Virus record (IMG/VR): IMGVR_UViG_3300025000_000129
Location: 1-55,321 of that record
Length of the DNA stretch: 55,321 nt
DNA from: a virus
Reading direction: 5' to 3' (one strand)
Both the position numbers and the translations under genes were made by a program. The number at the start of each line of letters is the position of its first letter. Position 1 is the first letter of the stretch. Positions 1-55,321 of this stretch are shown piece by piece. Below the pieces are notes generated by a model. The model saw nothing but the letters and a program-made list of their open reading frames with translations, ran no database searches and was not told the DNA's origin.

Positions 1-42
1 GTTACCCTAGATGGTGCAAAAGTCGCTGACCGGGGGGGTATG
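1..42 (-). other. Candidate cos (packaging start) region
   Basis: On the minus strand, positions 38-21 read seven C, then GGTCAGCGACT. If the window is circular, this lies in the 96-bp gap between the zinc-ribbon gene (stop at 43) and the P27 small terminase (start 55267). A C-rich tract between the HNH gene and terS is a frequent place for cos in HK97-type phages of Gram-positive bacteria, and the HNH gene here is close by. The exact cut site cannot be read from sequence alone. The window may be opened at or very near it. Confidence 0.5.
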
Positions 43-378
43 TCACTTCATGATCCTCTTGGCATCATCACACAGCAGCCTGATCTCTTCAGCAAGCTTT
101 ACAGCGTCCTCAATACGCTGTTCAGGTTTCAGCGCTTTGCCAGCTGTATTTTCCTCTTGAAGCTTCTCAAGCACTTCAATCTGTTTATTTAATACTTCTT
201 TGTAGTCCATACCTAGCACCTTCCCTTTATTTATTTGTCTACGATATTTTATTATCTCTGCCTCAGTTGCCTCTCCAATTGGAGCTACTGGTCCATGGCA
301 TTCAGGACAATTCAACCCATCTTTATTGCCTATCAATACATGACCGCAGTCCATACATTTGAACTTACAGTATTTCAT
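43..378 (-). CDS. Small zinc-ribbon late protein
   Basis: A 111-residue protein. Two CxxC-type knuckles near the N-terminus (CMDCGH and CPECHG) form a rubredoxin-like zinc ribbon, followed by a charged helical tail. The start at 378 is chosen because GGAGG lies about 9 bases upstream, just over the stop of the HNH gene (383). It is the last gene before the probable cos region and belongs to the late operon with the HNH protein. Its role is not known. Position suggests packaging or DNA handling, but nothing in the sequence proves this. Confidence 0.75.
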   Translation of the reverse strand: MKYCKFKCMDCGHVLIGNKDGLNCPECHGPVAPIGEATEAEIIKYRRQINKGKVLGMDYKEVLNKQIEVLEKLQEENTAGKALKPEQRIEDAVKLAEEIRLLCDDAKRIMK

Positions 379-382
379 ACCT

Positions 383-1066
383 TCATCCTCCATACTTCTC
401 AAACCACTCATCTATGTACTTACGCCATTCATCCTTCCTATATCGTCTATCCTCATCAGCCTCAAGCCGCTGCAAACATGTTTCCTTGCTCACATCGCAG
501 AACACCAACTCAGCCCCCAGATCATCCGCCAACCTCTCACGCTTGTACCTATCAGCATAGCCGCCAATAACCCAAGCACTGTTCCACTTGCCATATCGTG
601 TCTTGATATTATCTATCAGCAGATTGTGTATGCCTCTTACATTGCCTAACAGACAGTCAGGCTTATCATAGTCAGGCAGTCCAGATACAGCGGCATATAA
701 CTTATCCATATCAACCATGATGTCGCCTCGGCTAATCCGTTGTCTCACATAAGATGTCTTGCCAGATAAAGGTGGACCGAACACAATACAGACGCCCTTT
801 ACGCTGTGATGTCCGAACCTATTATGTATAGCATCATGGCAGTCATGGCATGCAAGCAATACATTATCAGGATTGAGGCTTATCATAGTATCGTGTACAT
901 TCTCAGGAGTTAACTCGATCTTATGATGGCCAATGATATCCAAGTGGTTGGCAATCAGCCTTCCGCACTTCTGGCAATAAGGACCGCGTTCAGCGATAAG
1001 AGATAATCGGAAGTTAATCCACAAATCACTTGCGTAAAATGTATTTAAAATACTATATCGCGCCAT
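383..1066 (-). CDS. HNH endonuclease fused to a P-loop kinase-like domain
   Basis: A 227-residue protein with two parts. The first 90 residues are an HNH nuclease: a CQKC pair, then IGHHKIEL, then LACHDCHDAIHNRFG with the HNH/Zn ligands. Directly after comes a P-loop NTPase with GPPLSGKTS at about residue 97-105 and a nucleoside/polynucleotide-kinase-like tail (VIGGYADRYKRERLADDLGA, FCDVSKETCLQRL). HNH proteins next to terminase assist cos cleavage in HK97-type phages (family knowledge). The kinase half could act on DNA ends, which is inference. The start ATG overlaps the terminase stop as TGATG, so translation is coupled. Confidence 0.85.
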   Translation of the reverse strand: MARYSILNTFYASDLWINFRLSLIAERGPYCQKCGRLIANHLDIIGHHKIELTPENVHDTMISLNPDNVLLACHDCHDAIHNRFGHHSVKGVCIVFGPPLSGKTSYVRQRISRGDIMVDMDKLYAAVSGLPDYDKPDCLLGNVRGIHNLLIDNIKTRYGKWNSAWVIGGYADRYKRERLADDLGAELVFCDVSKETCLQRLEADEDRRYRKDEWRKYIDEWFEKYGG

Positions 1067-1863
1067 CACCAATTCCTCGTTTCATCCTGCTTTTTTTGGT
1101 GCTGGAAGCGGTCCTGCTCCAACTGTAGTTTCTTATTATCAAACTCTCTGCGGTACTTATTATCAGGATTCATGTCAAAATATTTAGCAAGGAAGTCAAG
1201 TGCCTTCTGTCTATCCTCCAGCTTAATCTTTGTGCCTTGCCTATTACTGCTTATCTCGCAGATAAGCCCACCGTCAACAACCTTGCTCTCCTTAAACACT
1301 ATGCCGTTTTCCTTGGTCATTACAATATTGCCGTCAATATTTTTGACAACCTCACCGTCTGACATAAGAGGCACATCATAACTTCCGAATGACATGAAGT
1401 CTGTCATATCTGCAAAGGCAATGCGCATGTAACGTTCCAATATGTCATCCTCGTTGAGCATTATGGATTCAGCTTTTAATTTCCGCAGTTTGTCAATCTC
1501 TGCCTTAACCTTGGCATTAACTAGCAGCTTTGAACCGTTTACGCTTGCTGTGTCGTAACTTCCCCCATATGCCTTGAGGTATGCCTGAGTTGCGTTTCTA
1601 TTGTTAACCCAGTAAAGGCAAAAAAGCTTTTGTTTCTCATTAAGCTCATCATTTTTCATAACTGATTCAATTATCTTTTTATCTACTGCTTCCGCTTTCC
1701 GTTTTGCCGGTTTCTTCTTTGCCGGTTTGCCGGTTTCCGCTTTTCCGTTTTTCTTAATACCCCAGTTCCTTAAAGTTCTATCTGATACCCCAACCTTTGA
1801 GGCGATGTCTTTTAATTTCATGCCCTGCTTCTGTAACTTTAATGCTTGCTCTCTTTGATCCAC
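1066..1863 (-). CDS. Terminase small subunit, first copy (Terminase_2 type)
   Basis: A 265-residue protein. Residues 1-35 form a helix-turn-helix (LKDIASKVGVSDRTLRNWG) like the N-terminal DNA-binding domain of phage small terminases. A lysine/alanine-rich linker follows, then the Terminase_2 core (LNEKQKLFCLYWVNNRNATQ, AYLKAYGGSYDTASVNGSKL). It starts at a GTG with GAGGTGGTG upstream and is the first gene after the late promoter. Small terminases recognise pac/cos DNA and load the large subunit. It is odd that a second, unrelated small terminase sits immediately before the large subunit at the other end of the window. Confidence 0.88.
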   Translation of the reverse strand: MDQREQALKLQKQGMKLKDIASKVGVSDRTLRNWGIKKNGKAETGKPAKKKPAKRKAEAVDKKIIESVMKNDELNEKQKLFCLYWVNNRNATQAYLKAYGGSYDTASVNGSKLLVNAKVKAEIDKLRKLKAESIMLNEDDILERYMRIAFADMTDFMSFGSYDVPLMSDGEVVKNIDGNIVMTKENGIVFKESKVVDGGLICEISSNRQGTKIKLEDRQKALDFLAKYFDMNPDNKYRREFDNKKLQLEQDRFQHQKKQDETRNW

Positions 1864-1908
1864 ATCACCACCTCATTTATTGGACTGTAACTTTTTAAGG
1901 CAGCAGTA

Positions 1909-1940
1909 GAGCCCGGACATTCTTCGCGAGTGCCGGGCTC
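1909..1940. repeat. Perfect 8-bp inverted repeat in the late leader
   Basis: GAGCCCGG (1909-1916) pairs with CCGGGCTC (1933-1940) around a 16-base loop. No U-tract follows on either strand, so it is not a standard terminator. It lies between the late promoter and the first late gene and could be an operator, an RNA stabiliser or an antitermination site. Confidence 0.55.
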
Positions 1941-1968
1941 AATAAAATTGTGTGCTGCCTGATAAATT

Positions 1969-1974
1969 ATTATA
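1969..1974 (-). promoter_or_regulatory. Candidate late promoter -10 box
   Basis: TATAAT is read leftward from 1974 to 1969, about 105 bases before the terS GTG and just after the early terminator. No good -35 box is seen at the right spacing. This is expected for a promoter that needs a phage activator, and the putative late regulator gene lies right beside it. Confidence 0.5.
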
Positions 1975-1987
1975 GGAGGATTGAAAC

Positions 1988-2020
1988 TGCAAAAGAAAAG
2001 AACCGCTCGGATGAACGGTT
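1988..2020 (-). terminator. Early-operon terminator
   Basis: On the minus strand AACCG (2020-2016) and CGGTT (2005-2001) form a hairpin followed by TCTTTTCTTTTGC. It stands about 67 bases past the stop of the late regulator gene and separates the early transcript from the late unit. Confidence 0.7.
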
Positions 2021-2086
2021 TTTGCATAACTGTATCAACTATACACAGTATAACATATATGTATGTCGCATTACTGACATCTTTTA

Positions 2087-2518
2087 CTAAACCCTTAACC
2101 CTCTTTCCCTTGCAACCATCTTCCTTGCCTGTGCTAACCACCGGTATATCTGCCTATCTGAAGCCGGTATGTGGATTTCCGCTTGATGTACCCTGTCTTG
2201 TATGTCGCCCCGTTCAATGTCTTTCCAGCAATCCTTAAAGTATACCATCTCAATAGCCTGCAGGATGCTCTTATGCTCACATACATCCAGTGCATACAGT
2301 ACCTTGTCCACAGCCTCGATGTCTGCTAGTTCGGCGGCGTGCTCAGATATAACCTCTTCTTTTTTGATCAATTCCGATTCTGTCGGGCTGCATACACCTG
2401 AGCCTTTTGTGCGCTGCATATCCTCAATGAGATTCTTTATGTATTTATTTCTGCCACCTGACTTGGCGTAGAAACGGAAACATTCAGTGGTATAGTCTCT
2501 TATGTTGTCTTTTTTCAT
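2087..2518 (-). CDS. Putative late-gene transcription regulator (ArpU/sigma-like)
   Basis: A 143-residue helical protein with a C-terminal helix-turn-helix-like segment (IPASDRQIYRWLAQARKMVA). Size, helical character and location (last gene before the late promoter and small terminase) fit the ArpU/RinA group of phage late activators. The fold call rests mainly on position and the C-terminal helix pair, so it is tentative. The start at 2518 has GAGGTGA eight bases upstream; a GTG at 2530 is possible. Confidence 0.6.
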   Translation of the reverse strand: MKKDNIRDYTTECFRFYAKSGGRNKYIKNLIEDMQRTKGSGVCSPTESELIKKEEVISEHAAELADIEAVDKVLYALDVCEHKSILQAIEMVYFKDCWKDIERGDIQDRVHQAEIHIPASDRQIYRWLAQARKMVARERGLRV

Positions 2519-2531
2519 ATGTGCCGTCACC

Positions 2532-2843
2532 TCACTCTTTCGGATACCATGAAATTTCTAACTTGTCACTTGAAATTCCCGTTTCAAAACTTACCTTAAA
2601 ACCTTGTTCATTAAGTTCCTGCTCAAAAGCTTTTATATCTGCATAATTGCAATTCTCGGGAAACCTGTATTCTATCCGGTAACTGCCTTTATCTGCTGCG
2701 GTGCTTATTGCAAGATATGTTTTTTCTTTCGCTTCTTCAAATAGTTTATCCCTTGCCTCGCTTGCTTTTTTGATTGCCTGTTCTTTCGATATCTTGAAAT
2801 TCTCTATCAGCGGAAATGGTATACCGTGTTCTGTTTTGTTCAT
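2532..2843 (-). CDS. Hypothetical early protein, 103 aa
   Basis: Unrecognised. Residues 15-50 are a charged helix (ISKEQAIKKASEARDKLFEE), followed by an alternating beta-like half ending ISWYPKE. The start at 2843 has AAGGTGAGG upstream. It lies in the run of small genes at the distal end of the early operon. Confidence 0.7.
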   Translation of the reverse strand: MNKTEHGIPFPLIENFKISKEQAIKKASEARDKLFEEAKEKTYLAISTAADKGSYRIEYRFPENCNYADIKAFEQELNEQGFKVSFETGISSDKLEISWYPKE

Positions 2844-2874
2844 TAGCGCCTCACCTTCCCCTCTTATCCTCTGT

Positions 2875-3138
2875 TTAATTGTCAAATACACTATCTCCCC
2901 AGTGCTGAAATATTACTTGTTGTAATGCTGCCGAAAATTCTTTCAACTTCTCCCATTGGTTAGGGTTATACTTTTTTAAATAGTCTCTGTGATTGTTCTG
3001 GAAAACAAGTTCATTTTGTGCTTCCAAGATTTTTGCATATTCCATCTTTGACAACTTTTCAGGCTTTTGAGATAAATTGAAGAACCCATTTTGAGGTTTA
3101 TAATTTGATATGATCGCTTCTGCTTCTTTGTTTGTCAT
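2875..3138 (-). CDS. Hypothetical early protein, 87 aa
   Basis: Unrecognised small, mostly helical, polar protein without cysteines or membrane segments. The ATG at 3138 has AGGGGAGC upstream. It is part of the distal early operon of small genes. Confidence 0.65.
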   Translation of the reverse strand: MTNKEAEAIISNYKPQNGFFNLSQKPEKLSKMEYAKILEAQNELVFQNNHRDYLKKYNPNQWEKLKEFSAALQQVIFQHWGDSVFDN

Positions 3139-3155
3139 TACCTTTTGCTCCCCTT

Positions 3156-3467
3156 TTATCCTCTGTAATTGTGCAATTCATCAACAATAACCGTGCTAAT
3201 AATATTAACCCTGCCCTTACTTATCCTTGCCACCGTCTCAACTCCGTAATCCCTGCCGTTTGACAAGTCCACACCTATGATTAACTTGCTGTATACCTTC
3301 TTCAAATCTTTGAACGGCTTATAACGCTTGCTGTGACAGGCTCGCAGGATTCTGTCGAGCATCATGTATTTTCCATTTCGCCTGCTGGAATATAAAAGAT
3401 GCTTATTGAGGAATTTAAACCGTTCATGTATGTTTTTGGCTCTCTTTTTCTTTTGGCGTTTGTTCAA
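3156..3467 (-). CDS. Hypothetical basic early protein, 103 aa
   Basis: The N-terminal 60 residues are very basic (NKRQKKKRAKNIHERFKFLN). The C-terminal part has a short beta pattern, LIIGVDLSNGRDYGVETVAR, reminiscent of an RNase H-type first strand with aspartate, but too short to assign. The TTG at 3467 is chosen because GAGGGGTGAG lies about 8 bases upstream; a GTG at 3476 is the alternative. Function unknown; the charge suggests nucleic acid contact. Confidence 0.6.
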   Translation of the reverse strand: MNKRQKKKRAKNIHERFKFLNKHLLYSSRRNGKYMMLDRILRACHSKRYKPFKDLKKVYSKLIIGVDLSNGRDYGVETVARISKGRVNIISTVIVDELHNYRG

Positions 3468-3515
3468 ATTTCTCACCCCTCTTATCGTTTGTTTGGAATA
3501 TCTTGTTATTGCGAA

Positions 3516-3653
3516 TTAAAAATCGCCCTCTATAATCGCTTGTTCTCTGTCAAATTTATGTTCACAATCCTCACAAACAAAAAGTTCCTCATCACTATCA
3601 CTAACAAAACAAACACTTTCGCTCGAGCATTTGGGGCATATAACTTTAAGCAT
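3516..3653 (-). CDS. Tiny zinc-ribbon protein, 45 aa
   Basis: Starts MLKVICPKCSSESVCF with AAGGAG nine bases upstream. Two CxxC knuckles (CPKC, CEDC) give a complete single zinc ribbon. It overlaps the end of the upstream 59-residue Cys-rich gene by 8 bases. Confidence 0.7.
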   Translation of the reverse strand: MLKVICPKCSSESVCFVSDSDEELFVCEDCEHKFDREQAIIEGDF

Positions 3654-3825
3654 TTCTTTTATCTCCTTCACATATTTTTTTTTCAAACTTATCGCAAGCC
3701 ATTGTTTTCTTACAAACCTTGTAATATCCACTGTCTTTACATGTACACTTCAATATTTCTTCAAAAACGATTGATGAATACTGAACTGCATGCTTGCATT
3801 CACCGCACTTACTATGGTTTGACAT
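3646..3825 (-). CDS. Cysteine-rich small protein, 59 aa
   Basis: Starts MSNHSKCGECKHAVQYSSIV with GGAAGAG upstream and holds eight cysteines, including CGEC and CTC. It probably binds zinc. The next gene begins inside its last codons in another frame, so the two are likely translationally coupled. Not recognised. Confidence 0.6.
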   Translation of the reverse strand: MSNHSKCGECKHAVQYSSIVFEEILKCTCKDSGYYKVCKKTMACDKFEKKICEGDKRNA

Positions 3826-3878
3826 GTTGTCTCTTCCTTCGCATAATTTTATAAATGGTCTTTCCTTTTATTGCGCAA

Positions 3879-4241
3879 TCAGGCATATGGCTGAATACTC
3901 ACAGTAATAACCTTTTCCCATTCGTAGGCATCAACTTTTGCTTTCGCCAATATATCAAGATTAACTTCATCGGAACAGCTACCTTCTCGCACTATCTCAT
4001 CCATTGCCTCTTCAACCAGTTCGTCATAGTCATTTGACTTACTGTACATACGTTCCCCGCCTTCATAGCACCATATTTCATTTATCTCTGGCATTCCCCA
4101 GCTTGCTATCCAGTAGCTAAAATCATCACTTGAAATACACTCGGTATCAACCATTGGCATAATCCTCAAATCTGGATTTGCCTGTACTAACTCAATAAAC
4201 TTTTTTATGTTTTCCTGTTGAACTTCCATTTCAGTTCTCAT
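3879..4241 (-). CDS. Hypothetical acidic early protein, 120 aa
   Basis: Unrecognised acidic protein (MVDTECISSDDFSYWIASWG, EEAMDEIVREG). No zinc motif or membrane segment. GGGAG lies 8 bases before the ATG at 4241. The length and composition resemble many conserved phage early proteins of unknown role. Confidence 0.65.
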   Translation of the reverse strand: MRTEMEVQQENIKKFIELVQANPDLRIMPMVDTECISSDDFSYWIASWGMPEINEIWCYEGGERMYSKSNDYDELVEEAMDEIVREGSCSDEVNLDILAKAKVDAYEWEKVITVSIQPYA

Positions 4242-4288
4242 AAATATACTCCCTTCATTCTTCGTATTGTTTATAAAGTTTGAACCTG

Positions 4289-5257
4289 TTATGCTGTTTC
4301 CTTTGCCTTGATTACCCTGTCAAGATACCACTGGGCTTTGCGAAGATCCTCAAGTCCGCCTTTATAACGATACCTGGATAAATACTTAAGCGCATTACCT
4401 ACGCAGAATCCCTCGAACATTTCTGTCGGCATTTTGTCCTGCAGGTAATCAATAACCTCTATTGTGCCTGTGGTATAATGCTTTGGATGATTAATGTTAT
4501 CAGCAGCTACCATCTCCATCATCTCGTCAACCTCAGCAGCTGTGTCGATCTTCTTTATTGATTCCTTGGCCTTTTGAACGACAGCTTCATTTGCTACACC
4601 TGCAATACCTGCAATCTCTGGATATTCCTCTGTTTCAATAACCGTTTCCACATGCTCTTCGTGGCTGTTGATGTCAGAAATCGCAAATTCATCCGCAATC
4701 ACTATATCCGTATTTGTTCCAATTAACTTTTCCTTCTTCACACCCTGTTTCTTCCCATTCAGCAACATTGTCACCTTTGCCATAATCATGCTCATTTTCA
4801 TTGCCGGATACGATTCTGCAAACTGTTCCGCTATCTCTTTTACCGTCATCCCTCTGCCCGTCATTTCCTTTACCGCTTCTTTCGTCATCTTACTCATTTC
4901 TTCACCCTCACCTTTCTTCTTCATCAAGTTTCTATAACAGGCAGCTCCCGTGCCTTTCCTGTACTCTTCCATACTGCAGCTTGTCTCTTCCCGTTCAACC
5001 TTCATCACGTCCACCATCGGCTTAAACCGTATTTCTATACTATCTTCCAACTGCAATCTATACCTGCGTTGCCTCAGGTCGATAATGTTTATTGTTTCAA
5101 TGTATCCGGTGTCCTTCCGCAGTCTGAGCATACGATCAGTGATTGCTTCCACAGAGAAGAGACCTATTCTTCGATAGCCACCGGGTTTACTTGTGGTACC
5201 TTTTTTGAATTTTAAAAGAAAAACCTTCGTTCCAACCTGTAAATCATTAGCGTTCAA
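4289..5257 (-). CDS. DUF3310-domain protein with N-terminal extension, 322 aa
   Basis: The last about 75 residues carry the DUF3310 signature: INHPKHYTTGTIEVIDYL, then NALKYLSRYRYKGGLEDLRK and AQWYLDRVI. This domain is widespread in phages and often labelled nucleotide-kinase-associated, without a proven reaction. The first 110 residues are beta-rich and unrecognised. A helical middle part (KMTKEAVKEMTGRGMTVKEI) looks like a short DNA-binding or multimerisation element. Such a long N-terminal extension is unusual for DUF3310 proteins. It uses a TTG start with GTGAGGTGA upstream. Confidence 0.75.
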   Translation of the reverse strand: MNANDLQVGTKVFLLKFKKGTTSKPGGYRRIGLFSVEAITDRMLRLRKDTGYIETINIIDLRQRRYRLQLEDSIEIRFKPMVDVMKVEREETSCSMEEYRKGTGAACYRNLMKKKGEGEEMSKMTKEAVKEMTGRGMTVKEIAEQFAESYPAMKMSMIMAKVTMLLNGKKQGVKKEKLIGTNTDIVIADEFAISDINSHEEHVETVIETEEYPEIAGIAGVANEAVVQKAKESIKKIDTAAEVDEMMEMVAADNINHPKHYTTGTIEVIDYLQDKMPTEMFEGFCVGNALKYLSRYRYKGGLEDLRKAQWYLDRVIKAKETA

Positions 5258-5292
5258 TAAAATTCACCTCACTTTTGTACATTTAATCTCAC

Positions 5293-5724
5293 CTAAAATC
5301 TTGCTTGCCGCGCTTTGGTTATAGCCTTGTTAAATCTGTTTAACGAAAGCATCGGCATTATACATTGTGCCTGAATGTATGCATTGTTAAAATCCGGGCC
5401 TTCAGCGTCACATTTATGCTTTGCATACTCCAAGCCACTAAATATTAAACACCCCTTTGCGTCGCCTGGAGGGTTGTTGTCTAAATATCTAGCTTTTTCA
5501 ATACCAGTTTCGTCTTTTTCCAAACTGCCTTTTATTTCCACGTACCATTGTCGTTCAGGAAGATAAAAGTCTGGCAAATACCACCCGTATTCACCTAAAT
5601 CATAACCTTCAGGCTCGTACTCATATTCAATATTCAGTTCATCAAACAATACTGCCCATCTTGCTTCCAATCTGCTCCTAAAAAGATAACCATTGTACTG
5701 CGTTTGAATTGGTTTGATATCCAT
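5293..5724 (-). CDS. PD-(D/E)xK-type nuclease-like protein, 143 aa
   Basis: The core reads YLFRSRLEARWAVLFDELNI, then YEPEGYDLGEYGWYLPDFYL and WYVEIKG. This gives the E...D...ExK pattern of the restriction-endonuclease fold in the order expected. Family members are common stand-alone phage proteins, and a role in DNA cleavage or repair is inferred. The start at 5724 follows GAGAGG at a spacing of about 10; a TTG at 5745 is possible. It lies beside the candidate origin. Confidence 0.7.
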   Translation of the reverse strand: MDIKPIQTQYNGYLFRSRLEARWAVLFDELNIEYEYEPEGYDLGEYGWYLPDFYLPERQWYVEIKGSLEKDETGIEKARYLDNNPPGDAKGCLIFSGLEYAKHKCDAEGPDFNNAYIQAQCIMPMLSLNRFNKAITKARQARF

Positions 5725-5750
5725 GCCCGTTTTCCTCTCTTTCAAAATTT

Positions 5751-5957
5751 AGCTGTCACTCACCTCTAAGCCTTGATATATCTATCTTTAAACACTATTA
5801 TTTATTTCTTTGTGACAGCTGTGACAGCTAAAAGTAAAGAATACTATAGAAAGTAATATATAGGAAAAACTTTGAGATTAGGTGTCACAGCTGTCACTTT
5901 GTCTTAAATAAACTGCCCGAAGAGCCTGCCACAACCACATTACGAATGGTGACAGCT
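5751..5957. repeat. Iteron-like GTGACAGCT repeats, candidate replication origin
   Basis: The 9-mer GTGACAGCT occurs at 5812-5820, 5821-5829 and 5949-5957, and its reverse complement AGCTGTCAC at 5751-5759 and 5889-5897. The 15-mer at 5812-5826 is exactly inverted at 5883-5897. Between these inverted sites is a 56-bp AT-rich stretch without a gene. Repeats flanking an AT-rich element next to the primase-helicase gene are a typical phage origin layout. An operator for the flanking early genes is the alternative. Confidence 0.65.
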
Positions 5958-5961
5958 GAAT

Positions 5962-6321
5962 TCATTTCCAATCTGCAAATATGTTATGCATCAATGTTTC
6001 TCTGTTCATTTTTGGTTTGTATTTCTTAATTAATTTTAATTCATACTGACCATTTGTTAAGTTGCATGGTATTGCATTACAGTCAATAAACGAAAACCAT
6101 GAAACCGTACTGATAAAATCTTTTGTCTGAGGTTCTGTTCGACGCCTATGCTGTTGTAATCGAAGCTTTATATCAATCGATTTCCCGATATAAAGCAATT
6201 CCTTATTCGAGCCAAATAGAAAATAAATACCGGACTTTTGCCCAATTTTCTTCAAATTCTCTTTGGTAAACTCGGTTGTTTTCAGACCAACCATAACATC
6301 ATCAATCTCTTTAGTAACCAT
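5962..6321 (-). CDS. GIY-YIG endonuclease, 119 aa
   Basis: Motif SGIYFLFG followed by LLYIGKSIDIKLRLQQH gives the GIY-YIG pair and the catalytic-type arginine region; NGQYELKLIKKYKPKMN supplies the usual glutamate region. Length fits a free-standing single-domain nuclease. The start at 6321 is 8 bases after AAGGAG. It sits between the primase and the origin-like repeats. It could be a homing endonuclease or a DNA-processing enzyme. Confidence 0.82.
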   Translation of the reverse strand: MVTKEIDDVMVGLKTTEFTKENLKKIGQKSGIYFLFGSNKELLYIGKSIDIKLRLQQHRRRTEPQTKDFISTVSWFSFIDCNAIPCNLTNGQYELKLIKKYKPKMNRETLMHNIFADWK

Positions 6322-6334
6322 ACATTGCACTCCT

Positions 6335-8836
6335 TTATAATTTTGACCTCGTATATTTATCTAAGCCATCATCATCAATCCCATCGAGCACACTGCCTTG
6401 AGATGATTCGTATTTGTATTTGCTTGACCTATATTTACTGAAGCTGGCTGTGCTGGAATTTTCAATTAACCTTAACCCCCTCCACACACTCCCGCTGTTG
6501 GTGCGTTTTTTTTCAAATCCTTTCAGTGCTAATTCATCTGCAAAGTCTCTTGATCTCCTGACATAGCTTTCATTATTTGCAGCACACCAATTCTTGTAAG
6601 ACTCGAACAGATTTCCCCCTGTTTCCTCATACTCTCCCATTTCGCAGCATTCAAGAATAAAATTGCTTATCCAGTCCTCAGCATTTTTATACATATCTGT
6701 GGCTGTCTTGACAGATTCAGGTGCTATAATATTACAGCCGTTCGCAATGTATTTACTTGCCCCATCCACAATCCAGGAAAGAATAGCGTCACCATCTTCA
6801 TTGAATAGCACACTGGCATAATCTTTAATTTCTTTCTTACCATCGAATACTGCTTTGAATGGCACCACCGCAATTCTTCTCCAAGTACCTGCATCGGTAC
6901 TACCAACTTTAGGCAAATGATTTGTGGCGAAAATGAGCGTATGCCCGGGAATGAAGCTTCTCTGATTTTGATACATCTTTTTTTCAATTACCGGTGCCGT
7001 AGAAGACAATTTTTTAAGCACTTTAGAGGAAAGCCTTTTACCTTCCTCGCTTTCTTCAGCCCAAACAAATCTTTTGCCCTCAACGGAAATAGCGCCATTG
7101 CTCATTTGCTTACCATCTCGCTGCACCATTAAATCATCAGCATCTATGGTGCAGGCGTAATCTCCAAAAATTTTGTCCATACAGTTAAGAAAAGTTGTCT
7201 TGCCGTTCCTGCCTCCACCGTAGAATATACACATGCCTTCATAAAATACTTTTCCTATTGCCGCCATTCCGCACACCTGCTGAAAATAGTCTGCTAATTC
7301 ATCATCGTTACAGGTAATGTCCTTTAAAAATTGGTCAAACTTATTCATTGATTTCCCTGGAACATAGTTTGCATTAGCAATTTTGCTCATCTTATAGTTA
7401 GGATTGTGGGGTAATAATCGCTTTGTTCGAAGGTCGATTACGCCATTCTGGCAATTAAGCAAAAAGGCATCTGTATCTAGCTCGGATGCAGTTATTGGCA
7501 AATCTGACTTTGCAAGCTCTATCATAGCCTTTATACTCTTTTCGCTCTTGCCCTTGATGGTTTCTTTAAATTTTTGCTTTGCCATTTTTACCTGCTCTTC
7601 TCCTGCGGCATTTCCAACTTCCCTGGCGGCAATTGCAATCATTTCAGCGACGGTGTCTTTAGCCATGTTAACAACCTCCAACACTTCATCTGCTTTCCAG
7701 ATTTTTTGTTTCCACATCAGCCAGCTTTTTGTTTGAGCGCACCATAATAATTGACCTTTGTACTTTAAAGAAAACACCTTGCTTCGGCCTAGGTCACTGG
7801 TTGTATCCTCTGGAGGTTTTTCAACTACGCTACTAACAAGTGCATCAAGTCCATTATCAAATTCTGGTACTTCCTCCGGTATCTTATTTCTCCTTGGAAC
7901 GTGCGGAGTGTAAAAACTATTACACCCACTTATAGCCTCATCGATAGTCATTTGTGCATATGTTTTAGCGCCGCGTCTTTCGTCCCATTTTGGCCGCATC
8001 AGGCCTGATTGTCTGAACATCCTATCGATTGTAGTAAAGATCCCGCCAGAGTAAAATGCGAGCTTATTACAAAGTGATAGGTCTGCTTCGTTTTGTGATT
8101 TAAAGTAAGGCTTCCAGTTTCCATCAAACAAAGCACCAAATTTTGAACCTTCGTCTTCGTCCAAAATCTTATCAATTATTTCATCATCAGAAAGATAGCC
8201 TCCGCTAACAAAAACCGGCATTTCGTTAACGTTTTTAGTGGTTTTTGCATCGTTTTTGCCTGTTTTTTTAACATTTATGTACCTTTCGTGCACTGAAGCC
8301 AGTTCACCCGTCCGCTCCTCAATTGAGGTATGGGCATCATCCAGCGTATTCCCAGTTACAATAAAATACCTACCTGTGGAGTACATTTCCAAATCATCCT
8401 TGCGCCTGCCGCCCTCCGGTAGTTTGCCAGAGCAGATAATATGTATCCCGTTCCCGCTCTGACTATACTCTGTGTAGCTGTCCAGTGTGGCAATAATATC
8501 CTTCGCCCTCTCCGTCAGCTGCCCGTCTTCTCTGCAGTGATCTATGTCCACACCAACTATCCCATCACCGTTGAACATAAAGCCTATGCCGCAGACAGCA
8601 ATGTCCTTTATACTTCCCCTGACAGCTGCCTCAACTGCATCCTGATAAGTACCCCAGGTAGCAGGGTTATTGCTCATAGCCCTGCCACCAGTAGCGGGAT
8701 TAATCGGCATTTTTGCAGGATTATCAGGAGTCCCGTCCTTGTTAAAACGTTCCTCCCACCTCCAGCAAACCCACCTGTCCAACTCTTTTAATTCCCTTGG
8801 TATGTTGTCAAAGTTATTACGATTGTCAAAGTTCAT
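6335..8836 (-). CDS. Primase-helicase (primase N-terminus plus D5-type SF3 helicase)
   Basis: An 833-residue replication protein. The first 180 residues resemble bifunctional primase/polymerase domains: GIVGVDIDHCREDG with acidic metal ligands, SQSGNGIHII, and RYFIVTGN. The C-terminal half is a D5/P4-type SF3 helicase: Walker A FYGGGRNGKTTF near residue 540, Walker B RFVWAEESEEGKRL, and the sensor/arginine region ATNHLPKVGSTDAGTWRRIA. It makes primers and unwinds the fork. The origin-like repeats lie just downstream and SSB just upstream in the same operon. Confidence 0.92.
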   Translation of the reverse strand: MNFDNRNNFDNIPRELKELDRWVCWRWEERFNKDGTPDNPAKMPINPATGGRAMSNNPATWGTYQDAVEAAVRGSIKDIAVCGIGFMFNGDGIVGVDIDHCREDGQLTERAKDIIATLDSYTEYSQSGNGIHIICSGKLPEGGRRKDDLEMYSTGRYFIVTGNTLDDAHTSIEERTGELASVHERYINVKKTGKNDAKTTKNVNEMPVFVSGGYLSDDEIIDKILDEDEGSKFGALFDGNWKPYFKSQNEADLSLCNKLAFYSGGIFTTIDRMFRQSGLMRPKWDERRGAKTYAQMTIDEAISGCNSFYTPHVPRRNKIPEEVPEFDNGLDALVSSVVEKPPEDTTSDLGRSKVFSLKYKGQLLWCAQTKSWLMWKQKIWKADEVLEVVNMAKDTVAEMIAIAAREVGNAAGEEQVKMAKQKFKETIKGKSEKSIKAMIELAKSDLPITASELDTDAFLLNCQNGVIDLRTKRLLPHNPNYKMSKIANANYVPGKSMNKFDQFLKDITCNDDELADYFQQVCGMAAIGKVFYEGMCIFYGGGRNGKTTFLNCMDKIFGDYACTIDADDLMVQRDGKQMSNGAISVEGKRFVWAEESEEGKRLSSKVLKKLSSTAPVIEKKMYQNQRSFIPGHTLIFATNHLPKVGSTDAGTWRRIAVVPFKAVFDGKKEIKDYASVLFNEDGDAILSWIVDGASKYIANGCNIIAPESVKTATDMYKNAEDWISNFILECCEMGEYEETGGNLFESYKNWCAANNESYVRRSRDFADELALKGFEKKRTNSGSVWRGLRLIENSSTASFSKYRSSKYKYESSQGSVLDGIDDDGLDKYTRSKL

Positions 8837-8857
8837 TTGTACGCCTCACCGCCCGCT

Positions 8858-9151
8858 CTAAAAAGGTATTTCCATGTGCTCCTTCAATTCTGCTTCCGTA
8901 GCCCCTGCCCGCTTAAGCAACTGCCAAACATCATTCAATGTCGCAAGTAGATTGAGATACATGGGTCCGTACTGCTCTTTTTGCTCTGCTGTTGCCGCAT
9001 CACTCTCCAACCAGTTCCCCATCTGTTCCTGCGTCCTTGCAAGCTCCGCTAACTTATCTAACGTGGCAAGCTTTTCATAGCCACCCAACTCAATCTTATA
9101 AGTATAATCATCTGCAACAACAACCTTGAAAACATGCTCCTGACCTGCCAT
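8858..9151 (-). CDS. Small SSB-adjacent protein ending in EIPF, 97 aa
   Basis: Not recognised by family. It has a beta-like N-terminus (HVFKVVVADDYTYKIELGGY) and a helical C-terminus that ends ELKEHMEIPF. The last residues resemble the acidic-hydrophobic tip of bacterial SSB (DIPF), which the SSB encoded next to it lacks. It lies between SSB and primase, with AGGTG before the ATG at 9151. A role as a replication mediator is inference. Confidence 0.7.
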   Translation of the reverse strand: MAGQEHVFKVVVADDYTYKIELGGYEKLATLDKLAELARTQEQMGNWLESDAATAEQKEQYGPMYLNLLATLNDVWQLLKRAGATEAELKEHMEIPF

Positions 9152-9160
9152 AATTTACAC

Positions 9161-9706
9161 CTACTTTCCGAGCCATGGGAATTGCCCTTGTTGCGCCGGT
9201 TGACCTTGCTGCCCTTGCTGGCTTGCTGGCTGGCCTTGTTGCTGACCGTTTGCCCATGGTGCCGCTGCCGGCTGCTGTCCTGCTGGTTGCTGTGCTGCCT
9301 GTTGTCCCTGATTCTGCTGTCCTGCCCCCTTCGCCCAATCCGGTTCAGGTCCATTCTGTGGATTTGATTGAGCCCCAGCACTATCCCCATCCTTCTTGCT
9401 ATCCGCAAACCCGACCTGCTCTGCAACAATTTCCGTAACATAATGTTTGACCTGCTTGTCATCGTCCCAGCTTCTAGTCTGAATTCTTCCTTGTACCCAC
9501 ACCTGCTGCCCCTTCTTGAAATACTTTGAACAAAATTCTGAAGTCTTTCCCCATGCCACCACAGGAAGGAAATCCGCGTCCGGCTGCCCATCCTGCTTAA
9601 CTCTCCTGTTTACTGCCAGCGTGAAGCCTCCTACTGCTGTGTTATTGGCTGTGTACCTCTGCTCAACTTCTTTGCAAAGCCTACCTATTAACGTACAATT
9701 ATTCAT
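9161..9706 (-). CDS. ssb: Single-stranded DNA-binding protein, 181 aa
   Basis: The N-terminal 105 residues are an OB-fold SSB: MNNCTLIGRLCKEVEQRYT, GGFTLAVNRRVK, FLPVVAWGKTSEFCSKYFKK and VWVQGRIQTRSW. The tail is a long Gln/Gly/Pro/Ala-rich low-complexity linker. Unusually it ends GQFPWLGK with no acidic DDDIPF tip, which normally recruits partner proteins. It coats ssDNA during replication and recombination. Confidence 0.92.
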   Translation of the reverse strand: MNNCTLIGRLCKEVEQRYTANNTAVGGFTLAVNRRVKQDGQPDADFLPVVAWGKTSEFCSKYFKKGQQVWVQGRIQTRSWDDDKQVKHYVTEIVAEQVGFADSKKDGDSAGAQSNPQNGPEPDWAKGAGQQNQGQQAAQQPAGQQPAAAPWANGQQQGQPASQQGQQGQPAQQGQFPWLGK

Positions 9707-9777
9707 GCCTTTCCGACCTCCTGTATTTTAAATATTTTGTTAACTTGCGTATTTGCATATGGTCCTTCTAGCGCGAA

Positions 9778-10023
9778 CTAATAACCTGTTGTCTCACAAT
9801 CTCGCTGGTATGAACAACCATCGTCTTTTTCAGGCTCAAGGATATGCCCGTTGTAAATCCTTGTAAGACGTACATATTCATCGCGTTCAATTTCTCGTAT
9901 AGCTCCTGGTTGCTTAAAGTGGTCACGTATTTTTTCTGGCTCCGCAAGCGCTGCTGCCGAACCAGCTTTAGCCTCTACCAATAGTGTGTTTTTTGAATCG
10001 GGTAAATCAAAATATCTTCTCAT
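9778..10023 (-). CDS. Hypothetical early protein, 81 aa
   Basis: Unrecognised, charged. Starts MRRYFDLPDSKNTLLVEAKA at 10023. Longer in-frame starts would overlap the end of the helicase gene. AAGGAG lies 12 bases before the chosen ATG, which is longer than usual. It sits between the helicase and SSB genes in the replication cluster. Confidence 0.55.
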   Translation of the reverse strand: MRRYFDLPDSKNTLLVEAKAGSAAALAEPEKIRDHFKQPGAIREIERDEYVRLTRIYNGHILEPEKDDGCSYQRDCETTGY

Positions 10024-10052
10024 TTCAGTTTCAATCTCCTTCACATTATTTT

Positions 10053-11492
10053 TTATATTCTGCTCTTCCTCACCTTCGGACCTCCCGATATTTCGCACCC
10101 CAGCCCCTGATACACCTTCACCCGTTCTCTAGCCCAGTTCTTACAAGCCGTAACCTTACCATCCCAAATGTCATAAACCACCGGCATTGTCTTCCCCTCA
10201 AACGGTCTCATAACCCGCCCCACTGCCTGCTGAATTGAAGTCCGGTCTCTGTGTGGTGTAATCAACACCAACTTATTCAGCCTCGGGATGTCAAGGCCGA
10301 GCTTTGCCAGCGCATATGTTGCAAACAAAAACTGATACTTTCCTCCCCTCATGCCATCTATAATATGTTCTCGCACCTTTTTCGGAGTCGTCCCGCTGAT
10401 AAATTCAGCGTTTTTGCCATTTGCGCGCAATGAAGAGAAAATCATCCCAAGATGTTCCAGACTGTCACCCAGCACCAAGCAATAATCCTCGGGCATAATA
10501 TTTGCTGTCAATGTTCTGTGAAGAATTCGCTGTCTGTCAGCATCCTCCCTCATCGCCCCATACATCTGCTGCACCGACAACATTTCCTTCTCCCCGTCCT
10601 CGTCCACAGACTGCTCATAGACAAAATCTGTCTCAATGAATTCAACCCTAGGTTTCATAACACTCAGCCGCGGATCGTCCTGCGCCACCTCGTAGAATTT
10701 AGGACCTATAACATGGAACATTGTGGAGATAAGGCCGTCTGATCTATGCTCTGAAGCTGTCAGCCCAAACCGATAAAAAGCAGGAAACTGAGATATAACA
10801 GACTCAAACATCCGGGCTTTTGCCGCGTCTTTAAATACCAGGTGCGCTTCATCGATTACAATGCACCCGAACTTATTTTTTATAGCTGTCAAGTCTCTTT
10901 TACTTAAAGTCTGCACCGTGGCAAATGTGATATGCGTCCCAATGCTCATATTCTGCCCCTGTATAACCCCTATCTGGTTCCCCTTAAGCCCCAAAAACTT
11001 CACTGCACTGTCCATGCTCTGCTGCAACAAATCCATTGTGTGGGTAATCCATAAAGTAGGCTGCATAACCTGCCCAATCATCCCCATACCGCAACATGTC
11101 TTACCACTCCCACACGGTGCAATAAACACCCCCTGCTGCCACTGCTCCGCCAATTCCGGTACGGGCTCCTGATAATCTCTCAGCTGTGGGCCAGCAGGAA
11201 ACTCAATCTCAGGCAGCTTAATGCGGCGATCATCCACCATGTTCCAACTCAGCCCCACCAAATTCCACAGCTGCGCAAAATAGCCTCTCGGCAGTATGTA
11301 CTCCGTGGAATTATTAACCTTCTTCTCGCTATAGAGCTTGATATATTCCGAGAAGAAACAATACCTGTTAAGTCCCATTCTCCGCTTCTTATCGAACTCT
11401 GGGTTTCTGATAGTCAACTCTGCCTTAATTTGCTTCAGTATCTCTTCCGGCACATCACGGAGCCGGATTACGCTATCTAATGTAAGTTTCAA
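10053..11492 (-). CDS. SF2 DEAH-box helicase (UvsW/XPB-like), 479 aa
   Basis: Motif Q-like region QLRDYQEPVPELAEQWQQG, Walker A IAPCGSGKTCCGMG, motif II VIDEAHLVF, motif III GLTASEHR, then helicase C with motifs V-VI (ATYALAKLGLDIPRLNKL, SIQQAVGRVMRPFEGK). These show a complete superfamily 2 ATPase of the type used for branch migration or origin remodelling in phages. It starts at a TTG with AAGGAGGT six bases upstream. It is part of the replication operon. Confidence 0.9.
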   Translation of the reverse strand: MKLTLDSVIRLRDVPEEILKQIKAELTIRNPEFDKKRRMGLNRYCFFSEYIKLYSEKKVNNSTEYILPRGYFAQLWNLVGLSWNMVDDRRIKLPEIEFPAGPQLRDYQEPVPELAEQWQQGVFIAPCGSGKTCCGMGMIGQVMQPTLWITHTMDLLQQSMDSAVKFLGLKGNQIGVIQGQNMSIGTHITFATVQTLSKRDLTAIKNKFGCIVIDEAHLVFKDAAKARMFESVISQFPAFYRFGLTASEHRSDGLISTMFHVIGPKFYEVAQDDPRLSVMKPRVEFIETDFVYEQSVDEDGEKEMLSVQQMYGAMREDADRQRILHRTLTANIMPEDYCLVLGDSLEHLGMIFSSLRANGKNAEFISGTTPKKVREHIIDGMRGGKYQFLFATYALAKLGLDIPRLNKLVLITPHRDRTSIQQAVGRVMRPFEGKTMPVVYDIWDGKVTACKNWARERVKVYQGLGCEISGGPKVRKSRI

Positions 11493-11494
11493 AG

Positions 11495-11755
11495 TTAGAC
11501 CTCCTTAAGTAATTCGGCAAGCTTACATCCTTCCTTGTGACCATCCTTACGCGTTGCATGGCATAATGGACACTTAGGTATTTGATAATGCTGACCGTAC
11601 CATTCAATTTGCTTCAGCATTGCTCTGTACGCCAGTGCGGTTTTAGCCGCTCTTGTCGTACAGTCTGTCATTCCGCCCTTTGTACCTAAGCACTCAACAC
11701 AATTATGGGCTTTACATGTTGCTACAGCTTCAAGTTCGTGCTTTTTCAATAGCAA
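11495..11755 (-). CDS. Cysteine-rich zinc-binding small protein, about 86 aa
   Basis: The C-terminal part has CPLCHATRKDGHKEGC, a classical CxxC...H...C zinc site; an upstream CVEC and two further cysteines may form a second. The start is uncertain: a TTG at 11755 lies 9 bases after GGAGGG, and an ATG at 11782 is possible. It overlaps the end of the ASCH gene and is followed after 2 bases by the helicase gene. Function unknown. Confidence 0.6.
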   Translation of the reverse strand: MLLKKHELEAVATCKAHNCVECLGTKGGMTDCTTRAAKTALAYRAMLKQIEWYGQHYQIPKCPLCHATRKDGHKEGCKLAELLKEV

Positions 11756-12231
11756 GTTCCATCGCCCTCCTTCCAATTCCATAACCCCTGCATCCCTTTA
11801 GCCGGCACCGGCACCGGTAGCGGCTGAACATCTTCCAGAATCCAAGCATAACGTCCGGGCGTGTAATCGCCGAAATGATATTCGTTGCCGTCTATGACCC
11901 TTCCAACATCCGTGATAGCCCATGACGTGTCTCTATTCTCGCTCCTTATCTTCTCGCACCCTACCAACTTCGCAGTAGCAACCACCTTCCCGAATGGCCC
12001 GACGCCATGCTCCAGATTATAAAGCCATGAGCCGGTATAAATATTAATCCCAAGCAGTTTTGCAAACTCTCTGCACAATATCCGGGCGAGTACCGGCATT
12101 GCCTTCGTGGCATGTATCGCAATCCTCTGCCCTATCAGATAATCCGGCGCTTTCCAACTTCGTGTCTCTATTTTCTTATGCCCGAGTGCTATCAGCATTG
12201 CCCACAAAGTCCATAATGATATCGCTTTCAT
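11746..12231 (-). CDS. ASCH-domain protein, 161 aa
   Basis: Begins MKAISLWTLWAMLIALGHKK followed by IETRSWKAP, the hallmark of ASCH (PUA-like) domains, then QRIAIHATKA and GKVVATAKLVGCEKI. ASCH proteins bind RNA or modified nucleotides. The start overlaps the stop of the DUF5131 gene as ATGA, with GGGAGAAG upstream. Such pairs with DUF5131 proteins recur in phage operons (recalled, not checked here). Confidence 0.82.
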   Translation of the reverse strand: MKAISLWTLWAMLIALGHKKIETRSWKAPDYLIGQRIAIHATKAMPVLARILCREFAKLLGINIYTGSWLYNLEHGVGPFGKVVATAKLVGCEKIRSENRDTSWAITDVGRVIDGNEYHFGDYTPGRYAWILEDVQPLPVPVPAKGMQGLWNWKEGDGTCY

Positions 12232-12932
12232 AACTCTTCTCCCTTCAGCCCCTCCGGCCATTCCTGTATCGAAAACTGCTCATATAACGGAGACTTCACA
12301 AACACTGGTACGCCTGCCGCCTTGCACTGGTCAATTATGCTCTGTACCCACTCCGGCTTCGGTGGCACTGCTCCGGCTCCAGTCTGTTGGCCGATAATAA
12401 CCCAATCAAGAAACTGAACATTTCGTAAAGTAATTTCATTTATTTCTCCTAGCAATGGTTCTATGGATAAAAACCTTTTCGCCCTCTTCTTTTGGTCGTC
12501 ACCTGTGGCACAAAACAGATCATACCCTTTGTTTTGCATATCATCCTGATTAGTCACAGTCGCCCCAAACCACATATTGCAGCGGTAATCGTTATAACTT
12601 CGGTAAATTTTTGAGTAATTGTAAGGGTTCTTCGTCAGGAACAAATATTGATGATAATCTGCTCTCTTACAAGCACTAAATACATTTTCTATCCACTCAT
12701 CCGGCACCCATTCCCCAAATAAATCACCTGCGCTCACAACAAATATCTTTGATGGCTTCTTTACTTTCCCTGGCTCATCCAATTTTTTAGGGTTAAACAT
12801 CGGCTCAAAGCTCTTGTTAAATCGATGATACATAGCCTTAGCGTAGCAGTATGGGCAACCATGCAGGCAGCCCGTGACCGGATTCCAAGTATAGTCACAC
12901 CATTCAATGCCGTCTTTACCTTGCTTGTTCAA
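12228..12932 (-). CDS. DUF5131 / Gp37-Gp68-like radical-SAM-type protein, 234 aa
   Basis: Contains IEWCDYTWNPVTGCLHGCPYCYAK, whose CxxxCxxC triad is the iron-sulfur ligand set of radical-SAM enzymes. KIFVVSAGDLFGEWVPDEWI, FLSIEPLLGEI and DWVIIGQQTGAGA are diagnostic of DUF5131. Its substrate is unknown. A TTG at 12932 preceded by GAGGGAGGGG is preferred over the ATG at 12959, which overlaps the previous gene and lacks a ribosome binding site. Confidence 0.88.
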   Translation of the reverse strand: MNKQGKDGIEWCDYTWNPVTGCLHGCPYCYAKAMYHRFNKSFEPMFNPKKLDEPGKVKKPSKIFVVSAGDLFGEWVPDEWIENVFSACKRADYHQYLFLTKNPYNYSKIYRSYNDYRCNMWFGATVTNQDDMQNKGYDLFCATGDDQKKRAKRFLSIEPLLGEINEITLRNVQFLDWVIIGQQTGAGAVPPKPEWVQSIIDQCKAAGVPVFVKSPLYEQFSIQEWPEGLKGEEL

Positions 12933-12949
12933 ATTAACCCCCCCCTCCC

Positions 12950-13387
12950 TCACATCCATACCGATTCATCATCTGGTATGGTATCAAAATTAATATAATG
13001 CTCCTTAACCCAGTCAGGGACATCTCCACCCCATATACGTCTTATGTCCCCAGCAGTAAAGCCTACCACTCCTCCGCTTTGCTTTACGGCAATGTCAAAA
13101 GCCGCACGGATACTGCAGGTTATTTGTACAAAAAACCTATTCTCATCATACTCGCCGTTCTTTTCATTCCATTTCCTGTACTCGTCAAAAGAATTGTCCA
13201 CACTCTCACTGCAATCCGCACAGTCCCAGCATTCTATTTCTTTCCACGTTTCGTTACAATCCATTGCCTTAAAGAAGGACTCAACCTCCTTTGCAATTTT
13301 ATCCCGCCGTGCCTCTGTAGTATTCGGATAGTTTCCGGCCATCCTTGCTGAAAATTCCTTCCAACGGTCGTACTGTTCTTTTGTCAT
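12950..13387 (-). CDS. Hypothetical early protein, 145 aa
   Basis: Starts MTKEQYDRWKEFSARMAGNY at 13387, sharing one base with the stop of the RecU-like gene (TGATG). It includes CWDCADC and otherwise lacks a recognised domain. The C-terminal part FTAGDIRRIWGGDVPDWVKE could be a helix-turn-helix. Unrecognised. Confidence 0.6.
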   Translation of the reverse strand: MTKEQYDRWKEFSARMAGNYPNTTEARRDKIAKEVESFFKAMDCNETWKEIECWDCADCSESVDNSFDEYRKWNEKNGEYDENRFFVQITCSIRAAFDIAVKQSGGVVGFTAGDIRRIWGGDVPDWVKEHYINFDTIPDDESVWM

Positions 13388-13845
13388 CAACCCATCACCT
13401 TCCCCATCACCTTCATATCCCAACCCCCTGCCACCTTCGGCAGCTCCGGATAATCCAACATCCTGATACTCCCCCGACACCCGCTGCAAACTGCAGCACT
13501 TACGGCATACCATGGAATCAAAAACGCCCTCTTTTCATCTTTTAGCCACAACCCCACTACAAATGCGTGCCCCTTACCAATCAATCCCTCAAACTCATTC
13601 AGCGCATCCCGCTCATTGTCTGATATCCAGCTATAAGCTATAACCGGCTGTTCATCCGTAGTCTTGACCTCCAGCATGTACCCGCCAAACTGCCTACGTA
13701 CCGCAATAAAATCGCACTTTGTACCATTGCCCAGGTTAACCTGCTTCTGCCGCCAGAATCCGGATTTTCTGAGGGAAGAGCTGATAAGGCTCTCCCCCTT
13801 CTTTCCCAACTCCCTGTTATGGTTGTTCCGTTCCCTCTGTGTCAT
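13387..13845 (-). CDS. RecU-like PD-(D/E)xK nuclease, 152 aa
   Basis: GKKGESLISSSLRKSGFWRQ, then KCDFIAVRRQFGGYMLEVKT give the E, D and ExK residues of Holliday-junction-resolvase-type nucleases. The end has CSGCRG and a basic tail. The open frame runs upstream to 14016, but that would overlap the previous gene by 200 bases. The ATG at 13845 is the first start compatible with a short overlap, although its ribosome site is weak. It probably resolves recombination intermediates. Confidence 0.68.
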   Translation of the reverse strand: MTQRERNNHNRELGKKGESLISSSLRKSGFWRQKQVNLGNGTKCDFIAVRRQFGGYMLEVKTTDEQPVIAYSWISDNERDALNEFEGLIGKGHAFVVGLWLKDEKRAFLIPWYAVSAAVCSGCRGSIRMLDYPELPKVAGGWDMKVMGKVMG

Positions 13846-14584
13846 TGGCTTCTGCAGCTTCGTCAGGCTCTGTATCCTCTGACTCTCCGCTATCTCTTCC
13901 GGCGTCATCATCCATGGTGGTGTCTGTGGGATTGTATGCTTTGTCAACTGCTTGTCTGAATGCTTCCTCAACTGTTTCTCTGAAATGTCTGCTTTCAATC
14001 TTCCCATCCTCCCCAAACTTCAGTAATGACAACACCGCCGGAATTTCAATTTTCTTTGTCACCATTGGGCAGATCATCACAACCCCGAAATCGTTGTACC
14101 AATAAATACCGCCATTGATATCCCCACTGAAGCATGGCCCTGTCGGCGTCCCTTCTCCCGCATCAAAGTCAACCTCACCCTTGTCAACCATGTCAAGGTA
14201 TTCCTGATTGACTCCGTATACCTGTCTGTCGGGCCCCTGTATCATCCTGATATCGTGATTTTCAGTAAGCATAATAGGAGTGACAACCAACTTCAAATAC
14301 AAATCAGTTCTTATGATATTTCTAAGGTAAAATTCATCCACAATCTTGTACTGCGGATCCTGCTTCTCCTTCTCAACCGTAAACATCTCGCCCGGCTTCG
14401 GCAGTGTCCCGGCCAACAGCATAACCACCGCCTTAATTTCATTTGATACATGCTGATTTTTAATCCACACCACCCAATGCCCCGACGAGATCAGCATCCC
14501 GTCATTGATATTGCCGATGTCCAAACGGTAGTTCTTGTAAGCCTCTTTGACCTGTTTTGTAAATCGTCCTAAGTGTAGAAACAT
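13817..14584 (-). CDS. Hypothetical replication-cluster protein with acidic tail, 255 aa
   Basis: Not recognised. The first 210 residues look globular and beta-rich (GMLISSGHWVVWIKNQHVSN, GIYWYNDFGVVMICPMV). The last 45 are strongly acidic (D/E/T-rich), as in proteins that mimic or contact DNA-binding partners. It lies between the RecU-like nuclease and a DUF551 gene, right downstream of the SbcDC fusion. A role in recombination is only suggested by position. Confidence 0.65.
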   Translation of the reverse strand: MFLHLGRFTKQVKEAYKNYRLDIGNINDGMLISSGHWVVWIKNQHVSNEIKAVVMLLAGTLPKPGEMFTVEKEKQDPQYKIVDEFYLRNIIRTDLYLKLVVTPIMLTENHDIRMIQGPDRQVYGVNQEYLDMVDKGEVDFDAGEGTPTGPCFSGDINGGIYWYNDFGVVMICPMVTKKIEIPAVLSLLKFGEDGKIESRHFRETVEEAFRQAVDKAYNPTDTTMDDDAGRDSGESEDTEPDEAAEANDTEGTEQP

Positions 14585-14839
14585 TTATTTGGCCTCCCTT
14601 TCCGGCACTTCAGGCACCGGCATCCAGCATTTTATTGCTTTTGCCTTTATTACAGGCATTTCAGTGGGTTTTGTGTATGATGCATTTCCGGTATTATTTA
14701 CCGCCCACCATTCTGTGGTTAAATATTTGAACCTTGTAGCTGTGTAAACCTTACCGCCTGCACAAATCAAAACTTGCTTTTCAAGTTCAGGCATTCTTTC
14801 GGTGCATGGAATCCAAACTCCAAACTTATCCATTGTCAC
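14585..14839 (-). CDS. DUF551 protein, 84 aa
   Basis: Short protein with GVWIPCTERMPELEKQVLIC at the N-terminus and KCWMPVPEVPE at the C-terminus, the DUF551 pattern frequent in phages. The GTG start overlaps the SbcDC stop (GTGA), with GAGGAG upstream; an ATG lies two codons later. Function unknown. Confidence 0.78.
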   Translation of the reverse strand: MTMDKFGVWIPCTERMPELEKQVLICAGGKVYTATRFKYLTTEWWAVNNTGNASYTKPTEMPVIKAKAIKCWMPVPEVPEREAK

Positions 14840-17800
14840 AGTCTCCTCACTCTGCTCCCGTTCTCCGTCATTTCAACATATAACTGCTGCGGGAATCTAT
14901 TTTTCATGTCCTCATCGTGCGATATTGCCAGAATCCGCATTTCGGGATATTTATTGTGGATTGTTTCAAGTGCATTGCAGTACCCTTCAATGCCGTCCGC
15001 ATCTAAAAATACAGGCTCGTCCACAAATAACATCCCAAGTTGTAAACCTACTCTTGAAGCCTTTATCATTGCCAACGCAAAACTATTAGCCAGCGCACAG
15101 CGTACTTTTTGACCGCCCGATCTGCTGAGATAAGGTAAGGTTCCGTTGTCCACATCAATTATGATAATCTCCAGCGTTGCAATCTCCTTTGCTTTATTGG
15201 ATTTCAGCACCTTCTCCGTGACAAATTCCAGCCTCATCCTCCCACCGGTCATCTGCCCCAATATCTCATTTGCCGCTGCTTCAAGTTCCGGCACTATGTC
15301 CCTAATGATCTGATATGGAATGCCATCCTGAGAGAAGGCTTCTGAAAGAATCTGCAGCTGTGCCGCCTGTTTAGCCGCTGTGGATAGCTCAGCCTGTTTT
15401 GCCGTCAGCTGCGCCCTCTGTGTGGAAATGACTTCGAGTTTTGCATTGATATTGCCAATCTGCTGATTGAGTGTGGAAATATCGGACTCAATAACCTTTA
15501 TCGTTAGCTCATTATCCCTAATGGACTGCCTTAAAACCTCTCTATTATCCGTCAGCCTCTGCAGTTCCGCAATCCTATCGCTTGCCTTCCCGATAGCCAG
15601 AACCAATTCCGCCAAATCCGATCCTAACTGCTTGATCGCATCGCCCGTGGACTCCACAAACTGCTTAGCTTTCGGCAGCTGCATTTTCTGTTCTTCGAAG
15701 CGTAACAGCGAATTAACCCTGACTTTCAATTCAGCGTGCTTGCTGGTTTCTTGCTCTAATGCCGCAATTTCCACAGATAACAGTTTGAGCTCCTGATCAC
15801 AATTCGTTATTTTTAATATGAGCTCGGCATCCTGACCAACAAGCGCATCCGCTGTGGCACTGTCAGCCGCCATTTTAGATAGCCTATCCTTTGCCACTCT
15901 GAATGTCTTGGCTTCCTGAATAAGCGCATTATGGAAATCTCCGTCGTACTGCAAATTAACAATTTCAACGCTGATTTTGTCTGCAGCATCAACCAGACTT
16001 TCAATTCCTTTTTCTCTTTCAGGCCTGTACGCTTCCAGTTGTTCATTGATATTCTTAATACCGTCCTGAGCATCCCTTGCAGACTTAAGGAACTTGCATT
16101 TTGCATTTACCGAATCTATGCAGTTAGAATCTTTTAGCATTGCAGTCTGACTTTCAAGCCATTTGAGTTTATCCCCGAAGGAGGAAAGCGCCCTTTCCGT
16201 CTCGCGGTCATAAGTACGAGTTGAGGTATCGGCTTCAATTTCCAGCCGCTTGAGTTCCCTGTATTCTGCCGCCTTTTTTTCGCACTCTTCCAAATCCGCC
16301 TCAATTGTGTTCTCGTTAACAACCTTTTCGAGCCTCTCCTTGTCCTCAAGCCTCTTCTTGATTGTTGCCAGACTAATGGCAATTTCTTTACGCTTCAACT
16401 GCGCAAAACTGAACTCCAGGTTTGCCTTACCGCATTGAACATTCTTATCTTCCAGCATTGCAACCTTGCCATCCAGCGCCGCAATATCAAGCCTAGCCCT
16501 GTCAAGTTCAGCACACCTGTCAAGAATGTTCTGCTCACCCTGTAAAAACGTCTCAGTCTCAAATACCCTGTTTTCCAAATCAGCTTTCCGGTTTTTCTTC
16601 TCACTGTAGGAATCCGTCTTTACTTTCAGCTCCCGTTCCAGCTCTCCGGCCTCCCTGACGTAGCCATCCATTGCCGCAAGCTGAGCCTGATATCCTGCCA
16701 ACTCGGTTCTTGCTGCCTGTAAATCCTGTGTGGACACAGCCAGTGAAGTTTCAACCTGAGCCTTTTCGGTGTAGAGATCATCCTCAAAAGCAACGTCACT
16801 TTCCAGCTTTTCAATGTCGGTTTTTAATACCTTGATAGTTCGGTTAACATCGGTTAATTTTTCTTTTGCCAGCTTTTCCAGTTCGTCATAAATGCCTAAA
16901 TCTAATAAGCTTGCAAGCACGTTCATTCTGTCTTCTTTGCTGGCTTCCATGAATTTCCCGTATCTGTCTTGCATAATCAGTACACAGCTCTGAAACGTGT
17001 CGCAGTCCATGCCGAGAAGGTCTTTAATTTTCTGCTGTGTGTCGGTAAAGCGTTCGCAGGAATGGTCTTGGTATATCATACCTATAGGGATTCCATCCTC
17101 TTCATAACCTCCAGTCAGTTTCGCCAGCGCCAGTGTCGCCTTCCCACTTCTCTGCCTCGTCCTCGTCACTCTCCACAGATCATCACCCAGCTTGAATGTA
17201 AACGATATACTCCCCGACTTCTCCCCGTTCCGAATCCATCCAGTAAGCTCCTTTTCCCGGGTCTCTTCATACAGACAATCAGTAATGGCATCCATAAATA
17301 AACTGCTCTTTCCGCTGCCGTTCTTGCCGTTGACCATGGCAAAGAATATGTCCTCAAAAGAAAGCTTTTCTTCTGCATAGCTGCGGTAGTTGCGGACCTC
17401 GATTTCCACAGGCAGGAATAACCCGGAAGTGGTACCGATGGGAGAACTGGCTTGGGCCTCTTCAATGATTTCAAGTGCATATTCCTTAAGAATGGAATCA
17501 GGAGTTATTTTTTTTTCATTTAAATACCTGTTAAGACAATCCCCCACCGTCAGCTTCTCCGTCATTCTGTCCCGGTTCACTGCAGCCGTCACCTTCTCCG
17601 GTCTAATCTCCGACACATAATAAGCACCGGCAGCATACAGGTCACGTTCCAACTTCTTTTTGTCTAGGGCCTTTTCTGTTTCGCTGTCGCAGGTGTAGAG
17701 GACACGGACGACCTCTCCGCCAATCCCGCAATCACAGAAAAAGTTTTTGCCTGCAATATAATTACTTATAATTTCTTGATTACCTAAAAGCGTATGGAAC

Positions 17801-18639
17801 TCCCTGGCAGGTGTCTTTATAAACTCATAAAAATTAGTAATGCCACCATGGTTCAACTGTGTTATCCAAAACCCCTTCTCATGCCCTTCATCATTGAAAG
17901 TATTTGCATCTATCGAACCCGCATAATAAACCGGCTTGCTGCAAGCCATTACCCTCTGCGCCTTATGTATATGCCCCAAACAGACCAAATCAAAAGCAGA
18001 ATTATCCAGTGTATTAGTATCCAAAACAACCTCATTAGCCTGAAAAACATGCGTCCCATTGTCCAACTCGCAGCCCACAACCGTATGATGCGCCATAAGA
18101 ACCGATGGTATTGTGGAATTAACCTGAGCCGATAAGCCCTGCACAACGCTGGCCAATTGCTGAGTAAATACCTGATTCTCTTCCTCTGCTGACAGCCCTG
18201 GGAACTGAGCTCGGAAGTGTCCTTTGTCGAAGCCGGGCAGACCTGCTATTTGGATGGGACCGGACTTGGTTTGGATGATTGACATTTCAGGCAAAACGAA
18301 GAATGTAACATTATCATTGGTTAATGCAATTAATGCTCCGAATTGTCCTGGACCATCATGATTTGGTGTGCCGTAAAGAACCGTGACAGGAGCAATCTCT
18401 GATAGCTCGTTTAAATAATCAGCCGCTATTTGAACCTCTGTCAAGGCTCTTTCAGCCCACACCTTTGCAGTGTGAAATATATCGCCCGCAATTAATATAA
18501 TGTCCGGCTGCTCTGCCCTAGCTGTCTCAACCAAACGGTCAAGACAGCGCATAGTATTCTCCATCCTCTTCATTGGATCATCGCACTGAGGGCCTACATA
18601 AGCCCCCAGGTGCCAATCTGCGCTATGTAATATCTTCAT
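14836..18639 (-). CDS. Fused SbcD-SbcC (Mre11-Rad50-like) exonuclease, 1267 aa
   Basis: One polypeptide carries both halves of the Mre11-Rad50 machine. Residues 1 to about 400 are a calcineurin-like phosphoesterase: HSADWHLGAY, LIAGDIFH, GTPNHDG, LMAHHTVVG and LGHIHKAQ supply the metal ligands. After about residue 405 comes the Rad50 ABC head: VNGKNGSGKSS (Walker A), long heptad coiled coils with a central CIDSVNAKC where the zinc hook is expected, then LSRSGGQKVRCALA (signature) and GMLFVDEPVFLDADG (Walker B). In most organisms these are two genes. It processes DNA ends for recombination-dependent replication. Confidence 0.92.
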   Translation of the reverse strand: MKILHSADWHLGAYVGPQCDDPMKRMENTMRCLDRLVETARAEQPDIILIAGDIFHTAKVWAERALTEVQIAADYLNELSEIAPVTVLYGTPNHDGPGQFGALIALTNDNVTFFVLPEMSIIQTKSGPIQIAGLPGFDKGHFRAQFPGLSAEEENQVFTQQLASVVQGLSAQVNSTIPSVLMAHHTVVGCELDNGTHVFQANEVVLDTNTLDNSAFDLVCLGHIHKAQRVMACSKPVYYAGSIDANTFNDEGHEKGFWITQLNHGGITNFYEFIKTPAREFHTLLGNQEIISNYIAGKNFFCDCGIGGEVVRVLYTCDSETEKALDKKKLERDLYAAGAYYVSEIRPEKVTAAVNRDRMTEKLTVGDCLNRYLNEKKITPDSILKEYALEIIEEAQASSPIGTTSGLFLPVEIEVRNYRSYAEEKLSFEDIFFAMVNGKNGSGKSSLFMDAITDCLYEETREKELTGWIRNGEKSGSISFTFKLGDDLWRVTRTRQRSGKATLALAKLTGGYEEDGIPIGMIYQDHSCERFTDTQQKIKDLLGMDCDTFQSCVLIMQDRYGKFMEASKEDRMNVLASLLDLGIYDELEKLAKEKLTDVNRTIKVLKTDIEKLESDVAFEDDLYTEKAQVETSLAVSTQDLQAARTELAGYQAQLAAMDGYVREAGELERELKVKTDSYSEKKNRKADLENRVFETETFLQGEQNILDRCAELDRARLDIAALDGKVAMLEDKNVQCGKANLEFSFAQLKRKEIAISLATIKKRLEDKERLEKVVNENTIEADLEECEKKAAEYRELKRLEIEADTSTRTYDRETERALSSFGDKLKWLESQTAMLKDSNCIDSVNAKCKFLKSARDAQDGIKNINEQLEAYRPEREKGIESLVDAADKISVEIVNLQYDGDFHNALIQEAKTFRVAKDRLSKMAADSATADALVGQDAELILKITNCDQELKLLSVEIAALEQETSKHAELKVRVNSLLRFEEQKMQLPKAKQFVESTGDAIKQLGSDLAELVLAIGKASDRIAELQRLTDNREVLRQSIRDNELTIKVIESDISTLNQQIGNINAKLEVISTQRAQLTAKQAELSTAAKQAAQLQILSEAFSQDGIPYQIIRDIVPELEAAANEILGQMTGGRMRLEFVTEKVLKSNKAKEIATLEIIIIDVDNGTLPYLSRSGGQKVRCALANSFALAMIKASRVGLQLGMLFVDEPVFLDADGIEGYCNALETIHNKYPEMRILAISHDEDMKNRFPQQLYVEMTENGSRVRRL

Positions 18640-18809
18640 GCCTGCTCACCTTCCTTGTATTCTTCATTCCAGCAAACCGCGCATTCGTCAGCGCCTGTGT
18701 CGCAGAATACCGTTTCTATGTCAAATAAATCTGACGGACATTTACCTTCTATGATTTCATCTTCTGTCAACTCCGGATGCAATTCCTTAGCCTTTTCTAA
18801 CCTCGTCAT
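18636..18809 (-). CDS. Small acidic Cys-containing protein, 57 aa
   Basis: Starts MTRLEKAKELHPELTEDEII and continues with a C(x17)C, C and C pattern ending NEEYKEGEQA. It overlaps the HD gene stop (ATGA) at its start and the SbcDC start (ATGA) at its end, so it is firmly embedded in the operon. Family unknown; conserved small proteins with this pattern are seen in Clostridia phages. Confidence 0.72.
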   Translation of the reverse strand: MTRLEKAKELHPELTEDEIIEGKCPSDLFDIETVFCDTGADECAVCWNEEYKEGEQA

Positions 18810-19555
18810 GCCTCATTTCCCCCAATCTTAATCAAATGACTTGCTTCCAAATCCGCCGCATGCAGCGCCACAATAGCCGGGTACAACTCCATTGCATTGC
18901 TCAAATCCCGGTAATCATCTTTGGCTATGTAACCGCCCATATGCCACCGGATCATTGCTATTTCCTGATCAGTAAGCTGTATAAATCTGAGAAGAGTAAT
19001 GACGCTCTTTTCGCCATGCCCGACAGGAAATGAATCCTTGACCGAATACACAACCGGTATTTCTGGGAAAGGTTCTCCTAGTTTATTCTTTAGCCAATCA
19101 ATCAAAATCGTTGCAATTGCAGCTGGGACAGATCTCTTGAATTGCCCATCTTCAAGATACTTTAAAAGCGTCTCGGGCTTTTCTTTGATTGAACCGCTTT
19201 TCTGTGTCCAGAGGCTGCTAAGATAATCATATTGAGCCTTGCTGCACGGTTCGCCGCCTTCTTGGTAAAACCCTACCTTGCAGAGGTCATGACATAAAGC
19301 AGTAATTGCAATAGCTTCCTCCGACAATCCCAGACTGTAATACCTGTTCTTTTCCGTCAGTACATACCACACATGAAGCGAATGTTCAGCCAGCCCGCCA
19401 TCATATGCCCCGTGATACTTTGTAGATGCAGGAGCGGTGAAGAAATCGGAATCACTTAAAAAGGTTATTAAGCTTTCAATCTCTGCCCGGCCGGTATTTC
19501 TCAATATGTCGATAATCTGGGTCTTTTGGTCTTGAATTTGTTCAGCTGTTAACAT
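18806..19555 (-). CDS. HD-domain phosphohydrolase, 249 aa
   Basis: GGLAEHSLHVWYV, then ALCHDLCKVG provide the H...HD metal site of the HD superfamily; later HGEKSVITLL and RWHMGGYIA supply further histidines. HD proteins hydrolyse nucleotides or phosphodiesters. In phages they sit beside recombination genes, as here between a possible annealing protein and SbcDC. Substrate unknown. Confidence 0.85.
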   Translation of the reverse strand: MLTAEQIQDQKTQIIDILRNTGRAEIESLITFLSDSDFFTAPASTKYHGAYDGGLAEHSLHVWYVLTEKNRYYSLGLSEEAIAITALCHDLCKVGFYQEGGEPCSKAQYDYLSSLWTQKSGSIKEKPETLLKYLEDGQFKRSVPAAIATILIDWLKNKLGEPFPEIPVVYSVKDSFPVGHGEKSVITLLRFIQLTDQEIAMIRWHMGGYIAKDDYRDLSNAMELYPAIVALHAADLEASHLIKIGGNEA

Positions 19556-19558
19556 TGC

Positions 19559-20515
19559 CTACTTCCCGCCCTTCTTTGCCGCTGCCCTCGCTACCTGCTG
19601 ACATTTCGTACAAGCGATGACCCCAAACTCCGCCCTGCTCTTATCCGCGACATTTTTCGATACCTCGGCATTACAATCCGGATTGCTGCAATGGTACTTT
19701 TCTTCCTCCGGCGGATTATCCCAGGGTTTACCCTGCTCTTCCGGCTGTTCTGCTTCATAGTCATTGTCAATTATTTCACCTGTGGACATATCCACATCGC
19801 TGCGCCCTTCCGGTAATGCCTGCTGCGGAGCATTCAACATCAACCCACTGCCATACAACAAATTCGAACTTGCTATAGCCCCCGCAATCAATGCCTTTTT
19901 AACATCAGCATCCCGGGCATCTAGCACCGGGTAAATCACGATAAATGGCTTTTCCAGTTCTGCTAAACTGTAAGCACTCTTTATACTGAGTCCCTTTCGT
20001 ATACACCTACTAAGTGCCTTACTCTCCGCATGTTCATAAGCAAAAGCCTTTGTCTGCTTGATTTGCCCCTCTGAGGCATTGCCCATATTAGAGAAGTCCA
20101 GTTCCCTTGTAGCCTGTACCAATCTCCACCCTCCCGACAGTTCCGGGAACTTCACAATAATTCTGCAGGCTACATTTGCACTAGCAGGACAGCTTCCACA
20201 CTGCGGCGCTGTTCTGGTAGCCTTAACAATATCAATGCACTTGTCGCAGACTTTGGAGCGTACCCGGGATGAATCCACAATCTGACCATTAGCAGCTGTA
20301 AACAGCTTCATCAACGCCTTGTGGGTTAAAGCATACATTCCCTGTCCTGCACTCTTTTCCTGGTATATATCCTTGTCTGGTAGATTTGTGGACACCTTGA
20401 CCTGGTTAATTACCAATCTGTATATTGGATTGACTTCCTGAATTGACTGCACCGGCACCAGCAAATTGTATTGCTCCGGATTGAAGTCGTTTAAAATGTT
20501 ATAGCTCTGTTCCAT
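19559..20515 (-). CDS. Putative ssDNA annealing/recombination protein, 318 aa
   Basis: The central region (GQIKQTKAFAYEHAESKALS, RCIRKGLSIKSAYSLAELEK) resembles the alanine/arginine-rich helical pattern of ERF/Rad52-type annealing proteins, but this is not a firm family match. A Cys cluster (CDKC, CGSC) lies in the middle and a second zinc ribbon (CSNPDC...CTKC) at the C-terminus. Start at MEQSYN (20515) is favoured; an ATG at 20536 lacks a ribosome site. It sits upstream of HD and SbcDC, where a phage annealase is expected. An alternative is a DNA-binding protein of another family. Confidence 0.55.
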   Translation of the reverse strand: MEQSYNILNDFNPEQYNLLVPVQSIQEVNPIYRLVINQVKVSTNLPDKDIYQEKSAGQGMYALTHKALMKLFTAANGQIVDSSRVRSKVCDKCIDIVKATRTAPQCGSCPASANVACRIIVKFPELSGGWRLVQATRELDFSNMGNASEGQIKQTKAFAYEHAESKALSRCIRKGLSIKSAYSLAELEKPFIVIYPVLDARDADVKKALIAGAIASSNLLYGSGLMLNAPQQALPEGRSDVDMSTGEIIDNDYEAEQPEEQGKPWDNPPEEEKYHCSNPDCNAEVSKNVADKSRAEFGVIACTKCQQVARAAAKKGGK

Positions 20516-20570
20516 TTGCTTTTTAACCCCTCTCATGTTATAGTGAAATTAGATATTTTTTCTTAGCCCC

Positions 20571-20738
20571 TTACCGGGCTTTTTCTTTTAGGTTCTCATT
20601 TTCTGCGGTCAGTTCTTGAATCTGGTTCTGCAGTGACAGTATGTAATCTTTTATTAGTGTGGATGATGATTCAATCAATGCTTCCACAGATTCAATGCTG
20701 TCAACGTAATCATTTGTTTTGAATAATGGGTGTGGCAT
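20571..20738 (-). CDS. Small coiled-coil protein, 55 aa
   Basis: Starts MPHPLFKTNDYVDSIESVEA with GAAGGTGAG upstream and ends in a heptad-like helix (LQNQIQELTAENENLKEKAR). The stop of the upstream gene is 2 bases away. Not recognised. Confidence 0.6.
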   Translation of the reverse strand: MPHPLFKTNDYVDSIESVEALIESSSTLIKDYILSLQNQIQELTAENENLKEKAR

Positions 20739-20739
20739 A

Positions 20740-20922
20740 TTAAGACTCACCTTCTTCAAAACTTTCGAAGCTTTTGCAGTCAAACAGTTCAAGTTTATTC
20801 TGCATTCCAACTTTCGCTTCCACTGTGGGCAAAACAATTTCACCCGGATTCTCGCAATAACCAGTTTCCACATCGTGGTGTTTACAGCAATCCCAATCGC
20901 ATTTAACCTTTGACACCTTCAA
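20740..20922 (-). CDS. DUF1540-like cysteine-rich protein, about 60 aa
   Basis: KCDWDCCKHHDVETGYCENP followed by KLELFDCKSFE resembles DUF1540 small zinc-binding proteins. The start is unclear: a TTG at 20922 overlaps the AbrB-like stop (TTGA), and GTG codons at 20925 and 20916 are also possible. Role unknown. Confidence 0.6.
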   Translation of the reverse strand: MKVSKVKCDWDCCKHHDVETGYCENPGEIVLPTVEAKVGMQNKLELFDCKSFESFEEGES

Positions 20923-21182
20923 CACTTCCCTTCTCTGTGCGCCTTCCTTAGTCCGTCCCTGCAAGCCCCGCAAATCTGTTTCCCGCCAAACGGCTTCAAA
21001 TCATCCGTACCGCCGCAAAATTCGCATTTCGTCTGAAACTTCCTTAAGATAATGTTTTCGCCGTCAACGAATATCTCCAGCCTGTCCACATCCTCAACGA
21101 TATTAAGTGACTTCCTCAGTTCCTTCGGTAATACTACTCTGCCCAGTTCATCTACTGGTCTTGTCATGCCTGTTGCTTTCAT
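20919..21182 (-). CDS. AbrB-type DNA-binding protein with C-terminal zinc finger, 87 aa
   Basis: Residues 1-50 are a SpoVT/AbrB swapped-hairpin domain: TRPVDELGRVVLPKELRKSL and DRLEIFVDGENIILRKF. The rest is a zinc ribbon (CEFCGG...ICGACR). AbrB proteins with such fingers are common phage and Clostridia regulators. It may regulate the early small-gene cluster. Confidence 0.88.
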   Translation of the reverse strand: MKATGMTRPVDELGRVVLPKELRKSLNIVEDVDRLEIFVDGENIILRKFQTKCEFCGGTDDLKPFGGKQICGACRDGLRKAHREGKC

Positions 21183-21196
21183 AATTCAATCCCCTC

Positions 21197-21388
21197 TCAT
21201 AATTTAATATTAATATGCCTCTCCGTGCTCCCCAGCGGCTTTGCCGCCTCCCGCTTTTTCTTCTCGTCCCACCTGTCAAGTGCCCCATTGACTATGTACA
21301 GGATGTACCCTGCCCCTCCGCCTATCATCATGCACAGGATTGTGATGACAAGCACTCTGATAAACGGGTGTAAATCGTGTAAAATCAT
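21197..21388 (-). CDS. Small membrane protein, 63 aa
   Basis: One or two hydrophobic segments at residues 9-36 (RVLVITILCMMIGGGAGYIL) followed by a short charged tail. The start overlaps the stop of the upstream 36-residue gene (ATGA). Not recognised; could be a superinfection or lysis-modifying membrane peptide. Confidence 0.6.
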   Translation of the reverse strand: MILHDLHPFIRVLVITILCMMIGGGAGYILYIVNGALDRWDEKKKREAAKPLGSTERHINIKL

Positions 21389-21495
21389 GGTGCGACCTCT
21401 CTATCCATTCGGCGGAACTTCTGACGGCAATTACGTTCATCCTTATGTTTCCATAGCCATTTCACACAGTGAAAGTAATATTTGATTAGCTTCAT
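21385..21495 (-). CDS. Small basic protein, 36 aa
   Basis: Starts MKLIKYYFHCVKWLWKHKDE with a strong AAGGAGGGGG five bases upstream and ATGA coupling to the next gene. Very basic with aromatic residues. It is short, but the strong ribosome site and coupling support translation. Confidence 0.55.
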   Translation of the reverse strand: MKLIKYYFHCVKWLWKHKDERNCRQKFRRMDREVAP

Positions 21496-21508
21496 TTTGA
21501 CCCCCTCC

Positions 21509-21808
21509 TTACGCGTACATCTTGACAGGATGCCGCAAATTGTACTGGTATACTGCTCTGCGTTTCGGCTTGCTGAGTTTGGCGAGTTTGGTTGCTTTCC
21601 TGCGGCGTTCAATAGCGGCTTTCTTAATTGGATCTTTTGGATTGCGAATGCCAGGAATGATTTTGCATCCCTCAAACTTGCTGGAGTGAATCGGATTTGC
21701 ATACCTGTTCCCGGCTGCTGACATTGCGAAGATTGCGGCGATTAAACTTTTTATGCCTGATTTGCCTTGACCTGCGTGACCTACTGTACCTATGTTTGGT
21801 TTGTTCAT
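21509..21808 (-). CDS. EF-Tu-like P-loop mini-protein, 99 aa
   Basis: Starts MNKPNIGTVGHAGQGKSGIK with AGGAGGGG upstream. This mirrors the first strand and P-loop of EF-Tu (NIGTIGHVDHGKT), but the remaining 70 residues are short, basic and lack the later G-motifs (DxxG, NKxD). So it is a P-loop fragment-like protein, not a full GTPase. The open frame extends to 21931, but that part covers the tRNA-like RNA and has no ribosome site. It lies directly downstream of that RNA. Confidence 0.65.
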   Translation of the reverse strand: MNKPNIGTVGHAGQGKSGIKSLIAAIFAMSAAGNRYANPIHSSKFEGCKIIPGIRNPKDPIKKAAIERRRKATKLAKLSKPKRRAVYQYNLRHPVKMYA

Positions 21809-21846
21809 ACTCTTAACCCCTCCTATAAATTTATTAGCCTTTCGGC

Positions 21847-21909
21847 TGGTGGGGATGCTGGATTTGAACCAGTCCACGCCGCATTGTGCCGCGCTGTGCC
21901 TACTTCCCC
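21847..21909 (-). ncRNA. tRNA-like RNA lacking an anticodon arm, 63 nt
   Basis: On the minus strand GGGGAAG (21909-21903) pairs with CATCCCC (21857-21851) with one A-A mismatch, followed by A and CCA at the end. A T-arm CTGG-TTCAAAT-CCAG with the invariant GGTTCAAATCC core precedes it. A short D-arm-like hairpin (GCA...TGC) with a GG-containing loop follows the 5' strand. Only about eight bases remain where the anticodon arm should be. It is either a tRNA-like decoy or a degenerate tRNA. No homologue is known to me. Confidence 0.5.
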
Positions 21910-22000
21910 ATGTAAAGCGGGCAAACCTCATTGATTAGCCCGCTTGTGTTATAATTTAATTTGCTGCTAGTACCGTATCGTGGACTAGTCCGGCACCTCG
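21910..22000. other. Gene-free spacer with stable hairpin
   Basis: AAGCGGGC (21915-21922) pairs perfectly with GCCCGCTT (21938-21945). No U-tract follows, so it may shield or process the transcript upstream of the tRNA-like RNA. Nothing else is supported here. Confidence 0.4.
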
Positions 22001-22138
22001 CTAGACAAAGCCGCTTAGGTATCCGGTAACCGTTGAGTTGTGTACCACTCCTGCCCGATCATCTGCTTTCAATCGGTACAGCGGTATCAGACGATATGAC
22101 AGTAATTCATACCAGGCATATCCTACAATTGGTTCCAT
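22001..22138 (-). CDS. Small protein, 45 aa
   Basis: Starts MEPIVGYAWYELLSYRLIPL with AAAGGGGAAG upstream. It has an aromatic-rich N-terminal half and a polar C-terminus. It is supported mainly by its ribosome site and position in the small-gene cluster. Unrecognised. Confidence 0.45.
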   Translation of the reverse strand: MEPIVGYAWYELLSYRLIPLYRLKADDRAGVVHNSTVTGYLSGFV

Positions 22139-22252
22139 CGTGCTTCCCCTTTCATATAAACTTAGTTAAACTTTGTCTTTTGTGCTGCTTAGAGGTTACA
22201 AATGAAAAATAGAATAATTATCAGCCCGCTTTATTTGCCGGGCGCATGGGCA

Positions 22253-22387
22253 TCACTTCCCTTCCTGCCCTATATCCACTATCCGCCCATTCCGGACGGT
22301 AAAATATGTGCCTGTTAGCCTGTACCAGGTTGCGAACCAGCGTATGTCGGTTTGCTCATTTAAAACTTTCGATTTTTCAAGTGGCAT
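22253..22387 (-). CDS. Small protein, 44 aa
   Basis: Starts MPLEKSKVLNEQTDIRWFAT with AAAGGAG eight bases upstream and ends RNGRIVDIGQEGK. A strong ribosome site supports it. Unrecognised. Confidence 0.5.
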   Translation of the reverse strand: MPLEKSKVLNEQTDIRWFATWYRLTGTYFTVRNGRIVDIGQEGK

Positions 22388-22465
22388 GTGATAATCTCCT
22401 TTGTGATGGTCTTAACCATTTCGTTGATGTCAACAATATGGTGCGGAATATCTTTTTATTACGCA

Positions 22466-23599
22466 TTAACCCAATAAACTCATTTGACCTCTGATCTGGT
22501 CTTCGAATTCGCGCCGATGTTCGGCTTCCTTTTTCTGTTGTTTCAGCTTCTTGTACTCGTTATACTTCTGACGGTATCTATAGCTGTCACCGAAAACGTT
22601 CCAAGCAGCCTTTACTAAATTCGGCTCAAATGGACGTATTTTCTCCAAATCCTCTACTGCTCTTGCTGATATAGAGCAACCACAGCAGCCTGTCCGCTTA
22701 AGTCCATATACCTCATATGCATCTGAATATCTAATGTTGTAATAGTCTTTGTACCATTGCTTGTCAGCATCTGACACGTAATATAGTGGCCTAAGTCTAA
22801 ATTGTCCGTCAGCTGTTTCCGAGAAGCACATAGACGTACTGTCTTTACGTGGTACAGACCGCATTCCACCTTCGTCCCTGCGTTCGCCTGTGATTACCAT
22901 ATCAAAATCCTTTTGTGCTGCATGAGCCACATGTTTTTTACAGTAATCACAGCACTTGTTACTAACCTTAAAGGGGATTGGATTTTCTTTGATAAAGTCC
23001 AGCATATATTTTGAGGAGTTTATAACCAGTTGAATATCAGGTCTTGGTTCTCCCTTGGAATTGCAGCAGCATAGGAAATTAATCGTTGTTTCGCATCCCG
23101 GATATCGTTTTTTAAGTTCAGCGCGTTTTGCCGCCTTATCCTCTGCATTTGCGTATTCATCAGCTATTGTCAGTGGAATATTTTTCTTTTGCACTCCCTC
23201 CAACCCAGCCGACATAATCTTTGATACAAAAGGCTGTCCATGTTCCCTTGTGGCAAGCACAATGTTCTTTTTTGGTTTATGCTCGGTAATTGTAATTCCG
23301 TATAGCTCTTCCATCTTGCTTACATGACGCTTTATTGCTTCCATCTCCAATCCGGTGTTAAAAAAACAGTATTGTACCTGTGGAAGATTAAATGTTTTAC
23401 GTGCTGTTTCAATGAGATGCAGCATAATGTCGCTATCGCTGCCGCCAGAATAAGAGCAAATCGCATTCGGATATTCAATCAACCTTTTGGCTATGATGCT
23501 TTTTATTGCCTCAAATTTGCGCGGCGCTTCAAAATCTGCGTACGGTGGTCTGTCTGTGTATACTCTACTTTTAAATTCTGTGTTCTTATTGGATCCCAT
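22466..23599 (-). CDS. PAPS-reductase-like PP-loop protein, 377 aa
   Basis: CSYSGGSDSDIMLHLIETA is the SGGxDS-type PP-loop that binds ATP, as in PAPS reductase/ATP sulfurylase-like enzymes. It is followed by FNTGLEMEAIKRHV, ITGERRDEGGMRS, and a Cys cluster (CCNSKG, CCDYCKKH, CCGCS) that could hold an iron-sulfur or zinc centre. Phage members of this family have no settled reaction. Roles in DNA or nucleotide thiolation have been suggested. The start at 23599 is chosen for GTGAGG six bases upstream. It neighbours two DNA methyltransferases. Confidence 0.82.
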   Translation of the reverse strand: MGSNKNTEFKSRVYTDRPPYADFEAPRKFEAIKSIIAKRLIEYPNAICSYSGGSDSDIMLHLIETARKTFNLPQVQYCFFNTGLEMEAIKRHVSKMEELYGITITEHKPKKNIVLATREHGQPFVSKIMSAGLEGVQKKNIPLTIADEYANAEDKAAKRAELKKRYPGCETTINFLCCCNSKGEPRPDIQLVINSSKYMLDFIKENPIPFKVSNKCCDYCKKHVAHAAQKDFDMVITGERRDEGGMRSVPRKDSTSMCFSETADGQFRLRPLYYVSDADKQWYKDYYNIRYSDAYEVYGLKRTGCCGCSISARAVEDLEKIRPFEPNLVKAAWNVFGDSYRYRQKYNEYKKLKQQKKEAEHRREFEDQIRGQMSLLG

Positions 23600-23659
23600 A
23601 CCAAACCTCACTTTTTATTGTGCAATATTTATAAATTTGGATTTTCTTGTTATTACAAA

Positions 23660-24214
23660 CTAAACAATATCCCAGTCAGTCTTCTCAAGTATTTCAAAAA
23701 GCTTTGAAACTTGCGGGCTTCTCCATGCCGTCATTGCGTAAGAATGAACTGTATCGTTATAGTGGTGCTTATTGTTTTGAATATGCTCTTTACACTCTCT
23801 ATTAGTGAGAAACATTGTATCTTGTACTATCTCTTCTCTGTTTCTGTAATTGCAGATTGAATATTGTCCAGAAGCGTATTCTTCAAGAAAGTCTTTGATT
23901 TCTGAAATGTCTGTTATAAAATATTCGTTTCCATCTTCGCAGAATATTTCAAGAAAACCGTTGTGGCATTCGCATTTTGTAATTATGTCAAACTCTTTCT
24001 TTATCCAGTCTGCTATATTTTCTATAACCCCTTCAAATACGCTTTCGGCTGCACTGGTATCATAAATGCAAATGCCATCTATGTTATCATCAACCCAATA
24101 ATCTTTAACGGTTTGCATAACTACCCAAAACCTTGGATTTGCTTGGCATACAGTATCTTGGGTTATCATTTCGTGTTGCAAGTTTTTTAAAAATTCTTTG
24201 TCTTCCTGATTCAT
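23660..24214 (-). CDS. Hypothetical acidic protein, 184 aa
   Basis: Unrecognised. Strongly acidic middle (DGICIYDTSAAESVFEGVIE) and a basic, aromatic C-terminus (SYAMTAWRSPQVSKLFEILE). It is large enough and has clean spacing between operon neighbours to be a real gene. Function unknown. Confidence 0.7.
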   Translation of the reverse strand: MNQEDKEFLKNLQHEMITQDTVCQANPRFWVVMQTVKDYWVDDNIDGICIYDTSAAESVFEGVIENIADWIKKEFDIITKCECHNGFLEIFCEDGNEYFITDISEIKDFLEEYASGQYSICNYRNREEIVQDTMFLTNRECKEHIQNNKHHYNDTVHSYAMTAWRSPQVSKLFEILEKTDWDIV

Positions 24215-24255
24215 AAAATCATTCCTTTCATTTCGCCCTCTTTATAAACTCCGTC

Positions 24256-24801
24256 CTACTCCACCTCCCACACTTCCAGCCATACCCTTCCAAACTCATT
24301 GCAACTTTTAGCACTTTTCATGTACAAATCCAACCGCCCCTCTGTAATGTCCTTACCGCAATCCATCACCGTGAAAACTCTGTCAAAGTAGGGGATATAC
24401 AACCGTGTGCCTATCGGATACTCTTTCAGCCATGCCGCAACATATCCGTTCTGCACATACTTACCTGATGCTGTTATGCCATATGTGGGGTCGCTCGGCT
24501 TCTTGCTGCAGGAACCTTCCCAATAGGCGGTACATTCCATTATGCGGCGGTTGCGCTCTGTACCTCTGCTTGTCTTGTCCTGTCCAAGCCGTTCCTGTGC
24601 CTCTTTTAACTGTGCCGATAATTCATCAACTTGCTTCATATACTGCCAGCATTTGGCGTGCAGGCTGTCTAGTTCGGTCTGTAGCGTGGTGTTTTGCTGT
24701 TGTGCGGCGTATAGTTCGTTTTCTGTTGTGATTAGGCTTATAAAAGTGTATAGGGTGACGATTAGGGCGATTATGTAAACAAATATTAATTTAGGTTTCA
24801 T
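24256..24801 (-). CDS. Membrane-anchored 3D-domain protein, 181 aa
   Basis: One N-terminal transmembrane helix (LIFVYIIALIVTLYTFISLI), a coiled-coil stalk (residues 30-80), then a 3D (MltA-like) domain: CTAYWEGSCSKKPSDPTYGI, GTRLYIPYF, VFTVMDCGKDITEGRLDLYM, ending in LEVWEVE. This fold occurs in peptidoglycan-cleaving or wall-binding proteins. It overlaps the end of the cytosine methyltransferase by 11 bases. Its presence in the early operon, away from the lysis genes, is unusual. Confidence 0.85.
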   Translation of the reverse strand: MKPKLIFVYIIALIVTLYTFISLITTENELYAAQQQNTTLQTELDSLHAKCWQYMKQVDELSAQLKEAQERLGQDKTSRGTERNRRIMECTAYWEGSCSKKPSDPTYGITASGKYVQNGYVAAWLKEYPIGTRLYIPYFDRVFTVMDCGKDITEGRLDLYMKSAKSCNEFGRVWLEVWEVE

Positions 24802-26533
24802 TGGGTGCCTCCAATACTTCTTTTATCCCTTCCAGCACATACTCCGGGCAGCATACCGCAACAGAGTTGCCAGCGGCTTTATAGCGCGGACTGTCTTTCA
24901 CCCTAATAGTTTGTACCCTGCCCTTTTTATTAGTGACCTGCCAGGTTATATCTGTCCATCCGTCCGGGTAGTCTTGAAGTCTTTCGCATTCTAGTGGAGT
25001 AAGTCTGCGGACTGAATAACCCACTCTGACCGGGTTTTGATAATTGAGCGATTGACCACCATTTTCTTTACTCTGGAGCGTTCCGGATAAATCGGCGTTC
25101 TCGTACATGTTCCGGCAATCTACAGCACACACCAAATTATAATGTTCATCCCCTGCCGGTCCTCCTGTACCTTTTGCCCATTTGCTGGATACTGTTCCCG
25201 CTATCCCGGAAGGCTGGCAGTTGATTTGCTGTTTTTCAACAATAGCTGGTACGTGCGCCGTAGAGCATAATGGGTGGCATGGATCCCCATACTTTGGGTT
25301 ATTACCGTTCTGCGGGCTAGTTATCTGAGTTGTGTCAAAAGGTAAAATAGATTGAACTACCGCCATACCTCCCTGATTACACGCTGGACTCCCTCCGTTT
25401 TGGTCAAGTGTTCTGCTTGTTTCGGCTTCGTATATGCCACTGTAGGGATTGCTTGACTTCATGCTGTTTGAAGCATCTGAGCATATGCCATAAGCTACTG
25501 CCGGCGTAACATCCTTCCTGAGTGTCGGACTTATTTCTTCCTCATAACCAATGCCTCTTGTTTTTGCTGATTGTTCCGGACAGAATCCAGCCGATTGAAT
25601 GAGGTATAATCCTGTTTTTGCTCCACCGCCTCCGCCTGTTCCTTTAAGTGTTACGGATACAGAAGGATTTATTTCAATTCTGTCTGATGTTCTTCCGAAA
25701 TCGAATGTGCTTGTCATTACGTGTGTTTCTGCACCACTTCTTAGCGTAGGACTTAATTCCTCAGAAGGACATAAATTCAAGGTTGCTGAGTTCTTTCCTG
25801 AAAACCCGATTGCCTTTCCAACGCCTCTTTCAGCATCCCCGGCAATTCCTTCCCTCGCTTCTCTGCCCTCCGCAAGATGCCTTGACAAGCCTTCGCGCTT
25901 AAAAAGTATTTCGGGTGCGGATTGTCCTCCAAAATCTGCGACAAGGAAGATTCTACGGCGTCTTTGGGGGACTCCCCAGTATTGAGCATCCAAGATGCGC
26001 CAGGCAATGCTGTAACCGTTTCCCATGATGCAGCCGCTAGTATTCCATTTATCTTTCGGAGGTCGAGGTATTGTAACGGTTTCATCTGCAATCCTGGCTG
26101 TTTCTTCGAGGACTGCCCGGAAATCTTCGCCTTTGTTGCTGCTGAATGCTCCGGGGACGTTTTCCCACACCATAAATCGAGGCCGAATATCGTTGCCTGT
26201 TCTGCCATTGCTCTTGTCAATTTCTCTCAACTCCCTCACAATTCGTATCTGTTCCATGAATAGCCCTGACCGTTCCCCCGCTAATCCTGCTCGTTTCCCA
26301 GCTACTGATAAGTCCTGACATGGACTACCGCCGGTTATAATGTCCACAGGCTCAAGGCTACTGCAATCTATCTTTGTAATGTCACCTACTTGCTTCATGT
26401 CCGGGAATCGAATAGCTGATACTTTTAATGGAAACGGTTCTATTTCGCTTGACCATATAGCTTTCATGCCGTTTCGCTGTCCTGCAAGCGGAAAGCCGGA
26501 TATGCCGTCAAACAGGCTTGCTAATGTTATCAT
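24791..26533 (-). CDS. DNA cytosine-5 methyltransferase, 580 aa
   Basis: Motif I SLFDGISGFPLAGQ, motif IV GGSPCQDLS with the catalytic cysteine, motif VI MVWENVPGA, motif VIII WGVPQRRRR and motifs IX-X (LTPLECERLQDYPDGW, YKAAGNSVAV) are all present. Between VIII and IX lies a long target-recognition region with several SPTL-like repeats. It protects phage DNA from host restriction or marks it. No cognate restriction enzyme is next to it, so it is an orphan methylase. Confidence 0.95.
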   Translation of the reverse strand: MITLASLFDGISGFPLAGQRNGMKAIWSSEIEPFPLKVSAIRFPDMKQVGDITKIDCSSLEPVDIITGGSPCQDLSVAGKRAGLAGERSGLFMEQIRIVRELREIDKSNGRTGNDIRPRFMVWENVPGAFSSNKGEDFRAVLEETARIADETVTIPRPPKDKWNTSGCIMGNGYSIAWRILDAQYWGVPQRRRRIFLVADFGGQSAPEILFKREGLSRHLAEGREAREGIAGDAERGVGKAIGFSGKNSATLNLCPSEELSPTLRSGAETHVMTSTFDFGRTSDRIEINPSVSVTLKGTGGGGGAKTGLYLIQSAGFCPEQSAKTRGIGYEEEISPTLRKDVTPAVAYGICSDASNSMKSSNPYSGIYEAETSRTLDQNGGSPACNQGGMAVVQSILPFDTTQITSPQNGNNPKYGDPCHPLCSTAHVPAIVEKQQINCQPSGIAGTVSSKWAKGTGGPAGDEHYNLVCAVDCRNMYENADLSGTLQSKENGGQSLNYQNPVRVGYSVRRLTPLECERLQDYPDGWTDITWQVTNKKGRVQTIRVKDSPRYKAAGNSVAVCCPEYVLEGIKEVLEAPNET

Positions 26534-26595
26534 ATAATCTGCCTCCCCCTCCCTTATCTCCCCACACCGCAGCCCTGTCGGTGTCTCGGCGTGTT

Positions 26596-27351
26596 CTAAA
26601 ACATGCTGACTTGTGCCATTACTGCGTTTAACCTTGCTTGTGCTGCTTCGTAGTAGTCCTTGTCAATCTCAAAGCCTATGTAATTTCTTTTTGTGTTATA
26701 GCAAGCAACGGCAGTTGTTCCGCTGCCCATGCAATTATCTAAAACGATTTCGCCTTCGTTGGTATAGGTTTTTATGAGATATTCAAAGAGTGCTACAGGC
26801 TTTTGTGTTGGGTGCAAGGATGAGTTTTGGGTATCTGTCGAAAATACTTGTATGCTTCTCGGATACCTTTCTGTTGATTCATACAAATAATCATTCTTCA
26901 TTTCGCCATACACGTCCGTTTGTAAATGCTTAGCCCTGAATGATTTTTTTAAAATATGCCCTTGGGTTTTTTGAGGATTATATGTACATTGGTTTTTGTA
27001 GAAAACGCTTACAATTTCGTGGTTTCTCATTGGCTGCCGTTTCGCATTAAGAAAACCTGTTCCTTTAACCTTGTCCCAAATCCAATCATACTTGAACAGC
27101 TTGATATTGCTAAGCCTTAACATACTACTAAATGGTTCGCAACCAGTTAATACAATAGCGCCGTTTTCTTTTATAACTCTCTCGTACTGTTTCCATAGAG
27201 GTTCAAAAGGAATTATTGTATCCCATTTACATTGAGTAGTGCCGTAAGGAAGGTCACAGAGAATCATGTCAATACTGCAGGTTTTTATCTCCTTCATACC
27301 TTCCATGCAGTCCATGTTGTAAAGTTTGTTTAAATCCAACGCATTTATCAC
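26596..27351 (-). CDS. DNA N-methyltransferase (adenine-N6 or cytosine-N4), 251 aa
   Basis: Catalytic motif IV CDLPYGTTQCKWD (a DPPY variant), motif I DNCMGSGTTAVAC and the order of motifs (IV before I, beta class). It begins LYNMDCMEGMKEIKTCSIDM and ends FEIDKDYYEAAQARL. It likely modifies phage DNA. It follows the zinc-finger gene after one base and precedes the cytosine methylase, giving a two-methylase block. Confidence 0.92.
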   Translation of the reverse strand: MINALDLNKLYNMDCMEGMKEIKTCSIDMILCDLPYGTTQCKWDTIIPFEPLWKQYERVIKENGAIVLTGCEPFSSMLRLSNIKLFKYDWIWDKVKGTGFLNAKRQPMRNHEIVSVFYKNQCTYNPQKTQGHILKKSFRAKHLQTDVYGEMKNDYLYESTERYPRSIQVFSTDTQNSSLHPTQKPVALFEYLIKTYTNEGEIVLDNCMGSGTTAVACYNTKRNYIGFEIDKDYYEAAQARLNAVMAQVSMF

Positions 27352-27352
27352 C

Positions 27353-27793
27353 TCAGATACTTACTAAAATAAAATCGTGTCCGCAATCGTTGCAATGCCC
27401 ATTCCACCTATCGCCGCACTCTTCCATTTCGCCGTCTTCATTTTCATAAAAATCATCCTCAAGCGTAATGTTTTCGCTTTTACACTTAGGGCACTCAGTA
27501 TCTTTGATTTTAATAGATCGCCATTGTGACGGTGGGTCTGAACTTAATACGCAAGTCTCGCATGCATCACTTCCTGCATTACTGCAGTTACAACATTCCT
27601 TAATGTCAGGTCTATATGTATAGCTGTTCAATTTGTCAAATATCTTGTTATTTATCGCAACAAGCCGTTTGGCATTGTGTATTAAAAAATCCATATTGCC
27701 AGCGAATTTCAAGCCAAACATGTCATATACACATGCCATATCGCAATAATTTTTAGGCTCTTCTAAAATTTTATCGCCTAACACATAAACCAC
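27353..27793 (-). CDS. Zinc-ribbon protein, 146 aa
   Basis: Contains CCNCSNAGSDACETC and later CPKCKSEN and CNDCGHDF, so two probable zinc sites. The middle is acidic (DDFYENEDGEMEECGDRW). It ends one base before the methyltransferase. Function unknown; possibly DNA or RNA binding. Confidence 0.72.
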   Translation of the reverse strand: MVYVLGDKILEEPKNYCDMACVYDMFGLKFAGNMDFLIHNAKRLVAINNKIFDKLNSYTYRPDIKECCNCSNAGSDACETCVLSSDPPSQWRSIKIKDTECPKCKSENITLEDDFYENEDGEMEECGDRWNGHCNDCGHDFILVSI

Positions 27794-27795
27794 CC

Positions 27796-27960
27796 CTATA
27801 TTTCAATTTCCCTTTGCATAAAAGATTCTATTTCGCCACCGCATATCGGGCATTGTATTTCGCCAACATCAAAATCATCCACATTATCTAAATTTGCATC
27901 TAGTATAATAATGTTTTTGCCGCATCCACATTGGTATATGTCTACCGTTTGCATAATCAT
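27796..27960 (-). CDS. Small zinc-binding protein, 54 aa
   Basis: Starts MIMQTVDIYQCGCGKNIIIL with AAGGGGGAA seven bases upstream. CGCG and CPIC give a compact zinc ribbon. Unrecognised beyond that. Confidence 0.7.
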   Translation of the reverse strand: MIMQTVDIYQCGCGKNIIILDANLDNVDDFDVGEIQCPICGGEIESFMQREIEI

Positions 27961-28052
27961 TTTAATTCCCCCTTCACTTATTATTTTCGCTTCCACCGTT
28001 TGCAGCACGTTTCCATCGTGCATCGGTGCCCGGCTATGCAATTGTCAAGGAT

Positions 28053-28112
28053 CAGTCTGTCCCTCGAATAGGGACAGGTAATAAGCCCTCCGAAGAGGGT
28101 GAACATTAACGT
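28053..28112 (-). promoter_or_regulatory. Tandem hairpins between antirepressor and downstream genes
   Basis: On the minus strand two consecutive hairpins occur just past the antirepressor stop: CCCTC-TTCG-GAGGG, then GTCCC-TATTCGA-GGGAC about 20 bases on. Neither has a full U-tract. They could attenuate or process the early transcript. A TTGACA hexamer follows near 28050, without a clear -10 at standard spacing. Confidence 0.45.
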
Positions 28113-28120
28113 AAAATTAT

Positions 28121-28783
28121 TTATATTGTGTAAAATCTTGCTTCGCGCGTTCTGTACTTGCCTATTCCACAAGCAACCATTCTGCGCCCGAACATGGTTT
28201 GAGATACCGGAACATGCCCTTCGCATTCACACCAATTCAAGTAATCTTGATAAACCACTGCAGCCTTTATGATGCCGTGCAGCTTTGTGTTTTCGAAGTA
28301 ATTGCCAATGTGGGAATTGATGTTGTTCGGAGCCGGAAGTTCAATATTGATTCCTGCATAGGAGAATATTTCTCTGATTATCGGTAAGCGGCTCCTGTCT
28401 GTTGTGCGTACCATTCTGGCAATTTCCAGCGCCTGGTCCGCTGTGAGGTGTGGCTTGCCATAAGAAGCTCGTTCCATTTCATCAAATTTATTAATGTATG
28501 TAGCGGAAAATAGAACACCCCTCTTGCCCGTCATTTTGTTGGCTACAAGATCGCAGCCTTTGCGGGTTAAGAAGTAGCAGGGTCTTTTTTCTCCCTTACC
28601 ATCAATATAGGTGCTTGGAGCAAAGAAATCGAACGAGCGGAAATCTCCGCCGGTTAAAAATTCCTCGTATTTACGGATGCTTTCAAGCAAGTCCTTATGT
28701 TGCTTGCTTACCATCCCAGCGACTTCCCGGCTCTCGATTGCAAATTGCCCTTTGTGGGTAACTACAGTTAGGCCTTTCATCAT
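28121..28783 (-). CDS. Rha-family phage antirepressor, 220 aa
   Basis: The N-terminal half matches the Rha domain: FAIESREVAGMVSKQHKDLL, DFFAPSTYIDGKGEKRPCYF, LTRKGCDLVANKMTGKRGVL. The C-terminal half (IGNYFENTKLHGIIKAAVVY and the following residues) is a separate DNA-binding-like domain. Antirepressors relieve CI repression or regulate early genes. It lies second in the early operon after the Cro-like gene, with AGGAGG upstream of ATG 28783. Confidence 0.88.
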   Translation of the reverse strand: MMKGLTVVTHKGQFAIESREVAGMVSKQHKDLLESIRKYEEFLTGGDFRSFDFFAPSTYIDGKGEKRPCYFLTRKGCDLVANKMTGKRGVLFSATYINKFDEMERASYGKPHLTADQALEIARMVRTTDRSRLPIIREIFSYAGINIELPAPNNINSHIGNYFENTKLHGIIKAAVVYQDYLNWCECEGHVPVSQTMFGRRMVACGIGKYRTREARFYTI

Positions 28784-28845
28784 TAGCTTGTCCTCCTATT
28801 TAGGTAAATAAGATAAATGAACATTTGCGATTCTAGGAGCATGAA

Positions 28846-29199
28846 TTAGGCCGGCTTGGTTACATTTGTAACCACTTCGTCAAAAAAAATGTACTTAAAC
28901 CAATCAGAGATATGTCCCCACCTTGCGGACCATTCCTTTTCCCACTCGCTGCCGAATTTAGATTTAAGATAGCTCTGCTCTGTGGAAATCACAAAACCAA
29001 TAATTGCATAAGCTTCTTCAATATTAAATAAAGCAACTGTGCCGTGGTCGGTAATTTTCCGATTGATTTTTTGATGAACTGTTGGATAACTTTTCCCGGT
29101 GGACTCAGCAATGTTTCCTATTGTAAGACCGTGGCGTTTCATGAAACTGCGAAGATTTGGATAATGAACAGTGTTTAGAAAAGTATCTTGATTGAACAT
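28846..29199 (-). CDS. Cro-like HTH regulator, 117 aa
   Basis: First gene leftward from the switch region. The helix-turn-helix reads HGLTIGNIAESTGKSYPTVH. It is longer than classical Cro, with a helical C-terminus (EQSYLKSKFGSEWEKEWSAR). It faces the CI-type gene across 173 bp of promoter/operator DNA and probably turns off the repressor during lytic growth. Confidence 0.75.
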   Translation of the reverse strand: MFNQDTFLNTVHYPNLRSFMKRHGLTIGNIAESTGKSYPTVHQKINRKITDHGTVALFNIEEAYAIIGFVISTEQSYLKSKFGSEWEKEWSARWGHISDWFKYIFFDEVVTNVTKPA

Positions 29200-29255
29200 A
29201 TTAGCACCTCACTTTTTGTATCGTAACTCTCTATGAACTGGTTACGTTTGAGACC

Positions 29256-29283
29256 ATTATAACATACTGGATATCATTGTCAA
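29256..29283 (-). promoter_or_regulatory. Early leftward promoter
   Basis: TTGACA (29283-29278) and TATAAT (29261-29256) with a 16-base spacer: both consensus hexamers. It drives the Cro-like gene and the 27-kb early operon. Confidence 0.8.
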
Positions 29284-29302
29284 TAGCCTGTCTAAAAAAA
29301 TA

Positions 29303-29331
29303 TTTACAAAATGGTTACAATCGTTTACAAT
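29303..29331 (+). promoter_or_regulatory. Repressor promoter
   Basis: TTTACA (29303-29308) and TACAAT (29326-29331), spacer 17, upstream of the repressor GTG at 29373. GTTAC-type repeats overlap it. Confidence 0.65.
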
Positions 29332-29372
29332 GTATATATTAAGAAACATGTAGTAATTGGAGGAATAAAACT

Positions 29373-29594
29373 GTGAACATTAAGGGAATTTTTGGGACAA
29401 GGGTTAAAGAGCTAAGAGAAGAAAACGGGTACGGGTTAAGAGAACTTGCGGCAATGCTTGAAATTTCTCATTCTGCACTTATTAACTATGAAAAGGGTGA
29501 AAGAACTGCAGATATTGAAATATGTAAAAAGGTTGCTGATATTTTCCATGTATCCGGTGATTACTTATTGGGGATATCGAACGAAAGAAGGTAA
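29373..29594 (+). CDS. CI-like XRE repressor, 73 aa
   Basis: A minimal XRE/Cro-C1 protein: FGTRVKELREENGYGLRELA, AAMLEISHSALINYEKGERT, DIFHVSGDYLLGIS. It lacks a peptidase or dimerisation domain, so induction probably relies on the antirepressor rather than on RecA-stimulated cleavage. GTG start with TTGGAGG ten bases upstream. It is followed after 5 bases by the integrase, implying one transcript. Confidence 0.85.
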   Translation: MNIKGIFGTRVKELREENGYGLRELAAMLEISHSALINYEKGERTADIEICKKVADIFHVSGDYLLGISNERR

Positions 29595-29599
29595 ATACT

Positions 29600-30889
29600 A
29601 TGGCAAAATCGAGAAACCCGAAAGGGTTAGGGCATTACTATAAAAAAGATGGGCTGTTCTGCTGGAAGTATGTAAGGGATGGAAAGCCGCTTTACAGATC
29701 ACATAAGACAGAAAAAGGCCTTCAGGCAAAAGTTAAAAAGGTAATCGGCCTTGCTGTCTGCAATGACAAAACGAAAGTATCAAAATATTTTGAAACCTGG
29801 CTCGATGAATTCGTGCAAGCTATGAATAAAAAAGCCACTTATGATCAGTATGGTTTTATATATAAAATTCATATCAAACCCGTAATAGGTGATTATAATA
29901 TGTCTTCTATTACAACCACCGACATCCAAAAAGTAATTCTTGCAATGAATAAAAAAAAGTACGAGAAAAAAGATAAAGATGGTAAAGTAATAGAAACAAA
30001 AATAGGGACCTCCACAAAAACAATGAAGCACGCTAAAACCGTTATGAACGGAGCTTTCACAAGAGCATTTAAAATTGATAAGATCATACCGGAAAACCCC
30101 GTAAAAGACATTCTAATACCGGACAAGCAGCCTAAAAAAAGAAAGACACTGAATACTGATGAACTGGCAAGTTTCCTCACATCATTGCAAGGCTCTCGCT
30201 GGTTGTGGTCCGTAAAATTTGCCCTTGTGACAGGTGTAAGACGCGGAGAACTGCTTGCCTTGAAATGGGCTAATATAGATTGGGATAATAACAGAATAAT
30301 AATAGAAGAATCGGACAGCACATCAGGCCTTGGTGACACCAAAAGCGCAAGGGTTCATTACGTCCCACTGTCTCAATTTGGTAAGGTTTATTTGGACAAG
30401 CAAGTAGCTATGCTTTTAAAGGAAGGCAACAAGGTTACATTTAAAGAAACAGGCGAACAAATGGATCCAAAGGAATTAAAGAAGACGGACCGCTTGATAT
30501 TCCCCAAAGAAACTGGAGAAATGGTCAAACCCAATACCTATTATCATATGATAGTAAGGTATGCCAAAAAATCCGATATAAAGGTTCATCCGCATTGCTT
30601 CAGGCACACGTTTGTATACAATATGAGAAATAAGATGTCGCTGAAAGAGCTACAGGATGCACTAGGCCATGATGAATCTACAACTACATTAGATATATAC
30701 GGCGATATGATCAACGACACAACCGATGCTGTGGCCTCTAAAATCGATATGGTATACACCGGAGTGGAGGTAAATATTGCGAATAGACAAGCTGAAAACT
30801 TAGCAGAAAAAGAGGCTGAAAAAGAAGCAAAAGAACAGGCTGAAGAGTGCAAAATAATTGATATGTTTTCACGCAAAAAAGCAAATTAA
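29600..30889 (+). CDS. int: Tyrosine integrase, 429 aa
   Basis: An N-terminal arm-binding region (GHYYKKDGLFCWKYVRDGKP), a core-binding SAM-like domain (about residues 60-170), then the catalytic domain: LVTGVRRGELLALKW (first Arg), HPHCFRHTFVYNMR (HxxR), DALGHDESTTTLDIYGD (His and nucleophile Tyr). It belongs to the Tn916-like/phage integrase type. The stop codon touches the first attP arm repeat. The C-terminus is extended and acidic (AEKEAEKEAKEQAEECK). Confidence 0.95.
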   Translation: MAKSRNPKGLGHYYKKDGLFCWKYVRDGKPLYRSHKTEKGLQAKVKKVIGLAVCNDKTKVSKYFETWLDEFVQAMNKKATYDQYGFIYKIHIKPVIGDYNMSSITTTDIQKVILAMNKKKYEKKDKDGKVIETKIGTSTKTMKHAKTVMNGAFTRAFKIDKIIPENPVKDILIPDKQPKKRKTLNTDELASFLTSLQGSRWLWSVKFALVTGVRRGELLALKWANIDWDNNRIIIEESDSTSGLGDTKSARVHYVPLSQFGKVYLDKQVAMLLKEGNKVTFKETGEQMDPKELKKTDRLIFPKETGEMVKPNTYYHMIVRYAKKSDIKVHPHCFRHTFVYNMRNKMSLKELQDALGHDESTTTLDIYGDMINDTTDAVASKIDMVYTGVEVNIANRQAENLAEKEAEKEAKEQAEECKIIDMFSRKKAN

Positions 30890-30909
30890 CACCCACTTAA
30901 AACCTACTT
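30889..30909 (+). repeat. attP left arm repeat
   Basis: A 21-bp element ACACCCACTTAAAACCTACT(T) made of two copies of a CCTACTTAA-like unit. Its twin at 31123-31143 differs at one position. It is the likely binding site of the integrase arm domain. Confidence 0.75.
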
Positions 30910-31025
30910 GATAATACTAAAAAGGTCTTTATAAACGGTAATTAGAAAGGATGGTAAAACAGATTCAAAGCTTAGAATTATAACGGTTTCAAGATATTTT
31001 ATAAAGGTAACTTTTGCCGAAGTAA
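30910..31025. other. attP spacer, no gene seen
   Basis: AT-rich, no open frame or clear hairpin. It separates the left arm from the tRNA-derived core and may bind accessory bending factors. An excisionase gene is not recognisable in it. Confidence 0.4.
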
Positions 31026-31075
31026 CTTGGTTCGGGACCAAGAGGCCGTGGGTTCAAATCCCGCTACTCCGACCA
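31026..31075 (+). other. attP: attP core: 3' fragment of tRNA-Pro(CGG)
   Basis: CTTGG-TTCGGGA-CCAAG (31026-31042) is an anticodon arm with CGG. After AGGCC comes a T-arm GTGGG-TTCAAAT-CCCGC, then TACTCCG, discriminator A and CCA (31073-31075). The 5' half of a tRNA is absent. The phage thus carries the part needed to restore a host tRNA-Pro gene after integration, so the host attB should be the 3' half of tRNA-Pro(CGG). Confidence 0.88.
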
Positions 31076-31077
31076 GT

Positions 31078-31117
31078 AAAATAGCGGGTTTCAAGGAATT
31101 GATTCCCGCTATTTTTG
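31078..31117 (+). terminator. Terminator after the tRNA-derived core
   Basis: AAAATAGCGGG (31078-31088) pairs with CCCGCTATTTT (31105-31115), followed by more T. It would terminate the restored tRNA gene after integration and may also stop integrase transcription. Confidence 0.8.
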
Positions 31118-31122
31118 TATCA

Positions 31123-31143
31123 ACACCTACTTAAAACCTACTT
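31123..31143 (+). repeat. attP right arm repeat
   Basis: ACACCTACTTAAAACCTACT(T), nearly identical to 30889-30909 and in the same orientation. It overlaps the last codon of the neighbouring small gene. Confidence 0.75.
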
Positions 31144-31386
31144 AACATTCAAAATGCCTATTCCATCAATAAAACCCTGCTTGTATAAAAGAACCTCGCG
31201 ATTTGCAGAGGCTTTAATGATTTCTTGCTCAATTTCATTGTATTCCTTTAGTTGTTGTGGAGTAAAACTTTCCTTTAATTTTTTCTCTAAACGTATAATT
31301 TTATCATTTGCTATCCGGTACATTTCATTGTTTAGTAAAATTTCGTCACATCTTTTGCAAATAGCCTCGTTAATCAGATTGTCCAT
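31138..31386 (-). CDS. Small charged helical protein, 82 aa
   Basis: Starts MDNLINEAICKRCDEILLNN with AAGGAG seven bases upstream and is rich in Lys/Glu helices (IIRLEKKLKESFTPQQLKEY). It lies on the opposite strand to the integrase, with its stop inside the right arm repeat. It may resemble DUF6809-type small proteins (not certain). It could be a recombination directionality factor by position, but it lacks a clear DNA-binding motif. Confidence 0.65.
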   Translation of the reverse strand: MDNLINEAICKRCDEILLNNEMYRIANDKIIRLEKKLKESFTPQQLKEYNEIEQEIIKASANREVLLYKQGFIDGIGILNVK

Positions 31387-31864
31387 AACATTTCTCCTTC
31401 TGCTCTTCAATTTCGTCGAACACCAGTTCTATTTTACATTTAAAGTATACTACTTCACGCTGGTAAATCAAGCCCAAAATTTCCAATCTTGTACTTGACT
31501 TTTCCAACGCACTACATGTTGTGTTCCCATATATTGTATCGCGATAAACCGATTATATCACTGCCGGCAAAATCTGTCAATCCCCAAAACCCTTGATACG
31601 GCTGGGTTATAGTGGTGTAAAGTGGTTGGAAGTGGAGAACCTTCATCATCTGTGGATAATTTAACACCCCTTTTCATTCTACATTTTTAATACACGGTTT
31701 ACAATAATTGTTACCGCATTGTAACTAAAGATGAATATAATGCACTAGGTATAATGTACCATATCTTCCACCACCGTTCATTGTTTACATAATCTTATTA
31801 TACTTATCCTGTAGTGTAATTTCAATCTTAGAATGAGAATTTTGTCCACAAGTCCAAAAACATG
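31387..31864. other. Gene-poor region beside attP
   Basis: No convincing open frame. A TGTGGATAA sequence near 31660 equals one DnaA box. Several TTTACAAT/GTTAC-type words near 31690-31730 resemble those in the CI/Cro operators. Otherwise nothing is supported. Confidence 0.35.
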
Positions 31865-31871
31865 TTAAAAT
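31842..31871 (+). promoter_or_regulatory. Candidate promoter, possibly leaderless
   Basis: TTGTCC (31842-31847) and extended TGT-TAAAAT (31863-31871) with an 18-base spacer. The -10 ends 7 bases before the ATG at 31879, and no Shine-Dalgarno is present. Confidence 0.45.
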
Positions 31872-31878
31872 TACCCTT

Positions 31879-32103
31879 ATGTTTAAGATACATTTAAGAA
31901 GACTATTGAGTGAAATAGACTGGAACATATCGGAGCTGTATCGTGCCACAGGTGGAGATGATGATGGTGTATGCTATAATACCCTGCTTGCCTATTATCA
32001 TGAGTACATTAAGCGAGTCAATATAAGAGATCTCATTAAAATCTGTGATGCCCTCCATTGTAATCTGGATGAGCTAATTGAGTATAAAGCAAATAAAAAA
32101 TAA
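31879..32103 (+). CDS. XRE-like small HTH regulator, 74 aa
   Basis: Compact Cro/C1-type protein: HLRRLLSEIDWNISELYRAT, then NIRDLIKICDALHCNLDELI, ending YKANKK. The pattern is that of small transcription factors with LxxL...D(L/I)xxICxxLxCxxxDL. No ribosome binding site precedes the ATG. It may regulate the following secreted-protein gene. Confidence 0.75.
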   Translation: MFKIHLRRLLSEIDWNISELYRATGGDDDGVCYNTLLAYYHEYIKRVNIRDLIKICDALHCNLDELIEYKANKK

Positions 32104-32130
32104 TTGTAAAATGTAAAATAATGCTATAAT
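32104..32130 (+). promoter_or_regulatory. Promoter of the secreted-protein gene
   Basis: TTGTAA (32104-32109) and an extended TGC-TATAAT (32122-32130), spacer 15. A very similar string (TTGTAAAAATGTAAAAATGTGCTATTAT split by few changes) drives the second pilin gene on the other strand. Confidence 0.5.
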
Positions 32131-32161
32131 ATTGAAGTAAAAGTTGAAAGGTACTGTTATT

Positions 32162-32908
32162 ATGAAAAAATTATTATCCGGTATTCTTATTGGTATGATC
32201 ATCGCTACAGCTTTTGGAGTATTCGCCGCAACTTTAGGAAACGCCTATTTTAATTCTCAGGTAAAATTAATGGTAAATGGCAAGGCAGTCACCACAGATA
32301 TTTTATCAGCTACAATTGCCGGTGAAACCAACGGTAAAAACTATGTATCTGCAAGGGATCTGGCAGAGGCATTGGGTGCAACAGTAACGTGGGACGGAGC
32401 AACTAAAACCGTTAAAGTGGCTTCTGCAACAGATTCTAAACCTACATCTACAGGCTATTCATATTCTAACCCTGCTCCTATGGCCACAATGCAAACTCTT
32501 ACTAAAAAAGACTTATTGCAAACTTATTCAGTAGATACTAAAATCACACAAGTTATAAGGGGCGCAGAAGCGTGGACTATGGTCCAAAATGCTAATATGT
32601 TTAATAGCCCTGCACCCGAAGGATATGAGTATTTACTAACTAAGATATATTTAAAAGTAAATGATATAAATGACGGAGAACAATACAACTTATCCGATTA
32701 CAATTATACTTTAGTTTCTTCTGACGGCAAAGACTACGAACACTCTATGGAAGTTGCTCCAGAGCCTTTACTCTCGGCAAATCTCTACAAGGGTGCATCG
32801 AATGAAGGTTGGGCTATATTTACAGTAAAAACGACAGATTTAAACCCAAAGATAGCGTTTGGCCGAGATTATAACGGGTCAGGTGGACTTTGGTTTAAAG
32901 TTAATTAA
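32162..32908 (+). CDS. Secreted stalk-domain protein, 248 aa
   Basis: A signal peptide (KKLLSGILIGMIIATAFGVF, cleavage after FAA) followed by a copper-amine-oxidase-N/stalk-like domain (QVKLMVNGKAVTTDILSATI, NYVSARDLAEALGATVTWDG). After a Ser/Thr/Pro linker there is a beta-rich DUF4352-like domain (EYLLTKIYLKVNDIND, GKDYEHSMEV). It sits in the lysogeny region with its own promoter and terminator, the layout of a lysogenic-conversion gene. It would act at the cell surface. Confidence 0.8.
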   Translation: MKKLLSGILIGMIIATAFGVFAATLGNAYFNSQVKLMVNGKAVTTDILSATIAGETNGKNYVSARDLAEALGATVTWDGATKTVKVASATDSKPTSTGYSYSNPAPMATMQTLTKKDLLQTYSVDTKITQVIRGAEAWTMVQNANMFNSPAPEGYEYLLTKIYLKVNDINDGEQYNLSDYNYTLVSSDGKDYEHSMEVAPEPLLSANLYKGASNEGWAIFTVKTTDLNPKIAFGRDYNGSGGLWFKVN

Positions 32909-32977
32909 AGGAAAATAGTTGATTTTTGTAAAATTATGTTATATTATGTAATTACTCTATAAACTTGTTTTTATATG

Positions 32978-33010
32978 ACCCGCCCGGTTGTCCGCCGGGT
33001 TATTTTTTTA
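32978..33010 (+). terminator. Terminator of the secreted-protein gene
   Basis: ACCCG...CGGGT hairpin (32978-33000, with an inner CGG/CCG stem) followed by seven T. Confidence 0.72.
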
Positions 33011-33025
33011 TGATATAATATTCCT

Positions 33026-33235
33026 ATGAGAGTATTTACGATTGAAACAATTGAAGACTGGAATAAGCTATCTGCAAAGCTTCGTGAAAGAGGGTACAAG
33101 CCATGGCAATACCAGTATGGGCATTGGTGTCCTGAAGGGCTACATGTGTGGTTTATGAAGCCGGAGAAGGAGGATATTGAGGTGGTAACACACTCTGAGG
33201 AAGTAAGCAAGGCTATATATAAGTTTGAGCCTTAA
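33026..33235 (+). CDS. Small hypothetical protein, 69 aa, probably leaderless
   Basis: MRVFTIETIEDWNKLSAKLR, aromatic-rich middle (PWQYQYGHWCPEGLHVWF), acidic end. A TATAAT box (33014-33019) ends 6 bases before the ATG and no ribosome site exists, so the mRNA would begin at the start codon. It is close to a terminator on either side. Family unknown. Confidence 0.55.
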   Translation: MRVFTIETIEDWNKLSAKLRERGYKPWQYQYGHWCPEGLHVWFMKPEKEDIEVVTHSEEVSKAIYKFEP

Positions 33236-33249
33236 TAAAAAGCACAAAA

Positions 33250-33282
33250 AAATAAACCCCTCTTTCGAGGGGCAAGGAGGAA
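33250..33282. terminator. Bidirectional terminator between convergent genes
   Basis: CCCCTC-TTTC-GAGGGG hairpin flanked by A- and T-rich tracts between the plus-strand small gene and the lysis cassette. Confidence 0.6.
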
Positions 33283-33299
33283 GGCCGGAGGTCAACCTG

Positions 33300-33632
33300 C
33301 TATCGTAAATTCTGAGAGTTATCAACTTTACCGTTATCCAAATAGTCCTTTGCTAATGTATACCATTCCTGTAACTTTTCTCTTATGCTCCTGGGAGAGA
33401 CAAACAGCCTGAGCCATGCCGGGACTAGATCAAAATATAGCTTCTCGAATACCGCTTCAAACTTCTTTTGCCCTTCACCGTCTGCAAATATCCGTTCCGC
33501 TGCGAGCATTAAGGCATAAGCCTGTTCGCGGAGTTTTGTCCACTGCTTAGTGATAACGAGGTAAATGTCATACCCCACAAACAGCATCAACAGCAGTATT
33601 ACTAACCAATTTGCCATAAAAAATTCCTTCAT
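33300..33632 (-). CDS. LLH-type holin-like membrane protein, 110 aa
   Basis: N-terminal transmembrane helix (NWLVILLLMLFVGYDIYLVI) followed by the helical cytoplasmic part QAYALMLAAERIFADGEGQK and KFEAVFEKLYFDLVPAWLRL typical of phage holin LLH-superfamily proteins. An ATG at 33617 also has a ribosome site. It is the second membrane protein of the lysis cassette and may modulate the first. Confidence 0.7.
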   Translation of the reverse strand: MKEFFMANWLVILLLMLFVGYDIYLVITKQWTKLREQAYALMLAAERIFADGEGQKKFEAVFEKLYFDLVPAWLRLFVSPRSIREKLQEWYTLAKDYLDNGKVDNSQNLR

Positions 33633-33641
33633 TTCTTCACC

Positions 33642-34334
33642 TTATCCTTTCTTTATATAGTCAACCGTTTTACGTATTAACCAATAAATGTCCTTATCTA
33701 CCAATCCCTTTTTAACCCACTTTGCAACATCGACCACGATGCCTTTATTATTTAAGCATTCCACAAGCTCCTGTATGGTCGGCTCTGTTGCAACATATGT
33801 TATGTATGGCAGCTTCCCGTGCTTCACCCACATACGGTTATTCATACTAGGATTCGTGCCGATATTTTGACAGGCGGATACTTGCACCTTGTTGTCCCAT
33901 TTAGGTGTACATTCAATTACCTTACCGACACCGATATATATACCGATATGTCCAGGCATCCAGACAGCTTCCCCGATCTCAATGCCTGCAAAGTTTGTTG
34001 ATACACCAGAGCATTTAGCAATCATACCGTCAGCATTTATGTCAGGAACGCCACTAGATTTATATTTTGCTCCGCCGTATGTCTTAGTCAGATTGCCAGA
34101 CCAACCCCACAAGATACCTTTAATTACATTTACGCAGTCAAATGCAAAATAGCCCTTATCAATCAACTTGCGGAGCTCTGTTTGCTTTGCTGTCGTGTAC
34201 CAGGATGGCAGCTGCTTTGTTTTATTGGCGATCAGCGTTTCTGTCACAGGAGCGCCAAAGCAGCCTAACATGTATACAGTTTTGTAATTGTCAATAATGT
34301 CCTGCAACTTTTCAACCAGTTCTTTATTGGTCAA
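33642..34334 (-). CDS. Endolysin, NlpC/P60-type peptidase, 230 aa
   Basis: FAFDCVNVIKGILWGWSGNL carries the catalytic cysteine, and GHIGIYIGVGKVIECTPKWD the histidine, of an NlpC/P60 papain-like amidase/endopeptidase. The C-terminal 60 residues (TIQELVECLNNKGIVVDVAK, ending DYIKKG) form a small cell-wall-binding-like helical domain. A TTG at 34334 behind GGAGGAGGAG is preferred; an upstream ATG (34364) lacks a ribosome site. It begins inside the holin gene. Confidence 0.85.
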   Translation of the reverse strand: MTNKELVEKLQDIIDNYKTVYMLGCFGAPVTETLIANKTKQLPSWYTTAKQTELRKLIDKGYFAFDCVNVIKGILWGWSGNLTKTYGGAKYKSSGVPDINADGMIAKCSGVSTNFAGIEIGEAVWMPGHIGIYIGVGKVIECTPKWDNKVQVSACQNIGTNPSMNNRMWVKHGKLPYITYVATEPTIQELVECLNNKGIVVDVAKWVKKGLVDKDIYWLIRKTVDYIKKG

Positions 34335-34812
34335 TATTCTCCTCCTCCTTTTCCAATGCTTCATTACTTTTCTTCTTCACCCAAAATAATAGTGGTTTTA
34401 GGTAATCAGCTCCGGCATCAATTAAATTTTCAATATTGCTGGCAAACTCTCTAAAAAACAGAAATGAATATACCACTGTAGCTACAATATTGCTGATATA
34501 CGGTATGTCCACAAGCCTCATGGAGAGACCGGCGAGGATTTGGATTACCAGATAGGCTATTATTTTATCCCTTGTCTTTGCGTACATAGCCTGAGAGTTC
34601 CACGCCTTACTAATAAAAGCTTTCCGGATTCCGCCGGATTTCTTGAAAATAACGTACCACCTGGTTAAGCAGTCCAGCACCACTGCAATCCATAAGGCTG
34701 CTGTCCATGCTATAAAGGATTCCTCCGGCAGTATAAGCCATGTGCCGCACGCCCAAATTAAGGCGGTAACCGGCTTGACCGTTTCCAATACCTTGTAAAA
34801 CAGTTCATTCAT
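34324..34812 (-). CDS. Holin (Cph1/phage holin 4 family), 162 aa
   Basis: Three hydrophobic segments: KPVTALIWACGTWLILPEES, AALWIAVVLDCLTRWYVIF and a later pair near residues 85-120 (IIAYLVIQILAGLSMRLVDI). The spacing with DCLTRW and the basic segment fits the Cph1-type holin family. It makes the membrane lesion for the endolysin, with which it overlaps. Confidence 0.88.
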   Translation of the reverse strand: MNELFYKVLETVKPVTALIWACGTWLILPEESFIAWTAALWIAVVLDCLTRWYVIFKKSGGIRKAFISKAWNSQAMYAKTRDKIIAYLVIQILAGLSMRLVDIPYISNIVATVVYSFLFFREFASNIENLIDAGADYLKPLLFWVKKKSNEALEKEEENIDQ

Positions 34813-34848
34813 CTTGCACCTCCCGTATTTTTATTGTAAAATTATGTG

Positions 34849-34885
34849 ACCTTCCCTTGATGGCTCCCGCAGCTTGGGGGAAGGT
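34849..34885. repeat. Inverted repeat upstream of the holin
   Basis: ACCTTCCC (34849-34856) and GGGAAGGT (34878-34885) form a stem in the holin leader. It may affect lysis timing or mark a processed end. Confidence 0.45.
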
Positions 34886-34890
34886 ATGAA

Positions 34891-34924
34891 AAAGCCCCGT
34901 TGGATTACAGTCCTTAGGGGCTTT
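34891..34924 (-). terminator. Terminator of the Xer-like recombinase gene
   Basis: AAAGCCCC (34924-34917 on minus) and GGGGCTTT (34898-34891) with a T-run on the minus side, six bases past the recombinase stop. Confidence 0.75.
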
Positions 34925-34929
34925 AGGAT

Positions 34930-35919
34930 TTATGCTATGTTTTTCCTATGAATCATTTGTATATCTTCCTTATCCATTTGTGCGTAAATTTGAGTCGTTA
35001 CTGGGCTTTCATGGCCGAGCAACCTTTGCACCGCTGCCAGGCTTGCACCATTTCTAAGTAGGTTCGTTGCCATGGTATGCCTTAAAATATGAGGGTGAAT
35101 GTTCTTGGAGATACCGGCCCTGACGCCCAATTCTTTTATGATATCCTCAAAAGATTTTCCGCTTAGCCGATTATGTGGAAGCTTGCTGGCCACAAATAAC
35201 CCAGAGTTTGAATCGGTTCTCGTCTGAAGATAGTTTTTGAGAAATAGAATGGCTCTCGCACTGATATAAACCTCTCTTTCCTTGCTACCTTTTCCGATCA
35301 CAACACATGACTTATTTATCCAGTTGATATCATCACGATTCAATTTGTGCACCTCATCCAAACGGCAACCAGTAGAGTAAAAGAATTCAATGATAGCTTT
35401 TTCTCTTTCTGTTTTGCATGCATAGCGCAATAGCTCCAACTCTTCATCGGTGAGGGCTTTTCTCAAACTTTTCTTTACCTTTGTAGATTTGATATTCCAC
35501 ATTGGATTCTTCGGGATATAATCTTGGCCTGTCATCCACGAAAAGAACGATTTCAAAGTAGTAACAACCGTTGAAAGTGTGCTGTTCTGAATACCGGTTT
35601 GAGAATAATGCGCTAGGTACATCCGGATATCAATATCTGTTATCGCATCAACGTCCTTGCAAACAATCGTTGAAAACCTATTCAGTATGAGGAAATAGTT
35701 TTTGATTGTTTTTGGTGACATGCCGTCTATCCTTCTGGCGGCCAGATATAATCCAACTCTACTTGGTAGATTGTGTCGCAGAGCTAATGCAGTACATTCT
35801 GCTGTAATCGTGCAATGCTGCATTTCCTCTTGCATAATCAGCTGTAGTTTTCTAACTGTTTCCATATCCAGAAAACCTGAAGCCCTGTCCAACACCTTGA
35901 TAATAATTTCTTCTCTCAA
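34930..35919 (-). CDS. Second tyrosine recombinase, XerC/D-like, 329 aa
   Basis: Core-binding domain at about 40-150 (SPKTIKNYFLILNRFSTIVC; FSWMTGQDYIPKNPM), then FFYSTGCRLDEVHKLNRDDI (Arg), GKGSKEREVYIS (Lys), HPHILRHTMATNLLRNG (HxxR), RLLGHESPVTTQIYAQMDKE (His, nucleophile Tyr). All catalytic residues are kept. It lacks the arm-binding domain of the main integrase. TTG start after GGAGGCG. It lies between the tailspike and lysis genes, with its own terminator. Possible jobs are dimer resolution, DNA inversion or cassette exchange. Confidence 0.9.
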   Translation of the reverse strand: MREEIIIKVLDRASGFLDMETVRKLQLIMQEEMQHCTITAECTALALRHNLPSRVGLYLAARRIDGMSPKTIKNYFLILNRFSTIVCKDVDAITDIDIRMYLAHYSQTGIQNSTLSTVVTTLKSFFSWMTGQDYIPKNPMWNIKSTKVKKSLRKALTDEELELLRYACKTEREKAIIEFFYSTGCRLDEVHKLNRDDINWINKSCVVIGKGSKEREVYISARAILFLKNYLQTRTDSNSGLFVASKLPHNRLSGKSFEDIIKELGVRAGISKNIHPHILRHTMATNLLRNGASLAAVQRLLGHESPVTTQIYAQMDKEDIQMIHRKNIA

Positions 35920-36171
35920 TTAAAACGCCTCCTATTGATACACAGGAGGCATAATGTTATAATGTTTATGCAAAGCACTTACCCCCCTGTGTAGGGGTCT
36001 GTGTGAAGGAGTTTCCGGTTGGCGCCGGGGGCTCCTTTTGCTATATATAGATTTATAGCGGTAGACCTTACAAATATTGTATAGTATTCATGGGTCTATA
36101 GCTATAAGACGCATGGACTATTTGCATAGGACTTAGGGCCTAGTTACGTTAACATTTTATCCTATTGCGAA
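35920..36171. other. Non-coding region beside recombinase and tailspike
   Basis: It contains GCCTCC...GGAGGC (35948 region), a hairpin GGAG...CTCC with T-tract (about 36005-36040), TAGACC (36062 region) inverted as GGTCTA (36092 region), and TACAA-ATA-TTGTA. No gene is supported. Dense inverted repeats next to a recombinase could be its crossover site or the recombinase operator. Confidence 0.45.
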
Positions 36172-37461
36172 TTAATCTAAGTTATATTCCTCATAAGCAT
36201 CGTCACTTACTGATAGCCCATCAATATAAATTGTGCGTGATGTTGCTCCGCTAAGTACTATCATTTCTGCAAATAGTGTAGCACCTATAGAGCCTTTTGG
36301 AGCAACAAACGTGCCAGTAAACCTTTGATAGCTTGTCGTTAAAGCTGTTTCTGTGTGTGTTAATTCAACTACGCTTAATGGATTACCTTCTCTTATCGCT
36401 CCGCCAGTTTTTATTGTTATTTTACTTCTAGTGTTCGCATCTCCGTCACCTTTTGCCCACCATGTAACACGATAAGTCTTACCGCCTTCAATATTTATAG
36501 CTCTTTGAGTTTGCTCGGCAGGAGTTATACCAACACCGTCCCAAATTAGTCTGATAGTATATGTATCCACAAATGGGGATATTGTAGTGAGTCCAGATGA
36601 ACCCTGTCTGCTTCCGGTTTCTACCCACCCCGAACCTATACCTATGCTACCTTCGTGGAGTAAATTATGTTTTTTTATGACTTTCCCAGGGTCAACAACA
36701 GGTATTTTCATATCGTTAAAATATTTCATCACTCGTTGATAACTTGCTACATCAATACCCCATACATCAGCGGTGTCACTAATGTTATGGAATAATATTG
36801 GTACATGATAACCCAATCTCAAAGCATCGAGCAAGGCTTTGCAAAAATTATTAAATCGTGTATCAGTCATTCCGTTGGCATCAACATTCCTAAATTCAAG
36901 ACTTGATGTTACAGCAAACCTAGTTTGCCCAGGCACTGTACCACTTACTGAGTTAGCGTCTTGCATGTCCCTAATATATGGGTGCAGTAAATACGCATAT
37001 TTTCTGGCCGCTTGCGAATATCCATGTCCCGGAGCAATAAAAGGTATTTCGGTGTTTGGGTTATTTGGTGCTTTCACCGCTGGATTTTGCAGTCCAAAAC
37101 CCCAAGTATAACGTAGAGTTTTATATGCCGCTTCAATTGCGGCTTTAGCTGTTGCATCGGTAGCGCCAAGATCATGTGTTTTGGAGTGATTCCCGATTAT
37201 CCACAAGCCCGAGTCATACATCTCTGTAAGCTGTGCCAATGTTAAAAAGCCTGCTGTGTTTATCCAGTCAGTGACAATACAGGCCACGCCAAGATAACCA
37301 TATTTGATATGCTCGGGGTGTGCATATGTATGCCAACCAGCAAATCCATCATCATACCAAAGTGATATGCTGCCACCGCCTATATAGTTCTGTTTCTTCG
37401 CAATTGATGCCAAGTTTGCGGTATTTTCCTTTATCTTTTTCCTTGCATATCCGTCCGTCAT
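36172..37461 (-). CDS. Tailspike with polysaccharide-deacetylase domain, 429 aa
   Basis: Residues about 30-260 are a NodB-type carbohydrate esterase: SLWYDDGFAGWH gives the DD metal/base motif and IIGNHSKTHDLG the HxxxH motif. VPILFHNISD provides a late active-site strand. The C-terminal 150 residues form a beta-sandwich carbohydrate-binding-like module (KTYRVTWWAKGDGDANTRSK, FTGTFVAPKGSIGA). The short N-terminus likely attaches it to the tail. It would trim acetyl groups from cell-wall or capsule glycans at adsorption. Confidence 0.85.
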   Translation of the reverse strand: MTDGYARKKIKENTANLASIAKKQNYIGGGSISLWYDDGFAGWHTYAHPEHIKYGYLGVACIVTDWINTAGFLTLAQLTEMYDSGLWIIGNHSKTHDLGATDATAKAAIEAAYKTLRYTWGFGLQNPAVKAPNNPNTEIPFIAPGHGYSQAARKYAYLLHPYIRDMQDANSVSGTVPGQTRFAVTSSLEFRNVDANGMTDTRFNNFCKALLDALRLGYHVPILFHNISDTADVWGIDVASYQRVMKYFNDMKIPVVDPGKVIKKHNLLHEGSIGIGSGWVETGSRQGSSGLTTISPFVDTYTIRLIWDGVGITPAEQTQRAINIEGGKTYRVTWWAKGDGDANTRSKITIKTGGAIREGNPLSVVELTHTETALTTSYQRFTGTFVAPKGSIGATLFAEMIVLSGATSRTIYIDGLSVSDDAYEEYNLD

Positions 37462-37473
37462 ATCAATTCCTCC

Positions 37474-37671
37474 TTAGTGATTCCATGTTGTGCCGTCATA
37501 TACCCACCAATCAACTATTGTGCCTGCACCGTCTACCTCTGTAAATTCCGAAAGAGGTAAAACATCATCGTCCAAATGTTGGATTGATTTTGTTGGTTTT
37601 GCATCTGTGGATAATCCTATAAATTCGCTGGGCGTAGCCTTGTTAAATCTGTACTTTTCTTTTACTGCCAT
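37474..37671 (-). CDS. Small tail-associated protein, 65 aa
   Basis: MAVKEKYRFNKATPSEFIGL and ending VDWWVYDGTTWNH, a pattern of small tail proteins encoded before receptor-binding genes. AAGGAG lies 10 bases before the ATG at 37671. It is co-directional with the tailspike 12 bases downstream. Confidence 0.65.
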   Translation of the reverse strand: MAVKEKYRFNKATPSEFIGLSTDAKPTKSIQHLDDDVLPLSEFTEVDGAGTIVDWWVYDGTTWNH

Positions 37672-37699
37672 TATTTTCACGCTCCTTTGTAATATTTAA

Positions 37700-37736
37700 A
37701 AGGGCGTTGGAGTTGTTCTCTCCGGCGCCCTCTTAG
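37700..37736 (-). terminator. Terminator of the pilin-1 unit
   Basis: GGGCGCCGGAG and CTCCAACGCCC form an imperfect stem on the minus strand followed by TTTTAAAT, just after the 53-residue gene stop. Confidence 0.68.
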
Positions 37737-37753
37737 AGTTGTGTTGTGGGTGT

Positions 37754-37915
37754 TTACTTTCTTAGCTGTTTTAGCCTCTCGTCCAGTCTAACGCGTGCCA
37801 ATGCATATATGGCTGTTTCAATAGTTGTAATAGAGCTGCCCTCCTTCTCCATCAATTTAATATATTTTTTGTATAGTTTAATATCTTCTAAAGATAACTC
37901 AATTGTAAATTTCAT
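37754..37915 (-). CDS. Small ribbon-helix-helix-like protein, 53 aa
   Basis: MKFTIELSLEDIKLYKKYIK followed by TIETAIYALARVRLDERLKQ: a short beta strand and two helices, as in small ribbon-helix-helix regulators. It begins one base before the end of the pilin-1 gene on the same strand, so the two are probably co-expressed. It could autoregulate the pilin unit. Confidence 0.6.
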   Translation of the reverse strand: MKFTIELSLEDIKLYKKYIKLMEKEGSSITTIETAIYALARVRLDERLKQLRK

Positions 37916-37916
37916 A

Positions 37917-38297
37917 TCAATTCACCCGATTGTCCGCCATATTATAAACGTGTCCGGTACTAAAATAAATCTGCGCCCCACTCTCCAACAACCCCTTATC
38001 CTGCAAAAACTTCAATATCGCCGTCACACTGTCGCCCTGCTTGATAGGCTGTGGACAATTGATGCTGGTCTGACCGACTAAATTATCATAATTATTGCTG
38101 GCGCAATGTAGAGCGATACAGTTGTTCATGGTGGCGATGCTTGACTGGTCTGCCGCGATCTTCGCTTGGTCTTTCATTCCGGATACCTTCGGCACCAGAA
38201 TTGCTGCTAAAATCACCAGAATACATACGCAAACTACTAATTCGATTAATGTAAATCCCTTCCTACTGTTCCTTGAAACCTTCCGCATTTTTAACAT
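37917..38297 (-). CDS. Type IV prepilin-like protein 1, 126 aa
   Basis: Short basic leader MLKMRKVSRNSRKG then the prepilin peptidase site G/FTLIELVVCVCILVILAA with glutamate at mature position 5, and a long hydrophobic helix ending LVPKVSGMKDQAKI. The C-terminal globular part is short (about 75 residues) with two more cysteines. The ATG at 38297 is 7 bases after GGAGGT. A host prepilin peptidase would process it into a pilus or pseudopilus. Type IV pilins are not known as normal phage genes, so its job is open. Confidence 0.88.
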   Translation of the reverse strand: MLKMRKVSRNSRKGFTLIELVVCVCILVILAAILVPKVSGMKDQAKIAADQSSIATMNNCIALHCASNNYDNLVGQTSINCPQPIKQGDSVTAILKFLQDKGLLESGAQIYFSTGHVYNMADNRVN

Positions 38298-38332
38298 TTC
38301 AACTACCTCCATAAATTTATTTATTTGTCATA

Positions 38333-38361
38333 AGTATATATTTATCATAAAGCATTGTCAA
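38333..38361 (-). promoter_or_regulatory. Pilin-1 promoter
   Basis: TTGACA (38361-38356) and TATACT (38338-38333), spacer 17. It diverges from the ribbon-helix-helix promoter on the other strand. Confidence 0.75.
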
Positions 38362-38368
38362 TATATAT

Positions 38369-38397
38369 TTGCAATAAATATATAAATATGATAATAT
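38369..38397 (+). promoter_or_regulatory. Ribbon-helix-helix gene promoter
   Basis: TTGCAA (38369-38374) and TAATAT (38392-38397), spacer 17, 20 bases before the ATG. Its sequence is back to back with the pilin-1 promoter. Confidence 0.7.
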
Positions 38398-38417
38398 TAT
38401 TTTTAGGAGGTGGTCTT

Positions 38418-38567
38418 ATGCGTATTACTGTCACAACAACGATCGAAAAGGAACTTATTATTGAGGCAAAGGTCATGGCTGCAAGGCAAGAAAAAAACCT
38501 CAACGATATTATCGAAGAAGCTCTCACCGAATATCTTAAAAAACCCCATGAAAAAAGCCCCACTTAG
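38418..38567 (+). CDS. Ribbon-helix-helix DNA-binding protein, 49 aa
   Basis: MRITVTTTIEKELIIEAKVM followed by NLNDIIEEALTEYLKK: the beta strand, helix A and helix B of an Arc/CopG-type RHH. It starts at 38418 with TAGGAGGT. It is transcribed away from pilin-1, and its product is the obvious candidate repressor of the shared promoter region. No toxin gene accompanies it. Confidence 0.8.
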   Translation: MRITVTTTIEKELIIEAKVMAARQEKNLNDIIEEALTEYLKKPHEKSPT

Positions 38568-38577
38568 GGGCTTTTAC
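38553..38577. terminator. Bidirectional terminator, overlaps RHH stop codon
   Basis: AAAAGCCCC (38553-38561) pairs with GGGGCTTTT (38567-38575). The RHH stop codon lies in the loop. The convergent membrane-protein gene ends 12 bases on. Confidence 0.85.
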
Positions 38578-38588
38578 TTTTATTACCT

Positions 38589-38891
38589 TTATATTTTTAC
38601 TACCTGTGCTATCCAATTAAAATGTAGTAATAGTATCCACAGTTTTACTGCAAACATAACGCCAAGCCCGTACCCTATCCATCTAATTTTATGCTGCACC
38701 TTATATACCAGCAACAAGAGCAATCCCACGCCCAGCACAACTAGCACTGCCGCCAGTTCGGGGCTTGCGTGAAATAGTTGCTGTAGTAGAGGGTTAGCCT
38801 CCTCAATTACGCCATCCTTTACGCCTAGCGTGGTAAATATCGCATCGGCTATGGTCATTATAAATATTGCAACGTAAATCCATGCTTTCAT
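38589..38891 (-). CDS. DUF5658-like membrane protein, 100 aa
   Basis: Three hydrophobic segments: WIYVAIFIMTIADAIFTTLG, LAAVLVVLGVGLLLLLVYKV and WIGYGLGVMFAVKLWILLLH. The DAxxT (ADAIFTTLG) and NPL (EEANPLLQQ) motifs match small DUF5658 proteins. GGGTGA is 5 bases before the ATG at 38891. It lies between the two pilin genes, so it may assist assembly or membrane insertion (inference). Confidence 0.72.
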   Translation of the reverse strand: MKAWIYVAIFIMTIADAIFTTLGVKDGVIEEANPLLQQLFHASPELAAVLVVLGVGLLLLLVYKVQHKIRWIGYGLGVMFAVKLWILLLHFNWIAQVVKI

Positions 38892-38969
38892 AAAATCACC
38901 CATACTTATATATGCAGATTTTGGGTAAAATAAAAGAGAGTGGTTAGCCCTCTTTGGAATATTATTGTG

Positions 38970-39362
38970 TTATGGGGTTATTACGGCCGTATCACCGGTT
39001 AAACGTCTCGAGGTAAAACCTCCTGTCGCAGTGGTATAAACAAAGCCACCATCAGCCTCCAAAACAAATGTGCCTGTTACTTTTGACATATTTGTTACGG
39101 CGGTTACAGCCGCAGCATCAATTGGATAGTTAGCAAGAGCTACAGTGATAGGTGTAAGACTTTCTGCGGCGATTCCATCAATGGCAGTAGCAACTTGCTT
39201 ACCGTCAACTATAGCCTGCGTTGCCCTCGCCTTATCTTGGAATCCTGAAAACTTAGGTATAATTATCGCCGCTAAGATTCCCATAATTGCGATAACCACA
39301 ATTAATTCGATCAGTGTAAAGCCCTTTTTCTTTCGCATTTGTTTTTGCATAAACATTAACAT
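38970..39362 (-). CDS. Type IV prepilin-like protein 2, 130 aa
   Basis: Leader MLMFMQKQMRKKKG (14 residues) then G/FTLIELIVVIAIMGILAAII with E5, a canonical class III signal, and SGFQDKARATQAIVDGKQVA as the helix exit. The C-terminal domain is only about 80 residues and has no cysteines. GGAGG lies 7 bases before the ATG. It shares leader length and the KxSGxxDxA exit pattern with pilin 1, so the two are likely paralogues. It has its own promoter with a palindromic operator. Confidence 0.9.
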   Translation of the reverse strand: MLMFMQKQMRKKKGFTLIELIVVIAIMGILAAIIIPKFSGFQDKARATQAIVDGKQVATAIDGIAAESLTPITVALANYPIDAAAVTAVTNMSKVTGTFVLEADGGFVYTTATGGFTSRRLTGDTAVITP

Positions 39363-39391
39363 TCTCAGACCTCCTAAAAAAATAAATTATG

Positions 39392-39408
39392 CTATTAATA
39401 ATAGCACA
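39392..39408. promoter_or_regulatory. Palindromic operator over the pilin-2 promoter
   Basis: TGCTATTA-A-TAATAGCA is a perfect 8-bp-arm palindrome. It covers the minus-strand -10 box TATTAT (39405-39400). A regulator bound here would block transcription. Confidence 0.65.
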
Positions 39409-39427
39409 TTTTTACATTTTTACAAGG
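39400..39427 (-). promoter_or_regulatory. Pilin-2 promoter
   Basis: TTGTAA (39427-39422) and TATTAT (39405-39400), spacer 16, preceded by TG one base before the -10. Confidence 0.65.
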
Positions 39428-39506
39428 CTTGTATGAAAATATTCTGTTTACAATGGGATAGGTGGCGTGGTAAAATTGCATTGGAACATTAAACTTACCT
39501 TAAATC

Positions 39507-39541
39507 CCCCCACCGTAGGCTTCACTGCGGAGGGGGGATTT
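39507..39541. terminator. Terminator after the tail-tip gene
   Basis: CCCCCC and GGGGGG arms around ACCGTAGGCTTCACTGCGGA form a strong hairpin immediately beyond the tail-tip stop (39548), with a T-run on the plus side and ATTT on the minus side. It separates the late tail operon from the pilin genes. Confidence 0.7.
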
Positions 39542-39547
39542 TTGTTA

Positions 39548-42439
39548 TTATGGGGTTGTTTTGGCGAAATAGACAGATGTCATGCCAGATTGAGCATACA
39601 CATCGTTATTGGCTTCTATAAATTCATTTGCAACATGCTCAGCAGTGTTTTCCGCTACGTTCCATTGTCCGGTTGAGTTATTAAAACTTCTCCATTTTAA
39701 CGTTCCAGACGTTGCGTATACAGTTGATGCATCCCCCCATTGTGGATTTTCACTATAATTTAAATAATAAAATGTTGAAAATCTTGTTATTGATTGATAT
39801 GGATACGTACTTAATTCCGCACCTAAAGGACTATCTGGGAATCCACTCCACCCTTGATACAATACCGCCGCTTCCTCCGTCGTCCCACTCCCCACCACTC
39901 CACTACTATAATAATCCGTCCCCTCCACTGTATGCACAGCGAATATCTTATAATAGTACGTTGTCGAAGCCGTCAATCCTGTATCATTATAACTTGTGCC
40001 TGTGTTGTTGTATATTAATGTAGCATTTGCAGCGCACCATGCCCTGTCACCCGTTATAGCTGCGCTGTGACGGTAAATCTCAATCCCTGTGAAATATTCG
40101 CTTGTCGGATTAGTCCATGCCATATCAATCTCTGTATCGCTAATAACCGTAGCCGTAAACCCTGTCACATTGTTCAATGATGGCATAGGGTCAACAAATA
40201 CCTGCACAATCATTTTGCTCTGCCCGATTGCCACTGTCCCGCTGTTCGCATCTGTGACCAACTTTACCGCAATAGTCTTTGTACCTGCTGCTATGCCTTT
40301 TTTATCGTCACAAAAACTAAATGTAAACACATTGGCTGAATTGCAGTATAACGTAGGTTGCATGGTCAAGGCCACACCATCCACATAGATTTTGCCCGTA
40401 AGATTCGCCGCACCAGTGGCAATGGTTACTTTGCAGCTAAAGTTTATTATCGCTTTGCTTCTGCTGCTAAATGCAATGTCCTTCGTGCATACTACCGCTT
40501 CTGTGGTGCTCACAGTGACTTCTGCGGCGTTGGTGGCACTGTAGTAGTTATTTGATGTATCCCCCAGAAACTCTATCCCATTCTCGCCGTTCCTTATGTC
40601 CTGCACCACTCCTGCACTCGTTATATACCGCATAACTCTGCCGATGGTGTCCTTAAAGTCAAATCCTCTACCGTATTCAGGATGTTCAGCATTGCCCACA
40701 CCTGCGCCCCAAATCATAATAGGCGTCTGCACTCCATCTACTTCATCAAAGTAAATTTCAAGCTTTACAAGTTCATCATAGACGTACACATAAACCGGCC
40801 ACTCCGTAACCTCCAGCGTAGTCCCTGTATGGGTATCGTCTATCCAGTACACCGCTGAACCGTTCCTGTCGGTCAACTGTATATGGTCTGAATGTGTTGC
40901 CGCAAATAGCACACTGCTTAGCCCTACCTCATTATACACATCTGCATTAGCCTGCAATATCGTCGTATAACTGTAATTTGTAGCATCCGAAACATATTCC
41001 CACACCGTGCCATTAAGCTGATACATTTTGCCTGCTACGCTCGTTTTAAGCTGCGCGTCGCCGCTGAAATAGTAGTACCACGCGGCTGTGGATACGATAA
41101 GGCGTGTTGCTGCTCCTGCTGAGAATATGCACTGGTAAGGGTAGTCTGCGGTGTCTACTGGACTTTCGGGGTAAGTTGTCCATGTTTGCTCCGGCTTGTA
41201 GGATGCTGTTATCCACTGGAAATGCTGGTCAAAGATTTTCTGGTAGTTTACGTCGGCTGTGTTGGCTGCAAGATAGTTGGCTACTTTGTCGGAGGTGTCC
41301 AATGAGTCAACGGTGAGTTCGGCTATGGTGCCGCGGGTGGCGTAGAGGTTTTGGGTGATTATAGTGTTTGAGATTACAATGTCAATGTTGGCTTTAATGG
41401 CGTTGATTACATTTGCTGTGAGTTCGCCATCAAATAGCAATTTAGCCGCGCCGGTTTCGGGGTCGATGTAAATGTATAGCTTATCCGTCCAATTACTCCC
41501 GCTTCCGTCCCCGATTTGCCACGCTCCACCTGTGGCGTTAAAATAGCTTCTAGCCTTTTTATCACTCCTGATATTTTCAAAGCCAAATTCCGGTCCTATC
41601 CTTGTGCCGTTATATATCTTGTCCTTAATAACTGTGGATGTCTCTATCCTGTAGGCATCATCAGCCAATCCGGGGACAAAATTGCCTATCTCGAAACTGA
41701 CATCATCCGGGTGGTATAGGTCTGTTGTGATGCTTACCACACGGAGCTCTGTGTCAATACCGAGCGTAGTATAATTTAGCGTTACTACATCACCCAGGGC
41801 AATTGCCATTGGTCTGACAAGGTTACACTCATAGCATACTAACGGATTCCCCAGGGCATCCTTATCTCGTTTGCTGTAGGAGATTGATATAACCTCAATG
41901 TTACGATCAATCAATAAATCTTTGGCAACTGCTGATCCTCGCTGCGTTCTTATGCCGATAGTAAATTGGTTGAATTCAACTTCACCGCCAAGGTACGCTA
42001 CAAACTCCATGAGCAGAGCACGGCGGGATTTTGCTTCCTGCGCTGAGTAGGTTACTTCTGTGGTAAAATCCACAGTACCAACTGTAAAGCCAGTACCTGC
42101 TAATAACGCCGTCAATATAGCTGTCGGTGTGCCGGTTTGAGTGAAATACTCCAGGTTATATTCCGGTTCGTTCAGCCTGTAACTGACATGCTCACATCCC
42201 ACACTGGCGGCTAATTCTCCATTGCTCGCCTGAGCTTTTTTGTAGGCGATAATGTCAAAATAGTCGCTGTCAACCTCTGCTATGTTGTCGCCGGTGATAA
42301 GACTTCCACAGGCGGCAAGTGGAGCAGTAAAGTTGAAAATGTTATCGCTGTTTATTTTCTCGGTCCTGGGGGCCGTATAGGTGTCCATGATGGTTCCCAG
42401 TTCAACATGTGAGCTGTTTAATATTTTTATCCTACCCAT
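39548..42439 (-). CDS. Tail-tip protein (Tal-like) with FnIII domain, 963 aa
   Basis: The N-terminal about 270 residues resemble the hub domain of phage tail-associated/minor structural proteins (EVDSDYFDIIAYKKAQASNG, GDVVTLNYTTLGIDTELRVV). A coiled linker follows (SNTIITQNLYATRGTIAELT). Then come beta-rich receptor-type modules, with a fibronectin-III domain at about 760-860 (TGFTATVISDTEIDMAWTNP, YYYKIFAVHTVEG). Two similar modules, around 430-520 and 880-963, share YPYQ and the NxDVY(x4)GxxSVxFA pattern. It overlaps the tape-measure stop; no separate distal-tail (Dit) gene is visible. Confidence 0.82.
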   Translation of the reverse strand: MGRIKILNSSHVELGTIMDTYTAPRTEKINSDNIFNFTAPLAACGSLITGDNIAEVDSDYFDIIAYKKAQASNGELAASVGCEHVSYRLNEPEYNLEYFTQTGTPTAILTALLAGTGFTVGTVDFTTEVTYSAQEAKSRRALLMEFVAYLGGEVEFNQFTIGIRTQRGSAVAKDLLIDRNIEVISISYSKRDKDALGNPLVCYECNLVRPMAIALGDVVTLNYTTLGIDTELRVVSITTDLYHPDDVSFEIGNFVPGLADDAYRIETSTVIKDKIYNGTRIGPEFGFENIRSDKKARSYFNATGGAWQIGDGSGSNWTDKLYIYIDPETGAAKLLFDGELTANVINAIKANIDIVISNTIITQNLYATRGTIAELTVDSLDTSDKVANYLAANTADVNYQKIFDQHFQWITASYKPEQTWTTYPESPVDTADYPYQCIFSAGAATRLIVSTAAWYYYFSGDAQLKTSVAGKMYQLNGTVWEYVSDATNYSYTTILQANADVYNEVGLSSVLFAATHSDHIQLTDRNGSAVYWIDDTHTGTTLEVTEWPVYVYVYDELVKLEIYFDEVDGVQTPIMIWGAGVGNAEHPEYGRGFDFKDTIGRVMRYITSAGVVQDIRNGENGIEFLGDTSNNYYSATNAAEVTVSTTEAVVCTKDIAFSSRSKAIINFSCKVTIATGAANLTGKIYVDGVALTMQPTLYCNSANVFTFSFCDDKKGIAAGTKTIAVKLVTDANSGTVAIGQSKMIVQVFVDPMPSLNNVTGFTATVISDTEIDMAWTNPTSEYFTGIEIYRHSAAITGDRAWCAANATLIYNNTGTSYNDTGLTASTTYYYKIFAVHTVEGTDYYSSGVVGSGTTEEAAVLYQGWSGFPDSPLGAELSTYPYQSITRFSTFYYLNYSENPQWGDASTVYATSGTLKWRSFNNSTGQWNVAENTAEHVANEFIEANNDVYAQSGMTSVYFAKTTP

Positions 42440-44643
42440 ACAGGCACCCCCTGTGCTCTGGATCTTGATTTATTGCCGCTGGACTGTATCCGCCCTGTGG
42501 ACTTCGTTATGATCTGACCATCAAGCGATACGGGCACATTTACTATAGTTGTACCGCTTGTAGCTCCTGCGCCTGACACTGAACCGCTCACATTTAGGCT
42601 CGTTGTCAGTTCTTTATTTATCCCGTTCATTGCCGCATTGACCTGCTTTGCGCTTGCTGTAATGCCTTCTGCCATACCTGCACCCATCATTTTGCCTACC
42701 TGGTCACGCATGACAGTGGATGGTGATTTGATGCCGAGGAAGTCCTTTGCGTTTTTAAGAGCACCTTTTGCAGCATTAACAACAGAATTTGCAAGGTTCT
42801 TTGCTGCGTTTTTCACGCCATTAATTATACCGGTAATTATGTTTCCGCCAAGTTCGCCCCATTTGATACCCTTAAAGGCTTCACCCAGAGACTTGAACAG
42901 CTTCGGCACTACCGCAATGAGTGTTGGGATGGATTGAATTATTCCGGCCACCAGAGCAACAATGATCTGTATCGATGCAACGATCAGCAATGGTAGATTT
43001 TCGATGACTGCCTTCACAAGAGCGTCTATGATTTCGGGCACCCTTTCAATCAGCTTTGGCAGGGCTTTTACGAGTCCCTGAGCTAATGCCACAATTATTT
43101 TTATTGCTGCGTTTATCAGCTGTGGAAGATTATCAAGCAAAGTATCAACCAATGCGAGTATAATACCTATTGCAGCGTCGATTAGGTTCGGGAGAGTTGC
43201 CACAATGCCGTCTATAAGCATCATCAGCGCACTTATTCCCGCCGTAATTAACATGGGTCCGTTATCCGATAGCACTTGTACCAATGTGTCAAGTAGTTGG
43301 ACTGTAGCACCTATAAGTGGTGGTAGTACCTGTGGAATAGCTGTAACAAGCGTACTAGCCAGACCACCTATTATATTGGTTGCCATGGTAGCAAGTCCCG
43401 GCAATGCGTCGGTAGCTTTGTTTAATAGCCCGCTTATGCCGTCAGAGATTGCTTTCCCTGCTCCTGCAAAATCACCTGTTTTTATTGCGTTCGTGATCGA
43501 TGGAATTATCTTAGTGACTGAGCCAACAACCTCCGTTATAGCTGGCATTACTGCCACGCCTGCGGTTGTTGCCATGCCCTTCATGCTGGCTTCCATGGTC
43601 TGCATCATATCGTCAAATTTACCTGCTTGCTGGACGGCATCATCACCGAGTACGGCGCCGACATTGTGTGCTTCTTGCCCGAGCCGGTTTAATTCTTCTG
43701 AACCAGCTTTGATAAGTGGATTCAGTTCCATGGCTGATTTGCCGAATAACTGGAGCGATAATGCGTCCCGGTCTGTTTCATTAGCCACATTGCCGAGAGC
43801 GTCAATGGTTTCAGTCCACACTGTTTTAGAGTCACGGAGAGAGCCGTCTTGATTCTTTATTTCTATGCCTAATTTTTTAAAAGAATCTTCTGAAAGTTTT
43901 GTACCGTTTCTGGCGGCGTCCATGCTTTTAGTGAGTTTTGCCATGGATCCGGTCATAACTTCAAGATCCACATCAACAAAACGAGATGCATACTGCATTT
44001 CCTGCAATCGTTCTGTTGTTATGCCTGTTTTATTTGACAGCGTTATAAGATCGTCAGCGGCTTTTCCTGCATCCTTGGCCAGCTTGAAAGCACCAAGAGC
44101 GGCACCGGCTGCGGCCGTTCCTACTGTGGCAATTCCAGCAATAGCAGCTTTACCGACTGCACCGCCTACATTTTTTAATCCTGTTCCGATTTTACCCAGT
44201 GCACCGTCGAACTTGCCTGTCTTTTCGGTAGCCTGATCGGTTTCCTTGCCGAAATTATCAAGGGCTGAGCTGCAGTTTTTAAGTTCGAGCTCATTTTTAT
44301 TCAGGGCTGCATTCTCTTTATTTATCCACACCTGCATGTCTTGGGCCGCTTTGCTGTCTGCGCCTTTTTCGGCTGCAATGCGTTTATATTCGTCTGTCAG
44401 GCCGGCTATTTTCTTTTTCTGCAGGTCGGTGATTTCGTTGAGTGACTTAATTTTAGCATGCAAACCGTCTGAGCTTGCGCCCCAATCTTCCATTCCGGCG
44501 GCTGCAGCTTTAAAGCCTGTATCAATTACACGGATTTGTCTGTTGAGGTCGCTTATGCCTTGTTTAAAGTTCGTGGTATCCAGACCAACCTTGCCGCTAA
44601 GATCGTTTTCTCCTGCCAATGTACTCACCTGCCTTATAGCCAT
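42427..44643 (-). CDS. Tail tape-measure protein, 738 aa
   Basis: N-terminal helices (TTNFKQGISDLNRQIRVIDT), Ala/Gly-rich hydrophobic block (GIATVGTAAAGAALGAFKLA), and multiple repeated amphipathic segments (LPQLINAAIKIIVALAQGLV, LPLLIVASIQIIVALVAGII). It ends with FLGIKSPSTVMRDQVGKMMG, a classic tape-measure motif. It sets tail length; at roughly 1.5 angstrom per residue a tail near 110 nm is expected (a rule of thumb). It follows the frameshifted chaperone pair as is normal. Confidence 0.95.
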   Translation of the reverse strand: MAIRQVSTLAGENDLSGKVGLDTTNFKQGISDLNRQIRVIDTGFKAAAAGMEDWGASSDGLHAKIKSLNEITDLQKKKIAGLTDEYKRIAAEKGADSKAAQDMQVWINKENAALNKNELELKNCSSALDNFGKETDQATEKTGKFDGALGKIGTGLKNVGGAVGKAAIAGIATVGTAAAGAALGAFKLAKDAGKAADDLITLSNKTGITTERLQEMQYASRFVDVDLEVMTGSMAKLTKSMDAARNGTKLSEDSFKKLGIEIKNQDGSLRDSKTVWTETIDALGNVANETDRDALSLQLFGKSAMELNPLIKAGSEELNRLGQEAHNVGAVLGDDAVQQAGKFDDMMQTMEASMKGMATTAGVAVMPAITEVVGSVTKIIPSITNAIKTGDFAGAGKAISDGISGLLNKATDALPGLATMATNIIGGLASTLVTAIPQVLPPLIGATVQLLDTLVQVLSDNGPMLITAGISALMMLIDGIVATLPNLIDAAIGIILALVDTLLDNLPQLINAAIKIIVALAQGLVKALPKLIERVPEIIDALVKAVIENLPLLIVASIQIIVALVAGIIQSIPTLIAVVPKLFKSLGEAFKGIKWGELGGNIITGIINGVKNAAKNLANSVVNAAKGALKNAKDFLGIKSPSTVMRDQVGKMMGAGMAEGITASAKQVNAAMNGINKELTTSLNVSGSVSGAGATSGTTIVNVPVSLDGQIITKSTGRIQSSGNKSRSRAQGVPVWVG

Positions 44644-44897
44644 GATGGGGCTTTTTCTGCCCGTTTGTATGTCTTACCATTGATTACTCTTGTGTTCGGA
44701 TCGGCTGATTCTTTGAAAAATAAGAAATCCATGAGGGTCTCAAGATTTGTTTCGTCTATGTCCTTAGGGATCCATCCCCATTCCTTTGCACATCTTTTAT
44801 ATAGTGACATCAAAGCATGTTCTGCGTCTATATCTTCATCATCGGGCGGGGAGTTGACACCGCCGCCCTTGGTCAGTTTTTTTGAATTACCCCACAT
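44634..44897 (-). CDS. Tail assembly chaperone, frameshift extension (gpGT part)
   Basis: The -1 frame after the slippery site: LTKGGGVNSPPDDEDIDAEH then SLYKRCAKEWGWIPKDIDET and ESADPNTRVIN. It is likely made only as an extension of the upstream chaperone rather than from its own ATG (44897), which has no ribosome site. The position directly before the tape measure matches lambda G/GT. It overlaps the tape-measure start by 10 bases. Confidence 0.85.
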   Translation of the reverse strand: MWGNSKKLTKGGGVNSPPDDEDIDAEHALMSLYKRCAKEWGWIPKDIDETNLETLMDFLFFKESADPNTRVINGKTYKRAEKAPSWL

Positions 44898-45208
44898 ATG
44901 CCTGAGATAATGGCATTAATCTGCTCGTCAATTTCTTCATCGTCGAGAGCTTTTTCAAGTTCGTCTGCGGTAAACTTGCCACCATACATCTCGCATATAA
45001 GCCATGCTTTACGTTCTTTGAGTTCAAACAGTTCAGTCAACAGTTCGTCTATTGCTTCGATATCCTCGCTGTTGTCCTGTACTTCCTTACCTTTTTTGCC
45101 GAGTGCCAGAGTTTCCTTCTGTATTTTTAACGCTTCCTTCGATAGAAAGGTTGTAATTTTCCCAGTTGTGTAGGTCTTGTCATTGAGTTTTAATATTAAT
45201 ACTTTCAT
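44873..45208 (-). CDS. Tail assembly chaperone (gpG-like), 111 aa
   Basis: Helical, acidic protein (DIEAIDELLTELFELKERKA, KFTADELEKALDDEEIDEQI) located between the tail tube and tape measure. This is the usual place of gpG-type chaperones, which coat the tape measure during assembly. It ends at the frameshift site in the codons CAA AAA AAC before TGA. Confidence 0.88.
   Translation of the reverse strand: MKVLILKLNDKTYTTGKITTFLSKEALKIQKETLALGKKGKEVQDNSEDIEAIDELLTELFELKERKAWLICEMYGGKFTADELEKALDDEEIDEQINAIISGICGVIQKN
44876..44882 (-). promoter_or_regulatory. Programmed -1 frameshift heptamer A AAA AAC
   Basis: On the minus strand A-AAA-AAC (44882-44876) lies in the zero frame of the chaperone, immediately before its TGA. 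A slip of -1 continues as CTG ACC AAG in the GT frame and gives a fused G-GT product of 190 residues. Confidence 0.85.
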
Positions 45209-45227
45209 AATTGTTTCCTCCCCAAAA

Positions 45228-45262
45228 TTAAAATAAAATTAAAAGGCGGCTGTTACACCGCC
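45228..45262 (-). terminator. Terminator after the major tail protein
   Basis: GGCGG-TGTAACAG-CCGCC (45262-45245) followed by TTTTAATTTTATTTT on the minus strand. Confidence 0.82.
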
Positions 45263-45268
45263 CATTAA

Positions 45269-46171
45269 TTATGCTGCTGTTCCGAAATTCATTGCTACTG
45301 CTGTGAGTGCCTGACCGTAGATGTCCACAACTCCATTGACTGCCACAATGTAGGTTGATCCTGCATCGAGGTTGGCTGTCGGGTTGAAGGTCAGAATCTT
45401 GCCAGCTGCATCCCATGTCTTGGCTCCGGCTACAAGAGTACCGTCTGCCTTGATTACCGTGATAGCCTCGGTGTCAATCTTGTTGTTGAATGTTATTACG
45501 ATATCGGCTGTTACTACAACATTGGCTGCGGCATCAGCGGGAACTATTGAGGAAAGGGCTATTGCTGCAGGTGCGCCCACTGAAGCTGGGGTCTGTACCT
45601 GATCGAACCAACCTGTCGGCACAAAGGCTGTGTCGGCTGTGTCCGCAAATACACGCTTAAGTGACATTGTTTCCGCACCTACAGTAAATTCAAAGGTTGT
45701 TGTGACTGCCGTGAATGTTAACGTGTAGGTCTTTACATCTACATCATTGGATTTGCTTGTAGCTTCTTCGGCTCCGCCTGAGAATGTGCCTTTGAGATAC
45801 CAGTAGTACCGATATCCGTCAGCACCCATGTCATACCTGAAGCCTATTGCAAGGTTAGGCGGGTTTGCTTTGCCTGCATCGTATACTCTGCCGCTTGCTG
45901 CATCGTAAGCCTTACCAAGCAGGTAGGCAGCTTTCTGAGCGGGGACATTTGAAACAATAATCTTCAGCGCTGTTTTGCCTTCTGTGACATAGTTGTTTTT
46001 GGCTTTGTTGTCATAGTAGGTCGTTTTATTTGCTACTTCCGGCTCTCCTGCTATTTCAGCCGCCGGTGCCAGATAGACAGGCGCACCGGCTGTGTAGACC
46101 AGTGCTGTATCTGCTGTGATTTCGGCATAGTGTAAATTATCTACGCCTACAAATTCGCCATATTCATCCAT
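45269..46171 (-). CDS. Major tail protein with C-terminal Ig-like domain, 300 aa
   Basis: Residues 1-190 fit the phage tail-tube fold (EFVGVDNLHYAEITADTALV, AIGFRYDMGADGYRYYWYLK, TYTLTFTAVTTTFEFTVG). From about 205, VGAPAAIALSSIVPADAAAN, DIVITFNNKIDTEAITVIKA and the ILTFNPTANLDAGSTYIVAV pattern form an SbsA/Big_5-type Ig-like domain that would decorate the tail surface. It is placed between tail completion and chaperone genes, with its own terminator. Tube identity is clear from order. Confidence 0.88.
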   Translation of the reverse strand: MDEYGEFVGVDNLHYAEITADTALVYTAGAPVYLAPAAEIAGEPEVANKTTYYDNKAKNNYVTEGKTALKIIVSNVPAQKAAYLLGKAYDAASGRVYDAGKANPPNLAIGFRYDMGADGYRYYWYLKGTFSGGAEEATSKSNDVDVKTYTLTFTAVTTTFEFTVGAETMSLKRVFADTADTAFVPTGWFDQVQTPASVGAPAAIALSSIVPADAAANVVVTADIVITFNNKIDTEAITVIKADGTLVAGAKTWDAAGKILTFNPTANLDAGSTYIVAVNGVVDIYGQALTAVAMNFGTAA

Positions 46172-46174
46172 TTG

Positions 46175-46531
46175 TTATACCTCTCTTTCATAAAATTGAT
46201 AAACACTCCGGTACCCATAATGTCCGGTGTTTTCGTTGTACGGCATATCGCCACCGCCCGCACGTAGGAAGCCGCCTGGAAGCATAACGGATTTTAAAAG
46301 TGTGTCTGCTTGCTGTTTAATTGCTGGCTTCTTAGAGTACAAAACTAATTGCACTCTGTGTGTCGTGCTGGTTGGCAAGTTGTCAGCGTGGGTATTGTTA
46401 GGGGAATCCAAAAGATAGTAGGTTATGTGAGTCTCGGGAAGCACGGCGTCAGCCGCATATGTTCCCTGTTCCTTGACAGGGTAGCCGAGAGGCGCTAAAG
46501 TGTCGCATGCCAGCTTATATATGTTAGTCAA
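46175..46531 (-). CDS. Tail completion/terminator protein, 118 aa
   Basis: MTNIYKLACDTLAPLGYPVK and later LPTSTTHRVQLVLYSKKPAI match small gpU/DUF806-like tail terminator proteins. A TTG at 46531 with GAGGG upstream is preferred over the GTG at 46540. It overlaps the end of the gp10-like gene. Confidence 0.78.
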   Translation of the reverse strand: MTNIYKLACDTLAPLGYPVKEQGTYAADAVLPETHITYYLLDSPNNTHADNLPTSTTHRVQLVLYSKKPAIKQQADTLLKSVMLPGGFLRAGGGDMPYNENTGHYGYRSVYQFYEREV

Positions 46532-46970
46532 TCGGCACACCCTCTTTCATTAAAACTTCTTTTTGAATTTTTTTAACCTTATTTCTGTTGTTCCAAAATG
46601 CAGGGCTTATGAACGGGTCAGGAAATCCAGGGGAATGGCTGTCGCCGTACTCCTGGAATACCCCCTCGATGGCTTCCGGATGCTCTTTTAGATTAACGCC
46701 CACCTGAGAATAGATGTAATTGCCATCTTTCTTTGCTGGGGTCGCTTCTATGGCATCGTAAACCTCGCCGGTTCGTTTATGCCGTGCTGCTCCGGCTTTC
46801 ATGTCGTCAACAATAGGTTTTACAGATTCGTCAATAGCCTTTGCAACAGCTTCATCGACATTCCGGCCAGCTCGTTCGACTTTTTTGAGGTATTCATCAA
46901 AGCCAGTTAAATTTATCCCGGCTCCGAGTGCTGTTTTGCCGTATGTGCCGTAGCTCCATTGTCTAGCCAT
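46524..46970 (-). CDS. HK97 gp10-like tail protein, 148 aa
   Basis: NLTGFDEYLKKVERAGRNVD, KPIVDDMKAGAARHKRTGEV, IEGVFQEYGDSHSPGFPDPF and ISPAFWNNRNKV are the consensus blocks of the HK97 gp10 family, which joins head-completion to the tail. It overlaps its neighbours by one base or less. Confidence 0.88.
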   Translation of the reverse strand: MARQWSYGTYGKTALGAGINLTGFDEYLKKVERAGRNVDEAVAKAIDESVKPIVDDMKAGAARHKRTGEVYDAIEATPAKKDGNYIYSQVGVNLKEHPEAIEGVFQEYGDSHSPGFPDPFISPAFWNNRNKVKKIQKEVLMKEGVPID

Positions 46971-47437
46971 TAGGCATTCACCGTCCTGCGCACCTTCAAG
47001 ATCATGAATTGGTTTCGCATCTCAACGTTCTCGATGTTCGTAACCTCATAGGCTGGCTTGTTTGCGGTGTGGGCATCAATCTGCGTTTGCAAGTCTGCCA
47101 GAATTTCCGCATCAGGTTCTACTTTATCAGCCTCGATTTGATAAGCTGCATTGAGACCGTCCATTGTAGTCTGCCAAGGGTTAAGCATACCTTCAGGCAT
47201 TACCCTGTCCTTTTCAGTGATATCTGGACGGTACCACATTGTTAATTCTGCTGTATCCATGACAGTCAGGCTTCCTGACTGCACATTCTCTGTTCCGCCT
47301 TTACCCTTCCAGTTGCAAAAGTCAAGCGCCGGGTCTGCGTCCACATAGGATATGTCTGAGGCTCCGTTTACGTCTGTGGAGGTGCGGTGCTGCAAGCGGA
47401 TTGGGGTTGCCATTTGCTGAATATTAGGCTTAAACAT
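46970..47437 (-). CDS. Head-tail adaptor / head closure protein, 155 aa
   Basis: IRLQHRTSTDVNGASDISYV, TELTMWYRPDITEKDRVM-like strands and NVEMRNQFMILKVRRTVNA fit the head-closure (SPP1 gp16/HK97 adaptor) fold. Genes on either side are connector and gp10, which supports this assignment. Confidence 0.8.
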   Translation of the reverse strand: MFKPNIQQMATPIRLQHRTSTDVNGASDISYVDADPALDFCNWKGKGGTENVQSGSLTVMDTAELTMWYRPDITEKDRVMPEGMLNPWQTTMDGLNAAYQIEADKVEPDAEILADLQTQIDAHTANKPAYEVTNIENVEMRNQFMILKVRRTVNA

Positions 47438-47441
47438 ATCA

Positions 47442-48002
47442 TCACCCCGCTGTCGTGAATTGAATCACTGTGTACTTAAGCTTGCGACCGGAATCGTCTG
47501 TTATGCTGTCAATTACGATTGCATATTGTGTGGATGCATCCAGATTGCTGTCCGGTGCAATGGTCAGTATCTTTTTTGTGAGGTCCAAGGTTATGGTAAT
47601 TGGAATCTCTGCCAATGTGCACACTTTAACCAGTTTAATACTGTAGGCGCTGATCATGTTATTGAGTGTCAGTGTCGGGGTTACATCCACAGCTGCCCCC
47701 GTTGCTCCATTGAGCGGAACGCTGACTATCGCAGGTTTTGAGCTTGTCATTGCAAGCTGTGTCAGCAATATGTGGAAGGCTGCACTGAACTTTACCTCAC
47801 CGCTTGACAGATTCCACAGGTCGGTTACGCCAACAGTAAGAGTAGCTATGCCGAGACTGCTTTCAAGCTGGGCGATTGTAACTCCGCCGCCCAGCATGTA
47901 TTGTTTTGCAGCTAAGACTTTAGGCAACAAGGCATTGTCGGTAAATGTTCCGCTGATAGTCATACCAGCTTTTACAGCGGTAAGCAGTTCGGCATCAGTC
48001 AT
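47442..48002 (-). CDS. Head-tail connector with Ig-like C-terminus, 186 aa
   Basis: The N-terminal 95 residues are helical like gp6-type connectors (ELLTAVKAGMTISGTFTDNA, LPKVLAAKQYMLGGGVTIAQ, FSAAFHILLTQLAM). From about 98, PAIVSVPLNGATGAAVDVTP and KKILTIAPDSNLDASTQYAI form an SbsA/Big_5-type Ig-like domain similar to that of the tail protein. The fusion of a connector to this domain is uncommon. Confidence 0.78.
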   Translation of the reverse strand: MTDAELLTAVKAGMTISGTFTDNALLPKVLAAKQYMLGGGVTIAQLESSLGIATLTVGVTDLWNLSSGEVKFSAAFHILLTQLAMTSSKPAIVSVPLNGATGAAVDVTPTLTLNNMISAYSIKLVKVCTLAEIPITITLDLTKKILTIAPDSNLDASTQYAIVIDSITDDSGRKLKYTVIQFTTAG

Positions 48003-48016
48003 TTATGCCTCACCCC

Positions 48017-48985
48017 TTATACTACAAAATAAGCATCAACCGCATGTCCATCAAGAGCACTATTCAAGTCAATTGTGTTTCCCTCAAGCAATGTTGCCGA
48101 CACCGCTACTGTGGGCTCTGTGGCCTCGACAACGTTATTGAGGAACGTGTGAGCGGTAAGCAGTGTATTGTGTGCCAATTCATAAGGCAAGCCGAGCTTA
48201 TCACCGAATCCAATTGCGGTAGTTGCTCCGAGCCCATCATGCGCAGGAATATCCACAAGAGTGATTTCATCGAATGCCAAACTGCCAACGACCGTACCTG
48301 GGGTATTAACGGTGAATACCGGAAGTTGTTCCTCGATGCTCGCTCCGTTTCTTTTTCCGTACACTGTCACGCGAATGGCTTTAATATCACCGGCAGTACC
48401 ACCAGCGGTTGCTGTGGCATTACGCGCGCAAGGCGGATCTGTGAGTTCTGTTGAAATAGAGTCAACCGGGGAAAGTCCACCGGAGAAATATACCGATCCA
48501 GCTTCACCTGTTGCTATGGCTGCTGTATCCCAATTTCCACCAGCTACACAAGTGACTGCTGCAAGTGATACCGTGCCGAGTGATGTCAACGCCCTAATTG
48601 CCGTCTGGATGTTGGCTGCTGCATTTTTGGCCGCCGTAGTGTTAGCCAGTGCAATGTTAATGGCTTTTGTTGCATCAGTTTTGGTTACAGCCAGTGTATC
48701 ATTTCCGGCTGTGGTCAGGATAACTTTAAGCTCGTTAGCAAGAGCACCCTCAGACGCCGGAATGGTGATTGTCAATATATCGGTTACGGCTGAAGCGGCT
48801 TTGATTACTGCTGTAGCTGCAACATTAATTGCGGGACAAGCTTTGGCGGCGTGTATGCCGTCTGTGTCTGCTGCTATGGCTTCCTCTGCTGTCCAGTTTA
48901 GGTGAGCGATAAAACCTCTGTCAACAGATATGCCATCGACATCTGTCTGTATTTTCTGACCTCTCTTATGATTAAATGGATACAT
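48017..48985 (-). CDS. Virion structural protein (head decoration-like), 322 aa
   Basis: Ala/Thr-rich, beta-rich protein with no firm family: MYPFNHKRGQKIQTDVDGIS, LTITIPASEGALANELKVIL, DIKAIRVTVYGKRNGA, HAVDAYFVV. Its position right after the capsid gene is typical for head decoration or capsid-stabilising proteins. Confidence 0.7.
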   Translation of the reverse strand: MYPFNHKRGQKIQTDVDGISVDRGFIAHLNWTAEEAIAADTDGIHAAKACPAINVAATAVIKAASAVTDILTITIPASEGALANELKVILTTAGNDTLAVTKTDATKAINIALANTTAAKNAAANIQTAIRALTSLGTVSLAAVTCVAGGNWDTAAIATGEAGSVYFSGGLSPVDSISTELTDPPCARNATATAGGTAGDIKAIRVTVYGKRNGASIEEQLPVFTVNTPGTVVGSLAFDEITLVDIPAHDGLGATTAIGFGDKLGLPYELAHNTLLTAHTFLNNVVEATEPTVAVSATLLEGNTIDLNSALDGHAVDAYFVV

Positions 48986-49029
48986 ATTTATTCTCCCTTC
49001 TATCCGCTTAAAAACACGAAATAGTAAGA

Positions 49030-49056
49030 AGCCCGGGAGTTAATCCGGGCTCTCTG
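49030..49056 (-). terminator. Attenuating terminator after the capsid gene
   Basis: AGCCCGG-ATTAACT-CCCGGGCT hairpin followed by TCTTACT; a modest T-tract. It would raise capsid transcript levels relative to distal genes. Confidence 0.6.
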
Positions 49057-49069
49057 TTATACGCCCTGG

Positions 49070-50356
49070 TTATGCGCCCTTCTTTACAATAACTACGCCG
49101 TTCGGGTCAATGAGCTTGCCGTCAGCTATAAGTATAGCTTTGTCAATCCACTCATTGGTGTCATGGTCGAAGTACCTGAACATGGTCATCTGCATGTTGC
49201 TGTTGAAGCCATAGTTTTTGAGGTTGCAATATACAGCAACAACATCTGTAACGGCTGCGGTGTCGTAAGGAGCTATGATATCATCTTCGACTTCAATAAC
49301 TTCCTTGCCGCCGAATCTCTCCTGAGGTCCATCGGTTATACCGTAGTTGATTCTACCCACAGGCTGACCGTTTGCATCAACCATGCCGTCAATGTAGCCT
49401 TCAAAAGTTCCGGAAGCCATGAAGAATGCAGCACCGGCTTTATAGGCAAGAGGCATTTTAGCGAATACTTTCTTCTTCCAGCTGTCCCACGCTGCGAACT
49501 CTGCGGATGTAAGGGTAACTATCTGAGCTGCGGGAACTCTTGTATCTACAGTGATTCCAAGAGGACTTGTTCCGCCAGCACCTGCCATTACGGCCAGGTC
49601 GATTGCCTTGATCATTGCTTCCACAATCAAGTCGGTGATAGTGTTTTCAAAGCCGGTAAGGGTTGTAGTTTCAGCCAGCAGAGATGTGGAAACCTTGCAT
49701 TCCAGGCCGTAATAGCTGAACGCAATACTGGTATTTGCGGTGACTTTCTTCTTGTCGGAGGTTGCTGATTCGCCTATCCATGTTGCAGTCGGCGCGAGGG
49801 AGAGGATTGGTATTGTTACGCCACCTCTTATAGCAAGTTTCCTTACCCTTGCGAATACCTGACCATATACGGTTATCTTTTTGATAACTTCGTTTAGGAT
49901 CGTGCTGGGAATCACGGCTGTTACTTCTGAAACTGTAGTCATTGCATCAAGTCTGAGTTCAGGGGTAACCTTGCCGGTTTTTGCAAAATTCATGAACGCG
50001 GTTCTGTATTCCACTGTGCCGTATACATCTTCCGGTTCAGCTGTTCTTTGTGCAGGCTGTACTACAGGTCCTACACCGTAAGTGCCAAGAGGATTCATCT
50101 GTCCCTGGGGAGTTGCGCCTCTGTTTTCGCCTGCTGCTGGAGCGGCGGGGCGCGTCATGGATGCTGCGCCGGGAGTGGGATCATCAACTATTGCATCGAT
50201 CATGCTTCTGAGTTCTGCAATTTCGGCGTTCAATGTGTCGAGTTCAGCATTGATGCTTCTAAGTTCTACCACTTCCGTAGCCGCATTTGATCTGGTAATA
50301 AGTTCTGCTTTCCTAGCCTCTTTTGCGGCCAGCATTTTTTTAAGTTTTTCTTTCAT
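49070..50356 (-). CDS. HK97-type major capsid protein, 428 aa
   Basis: The N-terminal 60 residues are a coiled-coil delta/scaffold (EKLKKMLAAKEARKAELITR). A Gly/Pro/Ala linker follows, then the HK97 fold: RTAFMNFAKTGKV, VIPSTILNEVIKKITVYGQV, GGVTIPILSLAPTATWIGES, NRINYGITDGPQERFGG-like loop and FRYFDHDTNEWIDKAILIAD. The protease encoded next to it should remove the delta region. Confidence 0.95.
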   Translation of the reverse strand: MKEKLKKMLAAKEARKAELITRSNAATEVVELRSINAELDTLNAEIAELRSMIDAIVDDPTPGAASMTRPAAPAAGENRGATPQGQMNPLGTYGVGPVVQPAQRTAEPEDVYGTVEYRTAFMNFAKTGKVTPELRLDAMTTVSEVTAVIPSTILNEVIKKITVYGQVFARVRKLAIRGGVTIPILSLAPTATWIGESATSDKKKVTANTSIAFSYYGLECKVSTSLLAETTTLTGFENTITDLIVEAMIKAIDLAVMAGAGGTSPLGITVDTRVPAAQIVTLTSAEFAAWDSWKKKVFAKMPLAYKAGAAFFMASGTFEGYIDGMVDANGQPVGRINYGITDGPQERFGGKEVIEVEDDIIAPYDTAAVTDVVAVYCNLKNYGFNSNMQMTMFRYFDHDTNEWIDKAILIADGKLIDPNGVVIVKKGA

Positions 50357-50366
50357 GTTTTCACCT

Positions 50367-51032
50367 TTAACCTTTCGATTTAATTTGGTTTCTGAGTTTC
50401 AATACTTCCAGCTCGTTGGTACTGTTTGTTACCTTTGACCGCGCATTCTCCAATGCTGCTTTATCCACACTGTCCAGTGCTTCGTCACGGGCTGCCGTTA
50501 TGTTAGTCTCCTCATACTGAGGTGACCATAGCGCTGATAATTCGAAGATCCTTTTGAACTTATAAATCTCTCTTGTGGGAAGGTTACTGTCCAGATTGAG
50601 CCATTTTTCCTCTTTGACAGTAAAAGAAAAGGACATTCCTGAAACGTCCTGCCTCTTTACTGCGGAATATAAAGACCTTGCTTCCGCATTGTTTTCCACG
50701 TCAAGTTTTGCCCTGAAACTTAATCCTTTTTCATTGATAATGAGCTGCATTGTGGAATTAGTGTTGTTGTTCCGGCTTCTTGCCAGTGGGATTGCCCTGC
50801 CATTGTGATGGATAAAAAGCGGTACATCTTTCAAATCAGCACCGTCAAGGGCTCCGCGTTTTATAACTTCAATAAACCACCCGCCCACATTTGTTTCGAC
50901 TTCATACGGTATTGCAAAACCTTCAATTATTGCACCAGGTTCGTCAGCGGTTGGATCTACCGCTCTGATTTCCTGAATTTCGTAGTATCTTTTAATTTCA
51001 TCGTCTCTTTGCTCTATAGCATGTTTTGCCAC
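50367..51032 (-). CDS. HK97-type prohead protease, 221 aa
   Basis: GFAIPYEVETNVGGWFIEVI, LFIHHNGRAIPLAR (catalytic histidine region), and RQDVSGMSFSFTV (catalytic serine). It is a U35-type serine protease. The C-terminal tail is helical. It starts at a GTG after GGAGG and overlaps the portal stop region. Confidence 0.93.
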   Translation of the reverse strand: MAKHAIEQRDDEIKRYYEIQEIRAVDPTADEPGAIIEGFAIPYEVETNVGGWFIEVIKRGALDGADLKDVPLFIHHNGRAIPLARSRNNNTNSTMQLIINEKGLSFRAKLDVENNAEARSLYSAVKRQDVSGMSFSFTVKEEKWLNLDSNLPTREIYKFKRIFELSALWSPQYEETNITAARDEALDSVDKAALENARSKVTNSTNELEVLKLRNQIKSKG

Positions 51033-51033
51033 T

Positions 51034-52281
51034 TCATTTACCTCCTTGATTTGATTGTGTGCCTTTTGCCTGTTTCAATTGATATTCATTTGCCAGCGTT
51101 ACATCGATATAATTAAGCGACATTGTGCGCCTTGATCCTGTTCCATCTTCCAGCGGAGGATAGCCAAGTACGGCAAGCTTCTGGTCGTCGCTCAATAACC
51201 CTTGTTCGCCGGTTGTCTTTAAGAGTTCGAGCTTCGATTTGGTGCTCAGGTACATCATCAGTCGATGATAGAACACCATTTCATTGCCCACATCAAGCTC
51301 ACGCGGGGTGAATAATGTGCTTGAAAATGCCTGCCCAAGTCTGATTAATATAGGCTCAAGCGTTTTCTCGTAAAATGATTGATACAGATCATCGGTGTAA
51401 TCACCTGAAAGAATCGGCATTGAAACACCATACCAGTTTAATACCTTGTCCTGGAGGAATTGCATTGTGTCTTTTTCAATTAGCTTTGGGTCTATGGTCA
51501 ACGGGGTAAGGTCGCCCTTGAGATCTGTGGTTACTATTGCGCTATCTCCACCTGCTATTGCTTTCTCAAGCCGTTGCCGTTCTGCTATCTGCAGGTCATT
51601 ATCCATCATGGTATTGATTTTTGCCACGACTTTGATACTGAGGCTTGTTTTAATGGCCTTTCCTATACCCTGTAGCGCAATGTCGTTTATCTCCAGCACC
51701 TTCAAGAGGGCTGCGTTGTCTGGTTGACCGTTTAAGCCACCGCCCATGATATCGTTGACAGAAAACTTCTTGCGCAAGTGGATGATCTCGGAATAAGCTA
51801 TGGTGTAGTTTTGGCCGTTGGAGAAGTACAGTTTTACGAACAACTTACCGGTTTCGTCCTGCATGAATTCCACAGTTGTAGGATTGAGTGGGTAAAACCC
51901 TGTGAAATATTTCTGCGGAGTGCCCCTGACATCATAAGCGAGATCATATGTGGGGTAAATAAAGCAGTTGTAATTCATCATCAGCTGCCAGGTGATCTTC
52001 TCCAAAAATTCGCTTGTGGTCATAAGCTCATTTGGTTTAAATTTGAACAGCCTGTTAATGCTGCTTTTCGGCGATTTCTGCATGTTATTACTATCTGTTA
52101 GTATGTGACGCGGATGGAGTTTGCTAATCTCAGTTGCTATGCAGTCAATACACATTTGCACCACGTCGGACACGTAGATGTTCTGTCCGAACTGACTAAA
52201 TACAGGGGTAAAGCCGTTCATCATCTGGGCGTATTGCAGCTGCTTGCTCTGGTTGTTTTTTACCAAGCTTTGTAATAGCAT
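51034..52281 (-). CDS. HK97-type portal protein, 415 aa
   Basis: VSDVVQMCIDCIATEISKLH, LEKITWQLMMNYNCFIYPTY, FYPLNPTTVEFMQDETGKLF, GIGKAIKTSLSIKVVAKINT, and the wing/clip helix LDVGNEMVFYHRLMMYLSTK are hallmarks of the portal. It is the dodecameric DNA channel, next to the protease as usual. Confidence 0.95.
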   Translation of the reverse strand: MLLQSLVKNNQSKQLQYAQMMNGFTPVFSQFGQNIYVSDVVQMCIDCIATEISKLHPRHILTDSNNMQKSPKSSINRLFKFKPNELMTTSEFLEKITWQLMMNYNCFIYPTYDLAYDVRGTPQKYFTGFYPLNPTTVEFMQDETGKLFVKLYFSNGQNYTIAYSEIIHLRKKFSVNDIMGGGLNGQPDNAALLKVLEINDIALQGIGKAIKTSLSIKVVAKINTMMDNDLQIAERQRLEKAIAGGDSAIVTTDLKGDLTPLTIDPKLIEKDTMQFLQDKVLNWYGVSMPILSGDYTDDLYQSFYEKTLEPILIRLGQAFSSTLFTPRELDVGNEMVFYHRLMMYLSTKSKLELLKTTGEQGLLSDDQKLAVLGYPPLEDGTGSRRTMSLNYIDVTLANEYQLKQAKGTQSNQGGK

Positions 52282-52287
52282 TCTTTA

Positions 52288-52434
52288 TCACCTTCTTTTT
52301 GCAAAAAAATAAGCGAATGCTATGAAGCAAGCGCCCAAAACAATAAACCCGGCCGGGACATAAATCATAAACACGCCATACGATAAAAGCGACATCCCAA
52401 TTGTAAGAAAAATGTCGTCAATGTATTTTTTCAA
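52288..52434 (-). CDS. Small two-helix membrane protein, 48 aa
   Basis: Starts with TTG: KKYIDDIFLTIGMSLLSYGV, then VPAGFIVLGACFIAFAYFFA and a KRR end. Two transmembrane helices and a positive C-terminus. GAGGTGATAAC upstream; overlaps the Ntn-hydrolase stop by 4 bases (TTGA). It lies inside the packaging/head operon, an unusual place for a membrane protein. Confidence 0.6.
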   Translation of the reverse strand: MKKYIDDIFLTIGMSLLSYGVFMIYVPAGFIVLGACFIAFAYFFAKRR

Positions 52435-52982
52435 GTTATCACCTCACTATTGAGTTGAACAATGTTAAATGGACTTCTTACGCCAGCACTGAATTCTTCT
52501 GCTGCTTGGAGAGCTTGCGTTATTCTGTCAGTTGGGCTTTTGCCTTGTGTGGAGTATAGAGAGCCGAGCGCATAACCTTGCCCACATCCGCACGCATTAT
52601 ATGGGGCTCGTGCTTCTGCAACTTGAAAATCAGATTCAATGCAGAACAATCTGCCTTTATATCCAACAAGAAAGGTTCCGCCTGTGTCCTCACCGTTTTC
52701 AACCTTCGCATACCCACCCTGTTTTAAACATGTTCTTACAGCATCCACAAAGTCAGTCACCATGTAGGCAAATACGTCCTGCTTTTCCTTTATGGCAGGT
52801 GGGGCGAAACTATATCTCAGGAGCTGCCCCATGCGGAAAGATGAGGTGAAACCAATAATAAAATCACCGTTGATAAACACTTTACTGTCAGCCCGCCTTT
52901 GTATTTCGTATCCAGCTACACTGGCGCTATCGGCTCCCATATAAATTGTCCCATTATCAATAAGTCCTGCAATACAAGTCAA
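52431..52982 (-). CDS. Proteasome-like Ntn hydrolase, 183 aa
   Basis: TTG start, then TCIAGLIDNGTIYMGADSAS: after removal of the first Met the Thr2 would be an N-terminal nucleophile, as in HslV/20S beta subunits. FIIGFTSSFRMGQLL and GTFLVGYKGRLFCIESDFQV add the matching strands. Stand-alone phage members lie in structural operons. A role in cleaving an assembly factor is possible but unproven. GAGGTGAT lies 8 bases upstream. Confidence 0.8.
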   Translation of the reverse strand: MTCIAGLIDNGTIYMGADSASVAGYEIQRRADSKVFINGDFIIGFTSSFRMGQLLRYSFAPPAIKEKQDVFAYMVTDFVDAVRTCLKQGGYAKVENGEDTGGTFLVGYKGRLFCIESDFQVAEARAPYNACGCGQGYALGSLYSTQGKSPTDRITQALQAAEEFSAGVRSPFNIVQLNSEVIT

Positions 52983-53001
52983 ACGTATATCACCTCACTA
53001 T

Positions 53002-54750
53002 TTATGCTGCTTTTCTCTTTACAAGCTCAAGAAATTCTGTCCTGTTGTCGATGTAGACTCTGTAAGCTATCATCATGGTCACACTGCCATCAATTTTCTT
53101 TTCGTCTTTGCCTTGAATTTTAACGGCCATGCATTCCATTTTTTTGTTTACGATCATTGCTGTATTCTCAAGGCAATACTTGTCAATCTCATGGTCGTTG
53201 TATACAACAAGGTTGCCTTTGAGATCTTTTTCCAGCAATGTCATGGGTTCAGTCATTGGACCGTAATCCTGTTTCACTCTTACACAGTCAAACCCATAAT
53301 CTTCTGTCATTTCCTTTACCCAATAAACAGCAGACCAATTGTCATAGCCAACCTTGTAAAATCTAATTCCGTAATCCTTATACAGCTTTACAAACCATGC
53401 GGTAACAAGCCGGAAATCGTTCTCATTAGCCAACTCATCATCTGCTTTGGGAGTGATGGTTATGAGTCCAAGCCTTACCCACTCACGGTATTTTGCCTCT
53501 TCCTCTTTGGGCAGATTGTCAAGCTTGGATTCAGGAATGAAGTATTGCTGCAACATGTATTTTTTATTGCTTCCGGGTTTCATCAGGAACGCTCTGGCGC
53601 TTGCAAGGTCGCCGGTCTTGGATAAGTCCACAGCTCCTATTGCAAAGCAGTTCCGGAAGTCCTCAATGTTGAACTTCTCTTTATTCTCAATATCTTCAGC
53701 CATTAACCATGCAGAAGCATTGTTCATTTTTATGTTAAAATCCTTACTGAGAACCAACACTCTTGTCTTTTTGCTGGTCTGTGCTTCTGCTATCATCTGT
53801 CGCAGGTAGCTCCATTTTTTAATAACGCCAAGTCCAGGATTACTTTTATACCATGACTTTTCATCCTGCCAGATTTCTGTTTCATTGTCTTGGGTGTAGA
53901 GCCATATGAGCCAGCGCGGGCGGTCGAGTTCTCCATCTAAAACTTTTCGGGCATCCTTGAGCCTGTCGTCAAGGTACCCGTCATTGACAACACCCTCCGT
54001 AGTAATCTCTCCATAGATTGGTTCATCCTGCGTGGAGAGTGATTGTCTGATAGGCATTGTGGCGGTGTTGTCTTTCATTTCGTGGATTTCGTCCACAGAT
54101 CCTACGGCAATATTACGGCCTTCTTTTGCTCCGGTCTTTGCGGAGATCTTCCGGATGCTGCCTTTATTTTTGTAAGAGAATTTGCCCTTCATTTTTTTAT
54201 TTTTCGGATTGCCGTAGAATATGCCTTTTATGTTTTTGCGGGTGACCTTCTCTATTTTCGGGCTTTCTTCCCGCATGTTGTTGATGGCGTCAAACATTAA
54301 CCCGGCCTGCTCATAGTCGTTGCTGGAACAGAGGATCTTTATTCCTTTTGGACCGCAGAAGAATTCAGCAAGGTCTTGAGCTGCAACAAAGGGAGTTTTC
54401 CCGCATTTCCTGGCTATTAGAAGCAAGTATTCTTGATAAAGCCTCACCCAACGGCCTACTTCATTATCGTATATTTTGAAGCTATAAAACGCTTCCAGAA
54501 ATGCTTTTTGGAAGAGCATTAAAATAAAAGGCTTCCCGGCGAAGGGAGCCTCAAAGTGTTTGCATTCTGATTCTATGAACTTAATACGTTTGTGGGCATC
54601 TTGCATCTCAAAGTGGATGTCCGGACTGTTAAAGTTGCTCAGGAGAATATCCAACATCTGCATGAGCTCATGGCCGATGATGATTTCGCCTATCTTGCAT
54701 TTGTGGATATACTCAAGCAGCCAGGAGCGGGTGCCGTTATGTTCGAACAT
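53002..54750 (-). CDS. Terminase large subunit, 582 aa
   Basis: Walker A-like LIARKCGKTPFVAAQ near residue 110, Walker B with catalytic Glu in GSVDEIHEM at about 219, coupling motif LSTQDEP, and nuclease residues D in AIGAVDLSKTGDLA, YDNWSA and KIDGSVTMMIAYRV. It is of the YmfN/Terminase_1 type common in HK97-like phages. It powers packaging and cuts the concatemer. Confidence 0.95.
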   Translation of the reverse strand: MFEHNGTRSWLLEYIHKCKIGEIIIGHELMQMLDILLSNFNSPDIHFEMQDAHKRIKFIESECKHFEAPFAGKPFILMLFQKAFLEAFYSFKIYDNEVGRWVRLYQEYLLLIARKCGKTPFVAAQDLAEFFCGPKGIKILCSSNDYEQAGLMFDAINNMREESPKIEKVTRKNIKGIFYGNPKNKKMKGKFSYKNKGSIRKISAKTGAKEGRNIAVGSVDEIHEMKDNTATMPIRQSLSTQDEPIYGEITTEGVVNDGYLDDRLKDARKVLDGELDRPRWLIWLYTQDNETEIWQDEKSWYKSNPGLGVIKKWSYLRQMIAEAQTSKKTRVLVLSKDFNIKMNNASAWLMAEDIENKEKFNIEDFRNCFAIGAVDLSKTGDLASARAFLMKPGSNKKYMLQQYFIPESKLDNLPKEEEAKYREWVRLGLITITPKADDELANENDFRLVTAWFVKLYKDYGIRFYKVGYDNWSAVYWVKEMTEDYGFDCVRVKQDYGPMTEPMTLLEKDLKGNLVVYNDHEIDKYCLENTAMIVNKKMECMAVKIQGKDEKKIDGSVTMMIAYRVYIDNRTEFLELVKRKAA

Positions 54751-54931
54751 TAGGCATCAACTCAATTTCATCGATACTGCGCCATTCGTCACAGTAGTCG
54801 GTAGTTATTGTTATATCTTTCCCACTAGGCTTTCCGAGTGGGAAGAATATGCCACTTACCCTATGCATCTCCCTTGTACCTTTATCTATAGCAAAAATCT
54901 CTTTCGAGATATAAAGTATCATACCTATCAT
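54737..54931 (-). CDS. Small protein between terminase subunits, 64 aa
   Basis: MIGMILYISKEIFAIDKGTR, ending EWRSIDEIELMPNVRT; beta-rich. Start uncertain between 54931 and 54922 because GGAG lies 3 or 12 bases away. It overlaps the large terminase start by 14 bases. Unrecognised. Confidence 0.55.
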   Translation of the reverse strand: MIGMILYISKEIFAIDKGTREMHRVSGIFFPLGKPSGKDITITTDYCDEWRSIDEIELMPNVRT

Positions 54932-54937
54932 CAACTC

Positions 54938-55267
54938 CTAATCCTCATATTCATCTAGCCCGTCATCCTCTTCGACGGTGTTTTTGAGCCTTATTATATT
55001 CAACTTATTTACAATATTTGAATACGCCTCGCTCAGTCTGGCATACTCTTTTACTGCTGGAACTTGTTTTTGTAATTCAGGGAAATCCTTGTGAACCTTT
55101 ATCGTCCCGGAAGCTTCAATAGCCTCTTCCAACTCCACACACATGGAATGTAAAAAAGCCGCCTTCCGGATTAGACCGTCAGCAGCTTTGCGCGTGGAAT
55201 CGTCAGTTTCAGCGAAGAGCTCAGTCCATCTCGCAAGTTCTTTCGCAAGTTCCTCTTGTTTCGGCAT
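54938..55267 (-). CDS. Terminase small subunit, second copy (P27-like), 109 aa
   Basis: Entirely helical: KEELARWTELFAETDDSTRK-like start (MPKQEELAKELARWTELFAE), RKAADGLIRKAAFLHSMCVE, and KVHKDFPELQKQVPAVKEYA, matching P27-type small terminases. TGGAGG lies 11 bases upstream. It is directly before the large terminase and so is probably its true partner, leaving the role of the other small terminase (1066-1863) open. Confidence 0.8.
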   Translation of the reverse strand: MPKQEELAKELARWTELFAETDDSTRKAADGLIRKAAFLHSMCVELEEAIEASGTIKVHKDFPELQKQVPAVKEYARLSEAYSNIVNKLNIIRLKNTVEEDDGLDEYED

Positions 55268-55321
55268 TTTATTAAAAACCTCCAGAGAATTTCAAATTTT
55301 TCAGTGTGTGTGCTTCCTACC

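Follow-up and report, generated by a model that had tools for sequence, protein, structure and literature searches.

Why should a phage carry, between two small genes, an RNA that looks like a tRNA deprived of its anticodon arm? This question is raised by a 63-nt element in the stretch of DNA analysed here, a virus record of 55,321 nt (IMGVR_UViG_3300025000_000129), called the window below (W for its copy of the element), which encodes a terminase, portal, major head protein, primase, helicase and integrase. An earlier note on this DNA placed the element at 21847-21909. These coordinates are correct, and the element is read on the minus strand, from 21909 to 21847, as GGGGAAGTAGGCACAGCGCGGCACAATGCGGCGTGGACTGGTTCAAATCCAGCATCCCCACCA. 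The plus-strand reading was rejected because it gave no tRNA-like fold (z -0.1). A coding reading was also rejected: an ORF from an ATG at 21931 crosses the element, but this ATG sits in the loop of the upstream hairpin, is missing from the corresponding hairpin of the near-copy in another contig (G008), and in G004 the frame is that of an HNH ORF described below. The element is non-coding and intercistronic, as the note had supposed.

Taken from the window alone, the tRNA-like claim is weak. The GGGGA/TCCCC pairs of the acceptor stem and a 4-bp T stem (the hairpin CTGG-TTCAAAT-CCAG) are present, but they are interrupted by an A-A mismatch at the sixth acceptor position and an A-C mismatch at the base of the T stem. 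Similarly, the discriminator A and the encoded CCA end are there, but the CCA overlaps the next conserved hairpin, its last A being the first A of AGCC-GAAA-GGCT, and it is ACA in G008 and G004. The 5' acceptor strand and the T arm are separated by 29 nt, which leaves room for one arm only where a tRNA has two. The D-like form that the note gave to this arm is not secure, since the middle of the minimum free energy structure folds as GCGC.GCA-CAA-TGC.GCGT (total -21.2 kcal/mol) compared with -6.0 for the D-arm drawing. The fold is little better than in shuffled controls (z -0.8 to -0.9), and 0.07 matches per simulated 55 kb were obtained with a descriptor written so as to accept the window element. 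No functional tRNA was recognized at the element by ARAGORN (0 genes) or by Rfam at the gathering threshold (0 matches), the best Rfam match in the window being tRNA-Sec with 16.4 bits vs 47, and neither Rfam (RF00023) nor ARAGORN reported a tmRNA there. The features of the locus are collected in the table.

Table. Features around the tRNA-like element, with positions in the window
Feature	Position	Strand	Basis
Small upstream ORF, 45 aa, MEPIVGYAWYELL...VTGYLSGFV	22001..22138	-	read from sequence
Upstream hairpin AAGCGGGC...GCCCGCTT, 5 nt 5' of the element	21915..21945	-	sequence
tRNA-like element GGGGAAG ... TTCAAAT ... ATCCCC-A-CCA	21847..21909	-	sequence, folds, near-copy in G008, positional counterparts in G004, G005 and G009
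5' acceptor strand GGGGAAG, U at -1	21903..21909	-	pairing probability of G1-G4 1.0; U(-1) in 5/5 elements
Single internal arm and linkers replacing D and anticodon arms	21874..21902	-	MFE hairpin GCGC.GCA-CAA-TGC.GCGT; unrelated 5-bp hairpin in G004
T-arm ACTGG-TTCAAAT-CCAGC, 4 bp and A-C mismatch	21857..21873	-	5-bp stem without mismatch in G008 copy; G004 differs from G008 by three double compensatory changes
3' acceptor strand ATCCCC, discriminator A, CCA end	21847..21856	-	ACAA replaces ACCA in G008 and G004
Leader hairpin AGCC-GAAA-GGCT	21836..21847	-	identical in 8 phage loci; pairing probability 0.91-1.0
AU-rich spacer and Shine-Dalgarno AATAAATTTATAGGAGG	21819..21835	-	shared leader
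Small downstream gene, 99 aa, MNKPNIGTVGHAGQGKS...	21509..21808	-	C-terminal part 88% identical in G001

Relatives were found in viral contigs by the sequence of the leader and not by tRNA shape. The search led to seven further phage contigs with the full leader AGCCGAAAGGCTAATAAATT, giving a set of eight loci, and the majority of the contigs stem from a small number of related samples (3300025000, 3300025009 and 3300025010); one match (L075), an unrelated coding sequence, was left out. The 17-base spacer/Shine-Dalgarno pattern alone returned mostly unrelated AT-rich sites, and an exact search of the viral contigs with the 3' half gave no match. No close relative was found in the phages collection at the DNA or protein level, the exact leader was absent from genome_contigs, and no leader with up to three mismatches was found in 394 genomes of the order to which a Ruminococcaceae genome belongs, so the phage group is rare within the collections searched. 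In four of the seven other contigs (G008, G004, G005 and G009), a tRNA-like element ends exactly at the leader, and in the other three (G001, G002 and G003) a plain hairpin ending TACCA takes this place. ARAGORN found no ordinary tRNA gene in the fetched parts of the leader contigs.

The element of G008 (L070) is a near-copy of that in the window (95% over 103 nt); its T stem is paired over all 5 bp, and it has ACA where the window has CCA. That of G004 (L010/L058) reads GGGGAAG-TAGC-GGACC-TCATGTT-GGTCC-CTTA-GTGAG-TGCAATT-CTCAC-CTTCCCC-ACA and forms an acceptor/T stack in which all 7+5 bp are paired, beside a single 5-bp arm (z -3.7, 0/1000 shuffles). Here, an ORF resembling an HNH homing endonuclease (L058 10954-11484, minus strand) lies between the upstream hairpin and the element, starting in that same hairpin and ending inside the tRNA-like element. 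G005 (L054 2578-2691, plus strand) holds a 114-nt tRNA-Ser-like element with the acceptor paired 7/7, the T arm 5/5 and an ACCA end, in which a TCC/GGA D stem, an anticodon stem (TGGGA/TCTCA) whose loop is about 37 nt long and a variable arm GCGAAAGC can be drawn by eye. If its D-loop is read as GAGTGATTAAA with the T-loop TTTGAAT, the elbow pair G19-C56 is replaced by A19-U56, in our own numbering and in this single case. G009 (L071 4174-4362, plus strand) holds a 189-nt tRNA-Leu-like element, likewise with acceptor 7/7, T arm 5/5 and ACCA, and with a large insert of roughly 100 nt for which Rfam gave no match to a group I intron. The tRNA-Ser and tRNA-Leu backgrounds of G005 and G009 were assigned by matches to phage tRNA genes and to tRNA genes of Clostridia. 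The elements share these backgrounds with known phage tRNA genes, but they differ from them in having no intact anticodon arm and in being missed by ARAGORN and by the Rfam tRNA model at its gathering threshold. It is evident that the anticodon region was deleted, enlarged or replaced in all five elements. The T-loop, which the note had called invariant, varies among the relatives (TTCAAAT, TGCAATT, TTTGAAT and TTCGATT).

The tRNA-like domain of tmRNA is similar in being a tRNA top half without an anticodon arm, and the G004 element gave a sub-threshold match to RF00023 (E 0.006, 16.9 bits, gathering 47). A tmRNA was nevertheless rejected: this score is far below gathering, the match spans the whole model only via a huge deletion, and no tag ORF or pseudoknots were found. 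Apart from the leader slot, G004 has a second tRNA-like stretch (L057, about 4691-4770, minus strand) with an Asn(GTT)-type arm and a T arm before the ribosome-binding site of another gene, scoring 21.4 bits with the Rfam tRNA model, below gathering. The same contig carries Pistol and Twister-P5 ribozymes and an int-alpA RNA, all above the Rfam gathering thresholds (12250-12320 and 13044-13094, plus strand; 9046-9113, minus strand).

To the whole set we applied a descriptor anchored at the leader, which demands a T arm with at least four of five pairs, T54 and A58, an acceptor with at most one mismatch, and an end at the leader. It matched at five of the eight leaders vs 442 matches among 108,000 positions drawn at random from these genomes (0.4%); W and G008 are not independent, and the excess over the control is still very large without one of them. 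By this descriptor and by pair counts, an acceptor stem and a T arm with T54 and A58 are present across the five elements, the window copy with its two mismatches. Free drift of the stems, which the earlier note proposed to look for in relatives, was not the picture obtained: 95% of the acceptor/T-stem cells are paired (12/12 pairs in three elements, 11 in G008 and 10 in W), 10 of the 12 pairs show double-sided changes, and the covariation score is 0.83 vs 0.33 for shuffles (0/500 as high), falling to about 0.24 when the partner is slid by one base. These values were obtained on a 31-nt composite of acceptor and T arm that leaves out the variable middle, with W and G008 set to start at the U before G1, and different kinds of tRNA co-vary like this by descent; we therefore read the count as showing a tRNA top half and not yet selection in the slot. 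In substance, the data support a tRNA-like RNA lacking an anticodon arm, with covarying stems and an anticodon region lost or altered. G008 and G004, which have a common 5' CATGGGGAAGTAG and the 3' leader, are separated by three double compensatory changes in the T stem. When W, G008 and G004 were aligned with MAFFT, one T-stem base was misplaced.

The pairing could, however, be inherited, and it would also be expected from recently captured, slowly decaying tRNA genes. Such relics, namely host tRNA genes captured at a cistron boundary that lost the anticodon region and decay without function, are the main rival to the reading favoured below and in our view a somewhat unlikely explanation, though several observations agree with them: G005 and G009 look like genes for tRNA-Ser and tRNA-Leu carrying insertions, two pairs are mismatched in the stems of the window copy, and the slot of G001 holds a shorter, remnant-like stretch (GGGAGA...TTCCACCA). 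Decay does not readily account for acceptor and T stems that are paired 12/12 in three of five elements despite a wrecked middle, or for the T stems of G004 and of the window/G008 type, which are largely different yet paired between common flanks. The elements of W and G008 are about 95% identical while their flanks hardly align, which recent exchange would explain too. Moreover, relics would require repeated capture into one slot.

A separate tRNA-derived sequence, distinct from the element, is found elsewhere in the window. The 3' half of a tRNA-Pro(CGG) (31029-31075, plus strand) adjoins the integrase ORF (29600-30889) and matches exactly the tRNA-Pro genes of Oscillospiraceae, Ruminococcaceae and another Clostridia genome. 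It is likely the phage attachment site (attP), and this putative attP, as the single basis, points to a temperate phage with a Clostridia host. G008 has an attP-like site of the same kind as the window, and G003 has a tRNA-Leu-like one. With the attP-like tRNA-Pro half located there, the idea that the 63-nt element is an attP relic was rejected; the element includes a paired 5' strand of its own, and about 8 kb separate it from the integrase.

The surroundings of the element bear on how it might act. The slot is intercistronic, with the 45-aa ORF and a hairpin on its 5' side and the Shine-Dalgarno leader of the next gene on its 3' side. Judged by eye, 5-6 nt separate the hairpin from the element downstream of it in four of the five cases, G004 being the exception with about 12 nt. 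The leader, AGCC-GAAA-GGCT followed by AATAAATTTATAGGAGG, ends 10 nt ahead of the start codon (21808) of the 99-aa ORF. ORFs homologous to the 45-aa ORF, ending GYPxGF(V/F), are found upstream of the slot in G001, G004, G005 and G008. The 99-aa product gave no match in Pfam and PHROG searches; its N-terminus MNKPNIGTVGHAGQGKS resembles the first GTPase motif of EF-Tu, and the relative in G001 is without such an N-terminus. The region is flanked by a MazE/AbrB-type antitoxin-like protein and a PAPS reductase-like protein (20919-21182 and 22466-23611, minus strand), and a 1267-aa ORF (14836-18639, minus strand) encodes a single chain with both an SbcD-like metallophosphatase domain and an SbcC-like ATPase. 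Between the 45-aa ORF and the element, no promoter-like site was found on the minus strand. This, together with the intercistronic place, suggests that the element is not a stand-alone gene and speaks for a part of a polycistronic mRNA that acts in cis, not for a free decoy, though a processed RNA could nonetheless act in trans.

The idea of the earlier note, a CCA-bearing bait or a primer, is accordingly less well supported than its structural claims, and the bait is weakened further because two of the five elements end in ACA (G008 and G004). We regard as quite improbable a released mimic that binds EF-Tu, a synthetase, the CCA enzyme or a defence nuclease. Three of the five elements do combine an acceptor/T-arm top half with CCA, and loss of the anticodon region would bar the element from decoding, but the CCA is not conserved, the place right before a Shine-Dalgarno leader speaks for action in cis, and a shared synthetase target is unlikely because the tRNA backgrounds differ.

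If the element acts in cis, its tRNA shape might be interchangeable, any stable hairpin serving to guard the mRNA 5' end or to tune access to the Shine-Dalgarno sequence. Plain hairpins in three of the eight leaders agree with this, and in the window the 3' acceptor strand CCCCACC can pair with GGAGGGG. When the element is cut off, predicted access rises in W (0.44 to 0.82) and G005 (0.58 to 0.91), but not in G008 or G004, and it changes in the reverse direction in G009. A general Shine-Dalgarno-sequestering switch was rejected because of this inconsistency over the five leaders. Moreover, a plain hairpin needs neither a 7-nt T-loop with T54/A58 nor a 12-bp stack, and we consider such a translational or stability element unlikely.

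We favour, at a probability of roughly 0.45 and hence somewhat short of even odds, that a domesticated tRNA top half serves as an RNase P-type processing mark between cistrons of the phage polycistronic mRNA. This reading fits because the top half is kept while the decoding part was removed in various ways, with hairpins on both sides and in a fixed slot. Host RNase P would read the acceptor/T-arm stack and cut directly 5' of G1, and host 3'-end processing may act near the CCA. After such cuts, a stable hairpin would stand close to the 3' end of the upstream message. The 5' end of the downstream message would fall at the GCC-GAAA-GGC hairpin or shortly before it, with the Shine-Dalgarno sequence following immediately, so that stabilizing hairpins would stand on both sides of the processing mark. 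That the RNA is made and cut, by this enzyme and to the benefit of expression, we infer from sequence features.

Model hairpins that lack D and anticodon arms and are built from the acceptor stem and the T stem and loop are known to be cleaved by RNase P, and phage M3 RNA, C4 RNA and some mRNAs are its natural substrates (PMC11143913). The RCCA end and N-1 matter for the enzyme (PMC12710915). With these substrates (acceptor-T minihelices, phage M3 RNA, C4 RNA and his-operon mRNA), our elements share the acceptor/T stack, U(-1), A73, usually RCCA, and a position inside a longer transcript, and an anticodon arm is not needed. They differ in being a putative tRNA-derived intercistronic mark in phage mRNA, known from sequence. 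In detail, of the coaxial stack of about 12 bp expected for such a substrate, all 12 pairs are present in three elements, 11 in G008 and 10 in W. Position -1 is U in all five elements, RCC is complete in three of five, and the discriminator is A in all five if a 6-bp acceptor is assumed for W and G008. The 3' ends are ACCA in W, G005 and G009 and ACAA in G008 and G004. The natural tRNA-like element mascRNA is recognized by its elbow (PMC11693755). It and menRNA (from MALAT1 and MEN-beta) also combine acceptor and T arms with an abnormal anticodon region and direct processing of a longer RNA (PMC11693755), but they belong to eukaryotic nuclear non-coding RNAs, are processed by RNase Z and receive an added CCA, whereas CCA or ACA is encoded here, in a phage mRNA leader. 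Among open-access papers, we found no report of such phage elements.

A hairpin stands on each side in all five elements, in agreement with a processing mark. Some other observations count against it. Among the five, pairing is poorest in the window copy, the ACA of G008 and G004 in place of CCA would weaken the RCCA contact, and the homing-endonuclease ORF of G004 runs into the element. The tRNA-like part also seems dispensable at the slot, because three of the eight leaders manage with a plain hairpin. With these reservations, we propose still more tentatively that phages of one group have repeatedly captured tRNAs (Ser, Leu and one unassigned type) and made them into processing signals that lack an anticodon and stand between cistrons, at one leader slot. 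This would be a phage form of tRNA punctuation in which only the top half recognized by RNase P is kept.

If this is true, these phages reuse the part of tRNA that is read by host processing enzymes and drop the part used for decoding, and would thereby cut and protect their own messages. The slot would also offer a simple assay for the features needed by natural RNase P substrates in mRNAs. Finally, annotation tools pass over 'broken' tRNA-like genes in phage genomes, and some of these might be explained as such processing signals.
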